This document shows, piece after piece, positions 1-64,000 of a stretch of 64,000 bases of DNA. Under the pieces are notes generated by a model that was given only the letters and a program-made list of their open reading frames with translations, was not told the DNA's origin and did not search any database. The translations under genes and the position numbers were made by a program. The stretch is from Akkermansia sp. (GTDB lineage: Bacteria > Verrucomicrobiota > Verrucomicrobiia > Verrucomicrobiales > Akkermansiaceae), in assembly GCA_017555025.1 (NCBI GenBank), contig JAFZHC010000020.1, positions 1 through 64,000 on the forward strand. The letters are read 5' to 3'. Position 1 is the first letter of the stretch; each line of letters starts with the position of its first letter.

Positions 1-231
1 GTAGAACTTCATCTCGGCGTAGGCCACGGCACGCGTCACGACCTTTTCCTTCCCTCTCTTTATCCTCTCCGGCACCCCTCCCGGAAGGTTGTATCCGGTG
101 GTCTGAGCTTCTCAGCTCGACCGTGGTGCCACGGAAAGTCCGTAAATGAAAAACTGCCTCGCCCGGCTGATTTTCAGCGTCGCATGTTTCAGCGTTTCGC
201 TTGCTCTTTCGGGCTTCACCGTGTCGGTGTG
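1..231 (-). other. Hairpin-rich 5' leader or structured RNA read leftward, leaving the window
   Basis: A very strong promoter (238-266) fires leftward into this GC-rich stretch. The leftward transcript can fold into several clean hairpins, including a GAGCU stem with a GAGA tetraloop (about 107-120), an ACGGA/UCCGU stem (about 133-145), a GCUGA/UCAGC stem (about 166-178), and a GCCCG/CGGGC closing helix. Read in the frame ending at base 1, the last 40 or so codons look protein-like, but no start codon with a good ribosome site is evident. It may be a long regulatory leader of a gene left of the window, or a stable RNA. I could not match it to RNase P RNA, tmRNA, SRP RNA or 6S RNA by eye. Confidence 0.45.
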
Positions 232-237
232 CCGAGG

Positions 238-266
238 AGTATACACGAATCATCATCGAACGTCAA
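238..266 (-). promoter_or_regulatory. Strong leftward sigma70-type promoter
   Basis: On the minus strand the sequence reads TTGACG, 17 bases, TATACT. This is close to the bacterial housekeeping consensus and the best-looking promoter in the window. The predicted start is near base 231, at the beginning of the hairpin-rich transcript. Confidence 0.75.
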
Positions 267-482
267 GCTCATTTTTTAAAAATTTTGCATTTTTTGTGAG
301 AAAAATTCAAAAACATTGAAAAATCAATGTTTTTAAAATCCACTTTTTTGGCACTTTTGGCCATTTTTCGAAATTTTCGTTTAATTTATCCGAATAACCA
401 ACATTCAAAATAACAAAACTTGCACAAACAGCCATCGACATAAAATGCAGCTCGCGCACGCGCGTGAGTGACAATGAAAATG
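267..482. other. AT-rich intergenic stretch without a supported gene
   Basis: About 215 bases of A/T tracts. It holds an AT-rich inverted repeat, AAAAACATTG at 309-318 and CAATGTTTTT at 325-334, that could act as a weak terminator. I see no credible coding frame. Confidence 0.6.
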
Positions 483-510
483 TTGACAAACCGAAGCTAT
501 GTGCTACCAT
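483..510 (+). promoter_or_regulatory. Promoter of the UDG-like gene
   Basis: TTGACA at 483-488, 16 bases, TACCAT at 505-510. It lies inside the longest open frame upstream of the gene, so that frame cannot begin at 468. The predicted start of transcription is about 5 bases before ATG 522. Confidence 0.6.
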
Positions 511-521
511 GGTGCAGAGAT

Positions 522-1478
522 ATGACAACGGCAGAAATGGTTATCAGTTACCTGCACACCCTGCAAGCCCAGGGTGTGGAGCGTCTGCCTGTTGATGACC
601 AAGCACGCGCTATACTGCGTGAATGGATGCTTGCGGCACGCAGAGGAACACGCGTTACCCCGATTAGCCCCCACATTCCTGCTCAAGCGCCCGCTGTTAC
701 AGCCTCGCAACCGACCGAAGAGGCCCCCAAAGAGGCAAATGCTACTCATATTGCCGATTATCTCCGCTCTGCCTTCAAGGAAGAAAGCATGCCCGCCCCG
801 GAGGTGAGTCAGTTTACCGAAGACGATGTGCCGTTCTTCCGCCCCGGAGGTAGCACCCCCGAAGAAGTATGGAGTAATTTTGACCGCATGTTACCCGGCT
901 GGCCCCCCTTGCGCAACCTAAACACGCTGCGTAGCACCTATATACCCCCGACCGGTAACCGAAATGCAGATATCATGTTCGTGGGAGATGCTCCCACCTA
1001 CCCTGATGAAACAGAGCGTCGCCCCTTTGCCGGCGCCGCCGGCGAAAAACTTGACGGCATGCTGAAGGCTATGGGGCTCTCCCGCGAGCAGGTGTATATT
1101 ACTCATCTGGTAAAGTTCCGCCCGGCTATGCCCCGGCAAACAACCAACAATCGCCCTCCCAGCGAAAAAGAACTTCTCTACTCATCGTCCATCATCGAAC
1201 TGGAAACCAGACTGGTGCAGCCCAAGGTCATCGTTGCCTTGGGAGTTATCGCCGCACGAGGTCTTTTGCGTATGGGTGAATTACCCCTTGCCGCCTACCA
1301 GCAGCAAGGCGGCATCTTCTGCGGTGTACCGGTTGTCGTTACCCATCACCCCAGCTACCTGCTGCGCACTAACGACATCACCGAACGCCGTAAATTATGG
1401 GAAGAAATGCTGCATGTGATGGAAATGTGCGCTCTCCCCATTAGCGACAAGCAACGTGGCTACTTCCTCAAAAAATAA
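522..1478 (+). CDS. Uracil-DNA glycosylase superfamily protein (family 4/5-like, atypical)
   Basis: A 318-residue protein whose C-terminal two thirds match the UDG superfamily: GDAP at 155-158, PFAGAAG at 168-174 (uracil-binding loop), VYITHLVKFRP at 191-201 and the HHPSYLLR loop at 275-282. Such enzymes excise uracil from DNA in base-excision repair. Classical family 4 enzymes hold a 4Fe-4S cluster through four cysteines. Here the usual VVKCRP cysteine is F199 and there is no N-terminal CxxC, so the cluster is probably absent. The first 100 residues are low-complexity and Ala/Pro/Glu-rich. ATG 522 is preferred over an earlier in-frame ATG at 468 because a promoter occupies 483-510. The family call is firm, but activity and substrate are uncertain. 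Confidence 0.8.
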   Translation: MTTAEMVISYLHTLQAQGVERLPVDDQARAILREWMLAARRGTRVTPISPHIPAQAPAVTASQPTEEAPKEANATHIADYLRSAFKEESMPAPEVSQFTEDDVPFFRPGGSTPEEVWSNFDRMLPGWPPLRNLNTLRSTYIPPTGNRNADIMFVGDAPTYPDETERRPFAGAAGEKLDGMLKAMGLSREQVYITHLVKFRPAMPRQTTNNRPPSEKELLYSSSIIELETRLVQPKVIVALGVIAARGLLRMGELPLAAYQQQGGIFCGVPVVVTHHPSYLLRTNDITERRKLWEEMLHVMEMCALPISDKQRGYFLKK

Positions 1479-1844
1479 CAGATTGATAAACGAAGCAATA
1501 TCTGCTAAAGAGTAGCAGATATGTATACCATCTTCTCTTCCCGCACCTGCCACAACCGAAGGCATGCCGCTGCCCGCCAGTACACCCCTGAGCACAAACG
1601 CTCAGCGAGATTCTGTGGATGGCATGGAATGTAAACTTTTTCGGCACACGTACCATCCCTACCACATGCATAAACAAAACATGGGGCTCTACGTCCTCAC
1701 CCGCGAGTTAGCCCCCCCCGCCGATGAGCAGGTCGTTATTGCCCACCAAACTGTAGGCTACGCAACTAAGCCCCACTCACTACGCAAGAAAAGCCATCCG
1801 ATACCGGATGGCTTTTCTTTTTTCAGGCTAATACGGCAAACAAT
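1479..1844. other. Intergenic stretch between convergent genes
   Basis: Apart from the terminator at 1787-1818 I find nothing supportable. An open frame from 1564 runs straight through the terminator and lacks a ribosome site. Confidence 0.6.
1787..1818. terminator. Bidirectional terminator
   Basis: A perfect 14-base stem (AGAAAAGCCATCCG / CGGATGGCTTTTCT) with an ATAC loop and T-rich flanks on both strands. It sits between the convergent UDG-like and thioredoxin-like genes. Confidence 0.85.
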
Positions 1845-2777
1845 TTATTTCCCCATGTGGGTGGCATAATAATCCAGATTCTTCTTCAGAATCTTACCCG
1901 TGCGGCTCTCCGGAGCAGCATCGTAGGCAGCCTTGTAAGCTTCCAGCATCTTGTCAAGCTGGCGCATAAAGGCATAAGTATCGCCCTTGGAACGCAAGGC
2001 ATCCTGACGCACTTCAGGCACCAAACCATCCTGAGCCAAGAACTCATCAATCTTCACGATATTCTCAGCGAGCTCGGCAGGCGAGAACTTACCCTGGAAA
2101 GAATTCAGCAAATTACGCAAAGCCTCCTGCTGAGCAATACGCTGGCGGGTCGTATCCCCATAGCCTTTATAACCGAGCGTATTCTCAGGGTCGAGCGAAT
2201 TAATCTCCGCAATCAGGGCAGCATACTTATCACGACATACTTCCGGCAGAGTTTTCAGCGCTGCATCAAGCGCACAGGCACGCTCCAGCCCGGACTTCCC
2301 GTCAGCGAGAGCCAATGCGGCATCACGAGCAGCCAACTTATCCAACCCGGCCTGCACCAAGGGCATGTAGTCAGCAGGCGTGCGACGAGTACCATGAATC
2401 ACCTCAAAGGGAAGCCCCTCTGCATCCATAAGCACGACCCCCGGCAGACCTTCAATCTTGTAGGAAACAAGCAGAGCTTCACGCTCCTTCTTCTCCTCAT
2501 CCGAAATCTTAGCCACCAACTCAGGCGTACGGGGGAAATCCACCGGCACCAGCACAAACTTATCGCCGAAGGCTGCCTCGAACTCAGCTGAGTTCACAAT
2601 CTTGTTGCGCAGATGAATACAGGCAGTACACCAATCCGTACCGGTAAAATCAACAAAAATGTTACATTTTTTATCCTTAGCAGCGGCAATAGCCTCCACC
2701 ATCGTTTCCACCTCCGGCAAAGCCAAAGCCGAGCCGGCCAAAGCCAGCAGAGCGGCAATCTTAGTTATCGCTTTCAT
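1845..2777 (-). CDS. Secreted thioredoxin-fold protein with long helical C-terminal region
   Basis: 310 residues starting MKAITKIAALLALAGSALAL, a clear Sec signal peptide, so it acts outside the cytoplasmic membrane. The mature N-terminus has the thioredoxin-7 style motif FVDFTGTDWCTAC with redox cysteines C50 and C53, followed by a region ending in a cis-Pro-like GLPGVVLMDAEG. Family members reduce or isomerise disulfides in the envelope. The last 150 or so residues are helical and charged, possibly TPR-like, and are not part of the thioredoxin fold. ATG 2777 is chosen over an earlier in-frame start at 2816 because it begins the signal peptide. It is a single gene, sharing its terminator with the convergent UDG-like gene. 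Confidence 0.8.
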   Translation of the reverse strand: MKAITKIAALLALAGSALALPEVETMVEAIAAAKDKKCNIFVDFTGTDWCTACIHLRNKIVNSAEFEAAFGDKFVLVPVDFPRTPELVAKISDEEKKEREALLVSYKIEGLPGVVLMDAEGLPFEVIHGTRRTPADYMPLVQAGLDKLAARDAALALADGKSGLERACALDAALKTLPEVCRDKYAALIAEINSLDPENTLGYKGYGDTTRQRIAQQEALRNLLNSFQGKFSPAELAENIVKIDEFLAQDGLVPEVRQDALRSKGDTYAFMRQLDKMLEAYKAAYDAAPESRTGKILKKNLDYYATHMGK

Positions 2778-2991
2778 AATCTGTTGTTCGGGTTGTGATG
2801 ATATCATTACGAGCAAGCAGCCCGGTTGCCTTCAGCCAGAAACAGCCGCACCCTATCGCGACACCTTCCACAAATCAGCAAAAAGCAACGGATTTCGCGC
2901 CCATATGTACCGTTTATCACAAAGCGCCCGACATAGCAACAAAAAAAGTTGGACAGAGGCGAACTTTTAAGTCAACTGCCACATTGCAGAC

Positions 2992-3020
2992 TTGACGTCC
3001 GGGGATAACGTGGCAGAATA
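2992..3020 (+). promoter_or_regulatory. Promoter of secDF
   Basis: TTGACG at 2992-2997, then a -10 element, AGAATA at 3015-3020 with 17-base spacing (or CAGAAT with 16). Translation starts at 3050. Confidence 0.5.
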
Positions 3021-3049
3021 GGGCAGTTAAACTCTAAGCACTCAAAAAC

Positions 3050-5590
3050 ATGCCCCAGTTTCTCACATCTATAACCGGGTCACCGTTGTTCTACTTCGCA
3101 ACGGGTATCCTGCTGTTGGTACTATTCTTCTGGTACCTGGCAGCAGAGAATGACAAGACAAAGCGCAATGCCGGCACCTTCTTCATCGTAGGTCTGGCCG
3201 GATTCTCGTTGCTCTCCCTGTTTGTGAACGGTATGCAGTACGGTATCGACATCAAGGGCGGCGTGGAGCTCACGCTCGAAGTACAGCCCAAGATGGACGA
3301 CCATGGTAACACCGTTCCTCCCACCGAGCAAGATATGGAGCAGGCCTGCGCCATCCTCGAAGAGCGACTCAACTCCACCGGCACCAGCGAAGTTCAGATT
3401 CTTCACTCCAACAATAAGATTCTCATTCAGATTCCCCAGCAGGACAGCAAAGATGAGGCCAAAAACAAGGAGAAGATTGACGCCATGGTCAAGATGCTCA
3501 CCAAAATGGCCAAGCTGGAGCTCCTCGCTGTGTACCCCGAGACCAGCAGCGTGCTGGCCGACCCTGAGATTCAGGAGGGGCTGGTGAAATATGAAGAGAA
3601 ACTGGCAGCTTACAAGAGTGAACTAGCCACTGGCAACACCTCTCTGCGTGCACCGATGCTGCCCCGCATCCCCTCCCGCATGGGTCTGAACAACTACATG
3701 ATTCTGCCCCAGCCGCTGGTGGATGACAAAACCGGCCAGCCCGTCCTGGACAAGCAGGGCAACCAAGAGATTCGCTACTATGTAGTGCAGAAACCTTACG
3801 CAGCCATGCAGCAGGGTGTATACATCACCGGCGAAAACGTAGCTGCCGCACACCCCGACTATACCCGTAAGGGCTATGTAAACGTAACCCTCAACCGCGA
3901 AGGTGCCGGCCGCATGGGCAAGCTCACCGGCAGCATGACCCGCGGTCGTGACCTGCTGGCTGTTGTGCTTAACAGCCAGATTAAGTGCGCCCCCGTTGTA
4001 AACGATGTGCTCAGCAAAGACTTCACCATCTCCGGCCTGAACGGCAAGGGTGAACCTGAAGACATCTCCAAGGCTCTGGCAAACCCGCTTGCCAGCGATC
4101 TGAAGGTGGAGGGCCGCAAGGATGTATCGGCTCAGCTGGGTCAGAGCGCTCTCGAACAGGGTATCTTCTCCGGCCTCATCGGCATGCTGGGCATTTTCGC
4201 TTTCTGCTTCTGGTACTACCGCACCTCCGGCATTGTAGCCATGGTAGGTCTTTCTTTCAATGCTCTGGCCCTCATTGGCCTGATGAGCCTTTTCGGCTTT
4301 GTGCTCACGCTGCCGGGTATCGCCGGTATTGTGCTGACTATGGGTATGGCTGTAGACGCCAACGTGCTCATCAACGAACGTATGCGCGAGGAGAAAGCTC
4401 TGGGCAAACCTTTCATCATCTGCCTGCGCTCTGCATACGAGAAAGCCTTCTCCGCCATTTGGGACTCCAACATCACCTCTCTGATTACGGCCGTTATTCT
4501 CTTCTGGCTGGCCAGCGGCTCCATTAAGGGCTTTGCCGTTACCACCAGCGTGGGTATCATCACCTCCCTGATTGGCGCCGTTACCGTCACCCGCGTGCTC
4601 TACTTCTGGATGGAGCGTCTGGGACTGCTGAAAGACAACAGCCAATTCGCCAAAGCTCCGCTTGAGGGCAAGGTATTCGACTTCATGAAGCACCGCAAGG
4701 CATGCGCCTGGGGTTCTGTCATCATCATTCTGCTGGCTACAGCCTACGGTGTATTCGTACGCGGCGATAAGGCTCTGGGTATCGACTTCACCGGTGGTTC
4801 CACCATCACCTACGTCATCCCCGGCGATGCAGAGGTTGATTACATGAAGGCCGAAGAAGCCATCTACAAGATGCAGCTCTCCAAACAGCCCACCGTGCAG
4901 CAGTTCGGTAACGCCACAGACCGCAATATCAAGATTCGCGTAGCCACCAAGGAAGAAGCTCAGCAGGTTGATGCCATGCTGCGCAAGGATATCCCCGGTA
5001 TGGCTGCCCTGCCCGAAGCCTCAGTGGAAGATGTAAGCTCCTCGCTGGGCAGCACCTTCTTCCGCACCGCCTGCTGGGCACTTCTGGCCGGTATGCTGGG
5101 CATCACGCTGTACCTGGCCATCCGCTTCGAATGGAGCTTCGCCATGGGCGCCCTCATCTCCACCTTCCATGACGTTGCAGCCGTTATCGCGCTGGTTGTT
5201 CTCATGGGTACTGAGCTGAGCATCATCCACATCGGCGCCTTCCTCACGGTGGCCGGTTACTCCATTAACGATACCATCGTTATTTTCGACCGTATCCGTG
5301 AGCGCCTCCGCCTGGCCGAACCGAGCGAGAAGCTGGTGGACATCATGAACGAAGCCATCAATACCACGCTGTCCCGTACGCTGCTGACCTCCGGCTCCAC
5401 CATTGCCGTGCTGATTTCCCTCATTGCGCTGGGTGGCCCTGCCATGAAGGACTTCTCCGTAGCCATGTTGCTGGGTATCTTCGTGGGTACCTATTCCTCC
5501 ATCTTCATTGCCTCCCCCGTTGTGCTTGCCTTCGACAAGAAGCACAGTCTGCGCGACGAACTGCAGAAGGCTGAGGAAACCACCGTCTGA
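3050..5590 (+). CDS. secDF: Protein translocase subunit SecDF (fused)
   Basis: An 846-residue natural fusion of SecD and SecF, accessory subunits that use proton motive force to finish SecYEG-dependent export. The N-terminal membrane helices are followed by the SecD signature GIDIKGG at 65-71 (family form G-DL-GG). A large periplasmic domain runs to about 365, then five helices (from about 369), including GIVLTMGMAVDANVLINERM with the conserved Asp. The SecF half repeats the plan: GIDFTGGS at about 577 and the helices after about 680 with YSINDTIVIFDRIRER. Fused SecDF is typical of some phyla, including Bacteroidota and Verrucomicrobiota. It appears to be monocistronic or to lead into the CbiX-like gene across a strong hairpin at 5629-5654. 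Confidence 0.97.
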   Translation: MPQFLTSITGSPLFYFATGILLLVLFFWYLAAENDKTKRNAGTFFIVGLAGFSLLSLFVNGMQYGIDIKGGVELTLEVQPKMDDHGNTVPPTEQDMEQACAILEERLNSTGTSEVQILHSNNKILIQIPQQDSKDEAKNKEKIDAMVKMLTKMAKLELLAVYPETSSVLADPEIQEGLVKYEEKLAAYKSELATGNTSLRAPMLPRIPSRMGLNNYMILPQPLVDDKTGQPVLDKQGNQEIRYYVVQKPYAAMQQGVYITGENVAAAHPDYTRKGYVNVTLNREGAGRMGKLTGSMTRGRDLLAVVLNSQIKCAPVVNDVLSKDFTISGLNGKGEPEDISKALANPLASDLKVEGRKDVSAQLGQSALEQGIFSGLIGMLGIFAFCFWYYRTSGIVAMVGLSFNALALIGLMSLFGFVLTLPGIAGIVLTMGMAVDANVLINERMREEKALGKPFIICLRSAYEKAFSAIWDSNITSLITAVILFWLASGSIKGFAVTTSVGIITSLIGAVTVTRVLYFWMERLGLLKDNSQFAKAPLEGKVFDFMKHRKACAWGSVIIILLATAYGVFVRGDKALGIDFTGGSTITYVIPGDAEVDYMKAEEAIYKMQLSKQPTVQQFGNATDRNIKIRVATKEEAQQVDAMLRKDIPGMAALPEASVEDVSSSLGSTFFRTACWALLAGMLGITLYLAIRFEWSFAMGALISTFHDVAAVIALVVLMGTELSIIHIGAFLTVAGYSINDTIVIFDRIRERLRLAEPSEKLVDIMNEAINTTLSRTLLTSGSTIAVLISLIALGGPAMKDFSVAMLLGIFVGTYSSIFIASPVVLAFDKKHSLRDELQKAEETTV

Positions 5591-5628
5591 TTTAACTCAG
5601 CGTTCATAAGAAACATCTGATTATTCAC

Positions 5629-5654
5629 ACGGGCGCGGCATCAGCCGCGCCCGT
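5629..5654 (+). terminator. GC-rich hairpin after secDF (terminator or attenuator)
   Basis: A perfect 11-base stem, ACGGGCGCGGC / GCCGCGCCCGT, with a four-base loop. No T-run follows, so it could slow or partially terminate transcription before the next gene 14 bases on. Confidence 0.5.
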
Positions 5655-5668
5655 ATTACAACAAGAGC

Positions 5669-6577
5669 ATGCGCCGTCACCTCATCACCATTCTTCTCAG
5701 CCTCTGTGCTCTGCTTTTCTGCACAGCGCTGGTGGGTTCCATATACTGCGGCAACGAGCTGACAGCCCCCGACATGACGGCTGAGAAAGCCCATCACCTG
5801 CGGCACCTCATCTACTTCCATTTTGCCGTGGCTCAGCTGGCCGTCATCGGTACCGGCATCATTCTGTACCTGCGCCACCGCCGCTGGCGCCGCTACTACC
5901 TGCTGGTGAGCTACAATGAAAAAGGGCTCAGCCTGAACCCTCCCGGCATTCGCATGCCTTCAGCCCGGGTATACCGCTGCCACTTAGGCGACCTCCACAG
6001 CTGCGAACTTCCTCCGGCCGGAGCTCCCGTCATTGTATACCCGATGTTCATGCTCAGCGGCCACTCCAGCGGAGCTAAGCTGGAGTCATCACTTACCGCC
6101 GCCTATGCAGCCAAAGGCATAGCAGAACCCAACTTGTACTACCAACCGGTACTGGGAGCCAGCCCCTGGCTTGCCAAGACCGCCGCAAAGCACATACGCC
6201 CTTTACTGACGCCCGACAGCGGCATTCTGGTTGTCGCCCATGGCTCAACACTGAGCACCCCTCCGCCGGAACCCTCACTATTCTGTCGCCGCCTGCGTGA
6301 ACTACTCCCCGGCACCGAAGTTGCTCTGGGGTATTTTTCGCAGCACCCCGAAGCCGGGGCAGAGCTCACCCGCATGCAGGCCAGCCATGTATTGCTGCTT
6401 CCGTTCCTGCTCACCGATGGCATTCACACCACACGAGATCTTCCGACAGAAGCCGAGGCTGCAAGCTGCGGCAAAAGCCTCACACGCCTGCCGGTAGCAG
6501 CCGCCCTTCTTACTACAGCCGCACCACTTCTATATGAAACTAGCCCTCAAAGTTACCCCGGGAGCCCGAAAAAATGA
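5669..6577 (+). CDS. Membrane-tethered CbiX/sirohydrochlorin chelatase-like protein
   Basis: 302 residues. Two hydrophobic segments (about 5-29 and 49-69) are followed by a basic stretch, so the chelatase-like part is probably cytoplasmic but membrane-anchored. The C-terminal half has the CbiX/HemH-like signature: VVAHGS near 189 and PFLLTDGIHTTRDLP near 245-259. The family inserts cobalt, nickel or iron into sirohydrochlorin. Residues 105-180 look like the second half of an additional chelatase repeat (VIVYPMFMLSGHS), with its own HGS half missing and replaced by the membrane region. No cobalamin, sirohaem or F430 genes are nearby, so the substrate is unknown. It overlaps the DUF167 gene by 44 bases. 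Confidence 0.65.
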   Translation: MRRHLITILLSLCALLFCTALVGSIYCGNELTAPDMTAEKAHHLRHLIYFHFAVAQLAVIGTGIILYLRHRRWRRYYLLVSYNEKGLSLNPPGIRMPSARVYRCHLGDLHSCELPPAGAPVIVYPMFMLSGHSSGAKLESSLTAAYAAKGIAEPNLYYQPVLGASPWLAKTAAKHIRPLLTPDSGILVVAHGSTLSTPPPEPSLFCRRLRELLPGTEVALGYFSQHPEAGAELTRMQASHVLLLPFLLTDGIHTTRDLPTEAEAASCGKSLTRLPVAAALLTTAAPLLYETSPQSYPGSPKK

Positions 6578-6794
6578 AATATTGGGCTGGGAAGACGATT
6601 ACCCACAGGTTGGCAAAGTACTCAAGCTCAAAATAGCAGCGCCCCCCATCGATGGAAAAGCTAATAAGGAGATTGAGGCCTTTCTGGCCAAAACTCTGAG
6701 GTTGCCCAAATCTGCCGTCCATATTGCACATGGTGCCTCAGGACGCATTAAACTGGCAGAACTCCCCGATGGCACCGACCTCTCAGCCCTTTAA
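6534..6794 (+). CDS. DUF167/YggU family protein
   Basis: 86 residues, the usual size for this family of small alpha/beta proteins. Diagnostic elements are LKVTPGARKNEI at the N-terminus and the central KLKIAAPPIDGKANKEI, with a hydrophobic helix and a C-terminal GxxxRxK-like turn (GASGRIKL). The molecular function is unknown across bacteria. The start lies 44 bases inside the preceding CbiX-like gene in another frame, so the two are probably co-transcribed and translationally coupled. It ends 42 bases before the sialidase start, which has its own promoter. Confidence 0.88.
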   Translation: MKLALKVTPGARKNEILGWEDDYPQVGKVLKLKIAAPPIDGKANKEIEAFLAKTLRLPKSAVHIAHGASGRIKLAELPDGTDLSAL

Positions 6795-6801
6795 TTTTTG
6801 C

Positions 6802-6830
6802 TTGCAATATCATTCTATATATGATAAATA
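6802..6830 (+). promoter_or_regulatory. Sialidase promoter with internal dyad
   Basis: TTGCAA at 6802-6807, 17 bases, TAAATA at 6825-6830, only 6 bases before ATG 6837. An inverted repeat, TATCAT (6808-6813) and ATGATA (6821-6826), fills the spacer and touches the -10, as a repressor site could. Confidence 0.6.
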
Positions 6831-6836
6831 GGGGCT

Positions 6837-8882
6837 ATGTTTAAACACACGATACTCAGCTTGGCGCTGTGTGGTCTGGTAACAGCCACCGAAAGCTTTG
6901 ATAACCTCAACAACGGAGGCATTACCAATGCTAACCTTTCCATCGGTACCCTGACAGCTCAGAATGGCCATGCCGCTATCTACGGCAAAGGTCGCACAGG
7001 TGCCCGCTCCCTGCACATTACAGGTGGCGAGAAAAAGAGTGCTACTATCACCTTCGAAACCCCGCTCACCAAAGATACAGCTTGCGACTTCTGGGCTGAG
7101 CGCTGGACCCGACGCACCCCCTTCACTTTCGCCGTCGTTGCCATTACCGATAACGGAGAGAAGAAAGTTTGCGATGCCAATGGTGTTTCCGTCGGCGGTT
7201 TTAACACACAAATTAAGACCACCCTGCCCGTCGGCACCAAAGCTGTTCGCTTCGATGTAAGCTCCGACACACGCGGTGGTGTGCTCATCGATGATGTCAA
7301 TATTCATATCGGCCCCATGGTCGTCCGCGAAGTTCGCATGGTCAACCCCGGCACCTTCCCCATCATGAAGCGCGCCGCTTTCAATCCTGTATTTGCCTAC
7401 AAGGTACAGACCAGCGGCTCGGAAGGCAGCAAGAAGCTGGGCAAGCTTACTTTTAAGGTCGACAATCCGGACAGCATTGCGCATGTTACCCTTCGCACCG
7501 GCAGCCCCAATGGCCTGGACTTCTCCAACAGCACCGTTTTCGGCAGCGCTATTCCTGCGGCAGATGGCAGCGTAACCATCAATTGCAACAAGGCTCTGCC
7601 CGGTGGCACCAGCTGGCTGTGGGTCGACGTTACCCCCTCCGACAAAGCACTTGTTGGCAGCACCGTTACCTTCGATAACGTATCTGCAACAATTGACGGT
7701 AAGCCCTACCAGGGTGCCAACGGCGTAACCCAGCGCATCGGTTACATGCTTGGCCTGCCCGGTGAGACCGTATGCAACCAGCCTGACGGCGGCACACGCG
7801 GTTGTGTATCCTTCCGCATTCCCGGTATGATTCAGACAGCCGACGGCGCACTCGTAGGCTGCTTTGATGCCCGCTACAACCACGAAGGCGACCTCTGCGC
7901 CGACATCGATGTAGCAGTTGTTCGCTCGACGGACGGAGGCCAGACCTGGACCACCCCCACCGTTGCCATGGATGCCGGTCCCGGTGTAAACAACGGCTGC
8001 GGCGACCCCTGTATCCTGCAGGATAAGAACGGCCGCATCTGGTTGCAGTCGCTCGTCTGCCATTGGAGCGGCGGCGCCTCCCTCTGGACCTCCAAGACCG
8101 GCTTCGATGAAAAGAGCACCGGTCAATGGGAAATGACCTATAGCGATGACGGCGGTAAGACCTGGGCTAAGAAGTTCGTTAACCCCACCCGCCAGATTAA
8201 GAAGCACGAGTGGACCACTATTCTGGCCGGCCCCGGTAACGGTATCGTACTGCGCAACGGCGCCATCGTATTCCCCGCTCAGATTTGGGAGCGCGGAGCC
8301 AGCCCCCAGTGCATGAGCACCATCTGCTACTCTGAAGACGGAGGCAAGAACTGGACATACGGCGCAGGCGTACCGCACAGCACTTCCGAATGCCAGATTG
8401 TGGAGCTCGAGGACGGTTCCATCATGATTAACGCCCGCAACGAGGCACGTCAGGGCAAGCGCATCGTTTATGTCACCAAGGACATGGGTAAGACCTGGCA
8501 GCCGCACAGCACCAACCTGAAGTCCCTGCAGGAGCCCACCTGCCAGGCCTCTCTGGTGAAGGTAGATACCAAGCCCTACGGCAAGCTGCTGTTGTTCTCC
8601 AACCCCAAGAGCGGCGGCCGCAACAACATGACCATCCGCACTTCTCATGATGACGGTCAGACTTGGAATGAGGGCTACCTCTACGATTCTCGCCAGTGCA
8701 TGGGTTACTCCTGCATTGCCATGACCGACGACAAGCACGTCGGCATCATCTACGAAACCTGCCACAACAACGGCAAGAATGGTAACCGCGGCATCGGCTT
8801 TATCCGCATCCCGCTGGAGACCGTTGTTACCGGCAAGGAGGTTCCCGCCACGCCCGCTCAGATTGGCGGCAGCAATAAGTAA
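6837..8882 (+). CDS. Secreted exo-alpha-sialidase (GH33 family)
   Basis: 681 residues with an N-terminal signal peptide (MFKHTILSLALCGLVTATES), so exported. Residues 20-165 form a beta-rich domain, residues 165-300 resemble the Ig-like domain found before bacterial sialidase propellers, and the six-bladed catalytic propeller follows. The FRIP motif (about 326) supplies the first arginine of the carboxylate-binding triad. Asp-boxes of the form S-x-D-x-G-x-x-W occur near 364, 435, 498, 547 and 602. The enzyme cleaves terminal sialic acid from glycoproteins and glycolipids; in a mucus-associated bacterium that points to mucin glycans, which is inference. Its own promoter ends six bases before the start and it has its own terminator. 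Confidence 0.93.
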   Translation: MFKHTILSLALCGLVTATESFDNLNNGGITNANLSIGTLTAQNGHAAIYGKGRTGARSLHITGGEKKSATITFETPLTKDTACDFWAERWTRRTPFTFAVVAITDNGEKKVCDANGVSVGGFNTQIKTTLPVGTKAVRFDVSSDTRGGVLIDDVNIHIGPMVVREVRMVNPGTFPIMKRAAFNPVFAYKVQTSGSEGSKKLGKLTFKVDNPDSIAHVTLRTGSPNGLDFSNSTVFGSAIPAADGSVTINCNKALPGGTSWLWVDVTPSDKALVGSTVTFDNVSATIDGKPYQGANGVTQRIGYMLGLPGETVCNQPDGGTRGCVSFRIPGMIQTADGALVGCFDARYNHEGDLCADIDVAVVRSTDGGQTWTTPTVAMDAGPGVNNGCGDPCILQDKNGRIWLQSLVCHWSGGASLWTSKTGFDEKSTGQWEMTYSDDGGKTWAKKFVNPTRQIKKHEWTTILAGPGNGIVLRNGAIVFPAQIWERGASPQCMSTICYSEDGGKNWTYGAGVPHSTSECQIVELEDGSIMINARNEARQGKRIVYVTKDMGKTWQPHSTNLKSLQEPTCQASLVKVDTKPYGKLLLFSNPKSGGRNNMTIRTSHDDGQTWNEGYLYDSRQCMGYSCIAMTDDKHVGIIYETCHNNGKNGNRGIGFIRIPLETVVTGKEVPATPAQIGGSNK

Positions 8883-8903
8883 CCTCATCCCGCAGATTAA
8901 CGG

Positions 8904-8940
8904 AACAGGCACCTCTCAGCAGAGCGGTGCCTGTTTTGTC
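8904..8940 (+). terminator. Terminator after the sialidase
   Basis: A perfect stem, AACAGGCACC at 8904-8913 with GGTGCCTGTT at 8926-8935, followed by TTGTCTTT. Confidence 0.8.
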
Positions 8941-8968
8941 TTTACATTACTGCATAGTGTGGTATAGT
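8941..8968 (+). promoter_or_regulatory. Promoter of the polytopic membrane protein gene
   Basis: TTTACA at 8941-8946, 16 bases, TATAGT at 8963-8968. It overlaps an in-frame upstream extension of the reading frame, which sets the true start at ATG 8993. Confidence 0.6.
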
Positions 8969-8992
8969 TCTTTCACAGTCAATCGAGTAATT

Positions 8993-10570
8993 ATGGTACG
9001 ATATTTCATACTCATGCTGCTGATGATTCTCGTCAGCATAATTCTGATAGTACTGCACAGAAAGTACCTGCGCAGAACCGCTCCTGCCATACTACCCGAT
9101 TCAACCAATACACCGGTTAACAAAAAATGGATGATTGCGGTATGTTGTCTCAGCGCCATCATCTATACAGGGCTGGCTTTCCTGCTGTCGATGTCATGGC
9201 TGCAGGGGGACGACTTCCTTTTCCCGCCGCTCAGCGAGCATTTCCCCATCAATGCCAAGATTGGTGCCATCTGTTACCGTTACAGTCAATGGGTAAGTCG
9301 ACTGGGTGAACAGCTCATTGTCATTTTCGGCGTGTCTGATAACCGCTGGCAGCAATTCATTATCACCCCGGCTGCAATAACAGTCATCCCATATGCTCTG
9401 CACCGCCTGCTCCGGCCGGAGGGTGAAAGCATCTTCAGCTCAAAGGGGTTCCTCTTCATCCTTCTGAGCACCTCTCTTCTGTTGCTTTGCGGCATTTTCT
9501 GGGGTGGCGAATGGCGTAACTTCCGCTGTGCCGCAGCCAGCGCCAATTACCTCTGGCCGCTTGCACCCATAGCCTTCTTTCTGGCCTGCTACCGCGGCGA
9601 CTTCATACGCAAGGCTCACAACAGCAAATGGGCTGTCCCGGGGCTGTTCATCCTCGGCCTGTGCTGTGGTTGGTTTATTGAATGCATTACCATTTTACTC
9701 GTTCCCGGACTGATTATCTGGGCAGCCATCCGCCTTTACAAGAAACTGTATATCCCAACTCAGTGCTACAGCGGCATATTGGGTGCCATGTGGGGCATGT
9801 TCATGCTTTTTGGTTCGCCGGCATTAAGCAAACGGGCAGAGGGAGTACGTGCAGCCTTGGAGTCAGATTTCTCGGCAATGAGTTTTGCCGATGCTTTTGA
9901 ATTTGTCTCGCATTTAACACCGGAAAAAATGCAAATGTTGCAGGGAGGAGCCATCCGAGCCGTCATCGGAGTCTTCCCCCTGCCGTTAAGAGCCTTTTTC
10001 CTGCCTGAGCTCATGAAGTATTACCTTCCCTACTGCGCAGCAGCTCTGGTTACTTGCGCCCTCCTGATGCTTCTGACATCGTTCACGGCGGAACGTCGCA
10101 AACTCCTCACAATGGCAAGCGTTGGCGTCTTACTCTCGCTGTTGAGTGCGGCTTCATATCTGGGTGGCGGCATTCCCTTTGATATGAGCTTTCTGCCACC
10201 GGCTTTCATCCTGATTGCCACAACCGGCTTCCTCTTTCTTCACGGCCGGCTTCACAGCATTATCAAAATTACTCTGCCTCTCGTTGCCGGCATCATCGTG
10301 CTAAGCTACCTCGTGCCGGCCGGCATAGAGGCTTGGGAATACCTCCCGGCCAGAGAGGCACGCACCCAACTTATTTACCAAAAAATAGCCGCAGGCGAAA
10401 AAAACATTTCGTTGCCGCCGCCCTACTGCAAAGCCCCCAAAGACCGACTCGGCCTACTCAATAGAGGCAGCCTGGGCACTAACCCGGATGTATACCCTAA
10501 CAGCCCGGCTCGAGCCTACTTCAACGTAGAGAACATCACTCAAGAGGCCGTTCCTGAAATAAATGATTAA
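8993..10570 (+). CDS. Polytopic inner-membrane protein, possibly glycosyltransferase-C-like (DUF6056-like)
   Basis: 525 residues with about eleven hydrophobic helices. The first loop contains WLQGDDFLFPPL. The Asp pair after the first periplasmic helix is the usual catalytic position in GT-C membrane glycosyltransferases and in DUF6056-type proteins. A central segment, CAAASANYLWPLAPI, also resembles that group. If the resemblance holds, it would transfer a sugar from a polyprenyl carrier on the periplasmic face; this is inference only. The start is set at 8993 because the promoter at 8941-8968 lies in the upstream in-frame extension. It stands alone between the sialidase and the amino-acid importer, with a hairpin after it. 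Confidence 0.55.
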   Translation: MVRYFILMLLMILVSIILIVLHRKYLRRTAPAILPDSTNTPVNKKWMIAVCCLSAIIYTGLAFLLSMSWLQGDDFLFPPLSEHFPINAKIGAICYRYSQWVSRLGEQLIVIFGVSDNRWQQFIITPAAITVIPYALHRLLRPEGESIFSSKGFLFILLSTSLLLLCGIFWGGEWRNFRCAAASANYLWPLAPIAFFLACYRGDFIRKAHNSKWAVPGLFILGLCCGWFIECITILLVPGLIIWAAIRLYKKLYIPTQCYSGILGAMWGMFMLFGSPALSKRAEGVRAALESDFSAMSFADAFEFVSHLTPEKMQMLQGGAIRAVIGVFPLPLRAFFLPELMKYYLPYCAAALVTCALLMLLTSFTAERRKLLTMASVGVLLSLLSAASYLGGGIPFDMSFLPPAFILIATTGFLFLHGRLHSIIKITLPLVAGIIVLSYLVPAGIEAWEYLPAREARTQLIYQKIAAGEKNISLPPPYCKAPKDRLGLLNRGSLGTNPDVYPNSPARAYFNVENITQEAVPEIND

Positions 10571-10577
10571 TCCACTA

Positions 10578-10607
10578 ACAGGCACCGTTTCTGCCAATGG
10601 TGCCTGT
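10578..10607 (+). terminator. Hairpin after the membrane protein gene
   Basis: Stem ACAGGCACC at 10578-10586 with GGTGCCTGT at 10599-10607. It uses the same stem sequence as the sialidase terminator but is followed only by ATTTAT, so it is weaker. Confidence 0.5.
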
Positions 10608-10638
10608 CGGATTTATAGGCCTCGAAAAAAAGTTACAT

Positions 10639-10657
10639 CAAGCTGACATTCAGCTTG
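10639..10657. promoter_or_regulatory. Dyad overlapping the -35 of the importer promoter (operator candidate)
   Basis: Perfect 8-base arms, CAAGCTGA and TCAGCTTG, separated by CAT. The right arm shares bases with the -35 hexamer at 10655-10660, an arrangement typical of repressor binding sites. Confidence 0.4.
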
Positions 10658-10684
10658 CCAAATGCGGTTATGTTGTGATACAAT
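10655..10684 (+). promoter_or_regulatory. Promoter of the amino-acid importer operon
   Basis: TTGCCA at 10655-10660, 18 bases, TACAAT at 10679-10684. The predicted leader to ATG 10717 is about 26 bases. Confidence 0.55.
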
Positions 10685-10716
10685 CCGCGCGCGGGTAATC
10701 CCCCGCATGGTGAACA

Positions 10717-13077
10717 ATGAAGAAACGTACTCTCCTCATAGCAGCCATACTGGCCATACCTTCGCTCGTGTGGGGCTCTGCCGAACAGGCAGCCACCGCC
10801 GCGCCTGCTGTCGTTGCGGCAGTAACGGGCCAGTCCGAGGCCGCGGGCAATTCCGTGGTCACTACCTCTGCCGAAGCAGAGGTGACTACTACTGACGCAG
10901 AGGTACCCGCCGTGGGCACCATTGCCGTGAAAGATCTGGTGGGTAAAAAACTGGGTGTGCCCCAAGGGACCGTGCAGGACATTTACCTGATGGAGACGTA
11001 CCCGCAGCTCGAGCTGCAGCGCCATAACTTCGAGGCCGATATGATGCTGGCTCTCGAAAAGGGCATTTGCGATGCCGCCATCATGGATGACGTCATCTGT
11101 TACGCACTCGCTCGCAAAAAGCCCAACATCCTTTTGTTCGAAGACCCCAGCCTACCCAAAAACTTCATGGGCATGGCTTTCAACCATACTGACAAAGGGC
11201 GCGAGCTCTGCAAGCAGTTCAACGAGTTCCTCTCCGCCCTGCGTGAGAGCGGTGAGCTGGAGCAAATCTGCAACAAGTGGATTGTGAACACTGAAACGGC
11301 TGAAATGCCCAAGTTCAATATCCCCACCGAAGGCGAGCCCATCATCGTTGGTATGGAGCCTTGCACCGAGCCCATTGTTTTCATGCGTGGTGAGGAGATT
11401 GTGGGTATGGATGCCGAACTCATTTACCGCTTTGCCGAGAAAATCGGGCGTCCGGTTGAAATTAAGAACATCGACTACTATGGTCTGCTGACCGCTGTGG
11501 CCGCCGGTCAGGTTGATATCGCCTCCTCCGGTTTCCTCATTACGGCAGAGCGTGCTGACAGCGTACTCTTCTCCGACCCGTACTACACCAGTCGCTCCAT
11601 CATTGCCACCCGCAACGAGGGTGCTGCTCCCGGCACAGATGAATCTGTACCCCAGCTGGGCACCATTGCCGTGAAAGATCTGGTGGGTAAAAAACTGGGT
11701 GTGCCCCAAGGGACCGTGCAGGATATTTACCTGATGGAGACGTACCCGCAGCTCGAGCTGCAGCGCCATAACTTCGAGGCCGATATGATGCTGGCTCTCG
11801 AAAAGGGCATTTGCGATGCCGCCATCATGGATGACGTCATCTGCTACGCACTCGCTCGCAAAAAGCCCAACATCCTTTTGTTCGAAGACCCCAGCCTGCC
11901 CAAAAACTTCATGGGCATGGCTTTCAACCATACCGACAAAGGGCGCGAGCTCTGCAAGCAGTTCAACGAGTTCCTCTCCGCCCTGCGTGAGAGCGGTGAG
12001 CTGGAGCAAATCTGCGACAAGTGGATTGTGAACACAGAGTCGGCTGAAATGCCCAAGTTCAATATCCCCACCGAGGGCGAGCCTATCATCGTTGGTATGG
12101 AGCCTTGCACCGAGCCCATTGTCTTCATGCGTGGTGAGGAGATTGTGGGTATGGACGCCGAACTCATTTACCGCTTTGCCGAGAAAATCGGGCGTCCTGT
12201 TGAAATTAAGAACATCGACTACTATGGTCTGCTGACCGCTGTGGCCGCCGGTCAGGTTGATATCGCCTCCTCGGGCTTCCTCATTACGGCAGAGCGTGCT
12301 GACAGCGTGCTCTTCTCCGACCCGTACTACACCAGCATTTCCGTAATCGCCACCCGCAAGGACAGCGATATCACCAAAGAACCCTCAGCCGTTACCAAAG
12401 CAGCTCAGGGCATTATCGGCGGCATTACCGACAGCTTCTACCGCAACATCATTGCCGAGAAGCGTTACCTGCTTATCTGGGATGGTCTGAAGGCCACTTT
12501 TGCCATCGCTTTCTTCTCCACCCTCTTCGGCACCCTCGTCGGTGCAGCCGTCTGCTACCTGCGCATGAGTCGCAGCAAGTTCTGGCAGTGGGTAGCTCGC
12601 GTGTACATTGACATTATGCGCGGCACTCCCATCCTGATTCTGCTCATGCTCATGTATTATGTAGCCTTTGCCGGCACGCAGGTGGAGGCGCTGTATGTGG
12701 CCATCATCACCTTCAGTCTGAACTTCGGTGCTTACGTCAGCGAGATGTTCCGCAGCTCCATCACCAGTATTGATAAGGGTCAGAGCGAAGCCGGCATAGC
12801 CATGGGCTTCTCCCCCTTCCATTCCTTCTACTACATCGTGTTGCCGCAGGCCATCAAGCGCGTACTGCCTGTGTTCAAGGGTGAGGTTATCTCGCTTATT
12901 AAGAACACCTCCGTGGTGGGTTACATCGCTATTGCCGACCTCACTAAGATGACGGATATCATTCGAGCCCGTACATTCGATCCCTTCTTCCCCCTGTTGA
13001 TGGTAGCCATCCTCTACTTCCTCATTGCCTGGTTGTTTACCTTCACTCTGGATCGCCTCAGCCGTAACGTCAAATAA
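10717..13077 (+). CDS. Amino-acid ABC importer: duplicated substrate-binding lobes fused to the permease
   Basis: 786 residues. A signal/anchor segment (1-20) and an Ala/Thr/Glu linker come first. Then two in-frame copies of a 248-residue unit start at residues 67 and 315. Within each unit the order is lobe 2 of a family 3 solute-binding protein (GKKLGVPQGT to the closing KW), then lobe 1 (IIVGMEP, GMDAELIYRFAEKIGR, SSGFLITAERADSVLFSDPYYTS). Lobe 1 of copy 1 and lobe 2 of copy 2 therefore make one normally ordered receptor, flanked by spare lobes. Residues 560-786 form a polar amino-acid permease (HisM/GlnP type) with the ATPase-docking EAA loop EAGIAMGFSPFHSFYY. Substrate is probably a polar amino acid. 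It forms an operon with the ATPase 21 bases downstream. Confidence 0.9.
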   Translation: MKKRTLLIAAILAIPSLVWGSAEQAATAAPAVVAAVTGQSEAAGNSVVTTSAEAEVTTTDAEVPAVGTIAVKDLVGKKLGVPQGTVQDIYLMETYPQLELQRHNFEADMMLALEKGICDAAIMDDVICYALARKKPNILLFEDPSLPKNFMGMAFNHTDKGRELCKQFNEFLSALRESGELEQICNKWIVNTETAEMPKFNIPTEGEPIIVGMEPCTEPIVFMRGEEIVGMDAELIYRFAEKIGRPVEIKNIDYYGLLTAVAAGQVDIASSGFLITAERADSVLFSDPYYTSRSIIATRNEGAAPGTDESVPQLGTIAVKDLVGKKLGVPQGTVQDIYLMETYPQLELQRHNFEADMMLALEKGICDAAIMDDVICYALARKKPNILLFEDPSLPKNFMGMAFNHTDKGRELCKQFNEFLSALRESGELEQICDKWIVNTESAEMPKFNIPTEGEPIIVGMEPCTEPIVFMRGEEIVGMDAELIYRFAEKIGRPVEIKNIDYYGLLTAVAAGQVDIASSGFLITAERADSVLFSDPYYTSISVIATRKDSDITKEPSAVTKAAQGIIGGITDSFYRNIIAEKRYLLIWDGLKATFAIAFFSTLFGTLVGAAVCYLRMSRSKFWQWVARVYIDIMRGTPILILLMLMYYVAFAGTQVEALYVAIITFSLNFGAYVSEMFRSSITSIDKGQSEAGIAMGFSPFHSFYYIVLPQAIKRVLPVFKGEVISLIKNTSVVGYIAIADLTKMTDIIRARTFDPFFPLLMVAILYFLIAWLFTFTLDRLSRNVK
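10915..12402 (+). repeat. In-frame 744-base tandem duplication inside the importer gene
   Basis: The unit starting at 10915 recurs at 11659. About a dozen or so differences, mostly third-base, are visible across the first 690 bases, so identity is roughly 98 percent. Divergence rises in the last 40 or so bases. The low divergence implies recent duplication or ongoing conversion. Confidence 0.92.
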
Positions 13078-13098
13078 CCCCAGCCGCAACCTACAGTC

Positions 13099-14205
13099 AT
13101 GATTCAGATCCGCAATCTCAAGAAAACTTTCGGTAACCTGACCGTGCTGCATGATGTCAACATCGACATCAAACGCGGCGAAGTCATCTCCGTTATCGGG
13201 CCGTCCGGCACCGGCAAGAGCACATTCCTGCGCTGCCTCAACCTGCTGGAGGAACCGACCAGCGGCAGCATAGTGGTGGATGGCGAGGAGCTCCTCTCTG
13301 ATGAGAAGGTCAACGTACCCAAGCTGCGCCGCAAAATGGGTATGGTCTTCCAATCCTTCAACCTGTTCGACCACATGAGTGTGCTCGAGAATGTTTGCAT
13401 TGGCCCCATCAAATTGCTGGGCAAGAGCAAAATCGAAGCCGCCCAGAGAGGCCTCAAGTTACTTAAGATGGTGGGCATGAAGGAGAAAGCCCGTTCTATG
13501 CCCTCGGAGCTTTCCGGTGGTCAGAAGCAGCGTGCAGCCATCGCCCGCTGTCTCTCCATGAACCCGGAAATCATCCTCTTTGATGAGCCAACCTCCGCGC
13601 TCGACCCCACCATGGTGAGTGAAGTGCTCTCCGTTATCCGCGCTCTTGCCAAGCAGGGCATGACCATGGTTATCGTCACCCACGAAATGTCTTTCGCCCG
13701 CAATGTGAGCACCCGTGTGCTGTACATGGATCAGGGCGTCATTTACGAACAGGGTACCCCTGAGGAGATTTTCGATAACCCGCAGCGTGAGCGCACCCGC
13801 GTATTCGTCAACCGCATCCGCGACTTCCATTATGTCGTACAGAGTGAGGACTTCGATATTTATGCCCTCGAGGCGGAGTTTCAGCAGTTCTGCAACAAAT
13901 ACTTCCTCTCTGAACAGACTGTTCAGCACGCTATGACTCTGGCAGAAGAAATGCTGCAGCATATCCCCCTGGGCCATGGCGATGTACACCTCTACTATCG
14001 TTACTCCGAAAAGAACGGTACGCTCGACATGGAAATCCTCATGCCCACCTCTACCGGTCCGGTTCTCGAAAAAATGCCTGCGGAAGTCAAGGCCAAGATT
14101 TACTCCTTCTGCACCTGCGTGGAGGAGTACGAAGACGTAGACATCCGCGACGGTGTGCACGTCAATCGCATTTGTCTGGAGCTGAACAGCGCTCAGACAT
14201 TATAA
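13099..14205 (+). CDS. Polar amino-acid ABC importer ATPase with C-terminal extension
   Basis: 368 residues. The first 243 are a standard GlnQ/HisP-type ATPase: Walker A GPSGTGKS at 34-41, the Q-loop after VFQSFNLF, signature LSGGQKQR near 138, Walker B with D-loop [12 protein letters not shown] near 159, and the switch histidine in VIVTHEMSF. It powers the permease encoded immediately upstream. Family members are usually about 240-250 residues. The extra 125 residues (from [14 protein letters not shown]) form a predicted alpha/beta region with a helix, [11 protein letters not shown], and a strand, [17 protein letters not shown]. This vaguely recalls GHKL ATPase-type folds, and I cannot assign it. 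A strong terminator follows. Confidence 0.92.
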
Positions 14206-14225
14206 ACATCGCTTTACCAAGCTAT

Positions 14226-14270
14226 ACTCATGCGCAGGCTGCATCACCGGCAGCCTGCGCATGAGTTTTT
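14226..14270. terminator. Terminator after the importer operon
   Basis: A perfect 17-base stem (14226-14242 with 14250-14266) and a seven-base loop, followed by a T-run on the plus strand. It may also serve the convergent small gene at 14279-14509. Confidence 0.9.
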
Positions 14271-14278
14271 ATTATATA

Positions 14279-14509
14279 TCACTTCTTCCCATCCGGCTGA
14301 TGGCAATGACAGTGACCATATCGCGCCTTGCGCAATTCTAAGAGGCACAGCATAGCCATGCCTGCGGTGAGGCCCATAAGCATTACCCCGTTGGCAATGC
14401 CCATCGCCAGTTTACAACACCTGCGGTGGTGGCGATCCGCCAGCCAATTCCGCACACTTTCCTCTACTTCCTGAATCCTTTCCTGGTCCATGCAGCTATG
14501 ACTCACCAT
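14279..14509 (-). CDS. Small single-pass membrane protein, unknown function
   Basis: 76 residues if started at the ATG/GTG pair at 14509-14504. The sequence GAGGAGAA just before gives a Shine-Dalgarno; GTG 14506 has the better spacing. The N-terminal half is charged and helical, the middle (about 35-58, GIANGVMLMGLTAGMAMLCLL) is one membrane helix, and the C-terminus ends in a His/Cys cluster, GHCHCH, that could bind a metal. I do not recognise a family. It sits between the importer terminator and the first tandem repeat-protein gene, divergent from the latter. It could be spurious. Confidence 0.45.
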   Translation of the reverse strand: MVSHSCMDQERIQEVEESVRNWLADRHHRRCCKLAMGIANGVMLMGLTAGMAMLCLLELRKARYGHCHCHQPDGKK

Positions 14510-14538
14510 TTCTCCTCAACGCTCAAAAACTTTTATTC

Positions 14539-14567
14539 TTGCAATGAGCGCAAAATATGATTAAATA
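14539..14567 (+). promoter_or_regulatory. Promoter of the three-gene repeat-protein operon
   Basis: TTGCAA at 14539-14544, 17 bases, TAAATA at 14562-14567, the same hexamers and spacing as the sialidase promoter. Confidence 0.6.
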
Positions 14568-14592
14568 AGTGCCAACTATTCCCGTCTCCTCT

Positions 14593-15618
14593 ATGCTACG
14601 ATTCATCAAAGCATCCATCCTGCTCTTGCTTTTCATCCCTTTATCCTTGGGGAATGAACAGCAAGATACAGAACTCAACTTCAACGAAAGCTGGAGTAAT
14701 GAAGAACGAGCAGCCCTCACCGAATTCCACCGTTACCTCCTGCATGATTTTTGTAACGATATGTGGAAGCGACACCTCGAAACACAGGAAGCGTTCCACA
14801 GACATGCACCGGAGTACGGTATGGTCATAAGCCATCTAATCAGTCTCAGCCCCGATGCATTCCGCAGCAGAATTCATCAGGAGATAGCTCCGGTACTCCG
14901 TCAACTTGTAACTACAGCGACCAACGGCACCGTCGACGAACCGACCGACTCGACAATTCGCGCGACGATATTAGCTGCACAGACAGGTTATCTGGCGGCA
15001 GTACAGGCTCTCGTTGCTCATGGGGCAGACGTGAATGGAAGCCGGGAAAGCGACGACATTCACGCCACCCCCTTTACAGAATTGCTCAGCGGTTGCTGTA
15101 TCAATAATCGTAAACTTCCATGGAGCGAGCGTAAAGCCACCGTTGAATTCCTGCACAGTCAGGGTGCTGAGCTTAACTCCGAGGGAGAAGCCGTGCTCAT
15201 TGCGCTTCAACTCTCCCTGATAGTCGGGCACGAAACCGAGCCTTGGCACTGGGCGCTCGACCATGGACGACAAGTTACCCCCGTCTGCCTGGATACCATG
15301 CTCACCACCCCCAACGGCTATAGCCTGGCAGAACGAGTACTCCGAGAGAATCGGGTAGATGTGAACGCCGACAACGGATTCCGCACACCCCTGCAAGCGC
15401 TGATAGAAGCTACCGCAAGTTGTGAGGATGCCGAGGAACTGGAAGAGCTGCAAGCCGAGCGCAAACTCGAACTTCTCCTCTCAGCAGGGGCAAAGCCCGA
15501 TTCCCAAAACACCCTCACCTTGCGTCGCTACTTAAAAAACGCCGAACTCCCAGCAGATGCAACTGAAATACTCGACCGCATGTTAAACAAACTCCAATCC
15601 ACAACCTACCATGACTGA
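14593..15618 (+). CDS. Secreted ankyrin-type protein, tandem paralog 1
   Basis: 341 residues with a signal peptide (MLRFIKASILLLLFIPLSLG). After it comes a conserved start shared with the next two genes, NESWSNEERAALTEF. The middle has ankyrin-like helices: AAQTGYLAAVQALVAHGADVNG at about 136-157, FLHSQGAELN, then ALDHGRQV and LLLSAGAKPD. Ankyrin repeats bind proteins. I see no enzymatic motif, and the partner is unknown. An earlier GTG in the same frame is less likely because it lies against the promoter. The stop overlaps the next gene by eight bases, so the three paralogs form one operon. Confidence 0.75.
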   Translation: MLRFIKASILLLLFIPLSLGNEQQDTELNFNESWSNEERAALTEFHRYLLHDFCNDMWKRHLETQEAFHRHAPEYGMVISHLISLSPDAFRSRIHQEIAPVLRQLVTTATNGTVDEPTDSTIRATILAAQTGYLAAVQALVAHGADVNGSRESDDIHATPFTELLSGCCINNRKLPWSERKATVEFLHSQGAELNSEGEAVLIALQLSLIVGHETEPWHWALDHGRQVTPVCLDTMLTTPNGYSLAERVLRENRVDVNADNGFRTPLQALIEATASCEDAEELEELQAERKLELLLSAGAKPDSQNTLTLRRYLKNAELPADATEILDRMLNKLQSTTYHD

Positions 15619-16732
15619 TACCTCAAAATCACGCCACCGCTGGTGGCGCATCGCTGCTTGGCTGATGAGCAGCCTCTTTGCCATCTTACTGCTCACCCTT
15701 ATAGCTGCCGCCTGGTGGCTGTGGGGCTGGAAGTGGAACAGCGAACTGAGCTACCACGAAAGTTGGAGCTCCGAGGAACGTGCAGCTCTTACTGAGTTCG
15801 ACGCCTACATTCGCAACGAATGCGCAAACGATATTGCTACTCAATTAGAACTTGAAGTATTAGGCGAGGAGGGCTTGCACCGAGATATTACACTAGACGT
15901 CCTGGCTCGTCTGTACTGCGCACCGATTCGAGAGCAAGTAGTACAGATTGCCGAATGCGGCGACGCCAAGCAAGCTCCCTTCGAGTTTCTGAAAAAACAG
16001 GGCTGTACTCCGGCCATCATCGCCTCGATAACAGGTCATCTAGACGCCGTAAAAGCGTTTATTACACACGGAGCCGATCCGAACGCCTGTTTAAACGTCG
16101 GTGATGAAGAGGAGTTTATAGAAGGTGATACTCCTATCACCTGTATCCTCTCCGGTGATTTTATCAGCGAAAAGCGCAAACTGCCCTGGAGCGGTCGCAA
16201 AGAAACAGCTGAGTTTCTCATTGCTAAAGGTGCGGATTTAAATGCCCACAGCTACATTATCGGCCTCTGTTGCTCCCTGGAACTCATGCGAGGCAAAACA
16301 GAACCTTGGCTCTGGGCGCTGGAACATGGTAAAAAAGTAAATGGCTTCGAGTTAGTTCAGAGCCTGACGATGGACAAGCTCTCCCTCCCGCTCTTCGAAG
16401 CCATGCTTCGAAGCACCCCCGGTGTAGCAAACGCTACCGACTACGGCAAAACACCTCTGCAGGCTCTTGCTCTGAGAATATGCGAAGCGGAAGCGGAAGA
16501 AATGCCGGAACTCGAGCAAGCACTCGACTTGCTGCTGGCTCACGGAGCTTTACCAACGCAGCGCCCCGAACCGGTAGATACTTATTTCACTATCGAACGT
16601 CGCCTGCCGCTCAACATCCTTCTCGAAAAACAGAACTTTGCCCGCTGCGACATGAGTGGTGAGGACTGTGAAGGCGAAGGTGATACCGCACGCATCATCT
16701 GGCAGCGCATGTGTAATAAACTTCAACAATAA
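15611..16732 (+). CDS. Membrane-anchored ankyrin-type protein, tandem paralog 2
   Basis: 373 residues. A basic N-terminus (SKSRHRWWR) leads into one hydrophobic helix ending AAAWWLWGWKWNSEL, so it is an inner-membrane protein with its bulk probably in the periplasm. The family start HESWSSEERAALTEF follows the helix directly. Ankyrin-like segments include ASITGHLDAVKAFITHGADPN (about 138-158), FLIAKGADLN and a C-terminal LLLAHGALP. It also shares the mid-protein motif KLPWSGRKETAEF with its neighbours. It overlaps paralog 1 by eight bases and ends 12 bases before paralog 3. Function unknown. Confidence 0.75.
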   Translation: MTDTSKSRHRWWRIAAWLMSSLFAILLLTLIAAAWWLWGWKWNSELSYHESWSSEERAALTEFDAYIRNECANDIATQLELEVLGEEGLHRDITLDVLARLYCAPIREQVVQIAECGDAKQAPFEFLKKQGCTPAIIASITGHLDAVKAFITHGADPNACLNVGDEEEFIEGDTPITCILSGDFISEKRKLPWSGRKETAEFLIAKGADLNAHSYIIGLCCSLELMRGKTEPWLWALEHGKKVNGFELVQSLTMDKLSLPLFEAMLRSTPGVANATDYGKTPLQALALRICEAEAEEMPELEQALDLLLAHGALPTQRPEPVDTYFTIERRLPLNILLEKQNFARCDMSGEDCEGEGDTARIIWQRMCNKLQQ

Positions 16733-16744
16733 CCCACCAGCAAC

Positions 16745-17980
16745 ATGACCACTAACCGAATTTCTTCAGCTCGCCATAAATTCCTGCGCACAGCTGCCTG
16801 GATAATGGGTAGCCTCTTCACACTCCTCCTTCTCACCCTTGCAGGAGCTGCCTGGTGGCTCTGGAGCTGGAAGTGGAATGACGCCCTCAACTTCCACGAA
16901 AGCTGGTCAGCAGAAGAACAGGCGGCCCTCACGGAATTCAATATCTATATGCAAAATAAGCTGGCAGAGGATATGGGGATGGCGGCTGTATTGGATGAAA
17001 ATGAAAATAGCCTTATCACCCGCATCTTGGCCGATATCGCCCTGCGAATAGCTGTAGCTCCCATTAACTCAGCTCTGCATGAAGTTGCAGAAAGCGGAAA
17101 AGGTGATCCCGAGACCATGGTTAGCACCCCCCTCGGCAGCACAACCCCGGCCATCCTGGCAACTCAGATTGGGCACATTTCTGCATTAAAAGCCCTCATT
17201 AACCACGGTGCCAACCCTAATGCTGTTGTAAGAAACCCAAAGGAGGATGAAGCCGAATCCATGTTTTCGCCCCTCCTCAGCGGGCGTTTTATCAATAATC
17301 AAAAAATGGCATGGGAGGAGCGCAGGGTTGCTCTCGACTTCCTCGTTCAGCGAGGGGGAGACATCAATAACGGAAATAAAATAAACAGCCTCTCCCTGCA
17401 GATAGCACTCATACTGGAGGAAGACGAGCGCCCCTGGCATTGGGCTCTTGATAACGGAAAAAAAGTCAACATCAAAGATTTTTGCAGCATGTTGGATCAT
17501 GCGCTGCCCTCAGGCGCAAATATTATTGAGCGAATTCTGAAGGAGAAACGTGTGGATGTTAATGATGTCGGAGACAAGCGGACAGCACTACAAACTCTGG
17601 CGCAAGCTATGTGCTATGCTGAGGTGGAAGAGCTCGAACAAGGATATTACGAGAACGTGTTGGAGCTCCTTCTTGCCGCCGGTGCAAACCCCAACCTTAC
17701 TACAGACAACTCCGCCAGCACTCCGATTCAAATATTGGAGAGGCGTACCAACTTTGAGCGAGCCGACGGTATGCCCGAAAACTCCTGTTGCCTGACCGGT
17801 CCTGATATCCGCACACGCTGGCGGAATATATGCGACAAGCTCCGTGCCGCAAGCGCCTATTCGGCAACAGTAGCCCCGACTGATTCAGAAGAGGATGAGA
17901 CAGAATACACGGATGAAGAAGATGAGGAAGAATACTCTAACGAAGAAGAGGAGGAGGAGCCCGAAATCGAAATCAACTGA
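16745..17980 (+). CDS. Membrane-anchored ankyrin-type protein, tandem paralog 3 with acidic tail
   Basis: 411 residues with the same plan as paralog 2: a basic start, a membrane helix ending GAAWWLWSWKWNDAL, then HESWSAEEQAALTEF. Ankyrin-like units include ATQIGHISALKALINHGANPN, FLVQRGGDIN and LLLAAGANPN. It differs by a strongly acidic last 35 residues (runs of Glu/Asp with interspersed Tyr) that may bind cations or a basic partner. The three paralogs diverge strongly in their loops but keep the ESWSxEExAALTEF element, suggesting an old tandem duplication. A clean terminator follows. Confidence 0.75.
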   Translation: MTTNRISSARHKFLRTAAWIMGSLFTLLLLTLAGAAWWLWSWKWNDALNFHESWSAEEQAALTEFNIYMQNKLAEDMGMAAVLDENENSLITRILADIALRIAVAPINSALHEVAESGKGDPETMVSTPLGSTTPAILATQIGHISALKALINHGANPNAVVRNPKEDEAESMFSPLLSGRFINNQKMAWEERRVALDFLVQRGGDINNGNKINSLSLQIALILEEDERPWHWALDNGKKVNIKDFCSMLDHALPSGANIIERILKEKRVDVNDVGDKRTALQTLAQAMCYAEVEELEQGYYENVLELLLAAGANPNLTTDNSASTPIQILERRTNFERADGMPENSCCLTGPDIRTRWRNICDKLRAASAYSATVAPTDSEEDETEYTDEEDEEEYSNEEEEEEPEIEIN

Positions 17981-18007
17981 CTACAACAACATATTTCCCG
18001 CCACTAA

Positions 18008-18041
18008 CCACCCGCAATGCCTCATTGCGGGTGGCTGTTTT
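18008..18041. terminator. Bidirectional terminator
   Basis: A perfect 12-base stem, CCACCCGCAATG / CATTGCGGGTGG, with a three-base loop and CTGTTTTTA after it. It lies between the repeat-protein operon and the convergent NAD(P)-binding gene. Confidence 0.85.
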
Positions 18042-18050
18042 TACGGTTAC

Positions 18051-18977
18051 TCACTTCCGCCGAGATAACTCAGAGGAATATCTCCGCCCCAATTCATCGG
18101 CATGCTGCTGCAGCCATTGCTTAAGAGAGCGCTTACCAACACCACTACCGGGCACGGTCAGTCGGTTTTGTGCAAGCCCGGCGATTTCCTCACGAGTCAG
18201 TACAACATCATCCAACAGCCGGCCTAATACCTGCGCTGCCCGATACCCCATACCGTGCGGTACGGGTAAAATGAGCCTCCACACCCCCATGCTGCGGGAA
18301 AGGAGTTTCCAGAACTCGCGAAAGCTATATGTTTCCACCCCTGTCGCATTGATGATGCGCCGAGGCTCTTCACGCTCTGCTTCATCCATGGCAAGCTCAG
18401 CAAAATCCTGCACATGGATAGGTTGCAGTCGATAATCACCCCAGCCAAAAGTAGCAACGGCAGGCAGATGGCGCAGGCACCAAGCCATATTATTAATCAG
18501 GATACTCTCCTGCGGTGAATCCCCGAAAAGAATGGCCGGGCGCAGTATACTATGCGGCACCCCCAAAACCGCAAGAGATGACTCCAATTCAGCTTTACCC
18601 CGAAAATAAGACAGATTGCTTGCGGCGTCCGGGCAGGTAATGCTGGTATGAACCACGCGTTTCACCCCCGCCCTCTGAGCCGCAGCAAACAACAGGTGGG
18701 TATTCCTCACAGCTTCCTCATGACTGAAAGCTGCGTGGCCACCCTGCTTCCCCTCATAACTGAAGCGCACCCAGTAGGTATTCACCAACACATCTACACC
18801 GGCCAATACATCACCCCCGCTACTCCAGGGCATGGGGCGTAATTCATACCCACACGGATTAGACAACCTGTCCGCAGAATTGGTAAGCCCGATTACTTTC
18901 CAGCCGCGTTTCGCCGCTTCAGCCGCAATGTAGCGCCCACTATACCCCAATACTCCGGTTATAGCTATTGTTTTCAT
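18051..18977 (-). CDS. NAD(P)-binding atypical short-chain dehydrogenase-like protein
   Basis: 308 residues. The N-terminus has a Rossmann glycine motif of the GxxGxxG type (ITGVLGYSGRYIA, Gly 8, 11 and 14), as in NDUFA9/NmrA-like atypical SDRs. A YxxxK pair (SYFRGKAELE) after the VVHTSIT strand sits where extended SDRs keep catalytic Tyr and Lys. Further on, LRPAILFGDSP and the HVQDFAELA segment fit sugar-nucleotide or quinone-linked SDRs. Substrate unknown. It lies 35 bases downstream of the GbsR-type regulator gene on the same strand. An operator-like palindrome sits one base before its start codon, so it is probably the regulator's target. Confidence 0.8.
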   Translation of the reverse strand: MKTIAITGVLGYSGRYIAAEAAKRGWKVIGLTNSADRLSNPCGYELRPMPWSSGGDVLAGVDVLVNTYWVRFSYEGKQGGHAAFSHEEAVRNTHLLFAAAQRAGVKRVVHTSITCPDAASNLSYFRGKAELESSLAVLGVPHSILRPAILFGDSPQESILINNMAWCLRHLPAVATFGWGDYRLQPIHVQDFAELAMDEAEREEPRRIINATGVETYSFREFWKLLSRSMGVWRLILPVPHGMGYRAAQVLGRLLDDVVLTREEIAGLAQNRLTVPGSGVGKRSLKQWLQQHADELGRRYSSELSRRK

Positions 18978-18978
18978 A

Positions 18979-18996
18979 TTTCTGTAATTTGAGAAA
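18979..18996. promoter_or_regulatory. Second copy of the putative GbsR-type operator
   Basis: TTTCTGTAATTTGAGAAA, differing at two positions from the perfect palindrome at 19543-19560. It lies immediately upstream of the NAD(P)-binding gene start. Confidence 0.6.
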
Positions 18997-19012
18997 TTTA
19001 AGATTAAATTTT

Positions 19013-19534
19013 TCAGAGTTTGTTAATAAAAGCGAGCACTTTGCTACCCATCAGCGCAGCACGGCGAAATACCGAGGTTGGATATCGCTGAGCGGTTACT
19101 GCTACCGCCTCAGCAGCATGCAACAGTTCATCCATAGCCTGCATACGCTCTGCTGTATGAACATCCCCCTCCTGCTGAGCTGCCAACAAGCACTCTTGCA
19201 CAGCCAACACAGCCCCGGCAGTTTCACGGCGACGGCGCTCTTCCAATATGCGGCGAGCCATCTCCCAGACATCGCACTCAGCTCGGTAAAAACTGCGCCG
19301 ATCCCCCAGCTTCGACTCGCGATATATCAGATTATAGCTCTCCAGTTCCTTCAGACTGGTACTTACGTTCGAGCGTGCCAGTTGCAGGAGTTCGCACATC
19401 TCCTCCGCAGTCAGCGGCACCGGAGCCAGGTACAACAAGCCATGCAGCATGGCCGTGGAACGCGGAATTCCCCAACGAGAGCCCATATCACCCCAGCGGC
19501 GTATAAAGTTCATCTGTGTAGGAGAAATCTGCAT
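19013..19534 (-). CDS. GbsR/MarR-family transcriptional regulator
   Basis: 173 residues. The N-terminal MQISPTQMNFIRRWGDMGSRWG leads into a winged helix: PLTAEEMCELLQLARSNVSTSLKELESYNLI is the helix-turn-helix and YRESKLGDRRSFYRAE the wing, a layout characteristic of the GbsR group. Such proteins bind palindromes as dimers. The start at 19534 is preferred over an in-frame ATG at 19591 because the promoter occupies 19541-19569, six bases before. That promoter carries a perfect 18-base palindrome, suggesting autoregulation. A similar palindrome precedes the downstream NAD(P)-binding gene. The inducer is unknown. Confidence 0.85.
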   Translation of the reverse strand: MQISPTQMNFIRRWGDMGSRWGIPRSTAMLHGLLYLAPVPLTAEEMCELLQLARSNVSTSLKELESYNLIYRESKLGDRRSFYRAECDVWEMARRILEERRRRETAGAVLAVQECLLAAQQEGDVHTAERMQAMDELLHAAEAVAVTAQRYPTSVFRRAALMGSKVLAFINKL

Positions 19535-19540
19535 GCGTGT

Positions 19541-19569
19541 ATTTTCTGAAATTTCAGAAACAAAGTCAA
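19541..19569 (-). promoter_or_regulatory. Promoter of the GbsR-type regulator
   Basis: On the minus strand: TTGACT, 17 bases, GAAAAT, ending 6 bases before ATG 19534. The spacer is almost filled by the palindrome at 19543-19560. Confidence 0.6.
19543..19560. promoter_or_regulatory. Perfect 18-base palindrome, putative autoregulatory operator
   Basis: TTTCTGAAATTTCAGAAA reads the same on both strands and covers most of the spacer and part of the -10 of the regulator promoter, the classical position for a repressor. Confidence 0.7.
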
Positions 19570-19599
19570 GAGAAAATAGGCATTTAAACATGTTTTATC

Positions 19600-19628
19600 T
19601 TGACAGGAAGACATAAGCAGCGTAGCAT
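19600..19628 (+). promoter_or_regulatory. Promoter of the GYF-domain gene
   Basis: TTGACA at 19600-19605, 17 bases, TAGCAT at 19623-19628, 8 bases before ATG 19637. Confidence 0.65.
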
Positions 19629-19636
19629 AAGTGCGT

Positions 19637-20233
19637 ATGAAATTTTATTATACTGATGGAGAAAATCTGGAAGGCCCCAAAACACAAGAAGAACTAGCCA
19701 CAGAATATTTTAATGGCACCCTTTCTGCCGAGACTCAGATATGTCAGGAAGGCACAGACTATTGGATTCCCATCACGTGCCTGCTGCAACCGGCCAAAAA
19801 GTTACCGAAGCCCCCGGTGAGCAGTACCCACCCAACAGCTGCACACACACCCGTGACAACAGATGTGGCATCGCACATAGATATTGACCCGGAAATTGTG
19901 CCGATGGCCAGCCCGAACATCGCACAGATTTTCACCTGCCTACTGCTGGCTTTCATCAGCATATTGCTTGTAGTGCAACTGAGCAAACTGGAGCCGCCGG
20001 CACCTCCCGCACAATACGAATACGCCTCCATGCGTATTACAACGGAAGATTTGCTCAACTGCGATATGGTACGCGGCTTCCATGACCTCGGTTTGGTACA
20101 TTGCGAAAAAGTGATGGGCATACCCAGCGGCTGGGAATATGTAAGCACACTCTGCCCCGATGGTGACAAAGCTGCCTACATACTGATGCGCCGCCTCAAA
20201 ATTGAGAAGAAAAAATCAAAAATAAATTCTTGA
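19637..20233 (+). CDS. GYF_2-domain single-pass membrane protein
   Basis: 198 residues. The first 50 (KFYYTDGENLEGPKTQEELATEYFNGTLSAETQICQEGTDYWIPI) have the GYF_2 pattern: an N-terminal aromatic strand, G-P in the middle, and the closing W. It is common as a cytoplasmic interaction module fused to membrane helices. One hydrophobic helix lies at about 96-118 (IAQIFTCLLLAFISILLVVQL), followed by about 80 residues that end in a Lys-rich tail. ATG 19637 rather than GTG 19631 is chosen, since the -10 element ends 8 bases upstream. Function unknown. It precedes bL9, which has its own promoter. Confidence 0.75.
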   Translation: MKFYYTDGENLEGPKTQEELATEYFNGTLSAETQICQEGTDYWIPITCLLQPAKKLPKPPVSSTHPTAAHTPVTTDVASHIDIDPEIVPMASPNIAQIFTCLLLAFISILLVVQLSKLEPPAPPAQYEYASMRITTEDLLNCDMVRGFHDLGLVHCEKVMGIPSGWEYVSTLCPDGDKAAYILMRRLKIEKKKSKINS

Positions 20234-20258
20234 CAATCAGAGGAAATTGGTGTACAAG
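20230..20258 (+). promoter_or_regulatory. Promoter of rplI
   Basis: TTGACA at 20230-20235, 17 bases, TACAAG at 20253-20258. The -35 overlaps the stop codon of the GYF-domain gene. The predicted leader is about 25 bases. Confidence 0.65.
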
Positions 20259-20289
20259 AGCCGCTCAACCAAACCAAAAATACTGAGTT

Positions 20290-20781
20290 ATGGCTAACAT
20301 GCAAGTTATTCTCGCTACAAAAATCGACGGTCTGGGCTGTGAAGCCGACCTCGTTACCGTGAAGGCTGGTTACGGCCGCAACTACCTGATTCCTCAGGGT
20401 CTTGCGTTCGAGGCTACTCCCGCCAACCAGCGTTTCATCAACATGCTCCAGAAGAAGCGCGCAGAGCGCGAGGCCGCTGAGCTGGCCAACTTCCAGGAGA
20501 TCGCTGCCAAGATTGCTGCCGTCACGGTGAACCTCACCCTCGAGGCCGGCGAGAATGGCAAGGTATTCGGCGCCATCACCAACCAGCAGATTACTGATGG
20601 TCTGGCCGCTCTCGGCATCGAGATCGACCGCCACAGCATCGAGCTGGAGAAGCCCCTCAAGAAGTCCGGCACCTACGAGGTTGCTGCCAAGCTTCACGCT
20701 CAGGTCACGGCCACCGTAAAGGTTGTGCTCGTGGTGAAGGGCGAGAAGGTCGAGGAGGTTGCCGCTACCGAGGAGGCCTAA
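20290..20781 (+). CDS. rplI: Large ribosomal subunit protein bL9
   Basis: 163 residues, slightly longer than the usual 148-150. The N-terminal rRNA-binding domain MQVILATKIDGLGCEADLVTVKAGYGRNYLIPQG is textbook bL9, with the GRNYLIP signature. A long connecting helix (about 45-75, rich in Lys/Glu/Ala) leads to the C-terminal domain (GKVFGAITNQQITDGLAALGIEIDRHSIELEKPLKKSGTYEVAAKLH). It binds 23S rRNA at the base of the L1 stalk. Unusually it is not in an rpsF-ssb-rpsR operon; it has its own promoter and terminator. The C-terminal Glu/Ala tail is an extension. Confidence 0.97.
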   Translation: MANMQVILATKIDGLGCEADLVTVKAGYGRNYLIPQGLAFEATPANQRFINMLQKKRAEREAAELANFQEIAAKIAAVTVNLTLEAGENGKVFGAITNQQITDGLAALGIEIDRHSIELEKPLKKSGTYEVAAKLHAQVTATVKVVLVVKGEKVEEVAATEEA

Positions 20782-20804
20782 TCTACCATTTTCCTCATCT
20801 TTTC

Positions 20805-20836
20805 AAAAAACCGCTCCGCCACGGAGCGGTTTTTTT
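20805..20836 (+). terminator. Terminator after rplI
   Basis: Stem AAAAAACCGCTCCG / CGGAGCGGTTTTTT with a three-base loop and a T-run. Confidence 0.9.
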
Positions 20837-20869
20837 GTGCTTACTTCGCGCTATTTAAAGAAAAATTAG

Positions 20870-20908
20870 AACTTTTTAGCACTTTTTTCACTTTTTTGCA
20901 AAAAAAAG
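20870..20908 (+). promoter_or_regulatory. Phased A/T tracts upstream of the tRNA promoter (UP-element-like)
   Basis: Runs of five to seven T or A recur about every ten bases directly before the -35 hexamer at 20910. Such tracts bend DNA and can bind the RNA polymerase alpha subunit at stable-RNA promoters. Confidence 0.45.
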
Positions 20909-20909
20909 C

Positions 20910-20938
20910 TTGCAATACAGCTCCGGATTATGTATAAT
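20910..20938 (+). promoter_or_regulatory. tRNA-Asp promoter
   Basis: TTGCAA at 20910-20915, 17 bases, TATAAT at 20933-20938, a perfect -10. Confidence 0.8.
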
Positions 20939-20979
20939 TCCCTCGCACCCCTTCGAAAGAAGGACGCAACCAAAGGCAA

Positions 20980-21054
20980 GGAGCGGTAGCTCAGTTTGGT
21001 TAGAGCGCAGCCCTGTCACGGCTGAGGTCGCGGGTTCGAGCCCCGTCCGCTTCG
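20980..21054 (+). tRNA. tRNA-Asp (anticodon GTC)
   Basis: A 75-base cloverleaf: acceptor GGAGCGG pairs with CCGCTTC (one G-U), D-arm GCTC/GAGC, anticodon stem CAGCC/GGCTG around the loop CTGTCAC, T-arm GCGGG/CCCGT with loop TTCGAGC, and discriminator G. CCA is not encoded. GTC decodes Asp codons GAC and GAU. Confidence 0.96.
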
Positions 21055-21062
21055 TTCCTTGT

Positions 21063-21096
21063 AAAAAGCAACTTCCGAAAGGAAGTTGCTTTTTTA
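21063..21096 (+). terminator. Terminator after tRNA-Asp
   Basis: A 14-base stem, AAAAAGCAACTTCC / GGAAGTTGCTTTTT, with a GAAA tetraloop and T-run. Confidence 0.9.
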
Positions 21097-21133
21097 TTGT
21101 ATAATTCCAACAGGATACGGGCATACTTTGGGC

Positions 21134-21162
21134 TTGTAAAGAGATGGGCAACATGGTAGTAT
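21134..21162 (+). promoter_or_regulatory. Promoter of the secreted protein gene
   Basis: TTGTAA at 21134-21139, 17 bases, TAGTAT at 21157-21162, 7 bases before ATG 21170. Confidence 0.65.
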
Positions 21163-21169
21163 GCGAGGC

Positions 21170-21946
21170 ATGAAATCGATTTACGCTCTGATGATGGCTG
21201 CTGGCGCTACGGTAGTAATGACTGCTGAAGCAGCTCCGGTGAGTGCCGCCGCCCGCGAAGCTCAGGCTGAAGCCAATGCCTACAAGGGAGCTGTTGTGAA
21301 TTGTGATATGGGATGGGCTGTAGACTCCATGTATCCCCCGCTCAAATGGACTCTTGCTGACCGATTGGCCAGCCGCAATCCCCGCGAGGAGAGAAACAAC
21401 GCCCTGCGCATCATGGGCGCCGGCAGCCATAAAGAAAGCGATGAGGTAGCTCGCCAGCGCATGGAGCGTAACATTCGAGCCCTGCGTAACGAATATGTAC
21501 GCATCGGCCAGAATATGAAAGATGCCGGTTTTCGCGTGGAACGCTACGCCGTAGGTACCCCAATGGCAGAATATGTACTGCCGCACTCCGCCTCAGCCAT
21601 GCGTGCCGTACGAGCGGATTCCACCCGCAAAGGCAACAAACTCAGCAGCGCTGAAACCATCAAGTGGGAAGGAGGCCGAAGCCGTCTGGTAGTGCTTCCT
21701 ACCACACTTTGGTACAGCGTTCCCACCGAAACCGGCCGTCGTCTTCGTATTGAGCGCAAAGGCTTCATCTACGCTGTTCGAGATGAGGTTGTGCAGAGCA
21801 CCAACAACCGCAACTACCGAGGTACAGAAATCAACAAGTGGTATTTCATTGACGGCAATACGGATGTGAATACTCTTCGCTCCTACTTCCCCACCCTGCC
21901 GCTCAATATTGATCGGCCCGACACCGGCGAGCGCCCCCTGCAATAA
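21170..21946 (+). CDS. Secreted protein of unknown function
   Basis: 258 residues with a signal peptide, MKSIYALMMAAGATVVMTAEA, so exported to the periplasm or beyond. The mature part has a helical region rich in Arg/Glu (ARQRMERNIRALRNEYVRIGQNMKDAGFRVERYA) and a beta-rich end (IKWEGGRSRLVVLPTTLWYSVPTETGRRLRIERKGFIYAVRDEV). I recognise no family. ATG 21170 is used instead of the in-frame ATG at 21161 because the latter lies inside the -10 element, which makes this mRNA essentially leaderless. It ends 16 bases before the DinG-like helicase and may be co-transcribed with it. Confidence 0.7.
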   Translation: MKSIYALMMAAGATVVMTAEAAPVSAAAREAQAEANAYKGAVVNCDMGWAVDSMYPPLKWTLADRLASRNPREERNNALRIMGAGSHKESDEVARQRMERNIRALRNEYVRIGQNMKDAGFRVERYAVGTPMAEYVLPHSASAMRAVRADSTRKGNKLSSAETIKWEGGRSRLVVLPTTLWYSVPTETGRRLRIERKGFIYAVRDEVVQSTNNRNYRGTEINKWYFIDGNTDVNTLRSYFPTLPLNIDRPDTGERPLQ

Positions 21947-21962
21947 CCCTCTGCCAACAACT

Positions 21963-23969
21963 GTGGGGCTGCTCATTGAACAGACAGAGCTCGATTTCTC
22001 AACCAACGGCATTCTGTCCGGTGGGCGTGGTTTCGAGTACCGACCGCAGCAGCAATTGATGGCTACCGCTGTAGCCGCAGCCCTCGAAAATCGCGGTGCG
22101 CTACTGGTCGAAGCCGGCACCGGTGTAGGTAAATCCCTGGCCTATCTCATACCGGCCATACGTCATGCACTGGAGCATGGGCGCAAAGCCGTCATCTCCA
22201 CCCACACCATCAACCTGCAAGAGCAGCTCTTCCACAAAGATATACCCACGGTTGCAAAAGCGCTGGGAGCAGACTTCCGCGCTGCCTTGCTCAAAGGGCG
22301 TGCTAATTACTTGTGCCGCACTCGTCTGAGCCGTGCGCTGGAGCAGGCCACCGACTTGTTTAACCAGGCAGAAACCAAACAACTCCATGATTTATTAGCC
22401 TGGTCCCGGGACTGCGGCGAAGGCTCCCTGGCTGATTTGCCGGCCGATATGGATATATCTCCCAAGGTATGGGCACAGGTCTGTAGCGAAAACCATGTTT
22501 GCACCCCTCGGAATTGCGGCCCGGAGTGCCCCTATCAAGCAGCCCGTCGTCGCGTGGATGAAGCACAAGTTGTCGTACTCAACCACACACTCTTTTTCGG
22601 GCTGCTTTCCTTGGCTGACGTACTGAAGCAGGAGGCACCCCTTCTCGACGAAGAAGAACTCGTTCCGAGCTTCATTTTCCCCAATGATTTCATTATACTC
22701 GATGAGGCACACACCATCGAGACTGTCGCCGCTCACCAGTTCGGTACCAGCCTGCCCGAAGCCGAACTGAAATATGATTTGTTACGCCTCTATAATCCTC
22801 ACACTCGCAAAGGGCGACTGAGACAACTCGCCACCCCCAAACTCATACAATATATCGAGGATGCCCAGACGGCAACAGATGAATTCTTCCGCTGCGCCCG
22901 CATGGATTGCCGTGTGGATGAACACCAAGGCACCGTACGGCTTCGCCAACCGGAATGGACGGAGGACATCCTCTCCCCTGCTCTGGCCATTCTGGAAAAC
23001 GAGGTAAAGCAGATGGCCGCTGTGCAGGAAAACGACCTGACACGTGCCGAACTGCAAGACGTGCAGGCCCGCCTGTGCGCCTACCGGGAATCAGCCAAAG
23101 AACTCATCCAACTCAGCAATGCCGATACCGCAGTCTATTGGGCTGAGACCGGAGGCCAGGAAAGACAATTCACCACGCTGCGCTCTGCCCTCATCAATGT
23201 AGCCGACCTGCTGCGGGAAAAACTCTTCGAAACAGGTAACACCTGTATCTGCACAAGTGCCACCCTCTCCACCGGAGAACAGGGCATGGGCTACTTTGCC
23301 GGTCGTGTGGGAGCAGAGAATGCTGAAACCCTGCAAATTGGCAGCCCCTTCAACTTTGCAGAACAAATGCGAGTCATTGTAGCTCGCAGCATGCCCCCGC
23401 CACCTCCTGCAACGGAAGACGAAGTTTATACCCCGGCTCTCTTCGATTGGATAACCCGCTCACTGAATGAAAGCGACGGTCGAGCCTTCGTTCTCTTCAC
23501 CAGCTATAACCTCATGCGTCGCATGGCCGGCCTGTTGCGCCCCTATTGCACAGAGCGAGGCTGGCCCCTACTGGTACAGGGAGAGGGACAAGACCGCAGC
23601 CGCATGCTAAAAGATTTCCGGCAAAATATCGGTAGTGTGCTGCTGGGTACCGATAGCTTCTGGACCGGCGTGGATGTCCCCGGAGAAGCTCTCTCCAATG
23701 TCATCGTGACCAAGATTCCCTTCGAGTCACCTACTAATCCGCTGACAGAAGCCCGCATGGAAGACATTACCGCCCGCGGCGGCAACTCCTTCCGCGACTA
23801 CTCCCTGCCCGAAGCTCTGCTCAAGTTCCGCCAGGGCATCGGCCGTCTCATCCGCAGCAAAACAGACTACGGCATCATCACCCTGCTCGACTCGCGCGTC
23901 ACCGCCAAATACTACGGCGCCCGCTTTATGTACGCCATCCCCCCCGACGCCCCGAGGGAGTTTTGCTAA
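21963..23969 (+). CDS. DinG/Rad3-family ATP-dependent DNA helicase
   Basis: 668 residues from GTG 21963. The open frame extends upstream to a TTG inside the preceding gene, but MGLLIEQTELDFSTNGILSGG is the natural beginning. Motif I is EAGTGVGKSLAYLIPA (about 50), motif II is ILDEAHTIE (DEAH, about 245), and motif VI is KFRQGIGRLIRS. Cysteines at about 118 and in CSENHVCTPRNCGPECPY (from about 174) match the XPD/DinG iron-sulfur domain between motifs Ia and II. It unwinds DNA 5' to 3' and removes R-loops or forks (the DinG/YoaA group). The stop overlaps that of the convergent AT-rich gene by four bases. Confidence 0.9.
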   Translation: MGLLIEQTELDFSTNGILSGGRGFEYRPQQQLMATAVAAALENRGALLVEAGTGVGKSLAYLIPAIRHALEHGRKAVISTHTINLQEQLFHKDIPTVAKALGADFRAALLKGRANYLCRTRLSRALEQATDLFNQAETKQLHDLLAWSRDCGEGSLADLPADMDISPKVWAQVCSENHVCTPRNCGPECPYQAARRRVDEAQVVVLNHTLFFGLLSLADVLKQEAPLLDEEELVPSFIFPNDFIILDEAHTIETVAAHQFGTSLPEAELKYDLLRLYNPHTRKGRLRQLATPKLIQYIEDAQTATDEFFRCARMDCRVDEHQGTVRLRQPEWTEDILSPALAILENEVKQMAAVQENDLTRAELQDVQARLCAYRESAKELIQLSNADTAVYWAETGGQERQFTTLRSALINVADLLREKLFETGNTCICTSATLSTGEQGMGYFAGRVGAENAETLQIGSPFNFAEQMRVIVARSMPPPPPATEDEVYTPALFDWITRSLNESDGRAFVLFTSYNLMRRMAGLLRPYCTERGWPLLVQGEGQDRSRMLKDFRQNIGSVLLGTDSFWTGVDVPGEALSNVIVTKIPFESPTNPLTEARMEDITARGGNSFRDYSLPEALLKFRQGIGRLIRSKTDYGIITLLDSRVTAKYYGARFMYAIPPDAPREFC

Positions 23970-25792
23970 CGATCGAATCGTTGAGCTCCTTCGACTTCTC
24001 TAGAATTATTGAAATACTGGTTCTTATCGTAACCCGGAGGTAAACAAATTTCGTAATGAGGGGTTCGTATAACTTTATAATTCTTTAACTCCACAATATC
24101 TCGAATCACTTTTGCTTTATCTTCAGGTAGCTTTAGTCCTGGAATATATGTAAGAATGGCAGGCAATTCTTCCGCCTTCAACAACTGTTCACGTATACTC
24201 TGAGCAGGAGTGGTATAGTATATTTGACCTCCTCTCCACTTTAGTGCAGGAGGAGCAGAAAGCAACGAATGTTCCGCTGTACTATTCATACTAATGAGCG
24301 GTTTACCCTTAATGATATACGGAGAACATTCTAGAATACATGCCTCGTAATGCTCCTTTTGATTTGGAAAAAGATTAAATGGCTCCAACAAAGATGTAAC
24401 GGAAGTACGAAAACACACTTTACTCTTGTCCAGAATGCACACCAACGGAATAATTTTCCCACCAAACGAATAAGAAAAAGCAATTATACAAGAATGCACA
24501 AAACTTAACAAAATCGCAAAAACTATTGTTATCCGTAAAGACTTTTTCCATTTTATATCTTTAACTACATCTGAAAAAAGGTCTGAAAAAACACCTTGCT
24601 TTAATGATTGAAATAAAATGGGAAGTATGAAAAAAGAAGAATAAAGTTCTGGCATTGGCACAGTATTAGAGCCTACAGGTCCTAATACTGCCACTAATAA
24701 AGCTGCTAACAAATATCTGATTTCATCTAAGGGGCGCTTCAGATAACAGAAAAGCGACAAAAGAAGAACATTAAGCCAATTCATGCACTGCAATACACAA
24801 GAAATAACGAACCCCCAATACAATGCCCCATCAGTCTTACCAGGAATAAAATAACTACCTAATGACATATATGCCATCAATCCCGCTGCAAGACTGAACA
24901 AAACAAAACATTGCCAAACATTCCTCAAGATTACTGATGAAAATTGATAGGAAGTTCTCAAAACAATTAAAAGAAACAGCAATATTATACAAAAAAACAA
25001 GAAGTCTTTAGTTATAAAGCCAGTTAAAGCATACCTTAATAACAACAAAGGCGTATGCCCATCAGTCGTAGTATACTTGATAACCTCAGGTAATTCCAAA
25101 ATCCTCTCCCAACCAACACAAATATGGAAAAAGAGGATTAGAACAATACTCGCTAATAATGCACCAACAACACCAGAAAAATAAAACTTCCATTGAGATT
25201 TTGAAAATGCATTTTTTCGTACTAACAACAAAATAAAAATAAAGAGATAAACAGCATTTGAAATCCTTAAAAACACAGATAACACAGCAAAAAAAGCACT
25301 TATTCCCAACAAAAGGCGATTTTCCTTCTCTAAACTTTTGAGTAGTAAAATTGTCACAAAACACAAGGCCATTTGACTAACCAACGTATAGTAAAATGTG
25401 TAAAGTGTAATCTTTGATAGAACAGCACCAACCGCAAACCCCACAAGCATGGTTGTACGTCCAATTTTTCCTTCAAATCCCCAATACGCACACAAACAAA
25501 TCGCCCAAAAAAGAATGACTACGGCACAACGAAGCCACAACAAAGGAGATATTTGAAAATAATCTGCAATATCAACCATCAAATGCCCCAAATATGCAGT
25601 TAAAATAACAGGCGTACAGACTGATCTCGGAGCACTATCAAAAAAAGTAAACTCATTTAATGCTAGAAACGTATCTGCAAATTCCACTCCTGTACATATA
25701 TTACACCAAGGAATCACTATAATTGCTACTAGCGCAATATAACAAACTATTTTACGAATACGATCTTTAAAACACTCTACTAATGAATTCAT
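23966..25792 (-). CDS. AT-rich polytopic membrane protein, unknown, probably acquired
   Basis: 608 residues with about twelve hydrophobic helices in the first 440 residues, then a soluble, probably periplasmic, C-terminal domain of about 150. The long first loop holds a conserved-looking acidic pair region (GVEFADTFLALNEF), as in membrane glycosyltransferases of the GT-C type, but I cannot make a firm assignment. Base composition is about 35 percent GC against nearly 60 percent for its neighbours. Codon use is AT-ending with many Lys/Ile/Asn/Phe residues, and the shift occurs sharply at both gene ends. This suggests lateral transfer. No transposase, tRNA junction or direct repeat was seen at the borders. 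Confidence 0.75.
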   Translation of the reverse strand: MNSLVECFKDRIRKIVCYIALVAIIVIPWCNICTGVEFADTFLALNEFTFFDSAPRSVCTPVILTAYLGHLMVDIADYFQISPLLWLRCAVVILFWAICLCAYWGFEGKIGRTTMLVGFAVGAVLSKITLYTFYYTLVSQMALCFVTILLLKSLEKENRLLLGISAFFAVLSVFLRISNAVYLFIFILLLVRKNAFSKSQWKFYFSGVVGALLASIVLILFFHICVGWERILELPEVIKYTTTDGHTPLLLLRYALTGFITKDFLFFCIILLFLLIVLRTSYQFSSVILRNVWQCFVLFSLAAGLMAYMSLGSYFIPGKTDGALYWGFVISCVLQCMNWLNVLLLSLFCYLKRPLDEIRYLLAALLVAVLGPVGSNTVPMPELYSSFFILPILFQSLKQGVFSDLFSDVVKDIKWKKSLRITIVFAILLSFVHSCIIAFSYSFGGKIIPLVCILDKSKVCFRTSVTSLLEPFNLFPNQKEHYEACILECSPYIIKGKPLISMNSTAEHSLLSAPPALKWRGGQIYYTTPAQSIREQLLKAEELPAILTYIPGLKLPEDKAKVIRDIVELKNYKVIRTPHYEICLPPGYDKNQYFNNSREVEGAQRFDR

Positions 25793-25912
25793 TGCATTGA
25801 AACGATTTATAAACTAATAAGTAAAATCAGAATGAAGTATATATAATTAAAAAGGTTCAGATTTCCTTTTTTGACTTTAATCTTATATAGGGACATTGAT
25901 TATTATCACACA

Positions 25913-28141
25913 TCAATGGCGGGAGCGGCCGTCGTTCCAGCCGCTTTGCTGGTGGCGGCGCTCGGCTTCCTGACGGCGGCGGGCGGTCTCGGCGGCGTGA
26001 GCAGCTGCTTCGGCCTCGGCGGCAAAGCGTTCTTCCTCGCTCATTTCGCTTTCGATGGGTGTATTGGTTTGACCGGGACGAGCGACCTTAAGCTCCTGCT
26101 GCATATCTTCCTTGATGTTTTCGAAGAAGCTCTTTACTATCGTGGCGGCCATACGGCCACCCGAAATTTTCTGGTGCGGCTTGCCCTCATACAGAGCGGC
26201 ATAAGCATAGCGCGGCTCATCTGCCGGGAGGAAGCCGGCAAACCAGGCCAGACGGCAATCATCTGACGGGCGCCCCCATTGAGCCGTACCGGTCTTACCG
26301 GCATTGTCAGTATAGCTCAGGGCAGCACGTCGACCGGAACCTTTGTACACTACGGCACGCATACCTTTACGAACTGTAGCCAACGATGCCGACATGTCCT
26401 TCAGGCTTGTCTGAGCAGAGGGATTAAACTGGTAAACCACATTGCCGTCGATATCAAGCATCTGCCGAACCAGGTGCAGTTTGGGCAAATAATTTCCGTT
26501 GGCAATACCGGCCATGGCATGGGCAACCTGCAGCGGAGTCGCCAGCAGCGGCCCCTGACCGATGGACATGTTAGCCTCGTCACCCTGCATGAAACTACGA
26601 CCGTAATGGCGGTGCATCCAATCCTCGTCAGGCACATTGCCGGCCTTATCATCAATGGGGAGCCCGGTCGTTGTTCCATAACCCAGGCGGCGAGCCATAT
26701 TCACCAGTCGCTCAGCGCCGATGCGAGGCTCACGCGTAGCCGCTATCTGGTACATGAAGGGGTTGTTGGACACCGAAAGCGCCGTAATACAGTTGATAGT
26801 ACCCGCAAACTTGCTGTGGTTCTTGAACAGGTGATTACCGATACGAATGGCATACGGGCAGTTGATGTATGTATCCTCCCGAATGATGCCATGGTGAAGG
26901 CCGGCTGCTACCGTTACTGTTTTGAACGTGGAGGCCGGGGGGTATACACCGGCAAATGCGCGCGATACCAGCGGGTTGTTGTCATCAAAGCGCAAGGCAT
27001 CGTAATCTTTTTGTGAAATAGACGGAATGAATGTATTGGGGTCAAAATTAGGCACCGAAGCCATCACCACCACCTCACCGGTATGCACATCAACCATCAC
27101 AAAGGCACCACGACCCAAGGTATTGCGGCGCAGAGAATCCTCTGCGGCCTTCTGCCATTTAAGGTTGAGGGTTGTCACAAGCGTACCACCCGGGCGTGGT
27201 TTGACCTGGTGTTCATCCAGTATTTTTCTTCCGCTTTCATCATACATGAGGCGCCACAAACCGGGGCGCCCGGTAAGTTGCTTGTTGAACTTCTGCTCCA
27301 GCCCGGAGCGTCCCTCCTGACGTTCAAAAATAGGGTCATTGTGGTTAATGGGACCCACAGGCAATTTAGCTTTCACACCTGTGTACCCGATGATGTGCGC
27401 GGCCGACTCCTTCTCCGGATATTTACGGATATATACTGACATGAGTCCCCCATGTTCAATAGCCTCCAACTTCTTCTGAATCTTCTTCACCTCAGAAGCC
27501 CTCACCACCGGACCTACAGCCAGCGGGGTCCAGCGACGGTGGCGATAGTGAGAAAGCAGCTGCTCATCCGTCTTATTACTCACCTTCAACCCGGCGGCTT
27601 CATAGTCAGCAATCACCTTACGAGCCAAAGCGAGAACGGAAGCATCATCCTCCTTTTCCAACTGCCCGAAACGAATCGTAGGCTGATATGCCACCTCAGA
27701 TGTCGCCAACACCTCGCCATTGCGGTCAGTAATCATGCCGCGAGGCCCGGGAATGGTCAGAGAAAGAGTACGCGCATTTTTGCGAGTGCGCGCGTACGCG
27801 ACGCGGGAGGGGTCATGCTCGGCTACTTCATCAGCCGTCACTACAGGCTTTACCTCAGTTGTACCGACAGGTGTTTCATCAGCACCGTCATGATTAATGT
27901 TGACATTCAGGGGAGATTCCGGGTCAGCGGTCTGCTCATACGCATCGGCCTGCTGCACACCGCCCTGCATGACTGCGGCATTATCCTCCCCACCCAATTT
28001 TACCGTCTCCACCACTTCTTCCTGCTCATCCACAGTCTCGGCATAATCATCCTGCACCATTTCAGGCACCACAGCAGACTGAGCTTCAGCTGTCGGCATG
28101 ACAACCAGCCCTATCAGTACAAATGCATAGTAAAGCTTCAT
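25913..28141 (-). CDS. mrdA: Class B penicillin-binding protein (PBP2/MrdA type)
   Basis: 742 residues. Transpeptidase motifs: STFK with nucleophile S404, SNN (in ALSVSNNPFMYQIA) and KTG at about 616 (AGKTGTAQWG). The N-terminal pedestal has RGMITDRNGEVLATS and the IIGYTGV element, the PBP2 layout. PBP2 crosslinks murein during elongation together with RodA. Oddities are an acidic, Glu/Asp/Val-rich region of about 100 residues between the N-terminal hydrophobic segment (MKLYYAFVLIGLVVMPTAEA) and the pedestal, and a charged Ala/Arg/His tail. RodA and MreBCD are not adjacent. It diverges from mraZ, and its promoter is at 28160-28188. Confidence 0.9.
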   Translation of the reverse strand: MKLYYAFVLIGLVVMPTAEAQSAVVPEMVQDDYAETVDEQEEVVETVKLGGEDNAAVMQGGVQQADAYEQTADPESPLNVNINHDGADETPVGTTEVKPVVTADEVAEHDPSRVAYARTRKNARTLSLTIPGPRGMITDRNGEVLATSEVAYQPTIRFGQLEKEDDASVLALARKVIADYEAAGLKVSNKTDEQLLSHYRHRRWTPLAVGPVVRASEVKKIQKKLEAIEHGGLMSVYIRKYPEKESAAHIIGYTGVKAKLPVGPINHNDPIFERQEGRSGLEQKFNKQLTGRPGLWRLMYDESGRKILDEHQVKPRPGGTLVTTLNLKWQKAAEDSLRRNTLGRGAFVMVDVHTGEVVVMASVPNFDPNTFIPSISQKDYDALRFDDNNPLVSRAFAGVYPPASTFKTVTVAAGLHHGIIREDTYINCPYAIRIGNHLFKNHSKFAGTINCITALSVSNNPFMYQIAATREPRIGAERLVNMARRLGYGTTTGLPIDDKAGNVPDEDWMHRHYGRSFMQGDEANMSIGQGPLLATPLQVAHAMAGIANGNYLPKLHLVRQMLDIDGNVVYQFNPSAQTSLKDMSASLATVRKGMRAVVYKGSGRRAALSYTDNAGKTGTAQWGRPSDDCRLAWFAGFLPADEPRYAYAALYEGKPHQKISGGRMAATIVKSFFENIKEDMQQELKVARPGQTNTPIESEMSEEERFAAEAEAAAHAAETARRRQEAERRHQQSGWNDGRSRH

Positions 28142-28159
28142 TCTGAGCATCGCAACCGT

Positions 28160-28188
28160 ATTCTAACCTATTTACTGTGCTCTTGCAA
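28160..28188 (-). promoter_or_regulatory. Promoter of the PBP2 gene
   Basis: On the minus strand: TTGCAA, 17 bases, TAGAAT, with a leader of about 11 bases. Confidence 0.65.
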
Positions 28189-28206
28189 TCTTTCTTTTTC
28201 ACCCTC

Positions 28207-28231
28207 ACCTAACTTACCCCGTACACTTGCC
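28207..28231 (-). promoter_or_regulatory. MraZ-box-like repeats upstream of the PBP2 promoter
   Basis: Read leftward: AAGTGTACGG then TAAGTTAGGTGAGGGTG, a cluster of GTGnn pentamers like those in front of mraZ but in the opposite orientation, about 20 bases upstream of the PBP2 -35. Confidence 0.35.
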
Positions 28232-28304
28232 GCAAAAAATCAGATTCCATCACCGCAAATAAACGAGGCGAACACACTTTTTTTGCAAATTTGCAAAAAT
28301 TGGA

Positions 28305-28333
28305 TTGACTTTTGAGGTGTATTGGAGTGTACT
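28305..28333 (+). promoter_or_regulatory. Promoter of the division/cell-wall cluster
   Basis: TTGACT at 28305-28310, 17 bases, TGTACT at 28328-28333, overlapped by the direct repeats at 28317-28352. Confidence 0.5.
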
Positions 28334-28352
28334 AGGTGGAGCGGTAAGTGTA
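28317..28352 (+). promoter_or_regulatory. MraZ operator-like direct repeats
   Basis: GTGTA (28317), GTGTA (28327), GTGGA (28336) and GTGTA (28348) recur at 9-12 base intervals across the -10 region. Known MraZ operators are three or four TGGGN-type repeats about ten bases apart in front of mraZ, so autoregulation is likely. Confidence 0.55.
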
Positions 28353-28357
28353 CCAAG

Positions 28358-28828
28358 ATGACCGAGTCTGTACCACAAGTTATGTTCATGGGCAATTTTG
28401 CCCACAAGCTGGATCCCAAGAGCAGAGTGGCGATCCCGGCGAACTGGCGTGTCGTTTACGGGCAAGAACTGGTCATGCTGGCCAGCACTTACCATGACTA
28501 TAACATCTTGAAATGCTACACTCAGCAGAGTTTTGCCGCCAAGCTGAGTGAAATCCGCACCCGCGCTCTGGCCGATGGATTTGACATGGGCGAAGTTGAT
28601 GAATATATCGGCGTAATTGCCGGTAACAGCTTCGTGGCAGAAATCAACGCTCAGGGCAAACTACTCATTCCCAAGCAACAACGAGACCGTCTTCAGCTCA
28701 AAGAGATGGCTCAGCTTGTAGGGCGAACCTGCCATTTTGAGGTCTGGTTGCCGGAGGACTTCGCTGCTGATAACGCACCCAAGCTCCGCAAAGACAGCTT
28801 GCTCGACAAGAAATTCCGCATGCTCTGA
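28358..28828 (+). CDS. mraZ: Transcriptional regulator MraZ
   Basis: 156 residues. It has two AbrB-like swapped-hairpin modules: FMGNFAHKLDPKSRVAIPANWRVVYG and, in the second half, NSFVAEINAQGKLLIPKQQRDRLQL. Both keep the D-K-R / G-K-IP pattern that binds DNA in MraZ rings. It represses its own operon in other bacteria. ATG 28358 fits the promoter; ATG 28382 (MFMGNF) is the alternative and matches the usual family start. It overlaps rsmH by one base (TGATG), so translation is coupled. Confidence 0.94.
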   Translation: MTESVPQVMFMGNFAHKLDPKSRVAIPANWRVVYGQELVMLASTYHDYNILKCYTQQSFAAKLSEIRTRALADGFDMGEVDEYIGVIAGNSFVAEINAQGKLLIPKQQRDRLQLKEMAQLVGRTCHFEVWLPEDFAADNAPKLRKDSLLDKKFRML

Positions 28829-30282
28829 TGAACACCGCCGACGCCATAACCTATGCTGCTGCCACAGCACCTCAAGGCACCTGCTATCGGGTGCTTATGT
28901 GGGAAGCCTCGGCCCTGTCACAAGAAAATCGGGAAGCCTGGAGCGAAGCCAGACGCGAGCTGCTTAGTCGCATGCGAGATGCCGGCATCAAGGGTTCACG
29001 CGGTCTGCTCGGGCAGCTCGAAATCGAGCTTAAAGCCCTTACTGTCAAAATGATTGAAGAGCCTTTGACTAAGGCCTCCCGCGCGGGTTTTTCTTTCGCG
29101 CGCGTAGAGGCGCTGGGCGAAGCCCTGCGGGCGCACGATGCCGTGCTGGCCTACCGACTGGGTACAGCCGCTGCCGAAGTACTCGTGCAGTTGAACGGAG
29201 AGGAAAGCCTCGATGACATGCTGACACGCTGGCAGGCGGCCACACCCGGCATGCTTTGGTGCACCCAGCCCCACATTCAGGCTCTGACCGCTGCAGAGGG
29301 TGCCGCCTGGCAGAACGAAAGCCGCAGCGATGACAACGAGATTGGTACACTCGAATACACCCCGGCAGAGTTTCACCACGTCACCGTACTGCTCAACGAA
29401 GCTGTAGAAGCTTTACAGCCCGCTGAGGGTAAGGTACTGGTGGATGCCACACTCGGCGGCGGCGGCCACACCGAGCAGCTGCTGCGTGCCGGGGCTGAGG
29501 TCTGGGGCATCGACCAAGACCCCACCGCCCGAGCCGCCGCTCAAGCACGTTTGGCTGAGTTCGGCGACAAACTTCACGTCATTGCCGGCAACTTCCGCAA
29601 CGCGGCTGAAATGCTCCGCAAGCGCGGCGTGGAGCAGGTAGACGGTCTGCTGGCCGACATCGGCATCTCCTCCCCCCAAGTGGACTGCGCCGAGCGCGGC
29701 TTCTCCTTCCTGCACGAAGGGCCGCTGGACATGCGCATGAACCCCGCAGCCCCCCGCAGCGCAGCAGACATCATCAACACAGCTGCCGAAAGTGAGATTG
29801 CCGACATCCTCTGGCAGTACGGTGAAGAACGCGCCAGCCGCGCCATTGCCCGCCGCATAGTTCAGGAGCGCAGCAAAGCCCCCATCACCACCACCACCCG
29901 CCTGGCAGACATCATTGCCTCCGTTCTGCCGCGCAAAGGTAAGCAGCACCCCGCCACCCGCAGTTTTCAGGCTCTGCGCATAGCCGTTAATGATGAACTG
30001 GGGGCATTGGAAGCCCTACTTCAGAGCGGTCTGAGCTTGCTCAAGAGCGGTGGGCGCTTTGCCGTCATTACTTTCCACAGCCTCGAGGACCGCGCGGTCA
30101 AACGCTATTTTGAGCTTGTCTGCAAGCCCGAGATTGACCGCCCCGAGTGGCCTGCACCCCGTCCCAACCCGGCCTATGCCGCGCGTCTGGTCTATCGCAA
30201 ACCTATCACCCCGGCGGAGGCTGAGCTCACCGCCAACCCCCGCTCCCGCAGTGCCAAGTTGCGGGTTATCGAAAAACTCTGA
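28828..30282 (+). CDS. rsmH: 16S rRNA (cytosine-1402-N4)-methyltransferase RsmH with N-terminal extension
   Basis: 484 residues; the enzyme is normally about 310. The catalytic part begins near residue 182 with HHVTVLLNEAVEALQP. It has the SAM-binding loop VDATLGGGGHTEQLL at about 206, GLLADIGISSPQVD, and the C-terminal KHPATRSFQALRIAVNDELG and FHSLEDRAVKRYF motifs. It methylates C1402 in the ribosomal P site. The first 175 residues are an unrelated, mainly helical domain (SRGLLGQLEIELKALTVKMIEEPLTKASRAGF and onward) that I cannot assign. A gene fusion is possible, since the overlap with mraZ shows no start signal nearer the methyltransferase. It is the second gene of the cluster. Confidence 0.93.
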   Translation: MNTADAITYAAATAPQGTCYRVLMWEASALSQENREAWSEARRELLSRMRDAGIKGSRGLLGQLEIELKALTVKMIEEPLTKASRAGFSFARVEALGEALRAHDAVLAYRLGTAAAEVLVQLNGEESLDDMLTRWQAATPGMLWCTQPHIQALTAAEGAAWQNESRSDDNEIGTLEYTPAEFHHVTVLLNEAVEALQPAEGKVLVDATLGGGGHTEQLLRAGAEVWGIDQDPTARAAAQARLAEFGDKLHVIAGNFRNAAEMLRKRGVEQVDGLLADIGISSPQVDCAERGFSFLHEGPLDMRMNPAAPRSAADIINTAAESEIADILWQYGEERASRAIARRIVQERSKAPITTTTRLADIIASVLPRKGKQHPATRSFQALRIAVNDELGALEALLQSGLSLLKSGGRFAVITFHSLEDRAVKRYFELVCKPEIDRPEWPAPRPNPAYAARLVYRKPITPAEAELTANPRSRSAKLRVIEKL

Positions 30283-30308
30283 TTCTCATCTCTCACCTCT
30301 TTCTTCTC

Positions 30309-30665
30309 ATGTTCCGCACTCGCAAACCTTCTTCCCGTTACGCAAGCCGCATCAGCATCTCCTTCCTGCTGTGGATGGTGACTTTTGCCATCATCGCCTC
30401 CACCTGCGGCGTTACCATTGCCTACTTCAAAAACCAGCAGGTAGCGGTAAAAACCGAAATCAACAAGCTGCAGCGCGAAATCGCCGTTTGCCGCATGAAC
30501 GCCAACCAGTACCGAGCCAAAGCCAATGCCCAGACCAACCGCTGGGCCATGCGCAGCCGTCTGCAGAGCGATAACTCCGAGCTGCGTGAAATCACCCGAG
30601 GCCAGATTGAGTTTGCCCGCACGCAGCGCGATCTGGATCGCCTGAGCGCTACGGCCTCCCGCTGA
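30309..30665 (+). CDS. ftsL: FtsL-like bitopic coiled-coil protein
   Basis: 118 residues. A short basic cytoplasmic tail (FRTRKPSSRYASR) is followed by one membrane helix (about 16-40) and an extracytoplasmic heptad-rich segment (QQVAVKTEINKLQREIAVCRMNANQYRAKANAQ and onward). Size, topology and position between rsmH and ftsI fit FtsL, the divisome scaffold that pairs with FtsB and recruits FtsW/FtsI. Sequence identity is always low in this family, so the call rests on context. Confidence 0.7.
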   Translation: MFRTRKPSSRYASRISISFLLWMVTFAIIASTCGVTIAYFKNQQVAVKTEINKLQREIAVCRMNANQYRAKANAQTNRWAMRSRLQSDNSELREITRGQIEFARTQRDLDRLSATASR

Positions 30666-30711
30666 ATCTGAAAACTGCAATTCATTTTCCGACGACGATT
30701 AAACGAAGCTG

Positions 30712-32952
30712 ATGAAAACCAAGGTACCATTCGCCGGCCGCTGTTTGGGGCTGTGTGTAATCGTGATGAGTATATCCGTCACGATTGCTTCGCGTTTGGT
30801 AGAGCTTCAGGTGGTGGACTCCGGCAACCGCAAGCAACAGGCCGCCGAAGAGCTCATCGAGCGAGTATCCATCCCCGCTGAACGAGGTATCATCATGGAT
30901 CGTAATGAGGAAATCCTCACCAACAATGTTCAGGCAGCCGAGCTCATCGCAGACCGCTACCACCTGCGCGAGATTACAGCCGTCGTGTACGGTCTCGCCT
31001 ACAATCAGGTCAGCAACGATGAGGAATGGCGCAATGAGAGCGACCCGGCCCGCCGCCGCAAACTCTTTCATCGCGCACGCGCCCGCCTGCTCTCTCTCGT
31101 CAAGCGCGAACTGAGCAAGGAGCAGCGAGCCGAGCTGCGCCGCGAGCTCAGCTCGGGAGATGCGAATGCCAATCGCTTGCTCGAATACGACCCCGAAAAG
31201 TGCGAATTACTCTTCAAAGCTCACGATGAGCTTGTGGCAGAGATTATTCACCCCTTCATCAAGCACATTGAAATCAAGGAGACCGTAGAGGTCGAGCCGG
31301 AGAAATCCATCACGCGCAAGGGGCAGAAAATTACCATTCCTGCACGCATGGAAGAGCGCGTGCGCTACATCACCAAGCAGGATATCATCGACCAGATTTC
31401 CCAGCCTCATATTACTGAATTCAATAAGAAGGCCGAGGCTAACAAGGAAAAGAAGAAAGGCTACCGCCAGAACATTCAGCTGGCACGCGGTCTTACCATT
31501 GAGCTGGCCGACCAGATTGAAGCAGCTCTCCAAAAAGCCAATATCCGTGGCGTCACCGTACAGACTGAGCTGCGTCGCAGTTACATCGTACCGGAAATGC
31601 TCAGCCACGTTGTTGGTTATGTAGACTCAGAGAATGTAGGTGCCGGTGGCGTAGAAGCCGTCTTCAACAGCTATCTGGCAGGCACCGACGGCTTGCGCGA
31701 ATACCGCCGTAACGGGCGTGGACAAATCCTCCCCAATGAGGATGACCGTTACCTGCCGCCTAAGCATGGCCTCAACCTCAAGTTGACTATTGACATGCGC
31801 CTGCAGACCATCCTGGAACAGGAGCTGGATAAAGGCATGAAGCACTTCCGTGCCCGCAAGGGCTGCATGATTGCCGTCGACCCCAAAAACGGCGACATCC
31901 TCGCCATGGTCAGCCGCCCGGCCATCAACCTCAATACCAAAGAGCTCATCACCCACGAGGGTACATTCAAACGCGGCAGCGTAAAAGATGAAAAGGGGGA
32001 GCCCGTCACCGGTGACTTCAACTTCGCCTGCCAAGCTCGTTATGAGCCGGGTTCTACCTTTAAGGTCGTTGCCGTAACTACTGCGGTGGATAAAGGCATC
32101 ATGGGTATCAACTCCTATGTAAGCTGCCAGCCCTTCTCCGTAGGTGGCGGCAGTAAGGCCATCAACGACGGTCGCTTCAATTACGGCGTACTCACCGTCG
32201 GTCAGATGCTTAAGAAATCAAGTAATCCCGGTGCTGCCCGTGTAGCCATGGCCTGCAAGTGGCCGCTCTACAAGGATTATGTGGAGCGCTACGGACTGAC
32301 CCAACCGGCCGATGTTGACCTTCCCAGCGGTGGTGCCTGCCTACTGGCTAATGGTAACCACATTGTGAACTTCTCGCGTATTGCCTACGGTTATTCCGTC
32401 TCCGTATCCCCCCTTCACATGGCAATGGTCTATGCCACTATTGCCAATAACGGCGTACGCATGAAACCCCGCCTCATCGACAGCATTATCGCCGCCGACG
32501 GCTCCGTCTACGATGACCGCAAACCGCAGGAGGTATGCCGCGTGATGTCCGAAAACACAGCCAAAGCCATTCGCGGCGCCCTGGAAAGCGTAACGGAAAA
32601 GAGCGGTCCCGCCGGCCGAGGCACTGCCACTCAGGCCGCCATACCGGGATTCCGCATCGGCGGCAAAACCGGCACAGCTAAGAAAGTTAAGAGCGGCGGC
32701 GGCTACTACGAAGGGCTCTATACCGTATCATTTGCGGGTGTATTGCCGATTGATGACCCCCGCTTAGTCATCATGACCGTGATTGATGAGCCCCACCCGC
32801 GCGACTGCAACGCCGGTGGCGGCACCGTGGCAGCTCCCATTTTCCGTGCTGCGGCCGAGCGTATCATCAACGTACTCAACCTTCAACCGAGCGACCCGGC
32901 TGCTTACGAAAAATATCTGGCCGAGAAGGCAGCCGAAACTGAAAAGAAATAA
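30712..32952 (+). CDS. ftsI: Septal transpeptidase FtsI (PBP3), with an insertion
   Basis: 746 residues. One N-terminal membrane helix (CLGLCVIVMSISVTIASRLVELQVV) is followed by the class B pedestal (AERGIIMDRNEEIL). The transpeptidase motifs are STFK with nucleophile S448, SSN in MLKKSSNPGAARVA, and KTG at 652-654. It crosslinks septal murein as partner of FtsW. Between about 95 and 235 lies a charged, helical stretch (RRRKLFHRARARLLSLVKRE and later TRKGQKITIPARMEERV) not seen in ordinary FtsI, which makes the protein 150 residues longer than usual. It is the fourth gene of the cluster, 31 bases before murE. Confidence 0.95.
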   Translation: MKTKVPFAGRCLGLCVIVMSISVTIASRLVELQVVDSGNRKQQAAEELIERVSIPAERGIIMDRNEEILTNNVQAAELIADRYHLREITAVVYGLAYNQVSNDEEWRNESDPARRRKLFHRARARLLSLVKRELSKEQRAELRRELSSGDANANRLLEYDPEKCELLFKAHDELVAEIIHPFIKHIEIKETVEVEPEKSITRKGQKITIPARMEERVRYITKQDIIDQISQPHITEFNKKAEANKEKKKGYRQNIQLARGLTIELADQIEAALQKANIRGVTVQTELRRSYIVPEMLSHVVGYVDSENVGAGGVEAVFNSYLAGTDGLREYRRNGRGQILPNEDDRYLPPKHGLNLKLTIDMRLQTILEQELDKGMKHFRARKGCMIAVDPKNGDILAMVSRPAINLNTKELITHEGTFKRGSVKDEKGEPVTGDFNFACQARYEPGSTFKVVAVTTAVDKGIMGINSYVSCQPFSVGGGSKAINDGRFNYGVLTVGQMLKKSSNPGAARVAMACKWPLYKDYVERYGLTQPADVDLPSGGACLLANGNHIVNFSRIAYGYSVSVSPLHMAMVYATIANNGVRMKPRLIDSIIAADGSVYDDRKPQEVCRVMSENTAKAIRGALESVTEKSGPAGRGTATQAAIPGFRIGGKTGTAKKVKSGGGYYEGLYTVSFAGVLPIDDPRLVIMTVIDEPHPRDCNAGGGTVAAPIFRAAAERIINVLNLQPSDPAAYEKYLAEKAAETEKK

Positions 32953-32983
32953 CGTAAACCATTTAACCCAGTAATATACCGAC

Positions 32984-34510
32984 ATGAACAACAAACAACT
33001 CTTCTCCGTGCTCCCCGGAGCCGTGGTGACCGGCAAGCTCAAGAAACCGCTCACCGCGCTTACCGATGACAGTCGCAACGTCATCCCCGGCAGCTGTTTT
33101 GTTGCCGTGAAGGGCACACAATTCGATGGCCACAGCGCCATAGACAACGCCATCTCTGCCGGAGCCGTAGCCATTGTGGCCGAGACCCCCTGCCCTGCAA
33201 CTGCCGAGCAGGCCGATATCTGCTGGGTACAGGTGGAAGACACCCATCTGGCCAATGGTTTGCTCATGAGTGCCTGGCATAACTACCCCTCCGGTCAGCT
33301 GGTCATGCTCGGTGTAACCGGCACCAACGGCAAAACCACCATCAGTTACCTCACCAACTCCATCTTCCGCGCCACTTGGCAGAAGGCCGGCCTTATCGGT
33401 TCCATTCTGTACGATGATGGTGCCCGGCGTCAGCCGTCTCACAACACCACCCCCGGTTGTGCCGAGTTGCAGAGCATGCTGGCCGACATGGTTAAGAACG
33501 GCTGCCGAGCCTGCGCCATGGAGGTATCTTCCCACGCCCTGCACCAGCAGCGCACCGCCGGTTGCGAGTTCCGAGTAGGTATTTTCACCAACCTCACGCA
33601 GGACCATCTCGACTACCACGGTGATATGGAGGAATACTACCAGTCCAAGAAACTCCTCTTCACCGGCATGGCCACCGGCGGAGCCCCCAAAGCTACTGCC
33701 GTTATCAACGTGGATGACGAATATGGCCGCCGCCTGGCTGAAGAACTGCGCCCCATCATGCGCGTGCGCACGTTCGGTACCGCCAAGGATGCCGACTTCC
33801 GTGCCGAGCCTCGCATTATTTCCATGAAGGGCAGCCAGTACGAATTGACCTATGGTCAGAAGACCTACCTCGTGCGCACGCCTCTCATCGGTGAGTTCAA
33901 CCTCAGCAACAGCTTGGCCGCTCTGGCAGGTGCAGTAGCTGCCGGTATCAACATTCGCGATGCCATCTCCTGCCTGGCTCAGTCCCCGCAGGTACCGGGT
34001 CGCATGGAACTGGTCAGCAGCGTCAACAACGTACAATGCTTTGTAGACTACGCCCACACACCCGATGCCGTGGAAAACGTGTGCCGCACCATGAAGCAGC
34101 TCTGCCGCCAAGGGCGCGTCTTCACCGTCTTCGGCTGCGGTGGCGACCGCGACACAGGCAAACGCCCGCTTATGGGCGAAGCCGCTGCCCGCTACAGCGA
34201 TGTCTGCATCGTTACCAGCGACAATCCCCGCTCCGAAGATCCCGAGAAGATTATCGATGACATCATGCCCGGTATTCCCAAGGAGAAGCAGCACCGCATC
34301 ACCGACCGCGAGGAAGCCATTCGCGCAGCCCTTCAGAGCGCACGCCCCGGCGACTGCATTCTGATTGCCGGTAAGGGGCACGAGAATTACCAGATTTTCG
34401 CCAACGAGACAGTCGCCTTCTCCGACGCCGCAGTCGTAGTCAAATACTACGAAGAGAAAAACCCTGAGGGGCGTAGCGTACCCTCTCGCAAACCGGAAGG
34501 CAACAGATAA
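32984..34510 (+). CDS. murE: UDP-MurNAc-tripeptide synthetase MurE (meso-DAP-adding)
   Basis: 508 residues. ATP-binding loop GTNGKTT at 113-119, the carbamylated-lysine region with YHGDMEEYYQSKKLLF, and DNPR at 413-416, the motif that recognises meso-diaminopimelate (Lys-adding enzymes have DNPA or similar). It adds DAP to UDP-MurNAc-L-Ala-D-Glu in the cytoplasm. So the murein is predicted to be of the DAP type, as expected in Gram-negatives. Start ATG 32984; 15 bases separate it from murF. Confidence 0.96.
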   Translation: MNNKQLFSVLPGAVVTGKLKKPLTALTDDSRNVIPGSCFVAVKGTQFDGHSAIDNAISAGAVAIVAETPCPATAEQADICWVQVEDTHLANGLLMSAWHNYPSGQLVMLGVTGTNGKTTISYLTNSIFRATWQKAGLIGSILYDDGARRQPSHNTTPGCAELQSMLADMVKNGCRACAMEVSSHALHQQRTAGCEFRVGIFTNLTQDHLDYHGDMEEYYQSKKLLFTGMATGGAPKATAVINVDDEYGRRLAEELRPIMRVRTFGTAKDADFRAEPRIISMKGSQYELTYGQKTYLVRTPLIGEFNLSNSLAALAGAVAAGINIRDAISCLAQSPQVPGRMELVSSVNNVQCFVDYAHTPDAVENVCRTMKQLCRQGRVFTVFGCGGDRDTGKRPLMGEAAARYSDVCIVTSDNPRSEDPEKIIDDIMPGIPKEKQHRITDREEAIRAALQSARPGDCILIAGKGHENYQIFANETVAFSDAAVVVKYYEEKNPEGRSVPSRKPEGNR

Positions 34511-34525
34511 CCCACCGCCGTTACC

Positions 34526-35914
34526 ATGCAGACGATTTCCATCAATGACCTCATCTCCGCGACCTCCGGCTGCGCTGTAGCCATGGGTAGTCGTACCGTC
34601 ACCACCGGTCTGACAACCGACAGCCGAGCCGTAACACCCGGTTGCATCTTTCTGGCTCTGAGTGGTGAGCGTTTTGATGGCAACAACTTTGCCGCCGCAG
34701 CCTCCACAGAGGCCGCCGCAGTTATCGTCAGCAAAATAACAGGTGAATACGACCCGGCCTGCACCGTCATACAGGTACCCGATACCCTGCAGGCGCTGCA
34801 AGAACTCGCCTTGTGGTGGCGAGGGCAGCTGGCACCGTTGCATGTTATCGGCCTTACCGGCTCCAGCGGCAAGACCAGCACCAAGGACATGTGCCTCTCC
34901 GTGCTCAGTCAGCACTTCAACGCCATTGCTACCAAGGGAAATCTTAACAACCATATCGGCACCCCGCTGAGCATACTCAGCGCTGAAAAAGGTACTGAGG
35001 TCGCCATCTGGGAAATGGGCATGAACCACGCCGGTGAATTGGCACCGCTCTGCCGCATGACCCAACCGCAAATCGGTATCATCACCACCATCGGCTCCGC
35101 CCACCTCGAGTACCTCGGCACACGAGAGGCCATCGCCGAGGAAAAATGCACAGTAGCCCGCGCTCTGCCGGCAGAGGGTTACATGATTTACCCGGCAACA
35201 GATGACTTTGCTGCCACCATTGCTGCCGGCACACAGGCCACACCGCTGCCTGTAGGCGGCTGCAACAGCTTAGTGCGTGCACTCAACGTACGCTCCACCG
35301 CCTCGGGCAGCAGCTATGACCTGCACATCGAGGGTGTGGGGGAAGTACGTGTCAACCTTCCTGTTCCCGGTGCCCACATGGTAAGCAACAGCCTGCTGGC
35401 TGCCGCCGCCGGCTGGAAACTCGGCTGCACCCTGCAACAGATAGCCGACGGTCTTTCCGCTGCCGCCCTTACCAAAGGCCGCCTCGGTTGTAAGGAGGTC
35501 GATGGCTTTACCGTAGTGGATGACACCTACAACGCCAACCCTGAGAGCATGAAAGCCGCTCTGCATACTGTGGCTGCCCTGCGCGGTCCCAAGCGCTGCT
35601 TTGCCGTACTCGGCAAGATGGGAGAGCTGGGTGAAGGCGGTATAGCCGCTCATGCGGAAATCGGCATGTGCGCCGCCGGGCTCGGCTACACCGCAGTCGT
35701 GGTAGTCGGTCAGGAATGTGCCGAAACGCTTGCTCTGTGCGAGGCAGCAGCCGAAACCATACCGGCTATACTGGTCAGCACTCCTGATGAAGCAGCAACC
35801 GCTCTGCGCCGCATGATAGAACCGGGAGATGCCATCCTCTTCAAAGGTTCCCGTTCTGCCGGAATGGAACACACTATGTACGAACTTTTCCCCACCCTTA
35901 ACCCCACCAAATAA
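34526..35914 (+). CDS. murF: UDP-MurNAc-tripeptide D-Ala-D-Ala ligase MurF
   Basis: 462 residues. N-terminal UDP-binding domain (TTGLTTDSRAVTPGCIFLALSGERFDGNNF), the ATP loop GSSGKTSTK at 112-120, WEMGMNHAGELAPLCRMTQPQIG in the centre, and the C-terminal ligase domain with VVDDTYNANPESMKAAL. It completes the UDP-MurNAc-pentapeptide. It sits between murE and mraY, 3 bases from the next start, so translation is probably coupled. Confidence 0.96.
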   Translation: MQTISINDLISATSGCAVAMGSRTVTTGLTTDSRAVTPGCIFLALSGERFDGNNFAAAASTEAAAVIVSKITGEYDPACTVIQVPDTLQALQELALWWRGQLAPLHVIGLTGSSGKTSTKDMCLSVLSQHFNAIATKGNLNNHIGTPLSILSAEKGTEVAIWEMGMNHAGELAPLCRMTQPQIGIITTIGSAHLEYLGTREAIAEEKCTVARALPAEGYMIYPATDDFAATIAAGTQATPLPVGGCNSLVRALNVRSTASGSSYDLHIEGVGEVRVNLPVPGAHMVSNSLLAAAAGWKLGCTLQQIADGLSAAALTKGRLGCKEVDGFTVVDDTYNANPESMKAALHTVAALRGPKRCFAVLGKMGELGEGGIAAHAEIGMCAAGLGYTAVVVVGQECAETLALCEAAAETIPAILVSTPDEAATALRRMIEPGDAILFKGSRSAGMEHTMYELFPTLNPTK

Positions 35915-35917
35915 ATT

Positions 35918-36949
35918 ATGCTGCGACTTTGCGATACTAACCCGATGATTCTGGCCATGCTTGCACTGGTCATCCCCTTCGTAGGCTCATTGCTTATCGG
36001 CCCCCGGCTCATTGCCATGCTGCGTGCCATGAAGGCCGGGCAACCCATCCGCGAAGCCCGCAAAGGCGTACTTGCCCCTGAGCACAGCAGCAAGGTAGGC
36101 ACCCCCACCATGGGTGGGCTCATGCTCATCGGTCTGGTACTGCTCACAGCTCTGCTGGTGTGCAACCTGACCGACCCGCGCGTACAATGCTGCCTGATTG
36201 TCACCAGCATCACCGCCTTCCTCGGCTTCCTCGATGACTACGCAAAAATCACCAAGAAGAGCACCGACGGCGTGAGCGGTTGGTTCAAGATTGCCCTGCA
36301 ATTCATCGCCGCTATCGGTTGCAGCCTCTACCTCTACTTCGCCTGCCCCGAGGTGTGCAACATCCTCATTCCCTTCTACGGTCCGCTGAATATCGGCTGG
36401 CTCTTCATCCCTCTGGCTATTCTGGTTATCATCGGTACCTCCAACGCAGTAAACCTGACAGACGGTCTGGACGGTCTGGCTAGTGGCTGCATGATTATCG
36501 CAGCTATCTCTTTCATCACCATAATCTCTCACATGACGGAGCTCATCTCGCTCATGCCCGCCTTCCTCTGGACCATCGTGGCCGCCTGTGCCGGCTTCCT
36601 GTGGTTCAACTGCAACCCGGCCCGCGTCTTTATGGGCGATACCGGCTCGCTGGCTCTGGGCGGCGCATTGGGTACCGTAGCTGTATGCAGCGGTCTGGAG
36701 ATTATTCTGGTTGTCATCGGCGGTGTATTTGTAGCCGAGGCACTTTCCGTCATGATTCAGGTAGGCTGGTTTAAGTTTACCCGCATCAAGTTTGGTGAGG
36801 GGCGCCGCTTCTTCCGCATGGCTCCTATCCACCACCATTTCGAGAAGGGAGGCCTGAGCGAGACTCAGGTTTGCATCCGTTTCTGGATTGTTGCCGGCAT
36901 CCTGGCAATCGTCGGCATTGTCTTATTTTTCTCTTGCATGGGGCACTAA
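35918..36949 (+). CDS. mraY: Phospho-MurNAc-pentapeptide transferase MraY
   Basis: 343 residues, ten predicted membrane helices. Family motifs: FLGFLDDYAKI (catalytic Asp pair), NAVNLTDGLDGLASG, FNCNPARVFMGDTGSLALGG, and the HHHFEKGG loop, all on the cytoplasmic side. It transfers phospho-MurNAc-pentapeptide to undecaprenyl phosphate, giving lipid I. The N-terminus is a little shorter than in E. coli and starts with LRLCDTNPMILAMLALVIPF. Confidence 0.97.
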   Translation: MLRLCDTNPMILAMLALVIPFVGSLLIGPRLIAMLRAMKAGQPIREARKGVLAPEHSSKVGTPTMGGLMLIGLVLLTALLVCNLTDPRVQCCLIVTSITAFLGFLDDYAKITKKSTDGVSGWFKIALQFIAAIGCSLYLYFACPEVCNILIPFYGPLNIGWLFIPLAILVIIGTSNAVNLTDGLDGLASGCMIIAAISFITIISHMTELISLMPAFLWTIVAACAGFLWFNCNPARVFMGDTGSLALGGALGTVAVCSGLEIILVVIGGVFVAEALSVMIQVGWFKFTRIKFGEGRRFFRMAPIHHHFEKGGLSETQVCIRFWIVAGILAIVGIVLFFSCMGH

Positions 36950-36962
36950 AATGTAGTACAAT
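36934..36962 (+). promoter_or_regulatory. Internal promoter for murD and downstream genes
   Basis: TTGCAT at 36934-36939, 17 bases, TACAAT at 36957-36962. It overlaps the end of mraY and lies 17 bases before ATG 36980. Confidence 0.55.
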
Positions 36963-36979
36963 TCCCACCCCCCACCGTC

Positions 36980-38290
36980 ATGAATCTTACCGGTAAAAAA
37001 GTAGCAGTTCTCGGTTGCGGCCGTAGTGGTGTGGCCGCCGCACGCTTGGCACTTGCCCAAGGTGCCGGCGAGGTATGCATTTTTGACAGCAATCCGAAGG
37101 CCACCTGTTCCGACGCCTCCCTCTGCTTTGTACCGGGAGCCGGCGAACAGGCAGCACAAGCCTTTGCTGCTGACTTAATTATCCTTTCACCGGGCATTGA
37201 AGCCGACATTCCGTGGACGCTGGCTTTCACCTGCGCCGGCGCCCCCATCATCGGTGAAATTGAACTGGGGTACCACTTCTTCAACGGCCGAATCATTGCC
37301 ATTACCGGCACTAACGGCAAAACCACCACCACGGCGCTGCTGGAACATGTGCTGTTGCAAGCAGGTCATACAGCCAAGGCCTGTGGTAACTACGGCTATC
37401 CCCTCTGCGAACTCGCCCTGCTGCCTGAGCAGCCCGAGTTCGCCGTACTGGAGGTATCTTCTTTTCAGATGGAAACCATCGTCAACTTCCGCCCGGAGGT
37501 TGCCATCTGGCTCAACTTCGCGCCCGACCACATGGACCGCTACACCAAGGTGGAAGACTACTTCAACGCCAAGCTGCGCGTGTTTGAAAACATGAGCGCC
37601 GACCAGCTTGCCATCGTACGTGTAGGTGAGAACCTGCCCGGCCTCAAGCCCCGTGTGGCGGAATTCTCCTCCGTGTCCGACGCCGGTCAGCTCTACTACA
37701 AATCAGGCTACATCATGCAGGGCGATATCGCACTCACTCAGTTGCGCGGCACCACCCTGGAGCAGGCTCATAATGCCGAAAATGCCATGGCTGCCACCCT
37801 CGCCTGCCGTGCCGTAGGCCTGAGCGATGAGTCCATTTCTGCCGGTCTGCGCACGTTCAGCCCCCCCGGCCATCGCTGCGAAACTGTAGCCGAGATAGAT
37901 GGTGTGCTCTGGCTCAATGACTCCAAGAGTACCAATCTGCACTCCACCGAGGCGGCCGTACGCTCCCAAACCCGCCCCATCATCCTACTGGCAGGCGGCA
38001 AGGATAAAGGGCTGGACTATACTGCCATCAACCCCATGTTGGCAGAGAAAGCTCGCTGCTGCATCGTGTTCGGCCAGATTGCCGAACAGCTCGAGATGAC
38101 CTTTGCGCCGGTCTGCAAAACCATTAAGGTAGAGACCGTACAGGAAGCCGTAGCCGCCGCTGCGGCAGAGGCGCAAGCCGGAGATGTTGTTCTCTTCTCG
38201 CCCGGCACCTCTTCCTTCGACCAGTTTACCGGTTATGTGCAACGCGGGGAATGCTTCCGCAATGCCGTACTCAAAACTCTTAATCTTTAA
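36980..38290 (+). CDS. murD: UDP-MurNAc-L-Ala-D-Glu ligase MurD
   Basis: 436 residues. N-terminal Rossmann-like UDP-binding domain (KVAVLGCGRSGVAAARLA), ATP loop ITGTNGKTTTTALLEHVL, the central VLEVSSFQMETI and APDHMDRY, and C-terminal NDSKSTNLHSTEAAV plus LAGGKDKGLDY. It adds D-glutamate to UDP-MurNAc-L-Ala. In this cluster it follows mraY, the standard order, but it is preceded by a promoter-like sequence that could uncouple it from the upstream genes. Confidence 0.96.
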   Translation: MNLTGKKVAVLGCGRSGVAAARLALAQGAGEVCIFDSNPKATCSDASLCFVPGAGEQAAQAFAADLIILSPGIEADIPWTLAFTCAGAPIIGEIELGYHFFNGRIIAITGTNGKTTTTALLEHVLLQAGHTAKACGNYGYPLCELALLPEQPEFAVLEVSSFQMETIVNFRPEVAIWLNFAPDHMDRYTKVEDYFNAKLRVFENMSADQLAIVRVGENLPGLKPRVAEFSSVSDAGQLYYKSGYIMQGDIALTQLRGTTLEQAHNAENAMAATLACRAVGLSDESISAGLRTFSPPGHRCETVAEIDGVLWLNDSKSTNLHSTEAAVRSQTRPIILLAGGKDKGLDYTAINPMLAEKARCCIVFGQIAEQLEMTFAPVCKTIKVETVQEAVAAAAAEAQAGDVVLFSPGTSSFDQFTGYVQRGECFRNAVLKTLNL

Positions 38291-38317
38291 CCCCGTTCCC
38301 CCCCTCCTCCTTGCATT

Positions 38318-39223
38318 ATGAAGCGACGTTCCTACACATCCTATCGCGATTCTGACATGGCGCGTGCCAAGCCCAGAAAGCACGTCTTCCGCACCATTCT
38401 CAACAGCAAGCTGAAGCAACCTCGCAACCGTTTCAATACAGATACCGGTCTGGTGGAAGACCGCACCAACAGCACAACCGTTGTGCGCGTGATTGTCGGT
38501 TTGCTGCTCATTCACCTTATCGTCATTGGTGGTCTGATTCTTCGTGGTAAGATTAAGTCTGCCGATGCCGGTAGCATTGCAGCCCCCACCATTACAGCTC
38601 CGCCCACCCCGGTCGAGGCAGAACCGGCCCCGGTGTTGCCCCAGCCCAAGGAGGGTCCTGTAGCCAATCCCGTGCGTAACGATGTACCTCACATCACGAT
38701 GGCACCTACTGAGCCGACTCAGGCAGCACAACCTGCTGTCAATGAGCCTGAGATTATCACACCGCCCACCATTGCTGCGACAGATGACATCGCCGAGCCG
38801 GCAGATGAGCCCGAGGCAACACCGGCTCCCGCTGCTCCGGCAACTCCTGCCGAGCCCACCTATGCCAAGCATCTGGTCTCCTCCGGCGAGACGCTTTACG
38901 GCATCGCCGCCAAGAACAATGTTACCGTTGAGGCCATTCGTCAGGCTAACCCGCAGATTCGCAACAACAACATCATCTCCGGCACTTACCTGAACATCCC
39001 TGTTAAGGCTGATTCCGCCGCCGGGCGAGCCATCGCTGCTCAGCAGGCTGCCGAAGCTGCGTCTGAAGCCGCCAAGACCTACACCGTCAAGCGCGGCGAT
39101 ACCCTCGGTCGCATTGCCCGCAAGAATAAGACCACCGTAGCGAAACTCATGCAGATTAACAACATTCCCAAAGGCAAGGAAGGTTCCATCCGCGTGGGCG
39201 ACACCATCCGCATCTCTGAGTAA
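38318..39223 (+). CDS. Membrane-anchored protein with two LysM domains
   Basis: 301 residues. A basic cytoplasmic N-terminus (RARPRKH-like stretch, about 1-48), one membrane helix at about 52-72 (VVRVIVGLLLIHLIVIGGLIL), a Pro/Ala/Glu-rich spacer, then two LysM repeats, at about 186-229 (LVSSGETLYGIAAKNNVTVEAIRQAN onward) and about 255-300 (YTVKRGDTLGRIARKNKTTVAKLMQIN onward). LysM binds N-acetylglucosamine in murein. So it tethers the inner membrane to the wall. It lies between murD and ftsW, where no such gene exists in the classical cluster, and is probably a division-associated murein sensor or anchor (inference). Confidence 0.88.
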   Translation: MKRRSYTSYRDSDMARAKPRKHVFRTILNSKLKQPRNRFNTDTGLVEDRTNSTTVVRVIVGLLLIHLIVIGGLILRGKIKSADAGSIAAPTITAPPTPVEAEPAPVLPQPKEGPVANPVRNDVPHITMAPTEPTQAAQPAVNEPEIITPPTIAATDDIAEPADEPEATPAPAAPATPAEPTYAKHLVSSGETLYGIAAKNNVTVEAIRQANPQIRNNNIISGTYLNIPVKADSAAGRAIAAQQAAEAASEAAKTYTVKRGDTLGRIARKNKTTVAKLMQINNIPKGKEGSIRVGDTIRISE

Positions 39224-39240
39224 TCTGCCCCGGTCGGAAC

Positions 39241-40386
39241 ATGTCCACACGACTGAGCATCATCTGCATCTGGGTCTGTTTCATCACCCTGTTGATACTG
39301 GGTATCATGATGGTGGCCAGTACCGGGCTCTGTGCTCCGGTACCCGATGGAGATGACCCGGCCGATTTCCTACGCAAGCAAAGCCTGTTTGCCCTTCTGG
39401 GGCTCACAGGCGCACTTGTAGTCAGCACCATTGATTACCACATTCTGCGAAAATTTATTGTCCCCCTCTGGGTGGGGCTCACAATCCTTCTCATCTGCTG
39501 TTTCTTGCCGTTCATCGGCATGAACATCAATGGTGAAAACCGTTGGATTAATCTGGGGTTCATGAGCTTTCAGCCAAGTGAATTGGCTAAGAGCGTGCTC
39601 ATGATTTGCCTGGCTCACTGGTACACTACCCACCGAGAAATGGCCGGCACCTTCTGGAAGGGCTTCATCAAGCCCGGTATCATTTTCGGCATACCTCTGC
39701 TGCTCATTCTGGTGGAAAAAGACATGGGTACGGCAGCTGCACTCGCGGTATCGGGTTTCTGCGTGATGTACGTTGCCGGTGTGCGCGGCTGGTTGTTGCT
39801 GTTGGCAGTCCTGCTGGGCGCGATTGTGCTGTACGACCAAGCCACGGGCAGTCCCAACCGAATGGAACGTATTTACGCTTGGCTGGACCCCGAGGCATAT
39901 AGTCAGGGTGCAGGTCGTCAGCAATGGATTTCCATTCTGGCCTTTGCCCGCGGTGGTCTGAGCGGCGTGGGACTGGGTGACGGCATCGACAAGTTCGGCA
40001 ACCTGCCCTTCGCCCATACGGACTTTATCTTTGCCGAAATCGGCGAGGAGCTGGGGTTGATTGGTACTGCCGGCGTGCTCATGCTCTTCACCCTCATGAC
40101 GCTGGCAGGCATCGTACTGGCGCTACAGACGAACGATACCTTCGGGCGTCTGCTGGCAACCGGTCTGGTGTGCACCATTTTCTGGCCGGCCATGCTCAAC
40201 ATGATGGTGGTAACATCGCTGCTGCCGAACTCCGGTCTGCCCTTACCCTTCATCAGCTATGGCGGTACCAACCTGGTCTTCACCATATTTGCCATCGGGC
40301 TTCTCACCAGTATACAACGCCACACCCCCAACAAGCGCGAGATTTACTGGCCCACACGCAGACTACAGGACAACCACAAATTATGA
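39241..40386 (+). CDS. ftsW: Septal peptidoglycan polymerase FtsW (SEDS family)
   Basis: 381 residues with about ten membrane helices. SEDS signatures: NRWINLGFMSFQPSELAK, MNMMVVTSLLPNSGLPLPFISYGGTNLVF, and LGDGIDKFGNLPFAHTDFIFAEIGEELGLIG. It polymerises lipid II into septal glycan with FtsI. The gene position, one before murG, and FtsI in the same cluster favour FtsW over RodA. The N-terminus is short. Its stop overlaps murG (ATGA). Confidence 0.93.
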   Translation: MSTRLSIICIWVCFITLLILGIMMVASTGLCAPVPDGDDPADFLRKQSLFALLGLTGALVVSTIDYHILRKFIVPLWVGLTILLICCFLPFIGMNINGENRWINLGFMSFQPSELAKSVLMICLAHWYTTHREMAGTFWKGFIKPGIIFGIPLLLILVEKDMGTAAALAVSGFCVMYVAGVRGWLLLLAVLLGAIVLYDQATGSPNRMERIYAWLDPEAYSQGAGRQQWISILAFARGGLSGVGLGDGIDKFGNLPFAHTDFIFAEIGEELGLIGTAGVLMLFTLMTLAGIVLALQTNDTFGRLLATGLVCTIFWPAMLNMMVVTSLLPNSGLPLPFISYGGTNLVFTIFAIGLLTSIQRHTPNKREIYWPTRRLQDNHKL

Positions 40387-41465
40387 GCAAACCTCTTAAC
40401 GTCATCATTGCATGTGGCGGCACAGGCGGCCACCTCTTCCCCGGTATTGCCGTGGCTCAACAATTACGCAGCATGGGGCACCACCCTGTACTGCTTATTT
40501 CCCGTAAGGAGGTGGATGCCGAGGCCTCACGCAAGTACGGCGACCTCGAATTCCACACCATGCAGGCAATTGCCAAACCGCCGACCCTCTCGCTGCGCAT
40601 GCCCGGGTTCCTCTGGAAAATGTGGTGCTCCTACCGTTCCGCCAAAAATATCATCCGCCGGGAAAAAGCAGACGTTGTTATGGGCATGGGCGGCTTTACC
40701 TCGCTGGCTCCCATCATGGCGGCACGCCATCTGGGCCTGCGCACCTATGTGCACGACAGTAATGCCCTTCCCGGCAAGGCCAACCGCTTAACCTCACGCT
40801 GGTGCACCGCCGTCATGCTGGGGCTTAAGGAGGCCGCAAGCTATTTCTCCGGTCGCCCGTGCATTGTAACAGGTACGCCGGTGCGTGAGGAACTGCTGCA
40901 GCTGCCCACTCAGGCAGAAGCCCGTGAGCGCCTCGGCCTGCCGAAAGACAAAACCGTCATTCTTGTAACCGGTGGTTCTCAGGGTGCCCGCAATCTTAAT
41001 TCCATGTTAATCGAGGCTGCTAAGGCCGACCCGGAAGTGCACTACTTCGTCATTGCCGGCAAGCTGGACCATGAGCGTGTGCAGGAGCTGGCCGCCGGCT
41101 GCTCCAACATCACCGTCATCGGCTTCTGCTCCGACATGCCGGCCGCCTATGCTGCGGCAGATGGCGTCATTGCCCGCTCCGGTGCTTCTACCCTGACCGA
41201 GCTCACCATCATCGGCAAGGCAGCGTTCCTCGTACCCTTCCCCTTTGCCGCTGACGACCACCAAACTGCCAATGCACGCGTCTTTACCGAGGCCGGTGCT
41301 GCAATCATGTGCCGCCAGTCGGAGCTCACCTCTGACAAGGTGCATGACTTCGTGCACAACACCATCATGAAGCCTGAGGCTCGCGAGCTCATGGAAACTG
41401 CCATGAAAAACCAAGCCCGTACGGATGCGGCCTCGGCTATCGCAGCCGCCATCATCGCCAACTGA
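40383..41465 (+). CDS. murG: Lipid II synthase MurG (GlcNAc transferase)
   Basis: 360 residues. It begins SKPLNVIIACGGTGGHLFPGIAVAQQL with the GGTGGH loop that binds lipid I phosphates. Then VVMGMGGFTSLAPIMAARHLG, HDSNALPGKANRLTSR, VTGGSQGARNLNSML, and the donor-sugar motif ARSGASTLTELTIIGKAAFLVPFPFAADDHQTANA. It adds GlcNAc to lipid I on the inner face. ATG 40383 overlaps the FtsW stop by four bases; longer in-frame starts upstream lie inside ftsW and are rejected. The 11-base gap to the ankyrin gene suggests continued co-transcription. Confidence 0.96.
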   Translation: MSKPLNVIIACGGTGGHLFPGIAVAQQLRSMGHHPVLLISRKEVDAEASRKYGDLEFHTMQAIAKPPTLSLRMPGFLWKMWCSYRSAKNIIRREKADVVMGMGGFTSLAPIMAARHLGLRTYVHDSNALPGKANRLTSRWCTAVMLGLKEAASYFSGRPCIVTGTPVREELLQLPTQAEARERLGLPKDKTVILVTGGSQGARNLNSMLIEAAKADPEVHYFVIAGKLDHERVQELAAGCSNITVIGFCSDMPAAYAAADGVIARSGASTLTELTIIGKAAFLVPFPFAADDHQTANARVFTEAGAAIMCRQSELTSDKVHDFVHNTIMKPEARELMETAMKNQARTDAASAIAAAIIAN

Positions 41466-41476
41466 ACGCTCCCCCC

Positions 41477-43825
41477 ATGAGAACCCTGGCCTCCATCTAC
41501 ACGCGCCGTATAAGTGTCATCTGCGTCGGCACGGCGTTGTTGGCCGGGGTTGCTTATGTATGCTTTGAGCCCCCGCCTGCCGATAATAATATCGAGCAGA
41601 ACAAGAGCAAATCACAAACAGGCTTTACTTTTTCCTACGCCCGCCCGCAAGAAGAAGGCGAGGAACACCCCGACCCGGTAAAGGAAGCAACAACGGTGCA
41701 CAAGCTGCTGCAGGCGGCAGAGAACGGCGATACCGCCATTCTGCTGCAAGAGCTGGCGGCCGGTGCTGACATCAACCTCGAAAGCCGTACGCACGATACC
41801 CCCCTGCTGCTGGCAACTCGAAACAGCCATGTTGAGTGCCTGAAAATTCTGCTCGAGCGCGGGGCCGATACCGAAGCCCGCGACAACCGGGGTGAGACAG
41901 CCCTTCATCTGGCTGCCCGCGAGGGCAAAGCCGAGCTTCTGGAGCTCCTGCTGCAACACAAGGCCGACATTCAGGCTCGCGCAGACCACAAAACAGCCCT
42001 TCATCTGGCTGCGCAGGGTAACCACCTCGCATGTATCCGCAGCCTGCTCAAAGCAGGCTCGGCACACAATGCCACCACCCAACAGGGCGAAACTCCGCTT
42101 TTTATTACTGCCGATAAAGGCTATTCCGACTGCCTGCAAGAGTTGATAAAAGCCGGGGCTGACGTCAATCAGGCCAACGGAAAGGGAACAGCCCCGCTTA
42201 TCGCAGCGCTCAAGTCTGACCATCGCGACTGCGTGCAGAAACTCCTGACAGCAGGTGCCTCGCCCGACACGACTACCCCCGAGCAATGTCCGGCGCTGTT
42301 GTGGGCTGTCAATGCGAACCAGTCGTACTGTGCAGACCTGCTTCTGCAGGCAGGTGCAAGCCCCGATATTACCCGAGAAGATGGCAGCACGGCCCTCCAC
42401 ATTGCGGCGAAGCAAGAATATACGGAGTGCTTGCAGGTGCTACTGGCTCATGGCGCAGATTGCACGCTGAAAGACAAAAACGGCAACACACCCATTGACC
42501 TGCTGCCGCCCAACGGTGAGCAGACTAACCACCAACTGCTGGCAACTGCCGGCTTGAAGAAAATGGGGATTACCCCGGGAGATGATAAGCTCATGGCACA
42601 AGCCGCAGCAGAGGGCAACCGTTCCCTGCTTGCTCTCATGCTGGCCGCAAATGAATCTCCGACCTCGCGACAGGCAGCACTTGCACAGGCCGTCATCGCC
42701 GGCCAGACGGAATGTCTGGCACTCTTGCTGGCACACGGCACTAACCCGAATTTCCACCACAGCGACGGAGCCACCCCATTGCACTTGGCAGCCACCAACG
42801 GGCACATCGCCTGTGTGCAGGCGCTGTTGCATGCCAATGCGGCCATACTGGCAACAAATGCCGATAAAAAAACAGCCGGAGAAGTTGCCGCCGCCAACGG
42901 GCAAAAAGAATGTGCCGATGTGCTGACCGCAGCCGAAGATCTGGCCGTCAATAAAAAGATTCAACCCCACAACTATGGCAGCCAGCTTGTCAAAGCTGCA
43001 CGAGATAACAACATCTCTCTGCTCCGTCAACTGTTGAAAGTAGGTACCGATTTGAAGGATAACCCGGCTCTGGCTGAGGCAGCCCGCAAAAAACGCGAAG
43101 GTAGTGTGCACATGCTCCTGCTGGCCGGAGCCGACCCCAACACCTGCGGCGAAGACGGTAAGCCAGCTATTGAACTGGCAGCCATGGCCGGCTCCGCCCG
43201 TTGCCTTCGTTCACTCATCGAGGCCGGCGCTGAACTGCACAGCAAAAACAGCCCCACAAGCACCCTCTATACAGCTACGCTCCACGGGCATCTCGAATGC
43301 GTGCTTCTCTTGCTCGACAAGGGACTTTCCCCCAACGAGACTGACGAGCGAGGGCGCAGCCTCATGCAGGTCGCCATTGAAAAAAATCAGCCTAAAATCA
43401 TGATGGCACTCATTCAGAAGGGAGCCGATATTGAGCCATCGCTGCTCCACGCAGCAGCTCAGAGTGGCAACGCCTCCTGCCTGAAAATCATCATCGACTC
43501 CGGCGTGCGAGTCGATACCCTCAATGAGGAAAACGAAACGGCATTGGCCATCGCGGCAGAACATGGTCAGGCAGCCTGCATTACCATGCTGCTTAAATCG
43601 GGTGCTTTCGTCAACGCCAAAAACAAGTCCGGTCGCACCGCCCTGCACATTGCAGCCCGCCACGGACATACCGATGCCGTCAGCGCCCTTCTGAAAGGCT
43701 ATGCCAACATCAACGCCCGAGATGTTGCCAACAATACCCCCCTGAACTACGCACAGCAGCACGGCCACAAGGAGTGCGTTAAACTTCTGCTCAACGAAGA
43801 GAAATCCCGCAACACCGGTTATTAA
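41477..43825 (+). CDS. Large membrane-anchored ankyrin-repeat protein in the division cluster
   Basis: 782 residues. N-terminal membrane helix at about 10-30 (ISVICVGTALLAGVAYVCF), then about 20 ankyrin-type units, many close to consensus (GETALHLAAREGKAELLELL, GATPLHLAATNGHIACVQAL, GRTALHIAARHGHTDAVSAL), each with the TPLH / GH / LL-GA pattern. Two less regular stretches (about 355-385 and 480-520) split the array into blocks. Ankyrin arrays bind proteins; with this anchor the array is probably periplasmic. It lies 11 bases after murG and 15 before mnmG, where murC, murB or ftsQ are found in many bacteria. Partner unknown. Confidence 0.85.
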   Translation: MRTLASIYTRRISVICVGTALLAGVAYVCFEPPPADNNIEQNKSKSQTGFTFSYARPQEEGEEHPDPVKEATTVHKLLQAAENGDTAILLQELAAGADINLESRTHDTPLLLATRNSHVECLKILLERGADTEARDNRGETALHLAAREGKAELLELLLQHKADIQARADHKTALHLAAQGNHLACIRSLLKAGSAHNATTQQGETPLFITADKGYSDCLQELIKAGADVNQANGKGTAPLIAALKSDHRDCVQKLLTAGASPDTTTPEQCPALLWAVNANQSYCADLLLQAGASPDITREDGSTALHIAAKQEYTECLQVLLAHGADCTLKDKNGNTPIDLLPPNGEQTNHQLLATAGLKKMGITPGDDKLMAQAAAEGNRSLLALMLAANESPTSRQAALAQAVIAGQTECLALLLAHGTNPNFHHSDGATPLHLAATNGHIACVQALLHANAAILATNADKKTAGEVAAANGQKECADVLTAAEDLAVNKKIQPHNYGSQLVKAARDNNISLLRQLLKVGTDLKDNPALAEAARKKREGSVHMLLLAGADPNTCGEDGKPAIELAAMAGSARCLRSLIEAGAELHSKNSPTSTLYTATLHGHLECVLLLLDKGLSPNETDERGRSLMQVAIEKNQPKIMMALIQKGADIEPSLLHAAAQSGNASCLKIIIDSGVRVDTLNEENETALAIAAEHGQAACITMLLKSGAFVNAKNKSGRTALHIAARHGHTDAVSALLKGYANINARDVANNTPLNYAQQHGHKECVKLLLNEEKSRNTGY

Positions 43826-43840
43826 CAGCACCCCCTCACC

Positions 43841-45688
43841 ATGCCCCAACAGTTTGATATAGCAGTCATCGGCGGCGGTCACGCAGGCATCGAAGCAGCT
43901 CTCGCAGCCGCTCGACTCGGCGGTAGCGTAGCCTTCATCACGCACGACCTCGATAGCATCGGCCAAATGAGCTGCAACCCTGCTATCGGCGGTCTGGCCA
44001 AAGGGCATATCGTGCGCGAAATCGATGCTCTGGGCGGTGCCATGGGGCTCAATACCGATGCCACGGCCATTCAGTTCCGCATGCTCAACGCCAGTAAAGG
44101 CCCCAGCGTGCGAGCACCGCGTGCACAATGCGATAAGTTAGCCTACCGTGCCCGCATGAAGTGGGTCATGGAAACCGCTCCCGGTGTACAATTGGTGCAG
44201 GGAGATGTTGATGAGATTGTCACAGAAGGTGGCCGGGTAACCGGCGTAACGACAACTTGGGGACAAAAGATTGCAGCTCGCGCAGTTGTGCTGTGCAGCG
44301 GCACATTTATGCGTGGTCTGTTGCATGTGGGTATGGACCACTTACCGGGCGGGCGCCTGGGTGCTGCCCCTACCGGCATTTCCGCATGTCTGGCACGTCT
44401 GGGCTTTCCTCTGGCACGGTTCAAAACCGGTACATCCCCGCGCATTAAAGGCAGCACGATTGACTTCTCGGCTCTGGAAATGCAACCGGGTGACGAGCCG
44501 CCGCCTCTCTTCAGTAACATCTCCCGAGAAGTTCTGCACCGGGCAACGGAGCCGCATTGCACTCTCAATTATCTGGCTGACGAGGACTTCACCTTGCAGC
44601 AACTCTCCTGCGGTGCCACCTACACCAACGAGCGCACGCACGACATCATCCGCGCCAACCTGCAGTACAGCCCGCTCTTCGGCGGTGTCATCGAGGGTAC
44701 CGGGCCACGTTATTGCCCCAGCATCGAAGATAAAGTTGTTCGTTTTGCCGAGAAGGAACGTCACCAGATTTTCATCGAACCGGAAGGCCGGAGCACCGAT
44801 GAGTATTACCTCAACGGCCTCTCCTCCAGCCTGCCTTTCTTCGTACAACAAGATATCGTGCACAGTATTCCCGGGCTGGAAAAGGCTGAACTCATACGCC
44901 CAGGCTACGCCGTGGAGTATGACTACGTTCCCCCGACCGAACTACAGCCCACGCTGGAAACCAAGCGTGTGCGCGGGCTCTACTTTGCCGGGCAGATTAA
45001 CGGCACCAGCGGTTATGAAGAAGCCGCCGGTCAGGGGCTTTTGGCCGGGGCCAATGCCATGCTTGCCTTACAAGGGCGCCAGGCACTCATCCTGCGCCGC
45101 GATCAGGCATACTTGGGCGTCATGATTGATGACCTCGTCACCCGTGGCACAGACGAGCCCTACCGCATGTTCACCAGCCGCGCAGAAATGCGCCTGCTGC
45201 TGCGCCAGGACAATGCCGACCTGCGCCTCTCCCCCTTGGCAAGCGAGCTGGGGCTGCTCTCTGCCGAGCGAGGCAAAGCAGCGGCTGACCGACTGCGAGC
45301 AATTGAGGAAGGCGTAGCTCTCACCTCACGCGTTAAGGTCGAGCCCGGCGTCAACCTTAACCTCTGGTTGCGCCGCCCTGAAAATGACTGGCACAAACTG
45401 CCCGCAGAACTGCGCAGCGTGCTCCCCGATGAGCTGTGGGAGCCCGTAGCTATCGAAGTTGTCTACGCCGGTCACATCGACCGCATGCGCGTAACGGCAG
45501 AGCGCATTCAGCGCCAGGAGGACAAGCGCATACCGGCCGACATCGACTACGATGCCATTCCCGCCATGAAGACAGAGGCACGCCAGCGCCTCAGCCGCAT
45601 ACGCCCCACCACCATCGGGCAGGCCTCGCGCATACCCGGTATCACCCCGGCCGATATTGCCCTTCTGCTCGTCTGGCTCAAGAAATAA
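43841..45688 (+). CDS. mnmG: tRNA uridine-5-carboxymethylaminomethyl synthesis enzyme MnmG
   Basis: 615 residues. FAD-binding start [21 protein letters not shown], then [23 protein letters not shown], the long-conserved [14 protein letters not shown], and [18 protein letters not shown]. The central [48 protein letters not shown]-like stretch and the C-terminal [17 protein letters not shown] complete the family. With MnmE it makes (c)mnm5U34 in tRNA. It ends the rightward cluster that began at mraZ; no murein role is expected. Confidence 0.97.
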
Positions 45689-45703
45689 AGCCAGTACGTC
45701 GTC

Positions 45704-46180
45704 TCAGCTTAATTTATTATCCAGCGCCTGAAACAGCGCGGAAGGGCACACCGGAATCAGGCTCAACAACAGCGCCAGAACAAACAGCAACCCCTGCCCC
45801 AGCAGAGAGGCCAGCAACAAGGCCCCACAAAGGGGCACGCCCACCTCTGCCTGCACCCACTCGCCAATCCATGGGCTCAGCATGTAGAGTACGGCATAAA
45901 GTAAAGCAGGTACCAGCACCAGAACAGGAGATATCATCTTCATGGCACGCAGAGCCGAGCGTTCCTGCGTTGTCTCTTTCCGGTGAAGAAATGTAACTAT
46001 CAAAACCGGCACAGTTGAGCTGTACAACCACAGTTCATTCATCAGCATCTGTACCACAAGCTGAAACCAGAACACAGCCATCTGTTCTTCCGCCGGCACG
46101 CCCAACACACGGCTCCCACCCACCACAGCACTCAGCACAATGGCATTTACCACCAAAGATCGTTTAACCGCATTCTTCAT
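45704..46180 (-). CDS. Small polytopic membrane protein, unknown
   Basis: 158 residues. A basic start (KNAVKRS) leads into four hydrophobic helices (about 8-24, 36-64, 84-106 and 114-142), with a polar loop HRKETTQERSALRAM. No conserved catalytic or binding residues are seen and I recognise no family. It faces mnmG tail to tail with only 15 bases between the stops. Its promoter is at 46193-46220, and AGGGGCAGGAT directly upstream gives a ribosome site. Confidence 0.65.
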   Translation of the reverse strand: MKNAVKRSLVVNAIVLSAVVGGSRVLGVPAEEQMAVFWFQLVVQMLMNELWLYSSTVPVLIVTFLHRKETTQERSALRAMKMISPVLVLVPALLYAVLYMLSPWIGEWVQAEVGVPLCGALLLASLLGQGLLFVLALLLSLIPVCPSALFQALDNKLS

Positions 46181-46192
46181 ATCCTGCCCCTC

Positions 46193-46220
46193 GTTATAAC
46201 GCCCTATCCTGATAAAACAA
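46193..46220 (-). promoter_or_regulatory. Promoter of the small membrane protein gene
   Basis: On the minus strand: TTGTTT, 16 bases, TATAAC, ending 12 bases before ATG 46180. Confidence 0.5.
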
Positions 46221-46281
46221 GTATTTTATCCACGCTTCGCGAGTGCTTTTTCCTTTTTTAAAAACTCATACAACTTCGGGC

Positions 46282-46310
46282 TTGCCATGCGAGGGTAATT
46301 GTGCTACCTT
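46282..46310 (+). promoter_or_regulatory. Promoter of the cytoplasmic ankyrin gene
   Basis: TTGCCA at 46282-46287, 17 bases, TACCTT at 46305-46310, 8 bases before ATG 46319. Confidence 0.6.
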
Positions 46311-46318
46311 GAAGGGTT

Positions 46319-47221
46319 ATGAATGAAGCAACGATTCAAGATGAATTCTTCGCCGCCATCTGTCACAATGAGGCCGAGGTTGTGAAAAAACTGCTGGTTG
46401 CAGGGGAGGATGTGGATAAAAGATTCCGAAATCGTCTCACGCCGCTCATGGTGGCAGCGAGAGCGGGGGCACACGCCGTCATTCCCGTGCTGTTGACTCA
46501 CGGAGCCCATGTGAATAAAAAGGATGGAGTATGGGGGCGTAGTGCCTTCCACTGGCTCTGTTGCCAGGGCTTAACCAGCCATTACCATGTAGAGTCACAG
46601 ACAGAGAGTGCCCGAGCCCTGCTGGCAGCCGGAGCAAATGCCTACCTGGACGACGATTCAGGCGATACACCGTTGATACTGGCTCTGCGCCACAGGCTCG
46701 CAAACGTCATTAAACTCATCCATGCCTATAGTCCCATACCTAATGGCTCAGGGGATAAGCTCATTATCCCCTGGCTCGATGTAGCACACCTACGAGTGAC
46801 CCACCCGTACCTGAGCCGATACACGGATGAAGAAATACATGCTCACTACATCGCCCCGCCGGAACCACCACGCCCCGGCACAACCCTTCGTAACCCTAAT
46901 CCGCCGCTCTATGATGCAGAATGGGCCATTCATGCAGACCTGCATCTTAAAGATAAACGAGGGTTTACAGCCCTTCACCATGCAGCAGCCCTCGGGTTAT
47001 ATGAAGTAGCCGCCATTCTCATTGACCGCGGAGCAGTTGTAGACGCCCCTGCACGCTCGGGAGCCACGCCACTCATGATTGCCGCTCGCAGCGGAAGATG
47101 GAAAGTAGGCCACCTGCTACTGGCTCACGGTGCCGACCCGCTGAAGCAGGACTGCAATAAGCGCAACGCTTTTGACTTTGCCCGAAGAGCCAATAATTAT
47201 CGCCTTTTCGGGATGCTATAA
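46319..47221 (+). CDS. Ankyrin-repeat protein, probably cytoplasmic
   Basis: 300 residues, no signal peptide or membrane helix. Ankyrin units occur in two blocks: residues 1-135 (LTPLMVAARAGAHAVIPVLLTHGAHVN, then ARALLAAGANAYLDDDSGDTPLILALRHRLANVI) and 215-300 (GFTALHHAAALGLYEVAAILIDRGAVVDAPARSG onward). A non-repeat linker of about 70 residues, rich in Pro, His and aromatic residues, separates them. Function unknown; a protein-binding role is expected from the fold. It is transcribed alone from a promoter whose -10 lies 8 bases before the start codon. It converges on the outer-membrane factor gene. Confidence 0.8.
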   Translation: MNEATIQDEFFAAICHNEAEVVKKLLVAGEDVDKRFRNRLTPLMVAARAGAHAVIPVLLTHGAHVNKKDGVWGRSAFHWLCCQGLTSHYHVESQTESARALLAAGANAYLDDDSGDTPLILALRHRLANVIKLIHAYSPIPNGSGDKLIIPWLDVAHLRVTHPYLSRYTDEEIHAHYIAPPEPPRPGTTLRNPNPPLYDAEWAIHADLHLKDKRGFTALHHAAALGLYEVAAILIDRGAVVDAPARSGATPLMIAARSGRWKVGHLLLAHGADPLKQDCNKRNAFDFARRANNYRLFGML

Positions 47222-47248
47222 AAAAATCAAAACTCCCCCAAAAACTTC

Positions 47249-47280
47249 ACCCCCGGGCTACCAAGCGGCAGCCCGGGGGT
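47249..47280. terminator. GC-rich hairpin between convergent genes
   Basis: A perfect 11-base stem, ACCCCCGGGCT / AGCCCGGGGGT, with a ten-base loop. No clear T-run is present on either side, so efficiency is uncertain. Confidence 0.55.
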
Positions 47281-47309
47281 GTGGTATAAAAGCGATAGCA
47301 ACACAAGCT

Positions 47310-48677
47310 TTACCAGCCGCCGCCGAGAGCGGTGCAAAGGCGGGCAAGAGCCATGCGAATCTGCTGACGAGTGGAGATGAGATTGAGCTCAGCAGACAAC
47401 CAGGCACGCTCAGAGGCGGCTACGTTCAGGAAATCACTCTCACCGGAATTGAAACGGCGCAGCGAAATCTCAGCGGCCTCCTTATTGGCAGCTGCAGCAG
47501 CCTGGAACTGCGGCATCTGGTTGGTCAGGCGAGCGTAGGCAATCAGGCAATCCTCAACTTCAGCAAAGGCTGCCAGCACCGTCTTGCGATAGGCCTGAGC
47601 CGAGGAATCGCGCTCGAGCTCGGCGATGTTCACGTTTTCCTTAAGAGCGGTGCGGTTGAATATCGTCTGACTGGCGCTGGCACCCAAGCTCCAGGTGGAG
47701 GTGCGGAAGAAATCCTCAAAATTACTGCCGGAAGATGCGCTGGCGCGACCGGTCAGGCTGATGCTCGGGAAGAGGTCTGCCACGCGAGCACCGATGTTGG
47801 CGGTGGCGCGGTGCAGGTTTTTCTCTGCCTGAATCACATCAGGGCGGCGGCGCAGCAGCTCAGAAGGCAGGCCTGTGGGCACGCGCGGTATCTTGTTATA
47901 CGTAGCGGCCGTGGGCATGCTCAGCGAGATTTTGTCAACCGTTGTCCCCAGAAGCGTGGCGAGGGAGTTCTCACAGCTGCGGATGTTAGCCTCGTAGGTG
48001 GGAATCTGAGCGCGGGTGGAAGCGATGGTGGCGCGAGCCTCTGCCAGTTCGAGATTGGCAACCATACCCACAGCCTCCTTCTTCTTCACCACGTTGTAGG
48101 TACGCTCCTGGTACTCCAGCTGCTCGCGGGCAATGCGCAGACTCTCCTTAGCGGAAATCCACTCAAAGTACGTGGCAGCAATGCTGGCTGCTAAGGCCGT
48201 ACGGGTAGCATTGGCTGCAGCCTGAGTTGAGCCCAGAGAGGCGTAGGCGGCCTCCACCTCACGACGGGTACCGCCCCAGATATCGGGCGTCCAGGAGGCG
48301 GAAAGAGCACCGCTCCAGCTGCCGTGGGAATTAGTGTCGAGGAAATCACCGCCGTTGTTACCACCGAAAGAGGCCGACCCCGTGGGGAACAGGCCGGAAC
48401 GTGTGGAGCGCAGGGAGGCCTCGGACTTGGCAATAGCCAAAGCAGCGCTCACCATATCAGGGCTGCTCTGAAAGCCGCGGTTAATGAGGTCGGTGAGCTG
48501 AGCATCGCCGAAGCTCTGCCACCAAGCGGCAAGAGATTCCTCACCGCTGGAGGGCGGCAGGGCATTCACCCAAGTGGAGGGCAACTCCTGGTCGGGAGCA
48601 CCGGTGAAATCAGGCCCCAGCTGGCATGAGCTCAGCAGAAGCGCTGTTGCAAGTACGGAAGTGTAACGAATCTTCAT
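47310..48677 (-). CDS. Outer-membrane efflux lipoprotein (TolC/NodT type)
   Basis: 455 residues. Signal peptide with lipobox (LLSSCQLGPDF), then the NodT/OprM-type start with FTGAPDQELPSTW. Two OEP repeats follow: one around SPDMVSAALAIAKSEASLRSTRSGLFPTGSASFG, and the second around RPDVIQAEKNLHRATANIGARVADLFPSISLTG. Between and after them are long helices forming the periplasmic tunnel. As a trimer it makes the outer-membrane exit duct. It is the last gene of the leftward operon with the adaptor, ATPase and permease at 48702-52228, so it should serve that ABC exporter. The gap to the permease stop is 24 bases. Confidence 0.92.
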   Translation of the reverse strand: MKIRYTSVLATALLLSSCQLGPDFTGAPDQELPSTWVNALPPSSGEESLAAWWQSFGDAQLTDLINRGFQSSPDMVSAALAIAKSEASLRSTRSGLFPTGSASFGGNNGGDFLDTNSHGSWSGALSASWTPDIWGGTRREVEAAYASLGSTQAAANATRTALAASIAATYFEWISAKESLRIAREQLEYQERTYNVVKKKEAVGMVANLELAEARATIASTRAQIPTYEANIRSCENSLATLLGTTVDKISLSMPTAATYNKIPRVPTGLPSELLRRRPDVIQAEKNLHRATANIGARVADLFPSISLTGRASASSGSNFEDFFRTSTWSLGASASQTIFNRTALKENVNIAELERDSSAQAYRKTVLAAFAEVEDCLIAYARLTNQMPQFQAAAAANKEAAEISLRRFNSGESDFLNVAASERAWLSAELNLISTRQQIRMALARLCTALGGGW

Positions 48678-48701
48678 GATATAGTGAAAAAATAGTCTGT
48701 A

Positions 48702-50069
48702 TTATTCATGACGCAAGGCGTCGATGGGGTCGAGCTTAGAGCCCTTCCAGGCGGGGTACCAGCCGAACACGATACCGATAATCGCGGCAACCGATACGGA
48801 AAGTGCCATGGCCGACATTGAGGGCGAGACGGGCCACCCCATCTTGCTGCTCACAATGTAAGAAGCCACGCGCCCCACGGCAATGCCGATGATACCGCCG
48901 ATGGTGCACAGCAGCACAGCCTCCAGCAGGAACTGCCACATGATGTCGCGCGGGCGGGCACCTACAGCCATGCGCAGACCGATTTCGCGCGTACGCTCGG
49001 TGACGGACACCATCATGATGTTCATAATGCCCACACCACCCACAACGAGGGAAATCATGGCCACAGAAATCAGCAGGCTGCTGATTGTGGAGGTGGTATC
49101 AGTCATCATCTTAACGAACTGAGAGCGATCGCGCAGGGTGAAGTCATCCAGCACGCCGGGCTCCAGCTCATGCTGGCGGCGCAGCACGGGCGTCATGGCG
49201 TCCATAGCGGCATCCGGAGCTTTGCCATCGTGCACCTGCACGGCAATACTGTCCACCGTACGGGTACGCAGCGGGTGGGGGGCATTGGTGTAGGGCTGCA
49301 AGTCGCAACCGGGGTAGAAATTCACAGTTGTGGTCGAGAAGGTATCGGTGGACGAAACCTTAGCACTGTTGGCGGCACCGCCCTTGGAGATAGCAGCCGA
49401 GCCGCTGGCACCCATGAGTCGGGTACGAATGCTCGTCCACGGCAGCATGATGCAGTCGTCCTGGTCATTACCCATACCATCAGCGCCCTTAGCCTCGAGC
49501 ACACCGATAACGGTGAATACCACATCTTTAATGCGGATATCCTGACCAATGGGCTCAGAATCCGCGTAGAGCTCCTTGGCAATCGTCTGACCAATCAGGC
49601 AAACGCGCTGAGCCTCATCCACCTGCTGACGGGTAAAGGCACGCCCACGAGCCACCTTCCAACCTTCAATAGAGAGGTAATGCTCATTGCCACCCATGAT
49701 GGAACGGGGGCTCCAGTTCTGATTGCCCACAATCACCTGACCGCTGGCACGAACCACCGGCGAGGCCGCCTTCACAAACTCAGGGCAATCCTTCATTAGC
49801 GCATCTGCATCGGCCGCGTACAGCGAAGCTCGGCCACCCATACCGGAGTTCACACCGGCGGTGCTCACAGAGGCACCGGAGACTGTGATTACGTTTGTAC
49901 CCATGGAGGAGAATTTGTCGGCCACCTGCTTTTTGGAGCCTTCACCAATCTCCATAATAGCCACCACAGCAGCAATACCGATAACAATACCCAGCACCGT
50001 GAGCGCTGCACGCATAGGATTGCGCACCAGAGCCTTAAGGCAGGTTATGAGAAGAGTTCCGAATTTCAT
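48702..50069 (-). CDS. MacB-type ABC exporter permease subunit
   Basis: 455 residues. One N-terminal helix (NPMRAALTVLGIVIGIAAVVAIMEIGEG, the MacB-PCD start), a large periplasmic domain of about 240 residues, then three helices typical of FtsX-like permeases (SLLISVAMISLVVGGVGIMNIMMVSVTERTREIGLRMAVGA, where ERTREIGLRMAVGA is the coupling segment). MacB normally fuses ATPase and permease; here the ATPase is a separate gene. It transports drugs, peptides or lipoproteins mechanically through TolC-type ducts. Start and ATPase stop overlap by four bases. Confidence 0.92.
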   Translation of the reverse strand: MKFGTLLITCLKALVRNPMRAALTVLGIVIGIAAVVAIMEIGEGSKKQVADKFSSMGTNVITVSGASVSTAGVNSGMGGRASLYAADADALMKDCPEFVKAASPVVRASGQVIVGNQNWSPRSIMGGNEHYLSIEGWKVARGRAFTRQQVDEAQRVCLIGQTIAKELYADSEPIGQDIRIKDVVFTVIGVLEAKGADGMGNDQDDCIMLPWTSIRTRLMGASGSAAISKGGAANSAKVSSTDTFSTTTVNFYPGCDLQPYTNAPHPLRTRTVDSIAVQVHDGKAPDAAMDAMTPVLRRQHELEPGVLDDFTLRDRSQFVKMMTDTTSTISSLLISVAMISLVVGGVGIMNIMMVSVTERTREIGLRMAVGARPRDIMWQFLLEAVLLCTIGGIIGIAVGRVASYIVSSKMGWPVSPSMSAMALSVSVAAIIGIVFGWYPAWKGSKLDPIDALRHE

Positions 50070-50773
50070 TTCTGCAATGTGGCTGAGAGTTCGTCAGATA
50101 CGCCTTCGAGGATAAGACCATCGCTCATATTGATAGCGCGGTCGGTAAAGGCAGCGGTCTTGGGATCGTGCGTTACGATGATAACGGTGATACCCTGCTT
50201 GCGGTTGAGCTCGCGGAACATGTTCATCACTTCCACGGAGGTGGTGGAGTCCAGGTTACCGGTAGGCTCGTCTGCCAGCAGAATGCCGGGGTTATTGATG
50301 AGTGAACGGGCAATAGCCACGCGCTGCTGCTGACCACCGGAAAGCTGCGCCGGCGTGTGGTGCATGCGATCCGTCAACCCCACCAAATCAATGAGCTCCA
50401 AGGCACGAGCACGAATCTCAGCCGTACTCTTGGCCGGGTGGTAGTAGTAGGCAGGCATCATCACATTCTCAAGCGCTGAGGTACGAGCCAGAAGGTTGAA
50501 GTTCTGGAACACGAAACCAATGCGCTTGTTGCGCAGACGGGCTCGCTCGTTGGCATTGAGACCGGCCACATTGTGACCATCAATCCAGAACTCGCCACCC
50601 GAGGGGCGATCCAGACAGCCCAATATATTCATGAGCGTAGACTTACCCGAGCCCGAAGCACCTGTAAGCGACACAAATTCGCCGTCGTCAATGCGCAGGG
50701 AAATTCCCTTCAGCACCGGCAAATCAATTTCGCCCAGGTGGTAAACCTTCGTTATGTTTTTCAGCTCAATCAT
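50066..50773 (-). CDS. MacB/LolD-type ABC ATPase
   Basis: 235 residues. Walker A GASGSGKS, Q-loop in VFQNFNLLAR, signature LSGGQQQR, Walker B with D-loop ILLADEPTGNLDS and the switch histidine in VIIVTHDP. The ADEPTGNLD form marks the MacB/LolD/FtsE group. It drives the permease encoded next. It starts 30 bases after the adaptor gene and overlaps the permease by four bases. Confidence 0.94.
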   Translation of the reverse strand: MIELKNITKVYHLGEIDLPVLKGISLRIDDGEFVSLTGASGSGKSTLMNILGCLDRPSGGEFWIDGHNVAGLNANERARLRNKRIGFVFQNFNLLARTSALENVMMPAYYYHPAKSTAEIRARALELIDLVGLTDRMHHTPAQLSGGQQQRVAIARSLINNPGILLADEPTGNLDSTTSVEVMNMFRELNRKQGITVIIVTHDPKTAAFTDRAINMSDGLILEGVSDELSATLQK

Positions 50774-50803
50774 GGCCTGAAAACAGTTAAAACATGCGCA
50801 GAC

Positions 50804-52228
50804 TTACATGGGAGGGCCGGGGCGGCCGCTGGCGCCACCACCCTGACCGGGCTTAATCTCCACACCACCGGCCCCACGCTGACGACGCTTAGGACCATTC
50901 ATGCCGAAGAGGCCGCCCTCGCTCTTGACAGCCTTTGCAGAAGCAGAAACCATGCGAATACCCGTCACCAACTTGTCGCCGACCTCAAGAGTCTCGCCCG
51001 GCAGCGGGGTTACTATGCTGCGCGTACCATCGCTCTCGCCACGCACCACGCGCACCGGAACGACCTTATCACCCTTTTGCACCCACACCATAGCGGGCTC
51101 ACCCTCAGCGGAGGGCTCGGGGCGCTCAGCGGCAAGCTCCTCATCCTCAGCAGGGCGAGGGCCGGGGCGGCGCATCTTGTCAGCAAAGGCGGGGTCAACC
51201 TGTTCCTTGGTCGGGTGGAAGTCAAAGGCGGCTTCGGGTACCATGAGGCAATCCTTCACCTCTTTTACAATAAAGTTGGCGTTGGCGCTCATGTAAGGCA
51301 GCAACTTGCGGTCGGGATTCTCAATATCCACCTCCACAATGTACGTTACCACGTTGGAAGACATGGTAGCGTTGGGGCGAATCTTGTTCACCACACCGGT
51401 AAAGTTCTCGTTCGGCAGGGCATCGACCGTATAGCGCACCTCCTGACCGGCGTGCACCTTGGCAATATCGGCCTCATTCACACTTGCCCAAATCTGCATC
51501 TTGGTAAGGTCGCGAGCCACGAGGAAGAGTGTAGTAGCACTCATGTTGCTCACCACCGTCTGACCGACGTTCACCTGACGCACCACAATGGTACCATCCA
51601 CCGGCGTGGTAATACGCGTATAATCACGATTGCGCAGCTCACTTTCCAGCATGGCATTAGCGCTTTGCAGCTGAGCTTCGGCATTGGCCAGCTGAGCCTG
51701 AGCACTCTCCAGAGAGGCGGCTGCATTTTCTGCCTGAGTCAGGTATTGATCGTAGTCCATCTGGGAGAGGGCATCACCCACACCGAGCTTTTTGGCACGC
51801 TCCAAATCGCGGTCAGCCTTCTTCTTATTCACCTCAGCTTGAGAGATATTGGCCTTTGCCGTAAGAATCTGGGCATTAGCCTGAGCCACGCTGGCCTCAG
51901 CGCGTTTAATATCAAGCTCCACAATGGTGTCATCAATACGGGCGAGCAACTGCCCGGCCTTCACCTCGCTACCGTAGTCTACACGGTTGCCAGCAAGGTC
52001 CACACCGAACTCCTTAATCTCGCCCGTCACCTGAGCACCTACGTCCACCAGTTCCTGAGGTTCCAGCGTACCGGTAGCCTGCACCTTGTTCACGAAATTA
52101 TCGCGCACCACCTCCACAGTGCTGAACGTGGTCACGCTATTGCCGTTATTTCCCGGCCAGAAATACCAAGCTGCCGCCCCGCCACCGAGTACGACAACAC
52201 CTAATCCGCATTTTACTATTGAATTCAC
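50804..52228 (-). CDS. MacA-type periplasmic adaptor (HlyD/RND-MFP family)
   Basis: 474 residues from GTG 52228. An N-terminal membrane anchor (GLGVVVLGGGAAAWYFW) is followed by lipoyl-type halves (VQATGTLEPQELVDVGAQVTGEI and VDGTIVVRQVNVGQTV) flanking a long coiled-coil hairpin (DIKRAEASVAQANAQILTAKANISQAEVNKKKADRDL onward). Then come a barrel and a membrane-proximal domain. It bridges the ABC permease and the outer-membrane factor. A Pro/Glu-rich insert near 330-370 and a Gly/Pro-rich C-terminal tail are unusual. Promoter at 52236-52263; the first base of GTG is the expected transcription start. Confidence 0.92.
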   Translation of the reverse strand: MNSIVKCGLGVVVLGGGAAAWYFWPGNNGNSVTTFSTVEVVRDNFVNKVQATGTLEPQELVDVGAQVTGEIKEFGVDLAGNRVDYGSEVKAGQLLARIDDTIVELDIKRAEASVAQANAQILTAKANISQAEVNKKKADRDLERAKKLGVGDALSQMDYDQYLTQAENAAASLESAQAQLANAEAQLQSANAMLESELRNRDYTRITTPVDGTIVVRQVNVGQTVVSNMSATTLFLVARDLTKMQIWASVNEADIAKVHAGQEVRYTVDALPNENFTGVVNKIRPNATMSSNVVTYIVEVDIENPDRKLLPYMSANANFIVKEVKDCLMVPEAAFDFHPTKEQVDPAFADKMRRPGPRPAEDEELAAERPEPSAEGEPAMVWVQKGDKVVPVRVVRGESDGTRSIVTPLPGETLEVGDKLVTGIRMVSASAKAVKSEGGLFGMNGPKRRQRGAGGVEIKPGQGGGASGRPGPPM

Positions 52229-52235
52229 AGCTGAA

Positions 52236-52263
52236 ATCTTACTCCTTCCTGATATGATGTCAA
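52236..52263 (-). promoter_or_regulatory. Promoter of the MacAB-TolC-like operon
   Basis: On the minus strand: TTGACA, 16 bases, TAAGAT, ending 7 bases before GTG 52228. This suggests a leaderless mRNA starting with GTG. Confidence 0.65.
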
Positions 52264-52385
52264 GTCACTTTTGATACTCACGGTCTGCTCTACAGCTAAG
52301 ACCGCATAGCATAGAACGCATTTTATACAGATTTTCTACACAATCAGGCAAAGACAATTGTCATTTTTTAACTAAATGAATTTTA

Positions 52386-53330
52386 TCAGTATCCCGGCAC
52401 ATCTTCGAAAAGTCTCACCGGGAAATGGGCGTTGGTTCGACGATGCAGACGGAGCAGCTCTCGTGCGTATTCCGCCTCATCTTCCGGAGCGCTTTCCAAC
52501 AAGGCCCGAGCCGCCCCCCAATACTCGCTATGGAGTGCATACCAGAGAGCACTTTTTCCCGCCTTATCACGGGCGCCCCAGGGTACACCGGCCGCCAGCA
52601 GTGCCTGTACAGCTTCGCCGGTTCCGGCATACATAAGGGTTGTTTTCCCCTCCGAGCTTATCACCATGGGGTCTGCGCCGAACCCCAGCAGAATGTCCAT
52701 GTGCTCCTTCCAACAACGCCAGCACTGCAAGGGGACACGACCATCCACATTCGGCTTGTTCGGGTCAGCACCGCCCAGCAGCAGCACCCGAGCTGTACCT
52801 AAGCTGTCGCCATAATGGCACTCGCCACCAAAAACAGCACGATACAGGTAGGTATAGCCCTCCCGCTGCGGGTCTGATTCTCCGGTGCAGTAGCCATTCG
52901 GGTCAGCCCCACACTCCAGCGCCATCTTTGCCCAGACAGGCGCCCCGATATCCACGGCTTGTTCCATCATGGCAGCGGCCTGTGCCGCGGTGACCTTTTC
53001 GCCACGTTTCAGCGAAAAATAGGGGGCATACACGCTGCGTTCCCAATATGAGGCCTCTTCCAGCCCCTCCGGCACAGCCCCGGCCTGCAACAAGGCATAT
53101 ACCATGCCGGGCTTCGCGCTATGGCAATCATCGCCCAACAATCTTGCCAGCACAGACTTGTTGCCTACACGGGCATTCGGATTGGCACCGGCGGCCAGTG
53201 ACGTCTCCACAGCAGAGAGGTCTCTGGCCTCCACAGCCTGCAGCAACGCGGTGGTGGCGGACTCGTCTGCCGGCAGGGCGGGAGCTACCAGAGCAGTTGC
53301 ACATAAGAAAGGAATCTGGATGATTTTCAT
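52386..53330 (-). CDS. Secreted ankyrin-repeat protein
   Basis: 314 residues with a signal peptide (IIQIPFLCATALVAPALPA). Ankyrin units start at once: TALLQAVEARDLSAVETSLAAGANPN, followed by less regular ones with the same LL-x-GADPN ends (residues about 135, 175 and 205). A clear C-terminal pair is GKTTLMYAGTGEAVQALLAAG and GKSALWYALHSEYWGAARALL. The middle has large insertions between repeats (for example YWERSVYAPYFSLKRGEKV). It is probably periplasmic. It has its own upstream region and points away from nothing obvious; the exporter operon lies downstream on the same strand after a 157-base gap. Function unknown. Confidence 0.8.
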   Translation of the reverse strand: MKIIQIPFLCATALVAPALPADESATTALLQAVEARDLSAVETSLAAGANPNARVGNKSVLARLLGDDCHSAKPGMVYALLQAGAVPEGLEEASYWERSVYAPYFSLKRGEKVTAAQAAAMMEQAVDIGAPVWAKMALECGADPNGYCTGESDPQREGYTYLYRAVFGGECHYGDSLGTARVLLLGGADPNKPNVDGRVPLQCWRCWKEHMDILLGFGADPMVISSEGKTTLMYAGTGEAVQALLAAGVPWGARDKAGKSALWYALHSEYWGAARALLESAPEDEAEYARELLRLHRRTNAHFPVRLFEDVPGY

Positions 53331-53491
53331 GCAAATATGGTGGTGTTACACCAATAATACGCCGGAGAAAGGCTGTATCTTTCACAAACAGGCAAAAATA
53401 TGAGCTCACCGGATACGCGGCGGAACAATTACCATCTTTCGTTTTCAGAATGCTAAATTGGTGTTCCGGGCGTCTCCCCATTCCGCCCGAT

Positions 53492-53534
53492 AAATTGGAA
53501 CTTGGCTAGGGAGGCGCGAGCCAACTTTCAATTT
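53492..53534. repeat. Imperfect inverted repeat across the ankyrin stop codon
   Basis: Arms at 53492-53507 and 53519-53534 match at 13 or 14 of 16 positions around a GC-rich 11-base loop. The right arm includes the stop of the ankyrin gene at 53528-54442. It could serve as a transcript-end stabiliser or a terminator without a T-run. Confidence 0.5.
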
Positions 53535-54442
53535 GCAGAGCGAATGGATTTCTTAGGGCTCATTATTCCAACGCGTCTTCGGCCGATATAGCCATCGAGC
53601 AAGCTCTGCATAGCGGGAGACTTAGCCCACCCGATAGGGGTTCCGTTGGCAATGTCGCGGTGCAGCGGGTCTGCACCGGCCGCCAGCAGAATGCGGGCGC
53701 ATTCCAAAGCATTCGAGCGAGCTGCGTAGAAAAGCGGGCTCCAGTCATCATACTCCTCCTCCAGGGCGGCGCCACACTCCTCCAGCAAATAGCGTACAAC
53801 CTCCGGCTGATTCGCATCACAAGCCCTGCAAAGAGTACGTCCCTCATTTGCCAACATATCCGCCCCGGCGGCACGCAGCACACGCAGACAATCCACACGA
53901 CCGGCTTCTGCCGCATAGTCTGCCAAGTTGTAACCGGTACCCTCGTCATAATCCGGGGAAACACCGGGCAGCTGCAACACGCGTTGCAACAAATCGGCCG
54001 GCCCGTGCTCGCACAATATCATGAGCAACAGGTAGTCTTCCGCCGCAGGGTCAGCGCCGGCCTCCAACAGAATATCTGCGGCCTGTACCCATCCGCATTG
54101 CACGGCATCCACAACGAGGGGTTCTCCAAACCAGATGAGGCGCAGATTCGGATTCGCACCATTGGCCAGCGCCTCCCTCATACCATCGGCATCATGATTA
54201 TGGTAGGCAATCAGCAGACAGCCATCGGCGGCTTCCAGACTATCGAGGTAGCCCATCATCTCAGCCTCATCCAATCGGCGTGCCTGCTCCTCGTCCACCT
54301 GTGCGGCCGGAATACCACAATTCCTGAGATTTTCCTCGCACCTGCGCTCCAGCTCGCATTCCACATGATTTCTGATGGCGGCCAGACTCTGCCGCTGCTG
54401 CTCCACTTCACGCATCAGTGCTTCATTATCCCCGGCATTCAT
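53528..54442 (-). CDS. Ankyrin-repeat protein with N-terminal coiled coil, cytoplasmic
   Basis: 304 residues from ATG 54442. The frame stays open to 54691, but that part overlaps the Sel1 gene in another frame and is rejected. No signal peptide. The first 45 residues are a charged helix (EALMREVEQQRQSLAAIRNHVECELERRCEENL). Then come about six ankyrin units: GCLLIAYHNHDADGMREALANGANPN, VDAVQCGWVQAADILLEAGADPA, NLADYAAEAGRVDCLRVLRAAGADM, and a final one at WSPLFYAARSNALECARILLAAGADP. It sits 67 bases after the Sel1 gene and is probably co-transcribed with it. Confidence 0.8.
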   Translation of the reverse strand: MNAGDNEALMREVEQQRQSLAAIRNHVECELERRCEENLRNCGIPAAQVDEEQARRLDEAEMMGYLDSLEAADGCLLIAYHNHDADGMREALANGANPNLRLIWFGEPLVVDAVQCGWVQAADILLEAGADPAAEDYLLLMILCEHGPADLLQRVLQLPGVSPDYDEGTGYNLADYAAEAGRVDCLRVLRAAGADMLANEGRTLCRACDANQPEVVRYLLEECGAALEEEYDDWSPLFYAARSNALECARILLAAGADPLHRDIANGTPIGWAKSPAMQSLLDGYIGRRRVGIMSPKKSIRSAN

Positions 54443-54509
54443 AACTTTTTTCTTCACAATTTTCTTCCCGAGACCGAGCCTCGCCCGGCTAGAACAGAAT
54501 TTCTGATAT

Positions 54510-56573
54510 TCATTTTCTGTTGTTTTTCTTTTCCAGTTCGGCCAATGCCTCCCGGGCAGCCTCGTGCCCGGCGGCAGCAGCTTTTTCGTACCATTCGCGT
54601 GCCATCGAAAGATTTTTATGCAGGCCCAGCCCCTCAGCATACAGATAGCCCAGGAAATACTGTGCCTGCAGCATACCTCCCTTCGCGGCACGCGTACACC
54701 ACTCGGCAGCCATCTGTGGGTCGGCCTCTACCGCCTCCCCCTGCACATACAACACGCACAGTGCATATTCGGCCTCGTGGAGTTCCTGCTCTGCAGCAAG
54801 AGTGTACAGTCGGAATGCCTCATCTGTGTCTTTGGACAAGCCCAGTTCACCTTCTGCGTATGCTGCCCCCAATCGGAACTGAGCATCGGCATTCTCCAAC
54901 TCCACACCTCGGCGATAGCAATTGAGGGCTTCGGCCACATCCGCCTCCACACCGACGCCGAGTTCATACATCTTCCCCAAATTATACCACGCCACCGGCT
55001 TACCGCCCTCGGCCGCAGACTGCATCCAGGTAAAAGCCTCGTACTCATCTTGCTCCACGCCATCTCCCCGAACTAAAGCAAGAGCCAAGTTCAGCTGCGC
55101 ACTCGGGTCACCCTTTTCCGCGGCTTTTCTAAAACAGGCAGCTGCCTTAGCCCCATCCACCGGCATGCCCTCGCCTTCGCTATACATAATTCCCAAATGG
55201 TAATAGGCAAGGGCATCGCCCAGCTCTGCTGCACGGGAGAACCAACGAAAAGCCTGAGAGTAATCTTGCGCCACCCCTTCGCCTACAGCATAAGAACGCC
55301 CCAAGTTACAGCAGGCATACATATCATCCTGTTCGGCAGCGATTCGGTACCAACGGACAGCCTCAGCGGCATCGGCCACTACCCCGCGCCCATTATCGTA
55401 CATAAAGCCCAGATTACAAGCAGCAGTGGCAAGCCCCTGTTCGGCTGCCGCCCGGTACAGACGAGCAGCTTCCTCCGCATCCTCCTTCACGCCACGCCCA
55501 CAGTCATACATAAATCCGAGGCAACTCTGAGCAAGGGCATAGCCCTGCTCTGCCGCCTTGGCATACCATTCTGCCGCCTGAGAATAGCTCTGCTCCACCC
55601 CCTGCCCATGGTAATAATGAAATCCCACTTCATACTGAGCAGAGGCGTCGCCCAACTCAGCAGCACGACGGTACCAATAAACAGCCAGTTCATCATCCTG
55701 CTGCACATTGTGACCCAAGTCGTACCAATTCGCCAGCAGAATCTGAGCCTTTACGTAGTCGGCTTCCGCAGCTCGGCGGTACCATTCCACAGCCAACTGT
55801 TCATTTTGTTCCACGCCTTCACCATGTTCGTACGCACAGCCCATGTTGTACAGGGCAACGAAGTTTCCCAGCTCTGCGGCTTTACGTGTCCACAAGACAG
55901 CTTGGCTATCATCCTGCTCCACACCATCACCGCTCGCATACGAGCACCCCAGATTGCAGCAAGCCTGTGCATTGCCTTGCTCCGCGGCCAGGCGATAAAG
56001 CCTCACCGCCTCAGCCTTATCCTTCTCTATCCCCAAGCCGTAGTCATACATAACCCCCAAATTGCACTGTGCCTGTGCATGCCCCTGTTCTGCTGCGCGG
56101 CGGTACCAATTGGCTGCAAAAGCCTTATCTTCTTCCACGCCATATCCATACTGATAATGACGCCCCAGTTCGTACTGAGATTCCATGCAGCCCCGCTCCG
56201 CAGCTTGGTGGTACCAATAAACGGCCTTGGTATAGTCTTGCTCCACGCCTTCGGCACTATCGTAGCACTTGGCCACATTGTACTGAGCATCGGCATCGCC
56301 TCCCTCTGCTGCACGCAACCACCACGCAAATGCCTCCTGGGCATTCTGCTCTACCCCTTCACCACTCGCATAGGCACACCCCAGATTAAACTGAGCCGGC
56401 ACATACCCCTGCTCCGCAGACAGACGCCACCAATAGACAGACTGCACAAAATCCTGCTCTACCCCCTCGCCATTATCATAACAGCAAGCCAGCGCACACT
56501 GAGCCTCGGCGTCTCCGGCTTCAGCTTGCAGACGGAGTTTTTCCATTTCATCAGGGGAGCTTTGTTGTTGCAT
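54510..56573 (-). CDS. Sel1-repeat protein with eighteen repeats, cytoplasmic
   Basis: 687 residues with no signal peptide or membrane helix. From residue 17 to the end it is an almost uninterrupted array of 36-residue Sel1 (TPR-like) units, eighteen full and one partial, each with the pattern A-YNLG-MY-xG-GVEQD---A--WYRRAAEQG. Repeat 8 (GHNVQQD) and repeat 16 (GELGLSKD, one residue longer) are the most divergent. Sel1 arrays form superhelical binding platforms; known bacterial members regulate stress, exopolysaccharide or protease complexes. There is no catalytic module here. It heads a probable two-gene operon with the ankyrin gene at 53528-54442. Promoter at 56580-56608. Confidence 0.92.
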   Translation of the reverse strand: MQQQSSPDEMEKLRLQAEAGDAEAQCALACCYDNGEGVEQDFVQSVYWWRLSAEQGYVPAQFNLGCAYASGEGVEQNAQEAFAWWLRAAEGGDADAQYNVAKCYDSAEGVEQDYTKAVYWYHQAAERGCMESQYELGRHYQYGYGVEEDKAFAANWYRRAAEQGHAQAQCNLGVMYDYGLGIEKDKAEAVRLYRLAAEQGNAQACCNLGCSYASGDGVEQDDSQAVLWTRKAAELGNFVALYNMGCAYEHGEGVEQNEQLAVEWYRRAAEADYVKAQILLANWYDLGHNVQQDDELAVYWYRRAAELGDASAQYEVGFHYYHGQGVEQSYSQAAEWYAKAAEQGYALAQSCLGFMYDCGRGVKEDAEEAARLYRAAAEQGLATAACNLGFMYDNGRGVVADAAEAVRWYRIAAEQDDMYACCNLGRSYAVGEGVAQDYSQAFRWFSRAAELGDALAYYHLGIMYSEGEGMPVDGAKAAACFRKAAEKGDPSAQLNLALALVRGDGVEQDEYEAFTWMQSAAEGGKPVAWYNLGKMYELGVGVEADVAEALNCYRRGVELENADAQFRLGAAYAEGELGLSKDTDEAFRLYTLAAEQELHEAEYALCVLYVQGEAVEADPQMAAEWCTRAAKGGMLQAQYFLGYLYAEGLGLHKNLSMAREWYEKAAAAGHEAAREALAELEKKNNRK

Positions 56574-56579
56574 GCCTGC

Positions 56580-56608
56580 ATCTTACAACAGGCATCCCCC
56601 CATTGCAA
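56580..56608 (-). promoter_or_regulatory. Promoter of the Sel1 gene
   Basis: On the minus strand: TTGCAA, 17 bases, TAAGAT, only 6 bases before ATG 56573. Confidence 0.65.
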
Positions 56609-56696
56609 GGGGAAAAACAGAGTCTATCTCACATTTACCTTCTCGGCAGTCCTTTAGACTTACTTTTACCATACGCTTTTATCCTGCTTTTCTGTC

Positions 56697-56725
56697 TTGA
56701 CATTCACTCCCTCGATTGTTAGCAT
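56697..56725 (+). promoter_or_regulatory. Promoter of the lipoprotein gene
   Basis: TTGACA at 56697-56702, 17 bases, TAGCAT at 56720-56725, 7 bases before ATG 56733. Confidence 0.65.
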
Positions 56726-56732
56726 GCAAAGC

Positions 56733-57278
56733 ATGAAAATCTGCCCTCAGTTACTTGTTGGCACGCTCCTGTTCCTTACCGGTTGCACTCGGTACTCCGC
56801 CTACCTGGCTGATATGGGGAGCCGATGCGATGGTGTGATGGTGGATGATAGCACCATTTACCGGGCAGGCAGCAAGATGTACATTAAGGGGCAGAAAGTA
56901 GAATACCGCAACCTGACCATCCCCATCTGGGCACCTAAAGGACCGAATTCAAGAATTTCCAAGATTAAAGGGTCGGAAGGCGAAATCGTCTACCGCGAAA
57001 TCAAAAAAGCTCCACGGGATTACCCGGGTAGCCATACCCTCGCCAAAAATACCTCATGGATAAGCGCGCCGCCTCCCCTTACAGCCTCTAAAAAACAACA
57101 TAGGCTCAATTACATACACTACACAGGAGAATGTCACACAGACCTCAATACCCTGTGGGCCTACCCCACTGCCACTCTGGCTTTTGTCGTTGTAGATGTC
57201 CCCTGCACCATCGGCATATGGTGCTTTGCGGCAGCCTCCATCCCGGTACTGTTCATCCATGAGCAGTTGAAAGACTGA
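56733..57278 (+). CDS. Small lipoprotein of unknown function
   Basis: 181 residues. Signal peptide ending in the lipobox LTGC (KICPQLLVGTLLFLTGCTRYSAYL), so the protein is lipidated at Cys 17. The mature part has a beta-rich stretch (DGVMVDDSTIYRAGSKMYIKG), a polar middle, and a hydrophobic C-terminal segment of about 35 residues (ATLAFVVVDVPCTIGIWCFAAASIPVLFI). That segment resembles the YceK-type lipoproteins, with a lipidated start and a hydrophobic end. Upstream in-frame starts lie in the promoter, so ATG 56733 is used. It stands alone, convergent with the RND pump gene. Confidence 0.7.
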   Translation: MKICPQLLVGTLLFLTGCTRYSAYLADMGSRCDGVMVDDSTIYRAGSKMYIKGQKVEYRNLTIPIWAPKGPNSRISKIKGSEGEIVYREIKKAPRDYPGSHTLAKNTSWISAPPPLTASKKQHRLNYIHYTGECHTDLNTLWAYPTATLAFVVVDVPCTIGIWCFAAASIPVLFIHEQLKD

Positions 57279-57346
57279 TGAGGTAAAAGTCGCTCTCGGA
57301 GGGCACATTACCGCAGTCATGCCGAACCATTACCAACCGTAAACGT

Positions 57347-57375
57347 AAAAAAGGCCGCGTAAAGCGGCCTTTTTT
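57347..57375. terminator. Bidirectional terminator
   Basis: A perfect 12-base stem, AAAAAAGGCCGC / GCGGCCTTTTTT, with a five-base loop. It lies between the lipoprotein gene and the end of the metal-efflux operon. Confidence 0.9.
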
Positions 57376-57418
57376 GCGGGAGTGGTGATTTACCCCCTCC
57401 GGGGTGGTCTTAAATTAC

Positions 57419-60400
57419 TCAATCCTGCTTGTCTGCGGGGGAGATGAAGCCTGCGAATATCTTGCAGGTAGCCGGCATGACGAGCAGGTTAAGAATGGTA
57501 GCACTCACCAGACCGCCGAACTGCACGATGGCCAGCGGGGCGAGTAGTTCACCACCGGGCTGATCCTTAGCCCAGATGAGGGGCAGAAGGCCCAGAATGG
57601 TGGTAAGAGAGGTCATGATGATGGGAATCACACGCTCGCCTGAGCCGGCACGAATAGCCTCCTCAGCGCTCATACCACTCATCTCAAGAGCTCGATAACG
57701 ATTAAGGAGAATAAGGCCGGAGCGAATGGCAAAACCAATTACCGTGACAAAGCCTACAATCGAACTTACCGAGAGAATGGGGTGGATGTAACCACCGGAC
57801 AGCACGCTGCTCACCGTATCGGGAGAAGCCAAGAATACGGCAATAATACCACCCACCAGACAAAGCGGGATGTTGATGAGCGTGACCATGGCACGGCGCA
57901 CGCTGCCCAGCGAACTGGCCAGCAACAGCACAATGAGCACGCACACAATACCACCCATCAGGTACAGGCGCCGCCCGGCCTCCTCTCGGCTCTTAATGGT
58001 GCCGGCGTACTCCACCGAGCACCCCAGCTCATTCATGGCGGGGTCGAGCTTCTCACGGCAGGCTTTGGCCAGGTCGCCCAGGTTACTGTCGGGTGAAGGG
58101 TTGCAGGAAATCATGGCCTTGCGGCGGGAGTTGTCGCGCAGAATGAGGTTGGTGGTTTCGGCCCGGTAGACATGAGCCACCTCACCGAGGGGCACCTTCT
58201 TGCCGCCGGGAGCAACCAGCTGCAAGTGGCGCACATCATCCATACTGCGGCGCAGGTCAGCATCCAGACGCAGCATGATGTTCCAATGGTCGAGGTTGCG
58301 GATGATTTCCCCCACCTGCATACCATTAAGGGCGGCGGACACCTGGTCAGCGGCATCGGCCATGGTCAGACCGTAGGCTGCCAGCACCTCGCGATTATAA
58401 TCCACGTGAATGGTATCAACCATCACTTCGCGGTTAGCGCGGGCATCTGCCACCTCGGGCATGTCGGCCAGAATGTCAGCTGCCTTTTTGGCAGCCTCGC
58501 GGATTTGCGGCAAGTCGTCACCGAAGATGTTAATGGCGATTTCTGAGTTGGAGTTGGAGAGTGCTGAGCTAATGCGGTGGGCAATCGGGAAGCCCACCAT
58601 ACCGCTCACACCGGGTATGCCGCGCATGGCCTCCTTAAATTGCTCGCGCATGCGGCGCTGGTCTTTGGCCAAATCCACACGCACCACCAGCTCACTTGCA
58701 CTTACAGGCTCAGCGTGCTCATCGTTCTCGGCGCGACCGGTACGCTGCGTTACGGTCTTCACGCCGTCTATTTGCTGAATCTTCTTCATCACCTGACGCG
58801 ATATGCGTTCGGTTTCCTCCAGCGAAGTGCCGGGCACACAGTTGACAAATAGGGTGTAGCAGTCCTCATTAAAGGGAGGCAGGAAACTCGTACCGTAAGT
58901 ACTACCCAGCCACAGCGTAGCCCCCGTCAGAGCCAGCAGCGCACCGAAAATACTCTTAGACCAGCGCAGACAGATATTCAGCACAGGGGCATACAGACGT
59001 TTGATGAAACGAGCGGAAGCCGAATCGCCGTCGTCACTCTGCTTGCGGCCGACTTTGTACCACACAATGCAAAGTGTGGGAATAACCGTGATGGCCACAA
59101 GCAGCGAGGCGGCCAAAGCCAGCATATACGATATACCTAAGGGGCGGTAGAATTGGCCTTCAATACCACTCAGGAAAAGAAGCGGCGCAAATACCAGCAG
59201 AATGATGACCGAGGAGTAACTGATGGAGCCCACTATCTCATCCTTGGCAGCCATGAGCACGCGATATCGGCTCTTTTGCTGCTCCGGCGGCAAAGCAGCG
59301 TTGCGGCTCAGATTTCGCCAGGCAATTTCGACAAACACGATGGCGTTGTCCACCACATCACCTACCGCTACAGCCAGACCGCCCAAGGTCATAATATTGA
59401 CGCCCAGCCCGAAGAGAGGGAAAAGCGCCATACCGAAGATGACCGAAAGCGGCATGCTGATGAGAGTGATGAGCGCCGTACGCACATTGAGCAGCGTAAG
59501 CACAATAACCAGCACCACCACAACAGCCGCAATTAATAAAGTCTCTTTACCATTCTCAAGAGACAATTCAATGAAGTCCGCCTGACGATAACCATCGGCA
59601 TGCAACTTCATATTGGCAGGCAAACGGCTTTGGGCAAATTCCTTCACGGCTGCATCCACCGCATAGGTCAGCTCAAGCGTGTTGGCTCCGGGCACTTTCT
59701 GCACGGACAGCACCACAGCCTCACTACCGGCATAACCGGCATTACCACGGCGGGGAGCACCGTCAATTTTGACTTCTGCCACATCCTCCAAACGTACCAC
59801 ACCATCGGTGGGATGGTCGGTCACAATGGCGCGGCGCAAGTGCTCAGGGGTAAAGGCGCGGGTATTCTGCTGCACAGGCAGCTCCACACCGGCCACATCC
59901 TCCAGATATCCGGCGGGGATGCTGCTCTGAGCAGCCTCCACCGTGTTTTTCAGGTCAGCAAAGCTCACCCCGGCTTGGCGCATCTTCTCGGGGTCGTAGG
60001 CAACTTGGTACTCAGGCAGGCGCCCGCCCAGCACCGTAACCTGCCCCACACCGGGAATAGCCAGCAAACGATTGCGCAGCTCGAACTCCCCCACACGGCG
60101 CACCTCCAACGGGTCAGCGGTTTCATCCCCCTGAATGGCTATCACCATAATCTCGCCGGTTACGGAAACGATAGGGGCCATCTCACACTCCACCTGCTCC
60201 GGCAACCGCTCACGCACGGTCGCCATGCGCTCGGACACAATCTGGCGGGCGAGGTAAATGTCGACATCCCAATCAAAATCCACCCAGACAAAGGACAGGC
60301 CATTACCCGATGAGGAGCTCACCTTACGCACACCGGGGGTACCCTGCATGGCCGACTCGAGCGGAATGGAGACGTACTGCTCCACCTCTTCAGCTGAGAG

Positions 60401-60562
60401 GCCGCCGGCTTCGGTCTGAATGGTAACGCGCGGCTGCTTCAACTCGGGGAATACGTCCACCGGCAGCGTACTCACCATATAGGCGCTCACGGCAGCGAGC
60501 ACCAAAGTGATGAGCACCACCGTAATGCGGTTTTTAAGACAGAATGATATCAACGCATTCAT
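57419..60562 (-). CDS. RND-family efflux pump, inner-membrane subunit (heavy-metal CzcA/CusA-like)
   Basis: 1047 residues, normal for RND pumps. Twelve helices in two halves (1 plus 5, 1 plus 5) and two large periplasmic porter regions. The start NALISFCLKNRITVVLITLVL and TLPVDVFPELKQPRV are family-typical. Helix 4 reads GGLAVAVGDVVDNAIVFVEIAWRNL, with the proton-relay Asp and the D-A-I-V-x-x-E form of the HME (metal) branch. Proton-driven, it exports metal ions through the periplasmic adaptor and outer-membrane duct. The His/Cys-rich adaptor in the same operon supports a metal substrate, but which metal cannot be read from the sequence. It is the last gene of the operon, 40 bases after the adaptor. 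Confidence 0.92.
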   Translation of the reverse strand: MNALISFCLKNRITVVLITLVLAAVSAYMVSTLPVDVFPELKQPRVTIQTEAGGLSAEEVEQYVSIPLESAMQGTPGVRKVSSSSGNGLSFVWVDFDWDVDIYLARQIVSERMATVRERLPEQVECEMAPIVSVTGEIMVIAIQGDETADPLEVRRVGEFELRNRLLAIPGVGQVTVLGGRLPEYQVAYDPEKMRQAGVSFADLKNTVEAAQSSIPAGYLEDVAGVELPVQQNTRAFTPEHLRRAIVTDHPTDGVVRLEDVAEVKIDGAPRRGNAGYAGSEAVVLSVQKVPGANTLELTYAVDAAVKEFAQSRLPANMKLHADGYRQADFIELSLENGKETLLIAAVVVVLVIVLTLLNVRTALITLISMPLSVIFGMALFPLFGLGVNIMTLGGLAVAVGDVVDNAIVFVEIAWRNLSRNAALPPEQQKSRYRVLMAAKDEIVGSISYSSVIILLVFAPLLFLSGIEGQFYRPLGISYMLALAASLLVAITVIPTLCIVWYKVGRKQSDDGDSASARFIKRLYAPVLNICLRWSKSIFGALLALTGATLWLGSTYGTSFLPPFNEDCYTLFVNCVPGTSLEETERISRQVMKKIQQIDGVKTVTQRTGRAENDEHAEPVSASELVVRVDLAKDQRRMREQFKEAMRGIPGVSGMVGFPIAHRISSALSNSNSEIAINIFGDDLPQIREAAKKAADILADMPEVADARANREVMVDTIHVDYNREVLAAYGLTMADAADQVSAALNGMQVGEIIRNLDHWNIMLRLDADLRRSMDDVRHLQLVAPGGKKVPLGEVAHVYRAETTNLILRDNSRRKAMISCNPSPDSNLGDLAKACREKLDPAMNELGCSVEYAGTIKSREEAGRRLYLMGGIVCVLIVLLLASSLGSVRRAMVTLINIPLCLVGGIIAVFLASPDTVSSVLSGGYIHPILSVSSIVGFVTVIGFAIRSGLILLNRYRALEMSGMSAEEAIRAGSGERVIPIIMTSLTTILGLLPLIWAKDQPGGELLAPLAIVQFGGLVSATILNLLVMPATCKIFAGFISPADKQD

Positions 60563-60602
60563 GAGCGAAAAATTGTAAATCGTACTCCGTCATTCGTACT
60601 TC

Positions 60603-62141
60603 TCAATGGTCTTCACCTTCGTGGAATACGCCATCGGCGTGGAAGTGGCCGGCCTTCTTCTTCTCACCATCACCGGGTATGATGTACTTCAGCTCGTAGC
60701 CACCCTTCACCACAATCTTCTGGCCGGGCGTCAGCCCGCTCACAGGGGTCATGCCCCGGCGGCTGGTGTCGGCATGAACCTTCACCATGGCAAACTTGCC
60801 CTCACCAATCTCCACAAACACCACGTCATCCACGCCCACTTTCACCACGGCAGAGTCGGGTATGGAAATCTTGCCGTGATTATCGCAGGCATCGTACAAA
60901 TCCAGGCGGCAGAGCTGCCCGGGCTGCACATTGGCCGGAATGGTGGCAGGGTTGAAATACAATTCACGCGTGCGGGTAGCGGCATCCACCTCTTCAGCCA
61001 AGCGCCAGCTGCCCTCTACGGCAACCTGCTCGCGCCCTGCGGGTATCGTGGCACGCACCGCGCTGAAATGCGGTACATCCGAGCCGTAAATACTCGTAGC
61101 AATTTCCATTTCGGCCACATTGCTCATCGTGACTACAGGCTTACCCTGCTCGCCCCAGCTGCCCTGCGTTACGCCGATATTGCGCACCGTTCCATCAGCT
61201 GCGGCTCGCACTTCCAGCACCGTCATACCATCCTTTTGCTGCATGGTGCCACCCAGCGTCAGCATGCTCAGGCGAGCTTCGACAGCCGAAAGCTCAGCCT
61301 TCTGGCGAGTCAGTTCTGCCTTTTTGGTGGCAAGCGTCACCTCCAGGTCTTTGTTGCGGGTACCGGCAGTAGCCAACTCAGTACGGCGCTCTTCCAGAAT
61401 GCCGATTTCAGCCTGACAACGCTCCATCTCGGCATTGATTTTGATGACCTCGGCCTGCTGCTCCATAATGTCCGGGCTCTGCAGCGAATAGAGCAAATCG
61501 CCCTTCTTCACCGATTGGGCCGATTTCACATGCAGGGTGATACGCCCGCCGCAGGGCAAAGCGTAGGTTTGCATGGCGTGATCCGGGGTAATAAGGAAAC
61601 CGTACAGAGAATGTACCAGCACCTCCGCCAGCTCCGGCACCGTCTCCACCCGCATGTTCATCAGGTCGCGGGCGCGAGCATCGGCCTCCACAATGACAAC
61701 CTCGCCTCCGCAGCTTTCGCCGGGAGCGTGTTGATGACCGGCGTGGTCATGTGTGCAGCCCGGGCCGTGTACATGCTCAACGGCGGTATGGTCATGCGTG
61801 CAGCTCTCGCCGTGCTCGTGCTTATGTTCGGCGGCAGCATGGTCGTGCGTGCAGCTCTCGCCGTGCTCGTGCTTATGCTCGGCGGCGGCGTGGTCATGCG
61901 TGCAGCTCTCGCCGTGCTCGTGCTTGTGCTCGGTAGCAGCGTGGTCATGCGTGCAGCTCTCGCCGTGCTCGTGCTTGTGCTCGGCGGCGGCGTGGTCATG
62001 CGTGCAGCTCTCGCCGTGCTCGTGCTCGGCAGCAGCGTGGTCATGCGTGCAACCGGGACCGTGTACATGCTCCTCAGCCTTGCTCACCATAGCGGCAGAG
62101 CAGAGAGTAAAAGCGATTCCGAAAAGATGTGTCAATTTCAT
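60603..62141 (-). CDS. RND periplasmic adaptor with N-terminal His/Cys repeat domain
   Basis: 512 residues. A signal peptide ([21 protein letters not shown]) is followed by about 115 residues built of 15-17-residue repeats with seven CTHDH cores separated by EHxHEHGES spacers. This repeat domain is very rich in His and acidic residues. The adaptor proper starts near 150: lipoyl halves ([29 protein letters not shown] and [17 protein letters not shown]), a coiled-coil hairpin ([22 protein letters not shown] onward), and barrel domains. CusB/CzcB proteins hand metal to the pump; the repeat tail looks like a metal-sequestering antenna. Its start overlaps the outer-membrane factor stop by four bases. 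Confidence 0.92.
61738..62078 (-). repeat. 51-base coding tandem repeat (His/Cys tail)
   Basis: Seven copies of a CTHDH-coding core (antisense TGGTCATGCGTGCA or near) at 45-51 base intervals. The central ones are almost identical. In-frame, so slippage changes repeat number without a frameshift. Confidence 0.9.
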
Positions 62142-63424
62142 TGCTGATGATAAGAAGGGTTAAGATATTGAAGGGAAGTCTGAGTCTCCAGCAGGTTCAC
62201 CAGACAATCCAGATAAGCGAGTTTACGTTCATAAGCCAGGTGGCGAGCCTCCGCCAGCTCCAGCAACTTTGTTTCACCCATCGCGAACAGCTTTTCCTGT
62301 TGCTCGGTGGCAGCTTCCAGCTCAATCAAACGGGTATATTCAGAGCGGCAATGGGTGAGCAGTAACTTTTGCTGAGCTTCAAGCGCCACAGACTGCTGCT
62401 GCAAGGCTCGCCAGCTCTGTATGGTTTCTGCCTGTTTAATATCGCGCTCACCGGTGGCAGCGGCAATGGCCTCGCGATTGCGGTTCCAGAGCGGTAGCGA
62501 GAACTCCACCCCCAGCACCATCTTATCGTTACCATCTTCTATGCCATAAGCACCGCTGAGCCCCAGCTCCGGGAATTGCTTACGAATCTCCGCCCGCAGT
62601 TCATCCTCTGTGGCACCATATGCAGCCAGCTGAGATTTGATGGAGGGAGCATCGAGCATCTGCTCTACCGTGGGTACAGCCACCGCAGCCGGTACGCCTC
62701 GGGGCAGACGGCCGGCCGGTTTGACACCGGTCATGGAGGGGTGCAACCCGAGAGCCGCCACCAACTCCTGGCGCAGCGTGAGCGACTCGCGCTCCTGCTC
62801 CTGCAGCTCCTTAATGGTAGCATTCAGGCGCTCCGTGCTCGTCTGGTAATCGGCAAAAGCCACTTCGCCCAGCTCCAGCAGGCGGGTTACGCGCTGATGT
62901 TCATCGCGCAGAGCAGCCAAGCGCTTCTGCATGAGCCCCAGCTTAGCCTCTGCTGCCTGCATTTTATAGCACAGCGTGTCGAGAGAAGCCATAAACTCGC
63001 GCTCCTGAGCACGCAGGTTCCAGTAATCTGCCTCGGTGTATTGCTCTGCAATCTTCTTGCGCAAGGCGGGCAGACCGGTTACCGGCAATGCCAGCGAGGG
63101 CGCCAGAGAACGATTGGTAATATTCTCGGCAAACACACGCTCGAGCTCTAACTCCATACCGGGGTCATCCCACAGGCCGGCAAATTCCGCCGCAGATTTG
63201 CTGCGGGCATGGGTCAGGCGAGCCTTCAGCAGCTCCGGATTCATCAGCAGGCCTATGCGGCGCAGTTCCTCACCGTTCAGGCTCTTCTTGCCGGCACAAA
63301 GCTCTCCACTCACCTGCAGCCAGCAGGCACCGTCTGCACTCAGGTCAACGGGTTTGGGCGTATATTGCGTGCATCCCACCATAGGCAGCATAGCCAACGC
63401 CACAGCATATATCGTTCTTTTCAT
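62138..63424 (-). CDS. Outer-membrane efflux lipoprotein of the metal pump (TolC/CusC type)
   Basis: 428 residues from ATG 63424. The frame opens 15 codons earlier, but [20 protein letters not shown] with a lipobox at VGC is the natural signal peptide. Two OEP-type halves of long helices follow: [39 protein letters not shown], and the second with [41 protein letters not shown], where the strand-forming SLPLWNRN is typical of CzcC/CusC. It forms the exit duct for the RND pump encoded downstream. It starts 108 bases after the small Cys/His-rich gene. Confidence 0.9.
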
Positions 63425-63532
63425 TATTCTGTTATGTAAAATTGCTTTAAATGGTTTATTTGCTTCCAATATCTATGCCGACAGCCACAACCTCACGCAG
63501 CTGCATGGCAACCAACGCAAACAACACTCGCT

Positions 63533-63901
63533 TCAAATCAACAAGGGCAACGCCATTATATCCGGTGGCACCCACTTACGACTGCGCTCCAGACAGCTGA
63601 TGACCTGAGCCGACTCTCGGCCGACCGAGCCAATCAGCAATCGGCGCTCCTCCGCGGACACCTCCGCCGGAGGGCAGGAAGGTACGCTCACCTGCGTACT
63701 GACCGACTGCAAGGTATAGTCCTCATGCGGGCAATTGTGCTCTACCGGCACCTCATGCTCATGCTCACAATGCGCACAAAATGCCACCGTGGTATGAGTC
63801 ACCCTCTCACAGTCGCATTGCTGCATAAAAAAACCGCAAGCCACTGCCGGCAACACCAGCAATGCAAGCAGTACACACAGCATGGACTTCACATATGCCA
63901 T
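63533..63901 (-). CDS. Small exported Cys/His-rich protein heading the metal-efflux operon
   Basis: 122 residues. A hydrophobic N-terminal segment (AYVKSMLCVLLALLVLPAVACGFF, signal peptide or lipoprotein-like at AC) is followed by a Cys/His cluster: QCDCERVTHTTVAFCAHCEHEHEVPVEHNCPHEDY. This has two CxC or CxxC pairs plus six His, suggesting metal binding. The C-terminal part (PPAEVSAEERRLLIGSVG and onward) is helical. I know of no family; similar Cys/His-rich leader proteins often accompany metal-efflux operons. Promoter at 63910-63937, 8 bases before the start. Confidence 0.65.
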   Translation of the reverse strand: MAYVKSMLCVLLALLVLPAVACGFFMQQCDCERVTHTTVAFCAHCEHEHEVPVEHNCPHEDYTLQSVSTQVSVPSCPPAEVSAEERRLLIGSVGRESAQVISCLERSRKWVPPDIMALPLLI

Positions 63902-63909
63902 CTGCTGTT

Positions 63910-63937
63910 ATTCTACTATATCTACTCCCATTGTCAA
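63910..63937 (-). promoter_or_regulatory. Promoter of the metal-efflux operon
   Basis: On the minus strand: TTGACA, 16 bases, TAGAAT, ending 8 bases before ATG 63901. It is expected to drive the four genes down to 57419. Confidence 0.65.
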
Positions 63938-63969
63938 TCTTCAGCACATCATTTTTTCACGATTTTTGC

Positions 63970-63998
63970 TTGCTTTAGAGTAAACTCTAGTCTAGAAT
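63970..63998 (+). promoter_or_regulatory. Rightward promoter with central dyad at the window edge
   Basis: TTGCTT at 63970-63975, 17 bases, TAGAAT at 63993-63998. The dyad TAGAGT-AA-ACTCTA (63976-63989) fills the spacer. Its gene lies to the right of the window. Confidence 0.45.
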
Positions 63999-64000
63999 AA

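Follow-up and report, generated by a model that had tools for sequence, protein, structure and literature searches.

Probable circular permutation of family 3 substrate-binding proteins in receptor-permease fusions of Akkermansia and other Verrucomicrobiota

Introduction

To our knowledge, natural circular permutation among the receptors of ABC importers is limited to a few cases (OpuAC and TpMglB-2). The first of these, OpuAC of Bacillus subtilis (2b4l), is a circular permutant of ProX (PMC2395249), and the second, TpMglB-2 (Tp0684) of Treponema pallidum, is a naturally permuted ABC receptor assigned to ‘Type Ic / Cluster Bc’ (PMC4990184). Tandem fusion of receptors to a permease is known from GlnPQ of Lactococcus and Enterococcus, in which the receptor domains SBD1 and SBD2, differing in specificity, are fused in tandem to the GlnP permease (PMC8025302). 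Both features are already known, each from separate systems. Apparently new is the combination described here, a family 3 receptor that is permuted, occurs in arrays of one to four and is accompanied by an ATPase with an RsbW-like tail. In the literature searched, neither fusions of HATPase_c_2 with ABC proteins nor, in Verrucomicrobiota, permuted family 3 receptors were found, an absence that is weak evidence, and no NCBIfam or Pfam family was found for arrays of one to four permuted family 3 receptors together with an RsbW-like ATPase tail.

The stretch of DNA analysed here (the window) comprises 64,000 nucleotides of contig JAFZHC010000020.1 from Akkermansia sp. (GCA_017555025.1), a draft genome of 70 contigs that is probably a metagenome-assembled genome (MAG). 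An earlier note, made from the DNA letters of the window, had described a fusion of a solute-binding receptor to a HisM/GlnP-type permease, with the receptor lobes in reversed order and repeated by an in-frame duplication of 744 bases.

The Fusion Gene and Its Closest Described Counterparts

The fusion gene (10717..13077, forward strand as for all features below) was delimited by its open reading frame and by a lobe-profile scan and encodes 786 amino acids in the order signal peptide, lobe 2, lobe 1, lobe 2, lobe 1, permease. The signal peptide (about residues 1-21; 10717..10779) was recognised from the sequence and corresponds to a helix at residues 2-24 in the structure model; it is followed, up to about 10905, by a linker rich in Ala, Thr and Glu, a region in which residues 15-62 were modelled with low confidence. 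A repeat search and a comparison of the copies placed the direct repeat at 10903..11592 and 11647..12336, with a start-to-start spacing of 744 bases and a unit length of 248 residues, and over a 675-nt core the copies agreed at 96.6% of bases and 98.2% of residues. Unit 1 consists of a family 3 lobe 2 (10930..11283, 197 bits) and lobe 1 (11329..11607, 161 bits), and unit 2 of the same two lobes (11674..12027, 197 bits; 12073..12351, 160 bits); with 160-197 bits per lobe, chance matches are excluded. The permease domain (12445..13074) is of the HisM/GlnP (PAAT) type according to BPD_transp_1 (72.1 bits, cut-off 26.4) and TIGR01726, the HEQRo_perm_3TM signature (77.6 bits, cut-off 42.2), and is 36-44% identical to the permeases of normal-order fusions in the genus. 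The duplication and the permease fusion of the earlier note are thereby confirmed, and so is the reversed lobe order, by the scan and by the swapped profile matches given below. A frameshift or a truncated start was considered as the cause of the odd order and ruled out, because the six-frame lobe-profile scan of the whole window returned exactly two lobe-2 and two lobe-1 domains, with no lobe 1 hidden upstream of the fusion gene.

As in GlnPQ-type proteins, in which a PAAT permease is preceded in one chain by at least two complete receptor domains, two family 3 receptors stand in tandem before the permease, and the two systems are sequence relatives (6h30). The domains of GlnP, however, have the native lobe order (an Enterococcus faecalis record, L117, taken as normal-order control, was read as lobe 1, lobe 2, lobe 1, lobe 2, transmembrane region by the same lobe profiles), whereas those of the window protein are permuted and the membrane-proximal one ends in lobe 1. 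Furthermore, SBD1 and SBD2 are differentiated, whereas the window units are 98% identical. Normal-order fusions of lobe 1, lobe 2 and permease also occur in the genus, for example G000:C16 (515 aa) in the window's own genome; its permease is 39% identical to that of the window protein, but it has a single receptor in native order, and the ATPases of normal-order systems are without a C-terminal extension.

Evidence for Circular Permutation

The SBP_bac_3 profile (PF00497, cut-off 26.4) scored 185 bits against the whole window protein and 92 bits, in two stretches, against unit 2 alone. Both lobes of the window units match this profile of the family 3 solute-binding proteins (cluster F-IV), whereas the chain order of that family (lobe 1, lobe 2, return to lobe 1) is rotated in them. 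Positions 125-250 of NCBIfam TIGR01096, a model of 250 positions, fall on residues 7-126 of unit 2, while positions 25-116 of the GlnH model and 1-94 of SBP_bac_3 fall on unit residues 144-235 and 146-239, respectively. With the N-terminal halves of the latter two models falling on the C-terminal part of the unit, the lobes are cleanly swapped. This was also apparent when the units were rotated at a cut at about residue 135 and scored with a profile built from normal-order receptors: as found they reached 69-80 bits in the best single stretch, and put into native order 133-161 bits over the full profile, so that the score of a unit doubles on rotation (69 to 133 bits). This cut was common to the units of the window, to a one-unit ortholog and to a freestanding protein.

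An AlphaFold model of one unit alone had a mean pLDDT of 93 and a pTM of 0.88, the alignments behind this and the two-unit model being shallow (23-28 sequences from one genus, 28 units for the one-unit model). The best whole-chain match of the one-unit model in VIA-align was OpuAC (Z 12.8, 207 residues, 4.4 Å), and the model has the circularly permuted type II topology of that receptor. With ArgBP of T. maritima, which is 28-29% identical, the lobes matched in two pieces and in swapped order (model 4-85 on chain 108-186, model 97-232 on chain 2-98). Unit 2 of the two-unit model (320-557) likewise superposed on OpuAC (Z 13.0, 212 residues, 4.4 Å), whereas Foldseek matches of that model to the GlnP SBDs, ArgBP and other normal family 3 receptors had an rmsd of 13-22 Å. 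From the rotation and the models, pairing of the lobes within each unit is predicted. The full-length model (pTM 0.38) was weak beyond the receptor units, both for the permease and for the placement as a whole, and not usable for the arrangement of domains.

We consider it very probable (roughly 0.92) that each 248-residue unit is a complete, circularly permuted SBP_bac_3 receptor whose lobes pair within the unit. About 15 residues connect the last helix of the receptor, its old C-terminus, to the old N-terminus, while the chain is opened in the loop behind the first hinge strand, which puts its new ends at the beginning of lobe 2. The unit is predicted to share with OpuAC the permuted type II fold, but OpuAC is a glycine-betaine receptor with 12% sequence identity whose Pfam family is not among the Pfam matches of the window protein, while the window-type units have a family 3 sequence. 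TpMglB-2 is comparable as a natural circular permutant and as a membrane-tethered lipoprotein, but has the Type I (sugar) fold of another branch of the superfamily and no tandem permease fusion. In a tree of the concatenated lobes a branch with 91/88 support separated all permuted units from the normal ones, and a single origin of the permuted units is possible.

Relatives Within Akkermansia

The scan of named genomes yielded 30 loci, all in Akkermansia or Akkermansiaceae MAGs and, as far as titles tell, mostly from ruminant and deer gut. Two units precede the permease in 11 of these and one unit in 18, and the remaining locus is cut by a contig end. The two-unit MAGs stem from several projects, and unit number is consistent by clade. 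The permease tree has two clades with two units, that of the window (8 rows, support 97) and a further one (support 99), each of which adjoins a different one-unit clade; both two independent duplications and one old duplication plus losses fit this tree.

Copies within one two-unit gene were 82-100% identical in DNA, and the window units were 78-87% identical to units of related species of the same clade. Because the identity within genes is mostly higher than that between species, and because 16 of the 20 codons that differ between the window units (675-nt core) are silently changed, the sequences indicate that the units are homogenised by gene conversion and held under purifying selection. 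The recent duplication or conversion suggested in the earlier note is borne out to this extent. In L037 none of the 675 bases compared differs between the two units, as a result either of gene conversion in the very recent past or of the assembly.

Distribution Across Verrucomicrobiota and Beyond

A search of 388 genomes with a one-unit protein as query returned matches of lobe 2, lobe 1 and permease in about 30 genomes of several families, and permuted-receptor systems span many lineages of Verrucomicrobiota. The loci in the phylum, nearly all of them in MAGs, were read with the lobe profiles and comprise freestanding lobe 2-lobe 1 proteins (L099, L092, L091) and permeases that carry one unit (L075, L076, L085), two units (L073, L074, L081-L083, L086, L089), three units (L077-L079, L088, L093-L098, L100) or four units (L080, 1282 aa). 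In these arrays of one to four units the lobes occur in lobe 2-lobe 1 pairs without exception. Unlike in the window, units of arrays elsewhere are only 21-43% identical, in this respect resembling the differentiated SBD1 and SBD2 of GlnPQ. In the operon of L099 the receptor is a lipoprotein with a lipobox, whose chain stops where the lobe-1 hinge strand ends; a separate permease and then an ATPase follow. A 272-aa open reading frame in L087 was not counted as a freestanding unit, as neighbouring frames hold the remainder of a two-unit gene; L087 is probably such a gene with a frameshift between its units, either a pseudogene or an assembly error.

The receptor gene SELR_RS16275 on plasmid pSRC1 of Selenomonas ruminantium (L113) also has lobe 2 before lobe 1, an order that was read from low-scoring profile matches (20 and 8 bits) and from inspection by eye. 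Pfam places SBP_bac_3 in two stretches of this protein, its annotation says only ‘transporter substrate-binding domain-containing protein’, and it is accompanied by a separate permease and a tailed ATPase. Since L113 belongs to Bacillota, the permuted architecture crosses phyla. Plasmid matches in Aeromonas, Ochrobactrum and Agrobacterium, contiguous in tblastn, proved to be normal-order receptors, and a viral origin was not supported, the viral contigs being without relatives.

L091 combines a freestanding permuted receptor with an ATPase without tail. In both lobes and permease it comes nearest to the systems of normal order, its permease falling in the normal clade of the permease tree, and it is either an independent second permutation or a basal lineage.

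The permutation seems to characterise an entire family of amino-acid receptors within a single phylum, in which a natural series leads from freestanding receptors to one, two, three and four units on a permease. Such a series makes testable how a permuted tether affects the docking of receptor and permease, and how and why receptor arrays grow. Because profiles give only fragmentary matches to permuted receptors, and their annotation goes no further than ‘substrate-binding’, they are easily misread.

Alternative Explanations

In the reading of the earlier note, lobe 1 of unit 1 and lobe 2 of unit 2, the central pair, make up a normal receptor, which the outer lobes either embrace as a second receptor or, being degenerate, leave on its own. 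The central lobes do stand in native order, and profiles align with them contiguously (Pfam 209-437; PDB phmmer). Such nesting is nevertheless highly improbable: one-unit and freestanding relatives have no central pair, nor any other lobes in cis, and complete arrays of three and four units begin in lobe 2 and finish in lobe 1. The linkers from lobe 1 to lobe 2 between permuted units are variable (16-64 residues; 15-41 from lobe 2 to lobe 1 within units), compared with a native hinge spacing in normal receptors that is almost always 11-13 residues, rarely 17 or 25. Structure prediction of the receptor region, which the note had named as a check, gave a two-unit model whose unit 2 matches permuted OpuAC, with normal receptors fitting only at the large deviations given above. 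Since a single unit by itself gives a complete predicted fold, an embrace by the outer lobes is not upheld, and neither is their degeneracy, given that ligand residues are kept in both units and silent changes dominate. A swap in trans, in which lobes pair across the two chains of the permease dimer and a receptor is made of two chains, would be compatible with our monomer models, which are silent on quaternary structure; moreover, importers with one HisM/GlnP-like permease gene are expected to be homodimers. Against it stand the compact and complete prediction for a single unit (pTM 0.88), a linker of at least 15 residues between the old termini, which permits pairing in cis, and the existence of freestanding lipoprotein forms, and we regard it as very unlikely. 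Pairing within each unit is retained as the preferred reading.

The repeat itself might have been produced by the assembler, through duplication of one unit or collapse of a longer array. The window genome is a draft, the copies are 97% identical over about 690 bases, which is more than short reads span, and the copies of the L037 MAG are the same at 675/675 bases. Two units are, however, present in 11 other MAGs from separate assemblies, consistently by clade, and in most of these the copies differ by 4-18% in DNA, so that an artefact has very little probability. The comparison of copy number among orthologs, another check proposed in the earlier note, accordingly gave a consistent picture (two units in 11 Akkermansia MAGs, one in 18) that rejects an assembly artefact as the origin of the duplication, while a higher copy number in the window genome is possible.

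Ligand Residues and Putative Function

Both window units carry the Thr and Arg of the lobe-1 motif (SGFLITAER) as well as the lobe-2 motif's Asp, and thus have the residues of amino-acid receptors of the SBP_bac_3 family. By comparison with GlnBP-like receptors we take the Arg and Thr of lobe 1 and the Asp of lobe 2 to contact the ligand. Most permuted units share these residues; of 104 such units 86 retain the lobe-1 Arg, and the 18 that deviate come from a single lineage. Since these residues are kept in both window units, both should bind an amino-acid-like ligand, a class suggested by sequence motifs.

Each permuted receptor would close on its ligand via the Arg and Thr of lobe 1 and the Asp of lobe 2, the loaded receptor would presumably pass the ligand to the permease, and the ATPase at 13099-14205 would power import. 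Because gene conversion keeps the two window units nearly identical, they would most likely raise the local receptor concentration for one substrate, and a role in dose or docking rate is suggested. The diverged units of relatives would probably widen the substrate range, by analogy with GlnPQ.

ATPase Tail and Partner-Switching Genes

The ABC ATPase of the same operon (13099..14205, forward strand; 368 aa; ABC_tran 125 bits) continues for about 128 residues beyond the ABC core, and this C-terminal extension was located at 13819..14202 (forward strand) with an HMM of relatives. A tail of 117-137 residues was found on the ATPase in 49 of the 50 permuted loci with a complete ATPase (Selenomonas among them; the exception is L091), loci that are related and do not represent 49 independent events, the Selenomonas case being from another phylum. 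The tail was noted in the window and in the series L033-L060, L073-L099 and L113. Complete ATPases of normal-order controls had 1-4 residues beyond the core in 12 of 12 cases. An HMM built from the tails of relatives scored 53 bits in the window and 67 bits in Selenomonas, and the tails are thus homologous. PF13581 (HATPase_c_2) was matched by 3 of 11 diverse tails (best 4e-8); the window's own tail has no match to PF13581 and is linked to the family through the HMM of relatives. As judged from this homology to such a domain in relatives, the tail would be a degenerate RsbW-like (HATPase_c_2) domain.

In G166, G206 and G170 the ATPase gene is followed at its 3' side by genes for a STAS protein, an RsbW-like protein and a membrane protein with a SpoIIE phosphatase, assignments supported by Pfam for STAS and HATPase_c_2 in G166, for STAS in G170 and for SpoIIE in all three, and otherwise by sequence likeness. 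Other permuted loci retain one or two of these genes, and the gene after the ATPase in the window operon is unrelated to this module. We hypothesise that import may be regulated by partner switching. Tentatively, and with a good deal more doubt than attaches to the permutation, the loci could be seen as a distinct class of ABC importer with permuted receptors, freestanding or one to four per permease, and an ATPase with a degenerate RsbW-like domain. On that domain a STAS protein, set by the operon's putative RsbW-like kinase and SpoIIE phosphatase sensor, might dock and thereby gate transport or report receptor occupancy. The close association of an RsbW-like domain with the ATPase suggests a regulatory connection, not recognised so far, between the uptake of nutrients and signalling by partner switching.

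At the level of single loci, the partner-switching genes (STAS, RsbW-like and SpoIIE phosphatase) lie directly 3' of the importer ATPase in L118, L119, L120 and L125, and STAS only in L121 and L122. The three-unit lineage L093-L098 has no conserved lobe-1 Arg in any unit and no adjacent ATPase, and is possibly a non-transporting sensor; matches to the tail were found for this lineage in open reading frames of 377-447 aa on other contigs. In one of these, L126, an ABC ATPase, the Walker A motif looks lost, and L127 belongs to the same observation. Downstream in the window, the protein encoded at 14569-15618 has a recurring N-terminal HESW.EEERAALTE-like motif and apparent ankyrin-type repeats, and relatives of it stand in tandem in a sister genome (L033, 7926-10247).
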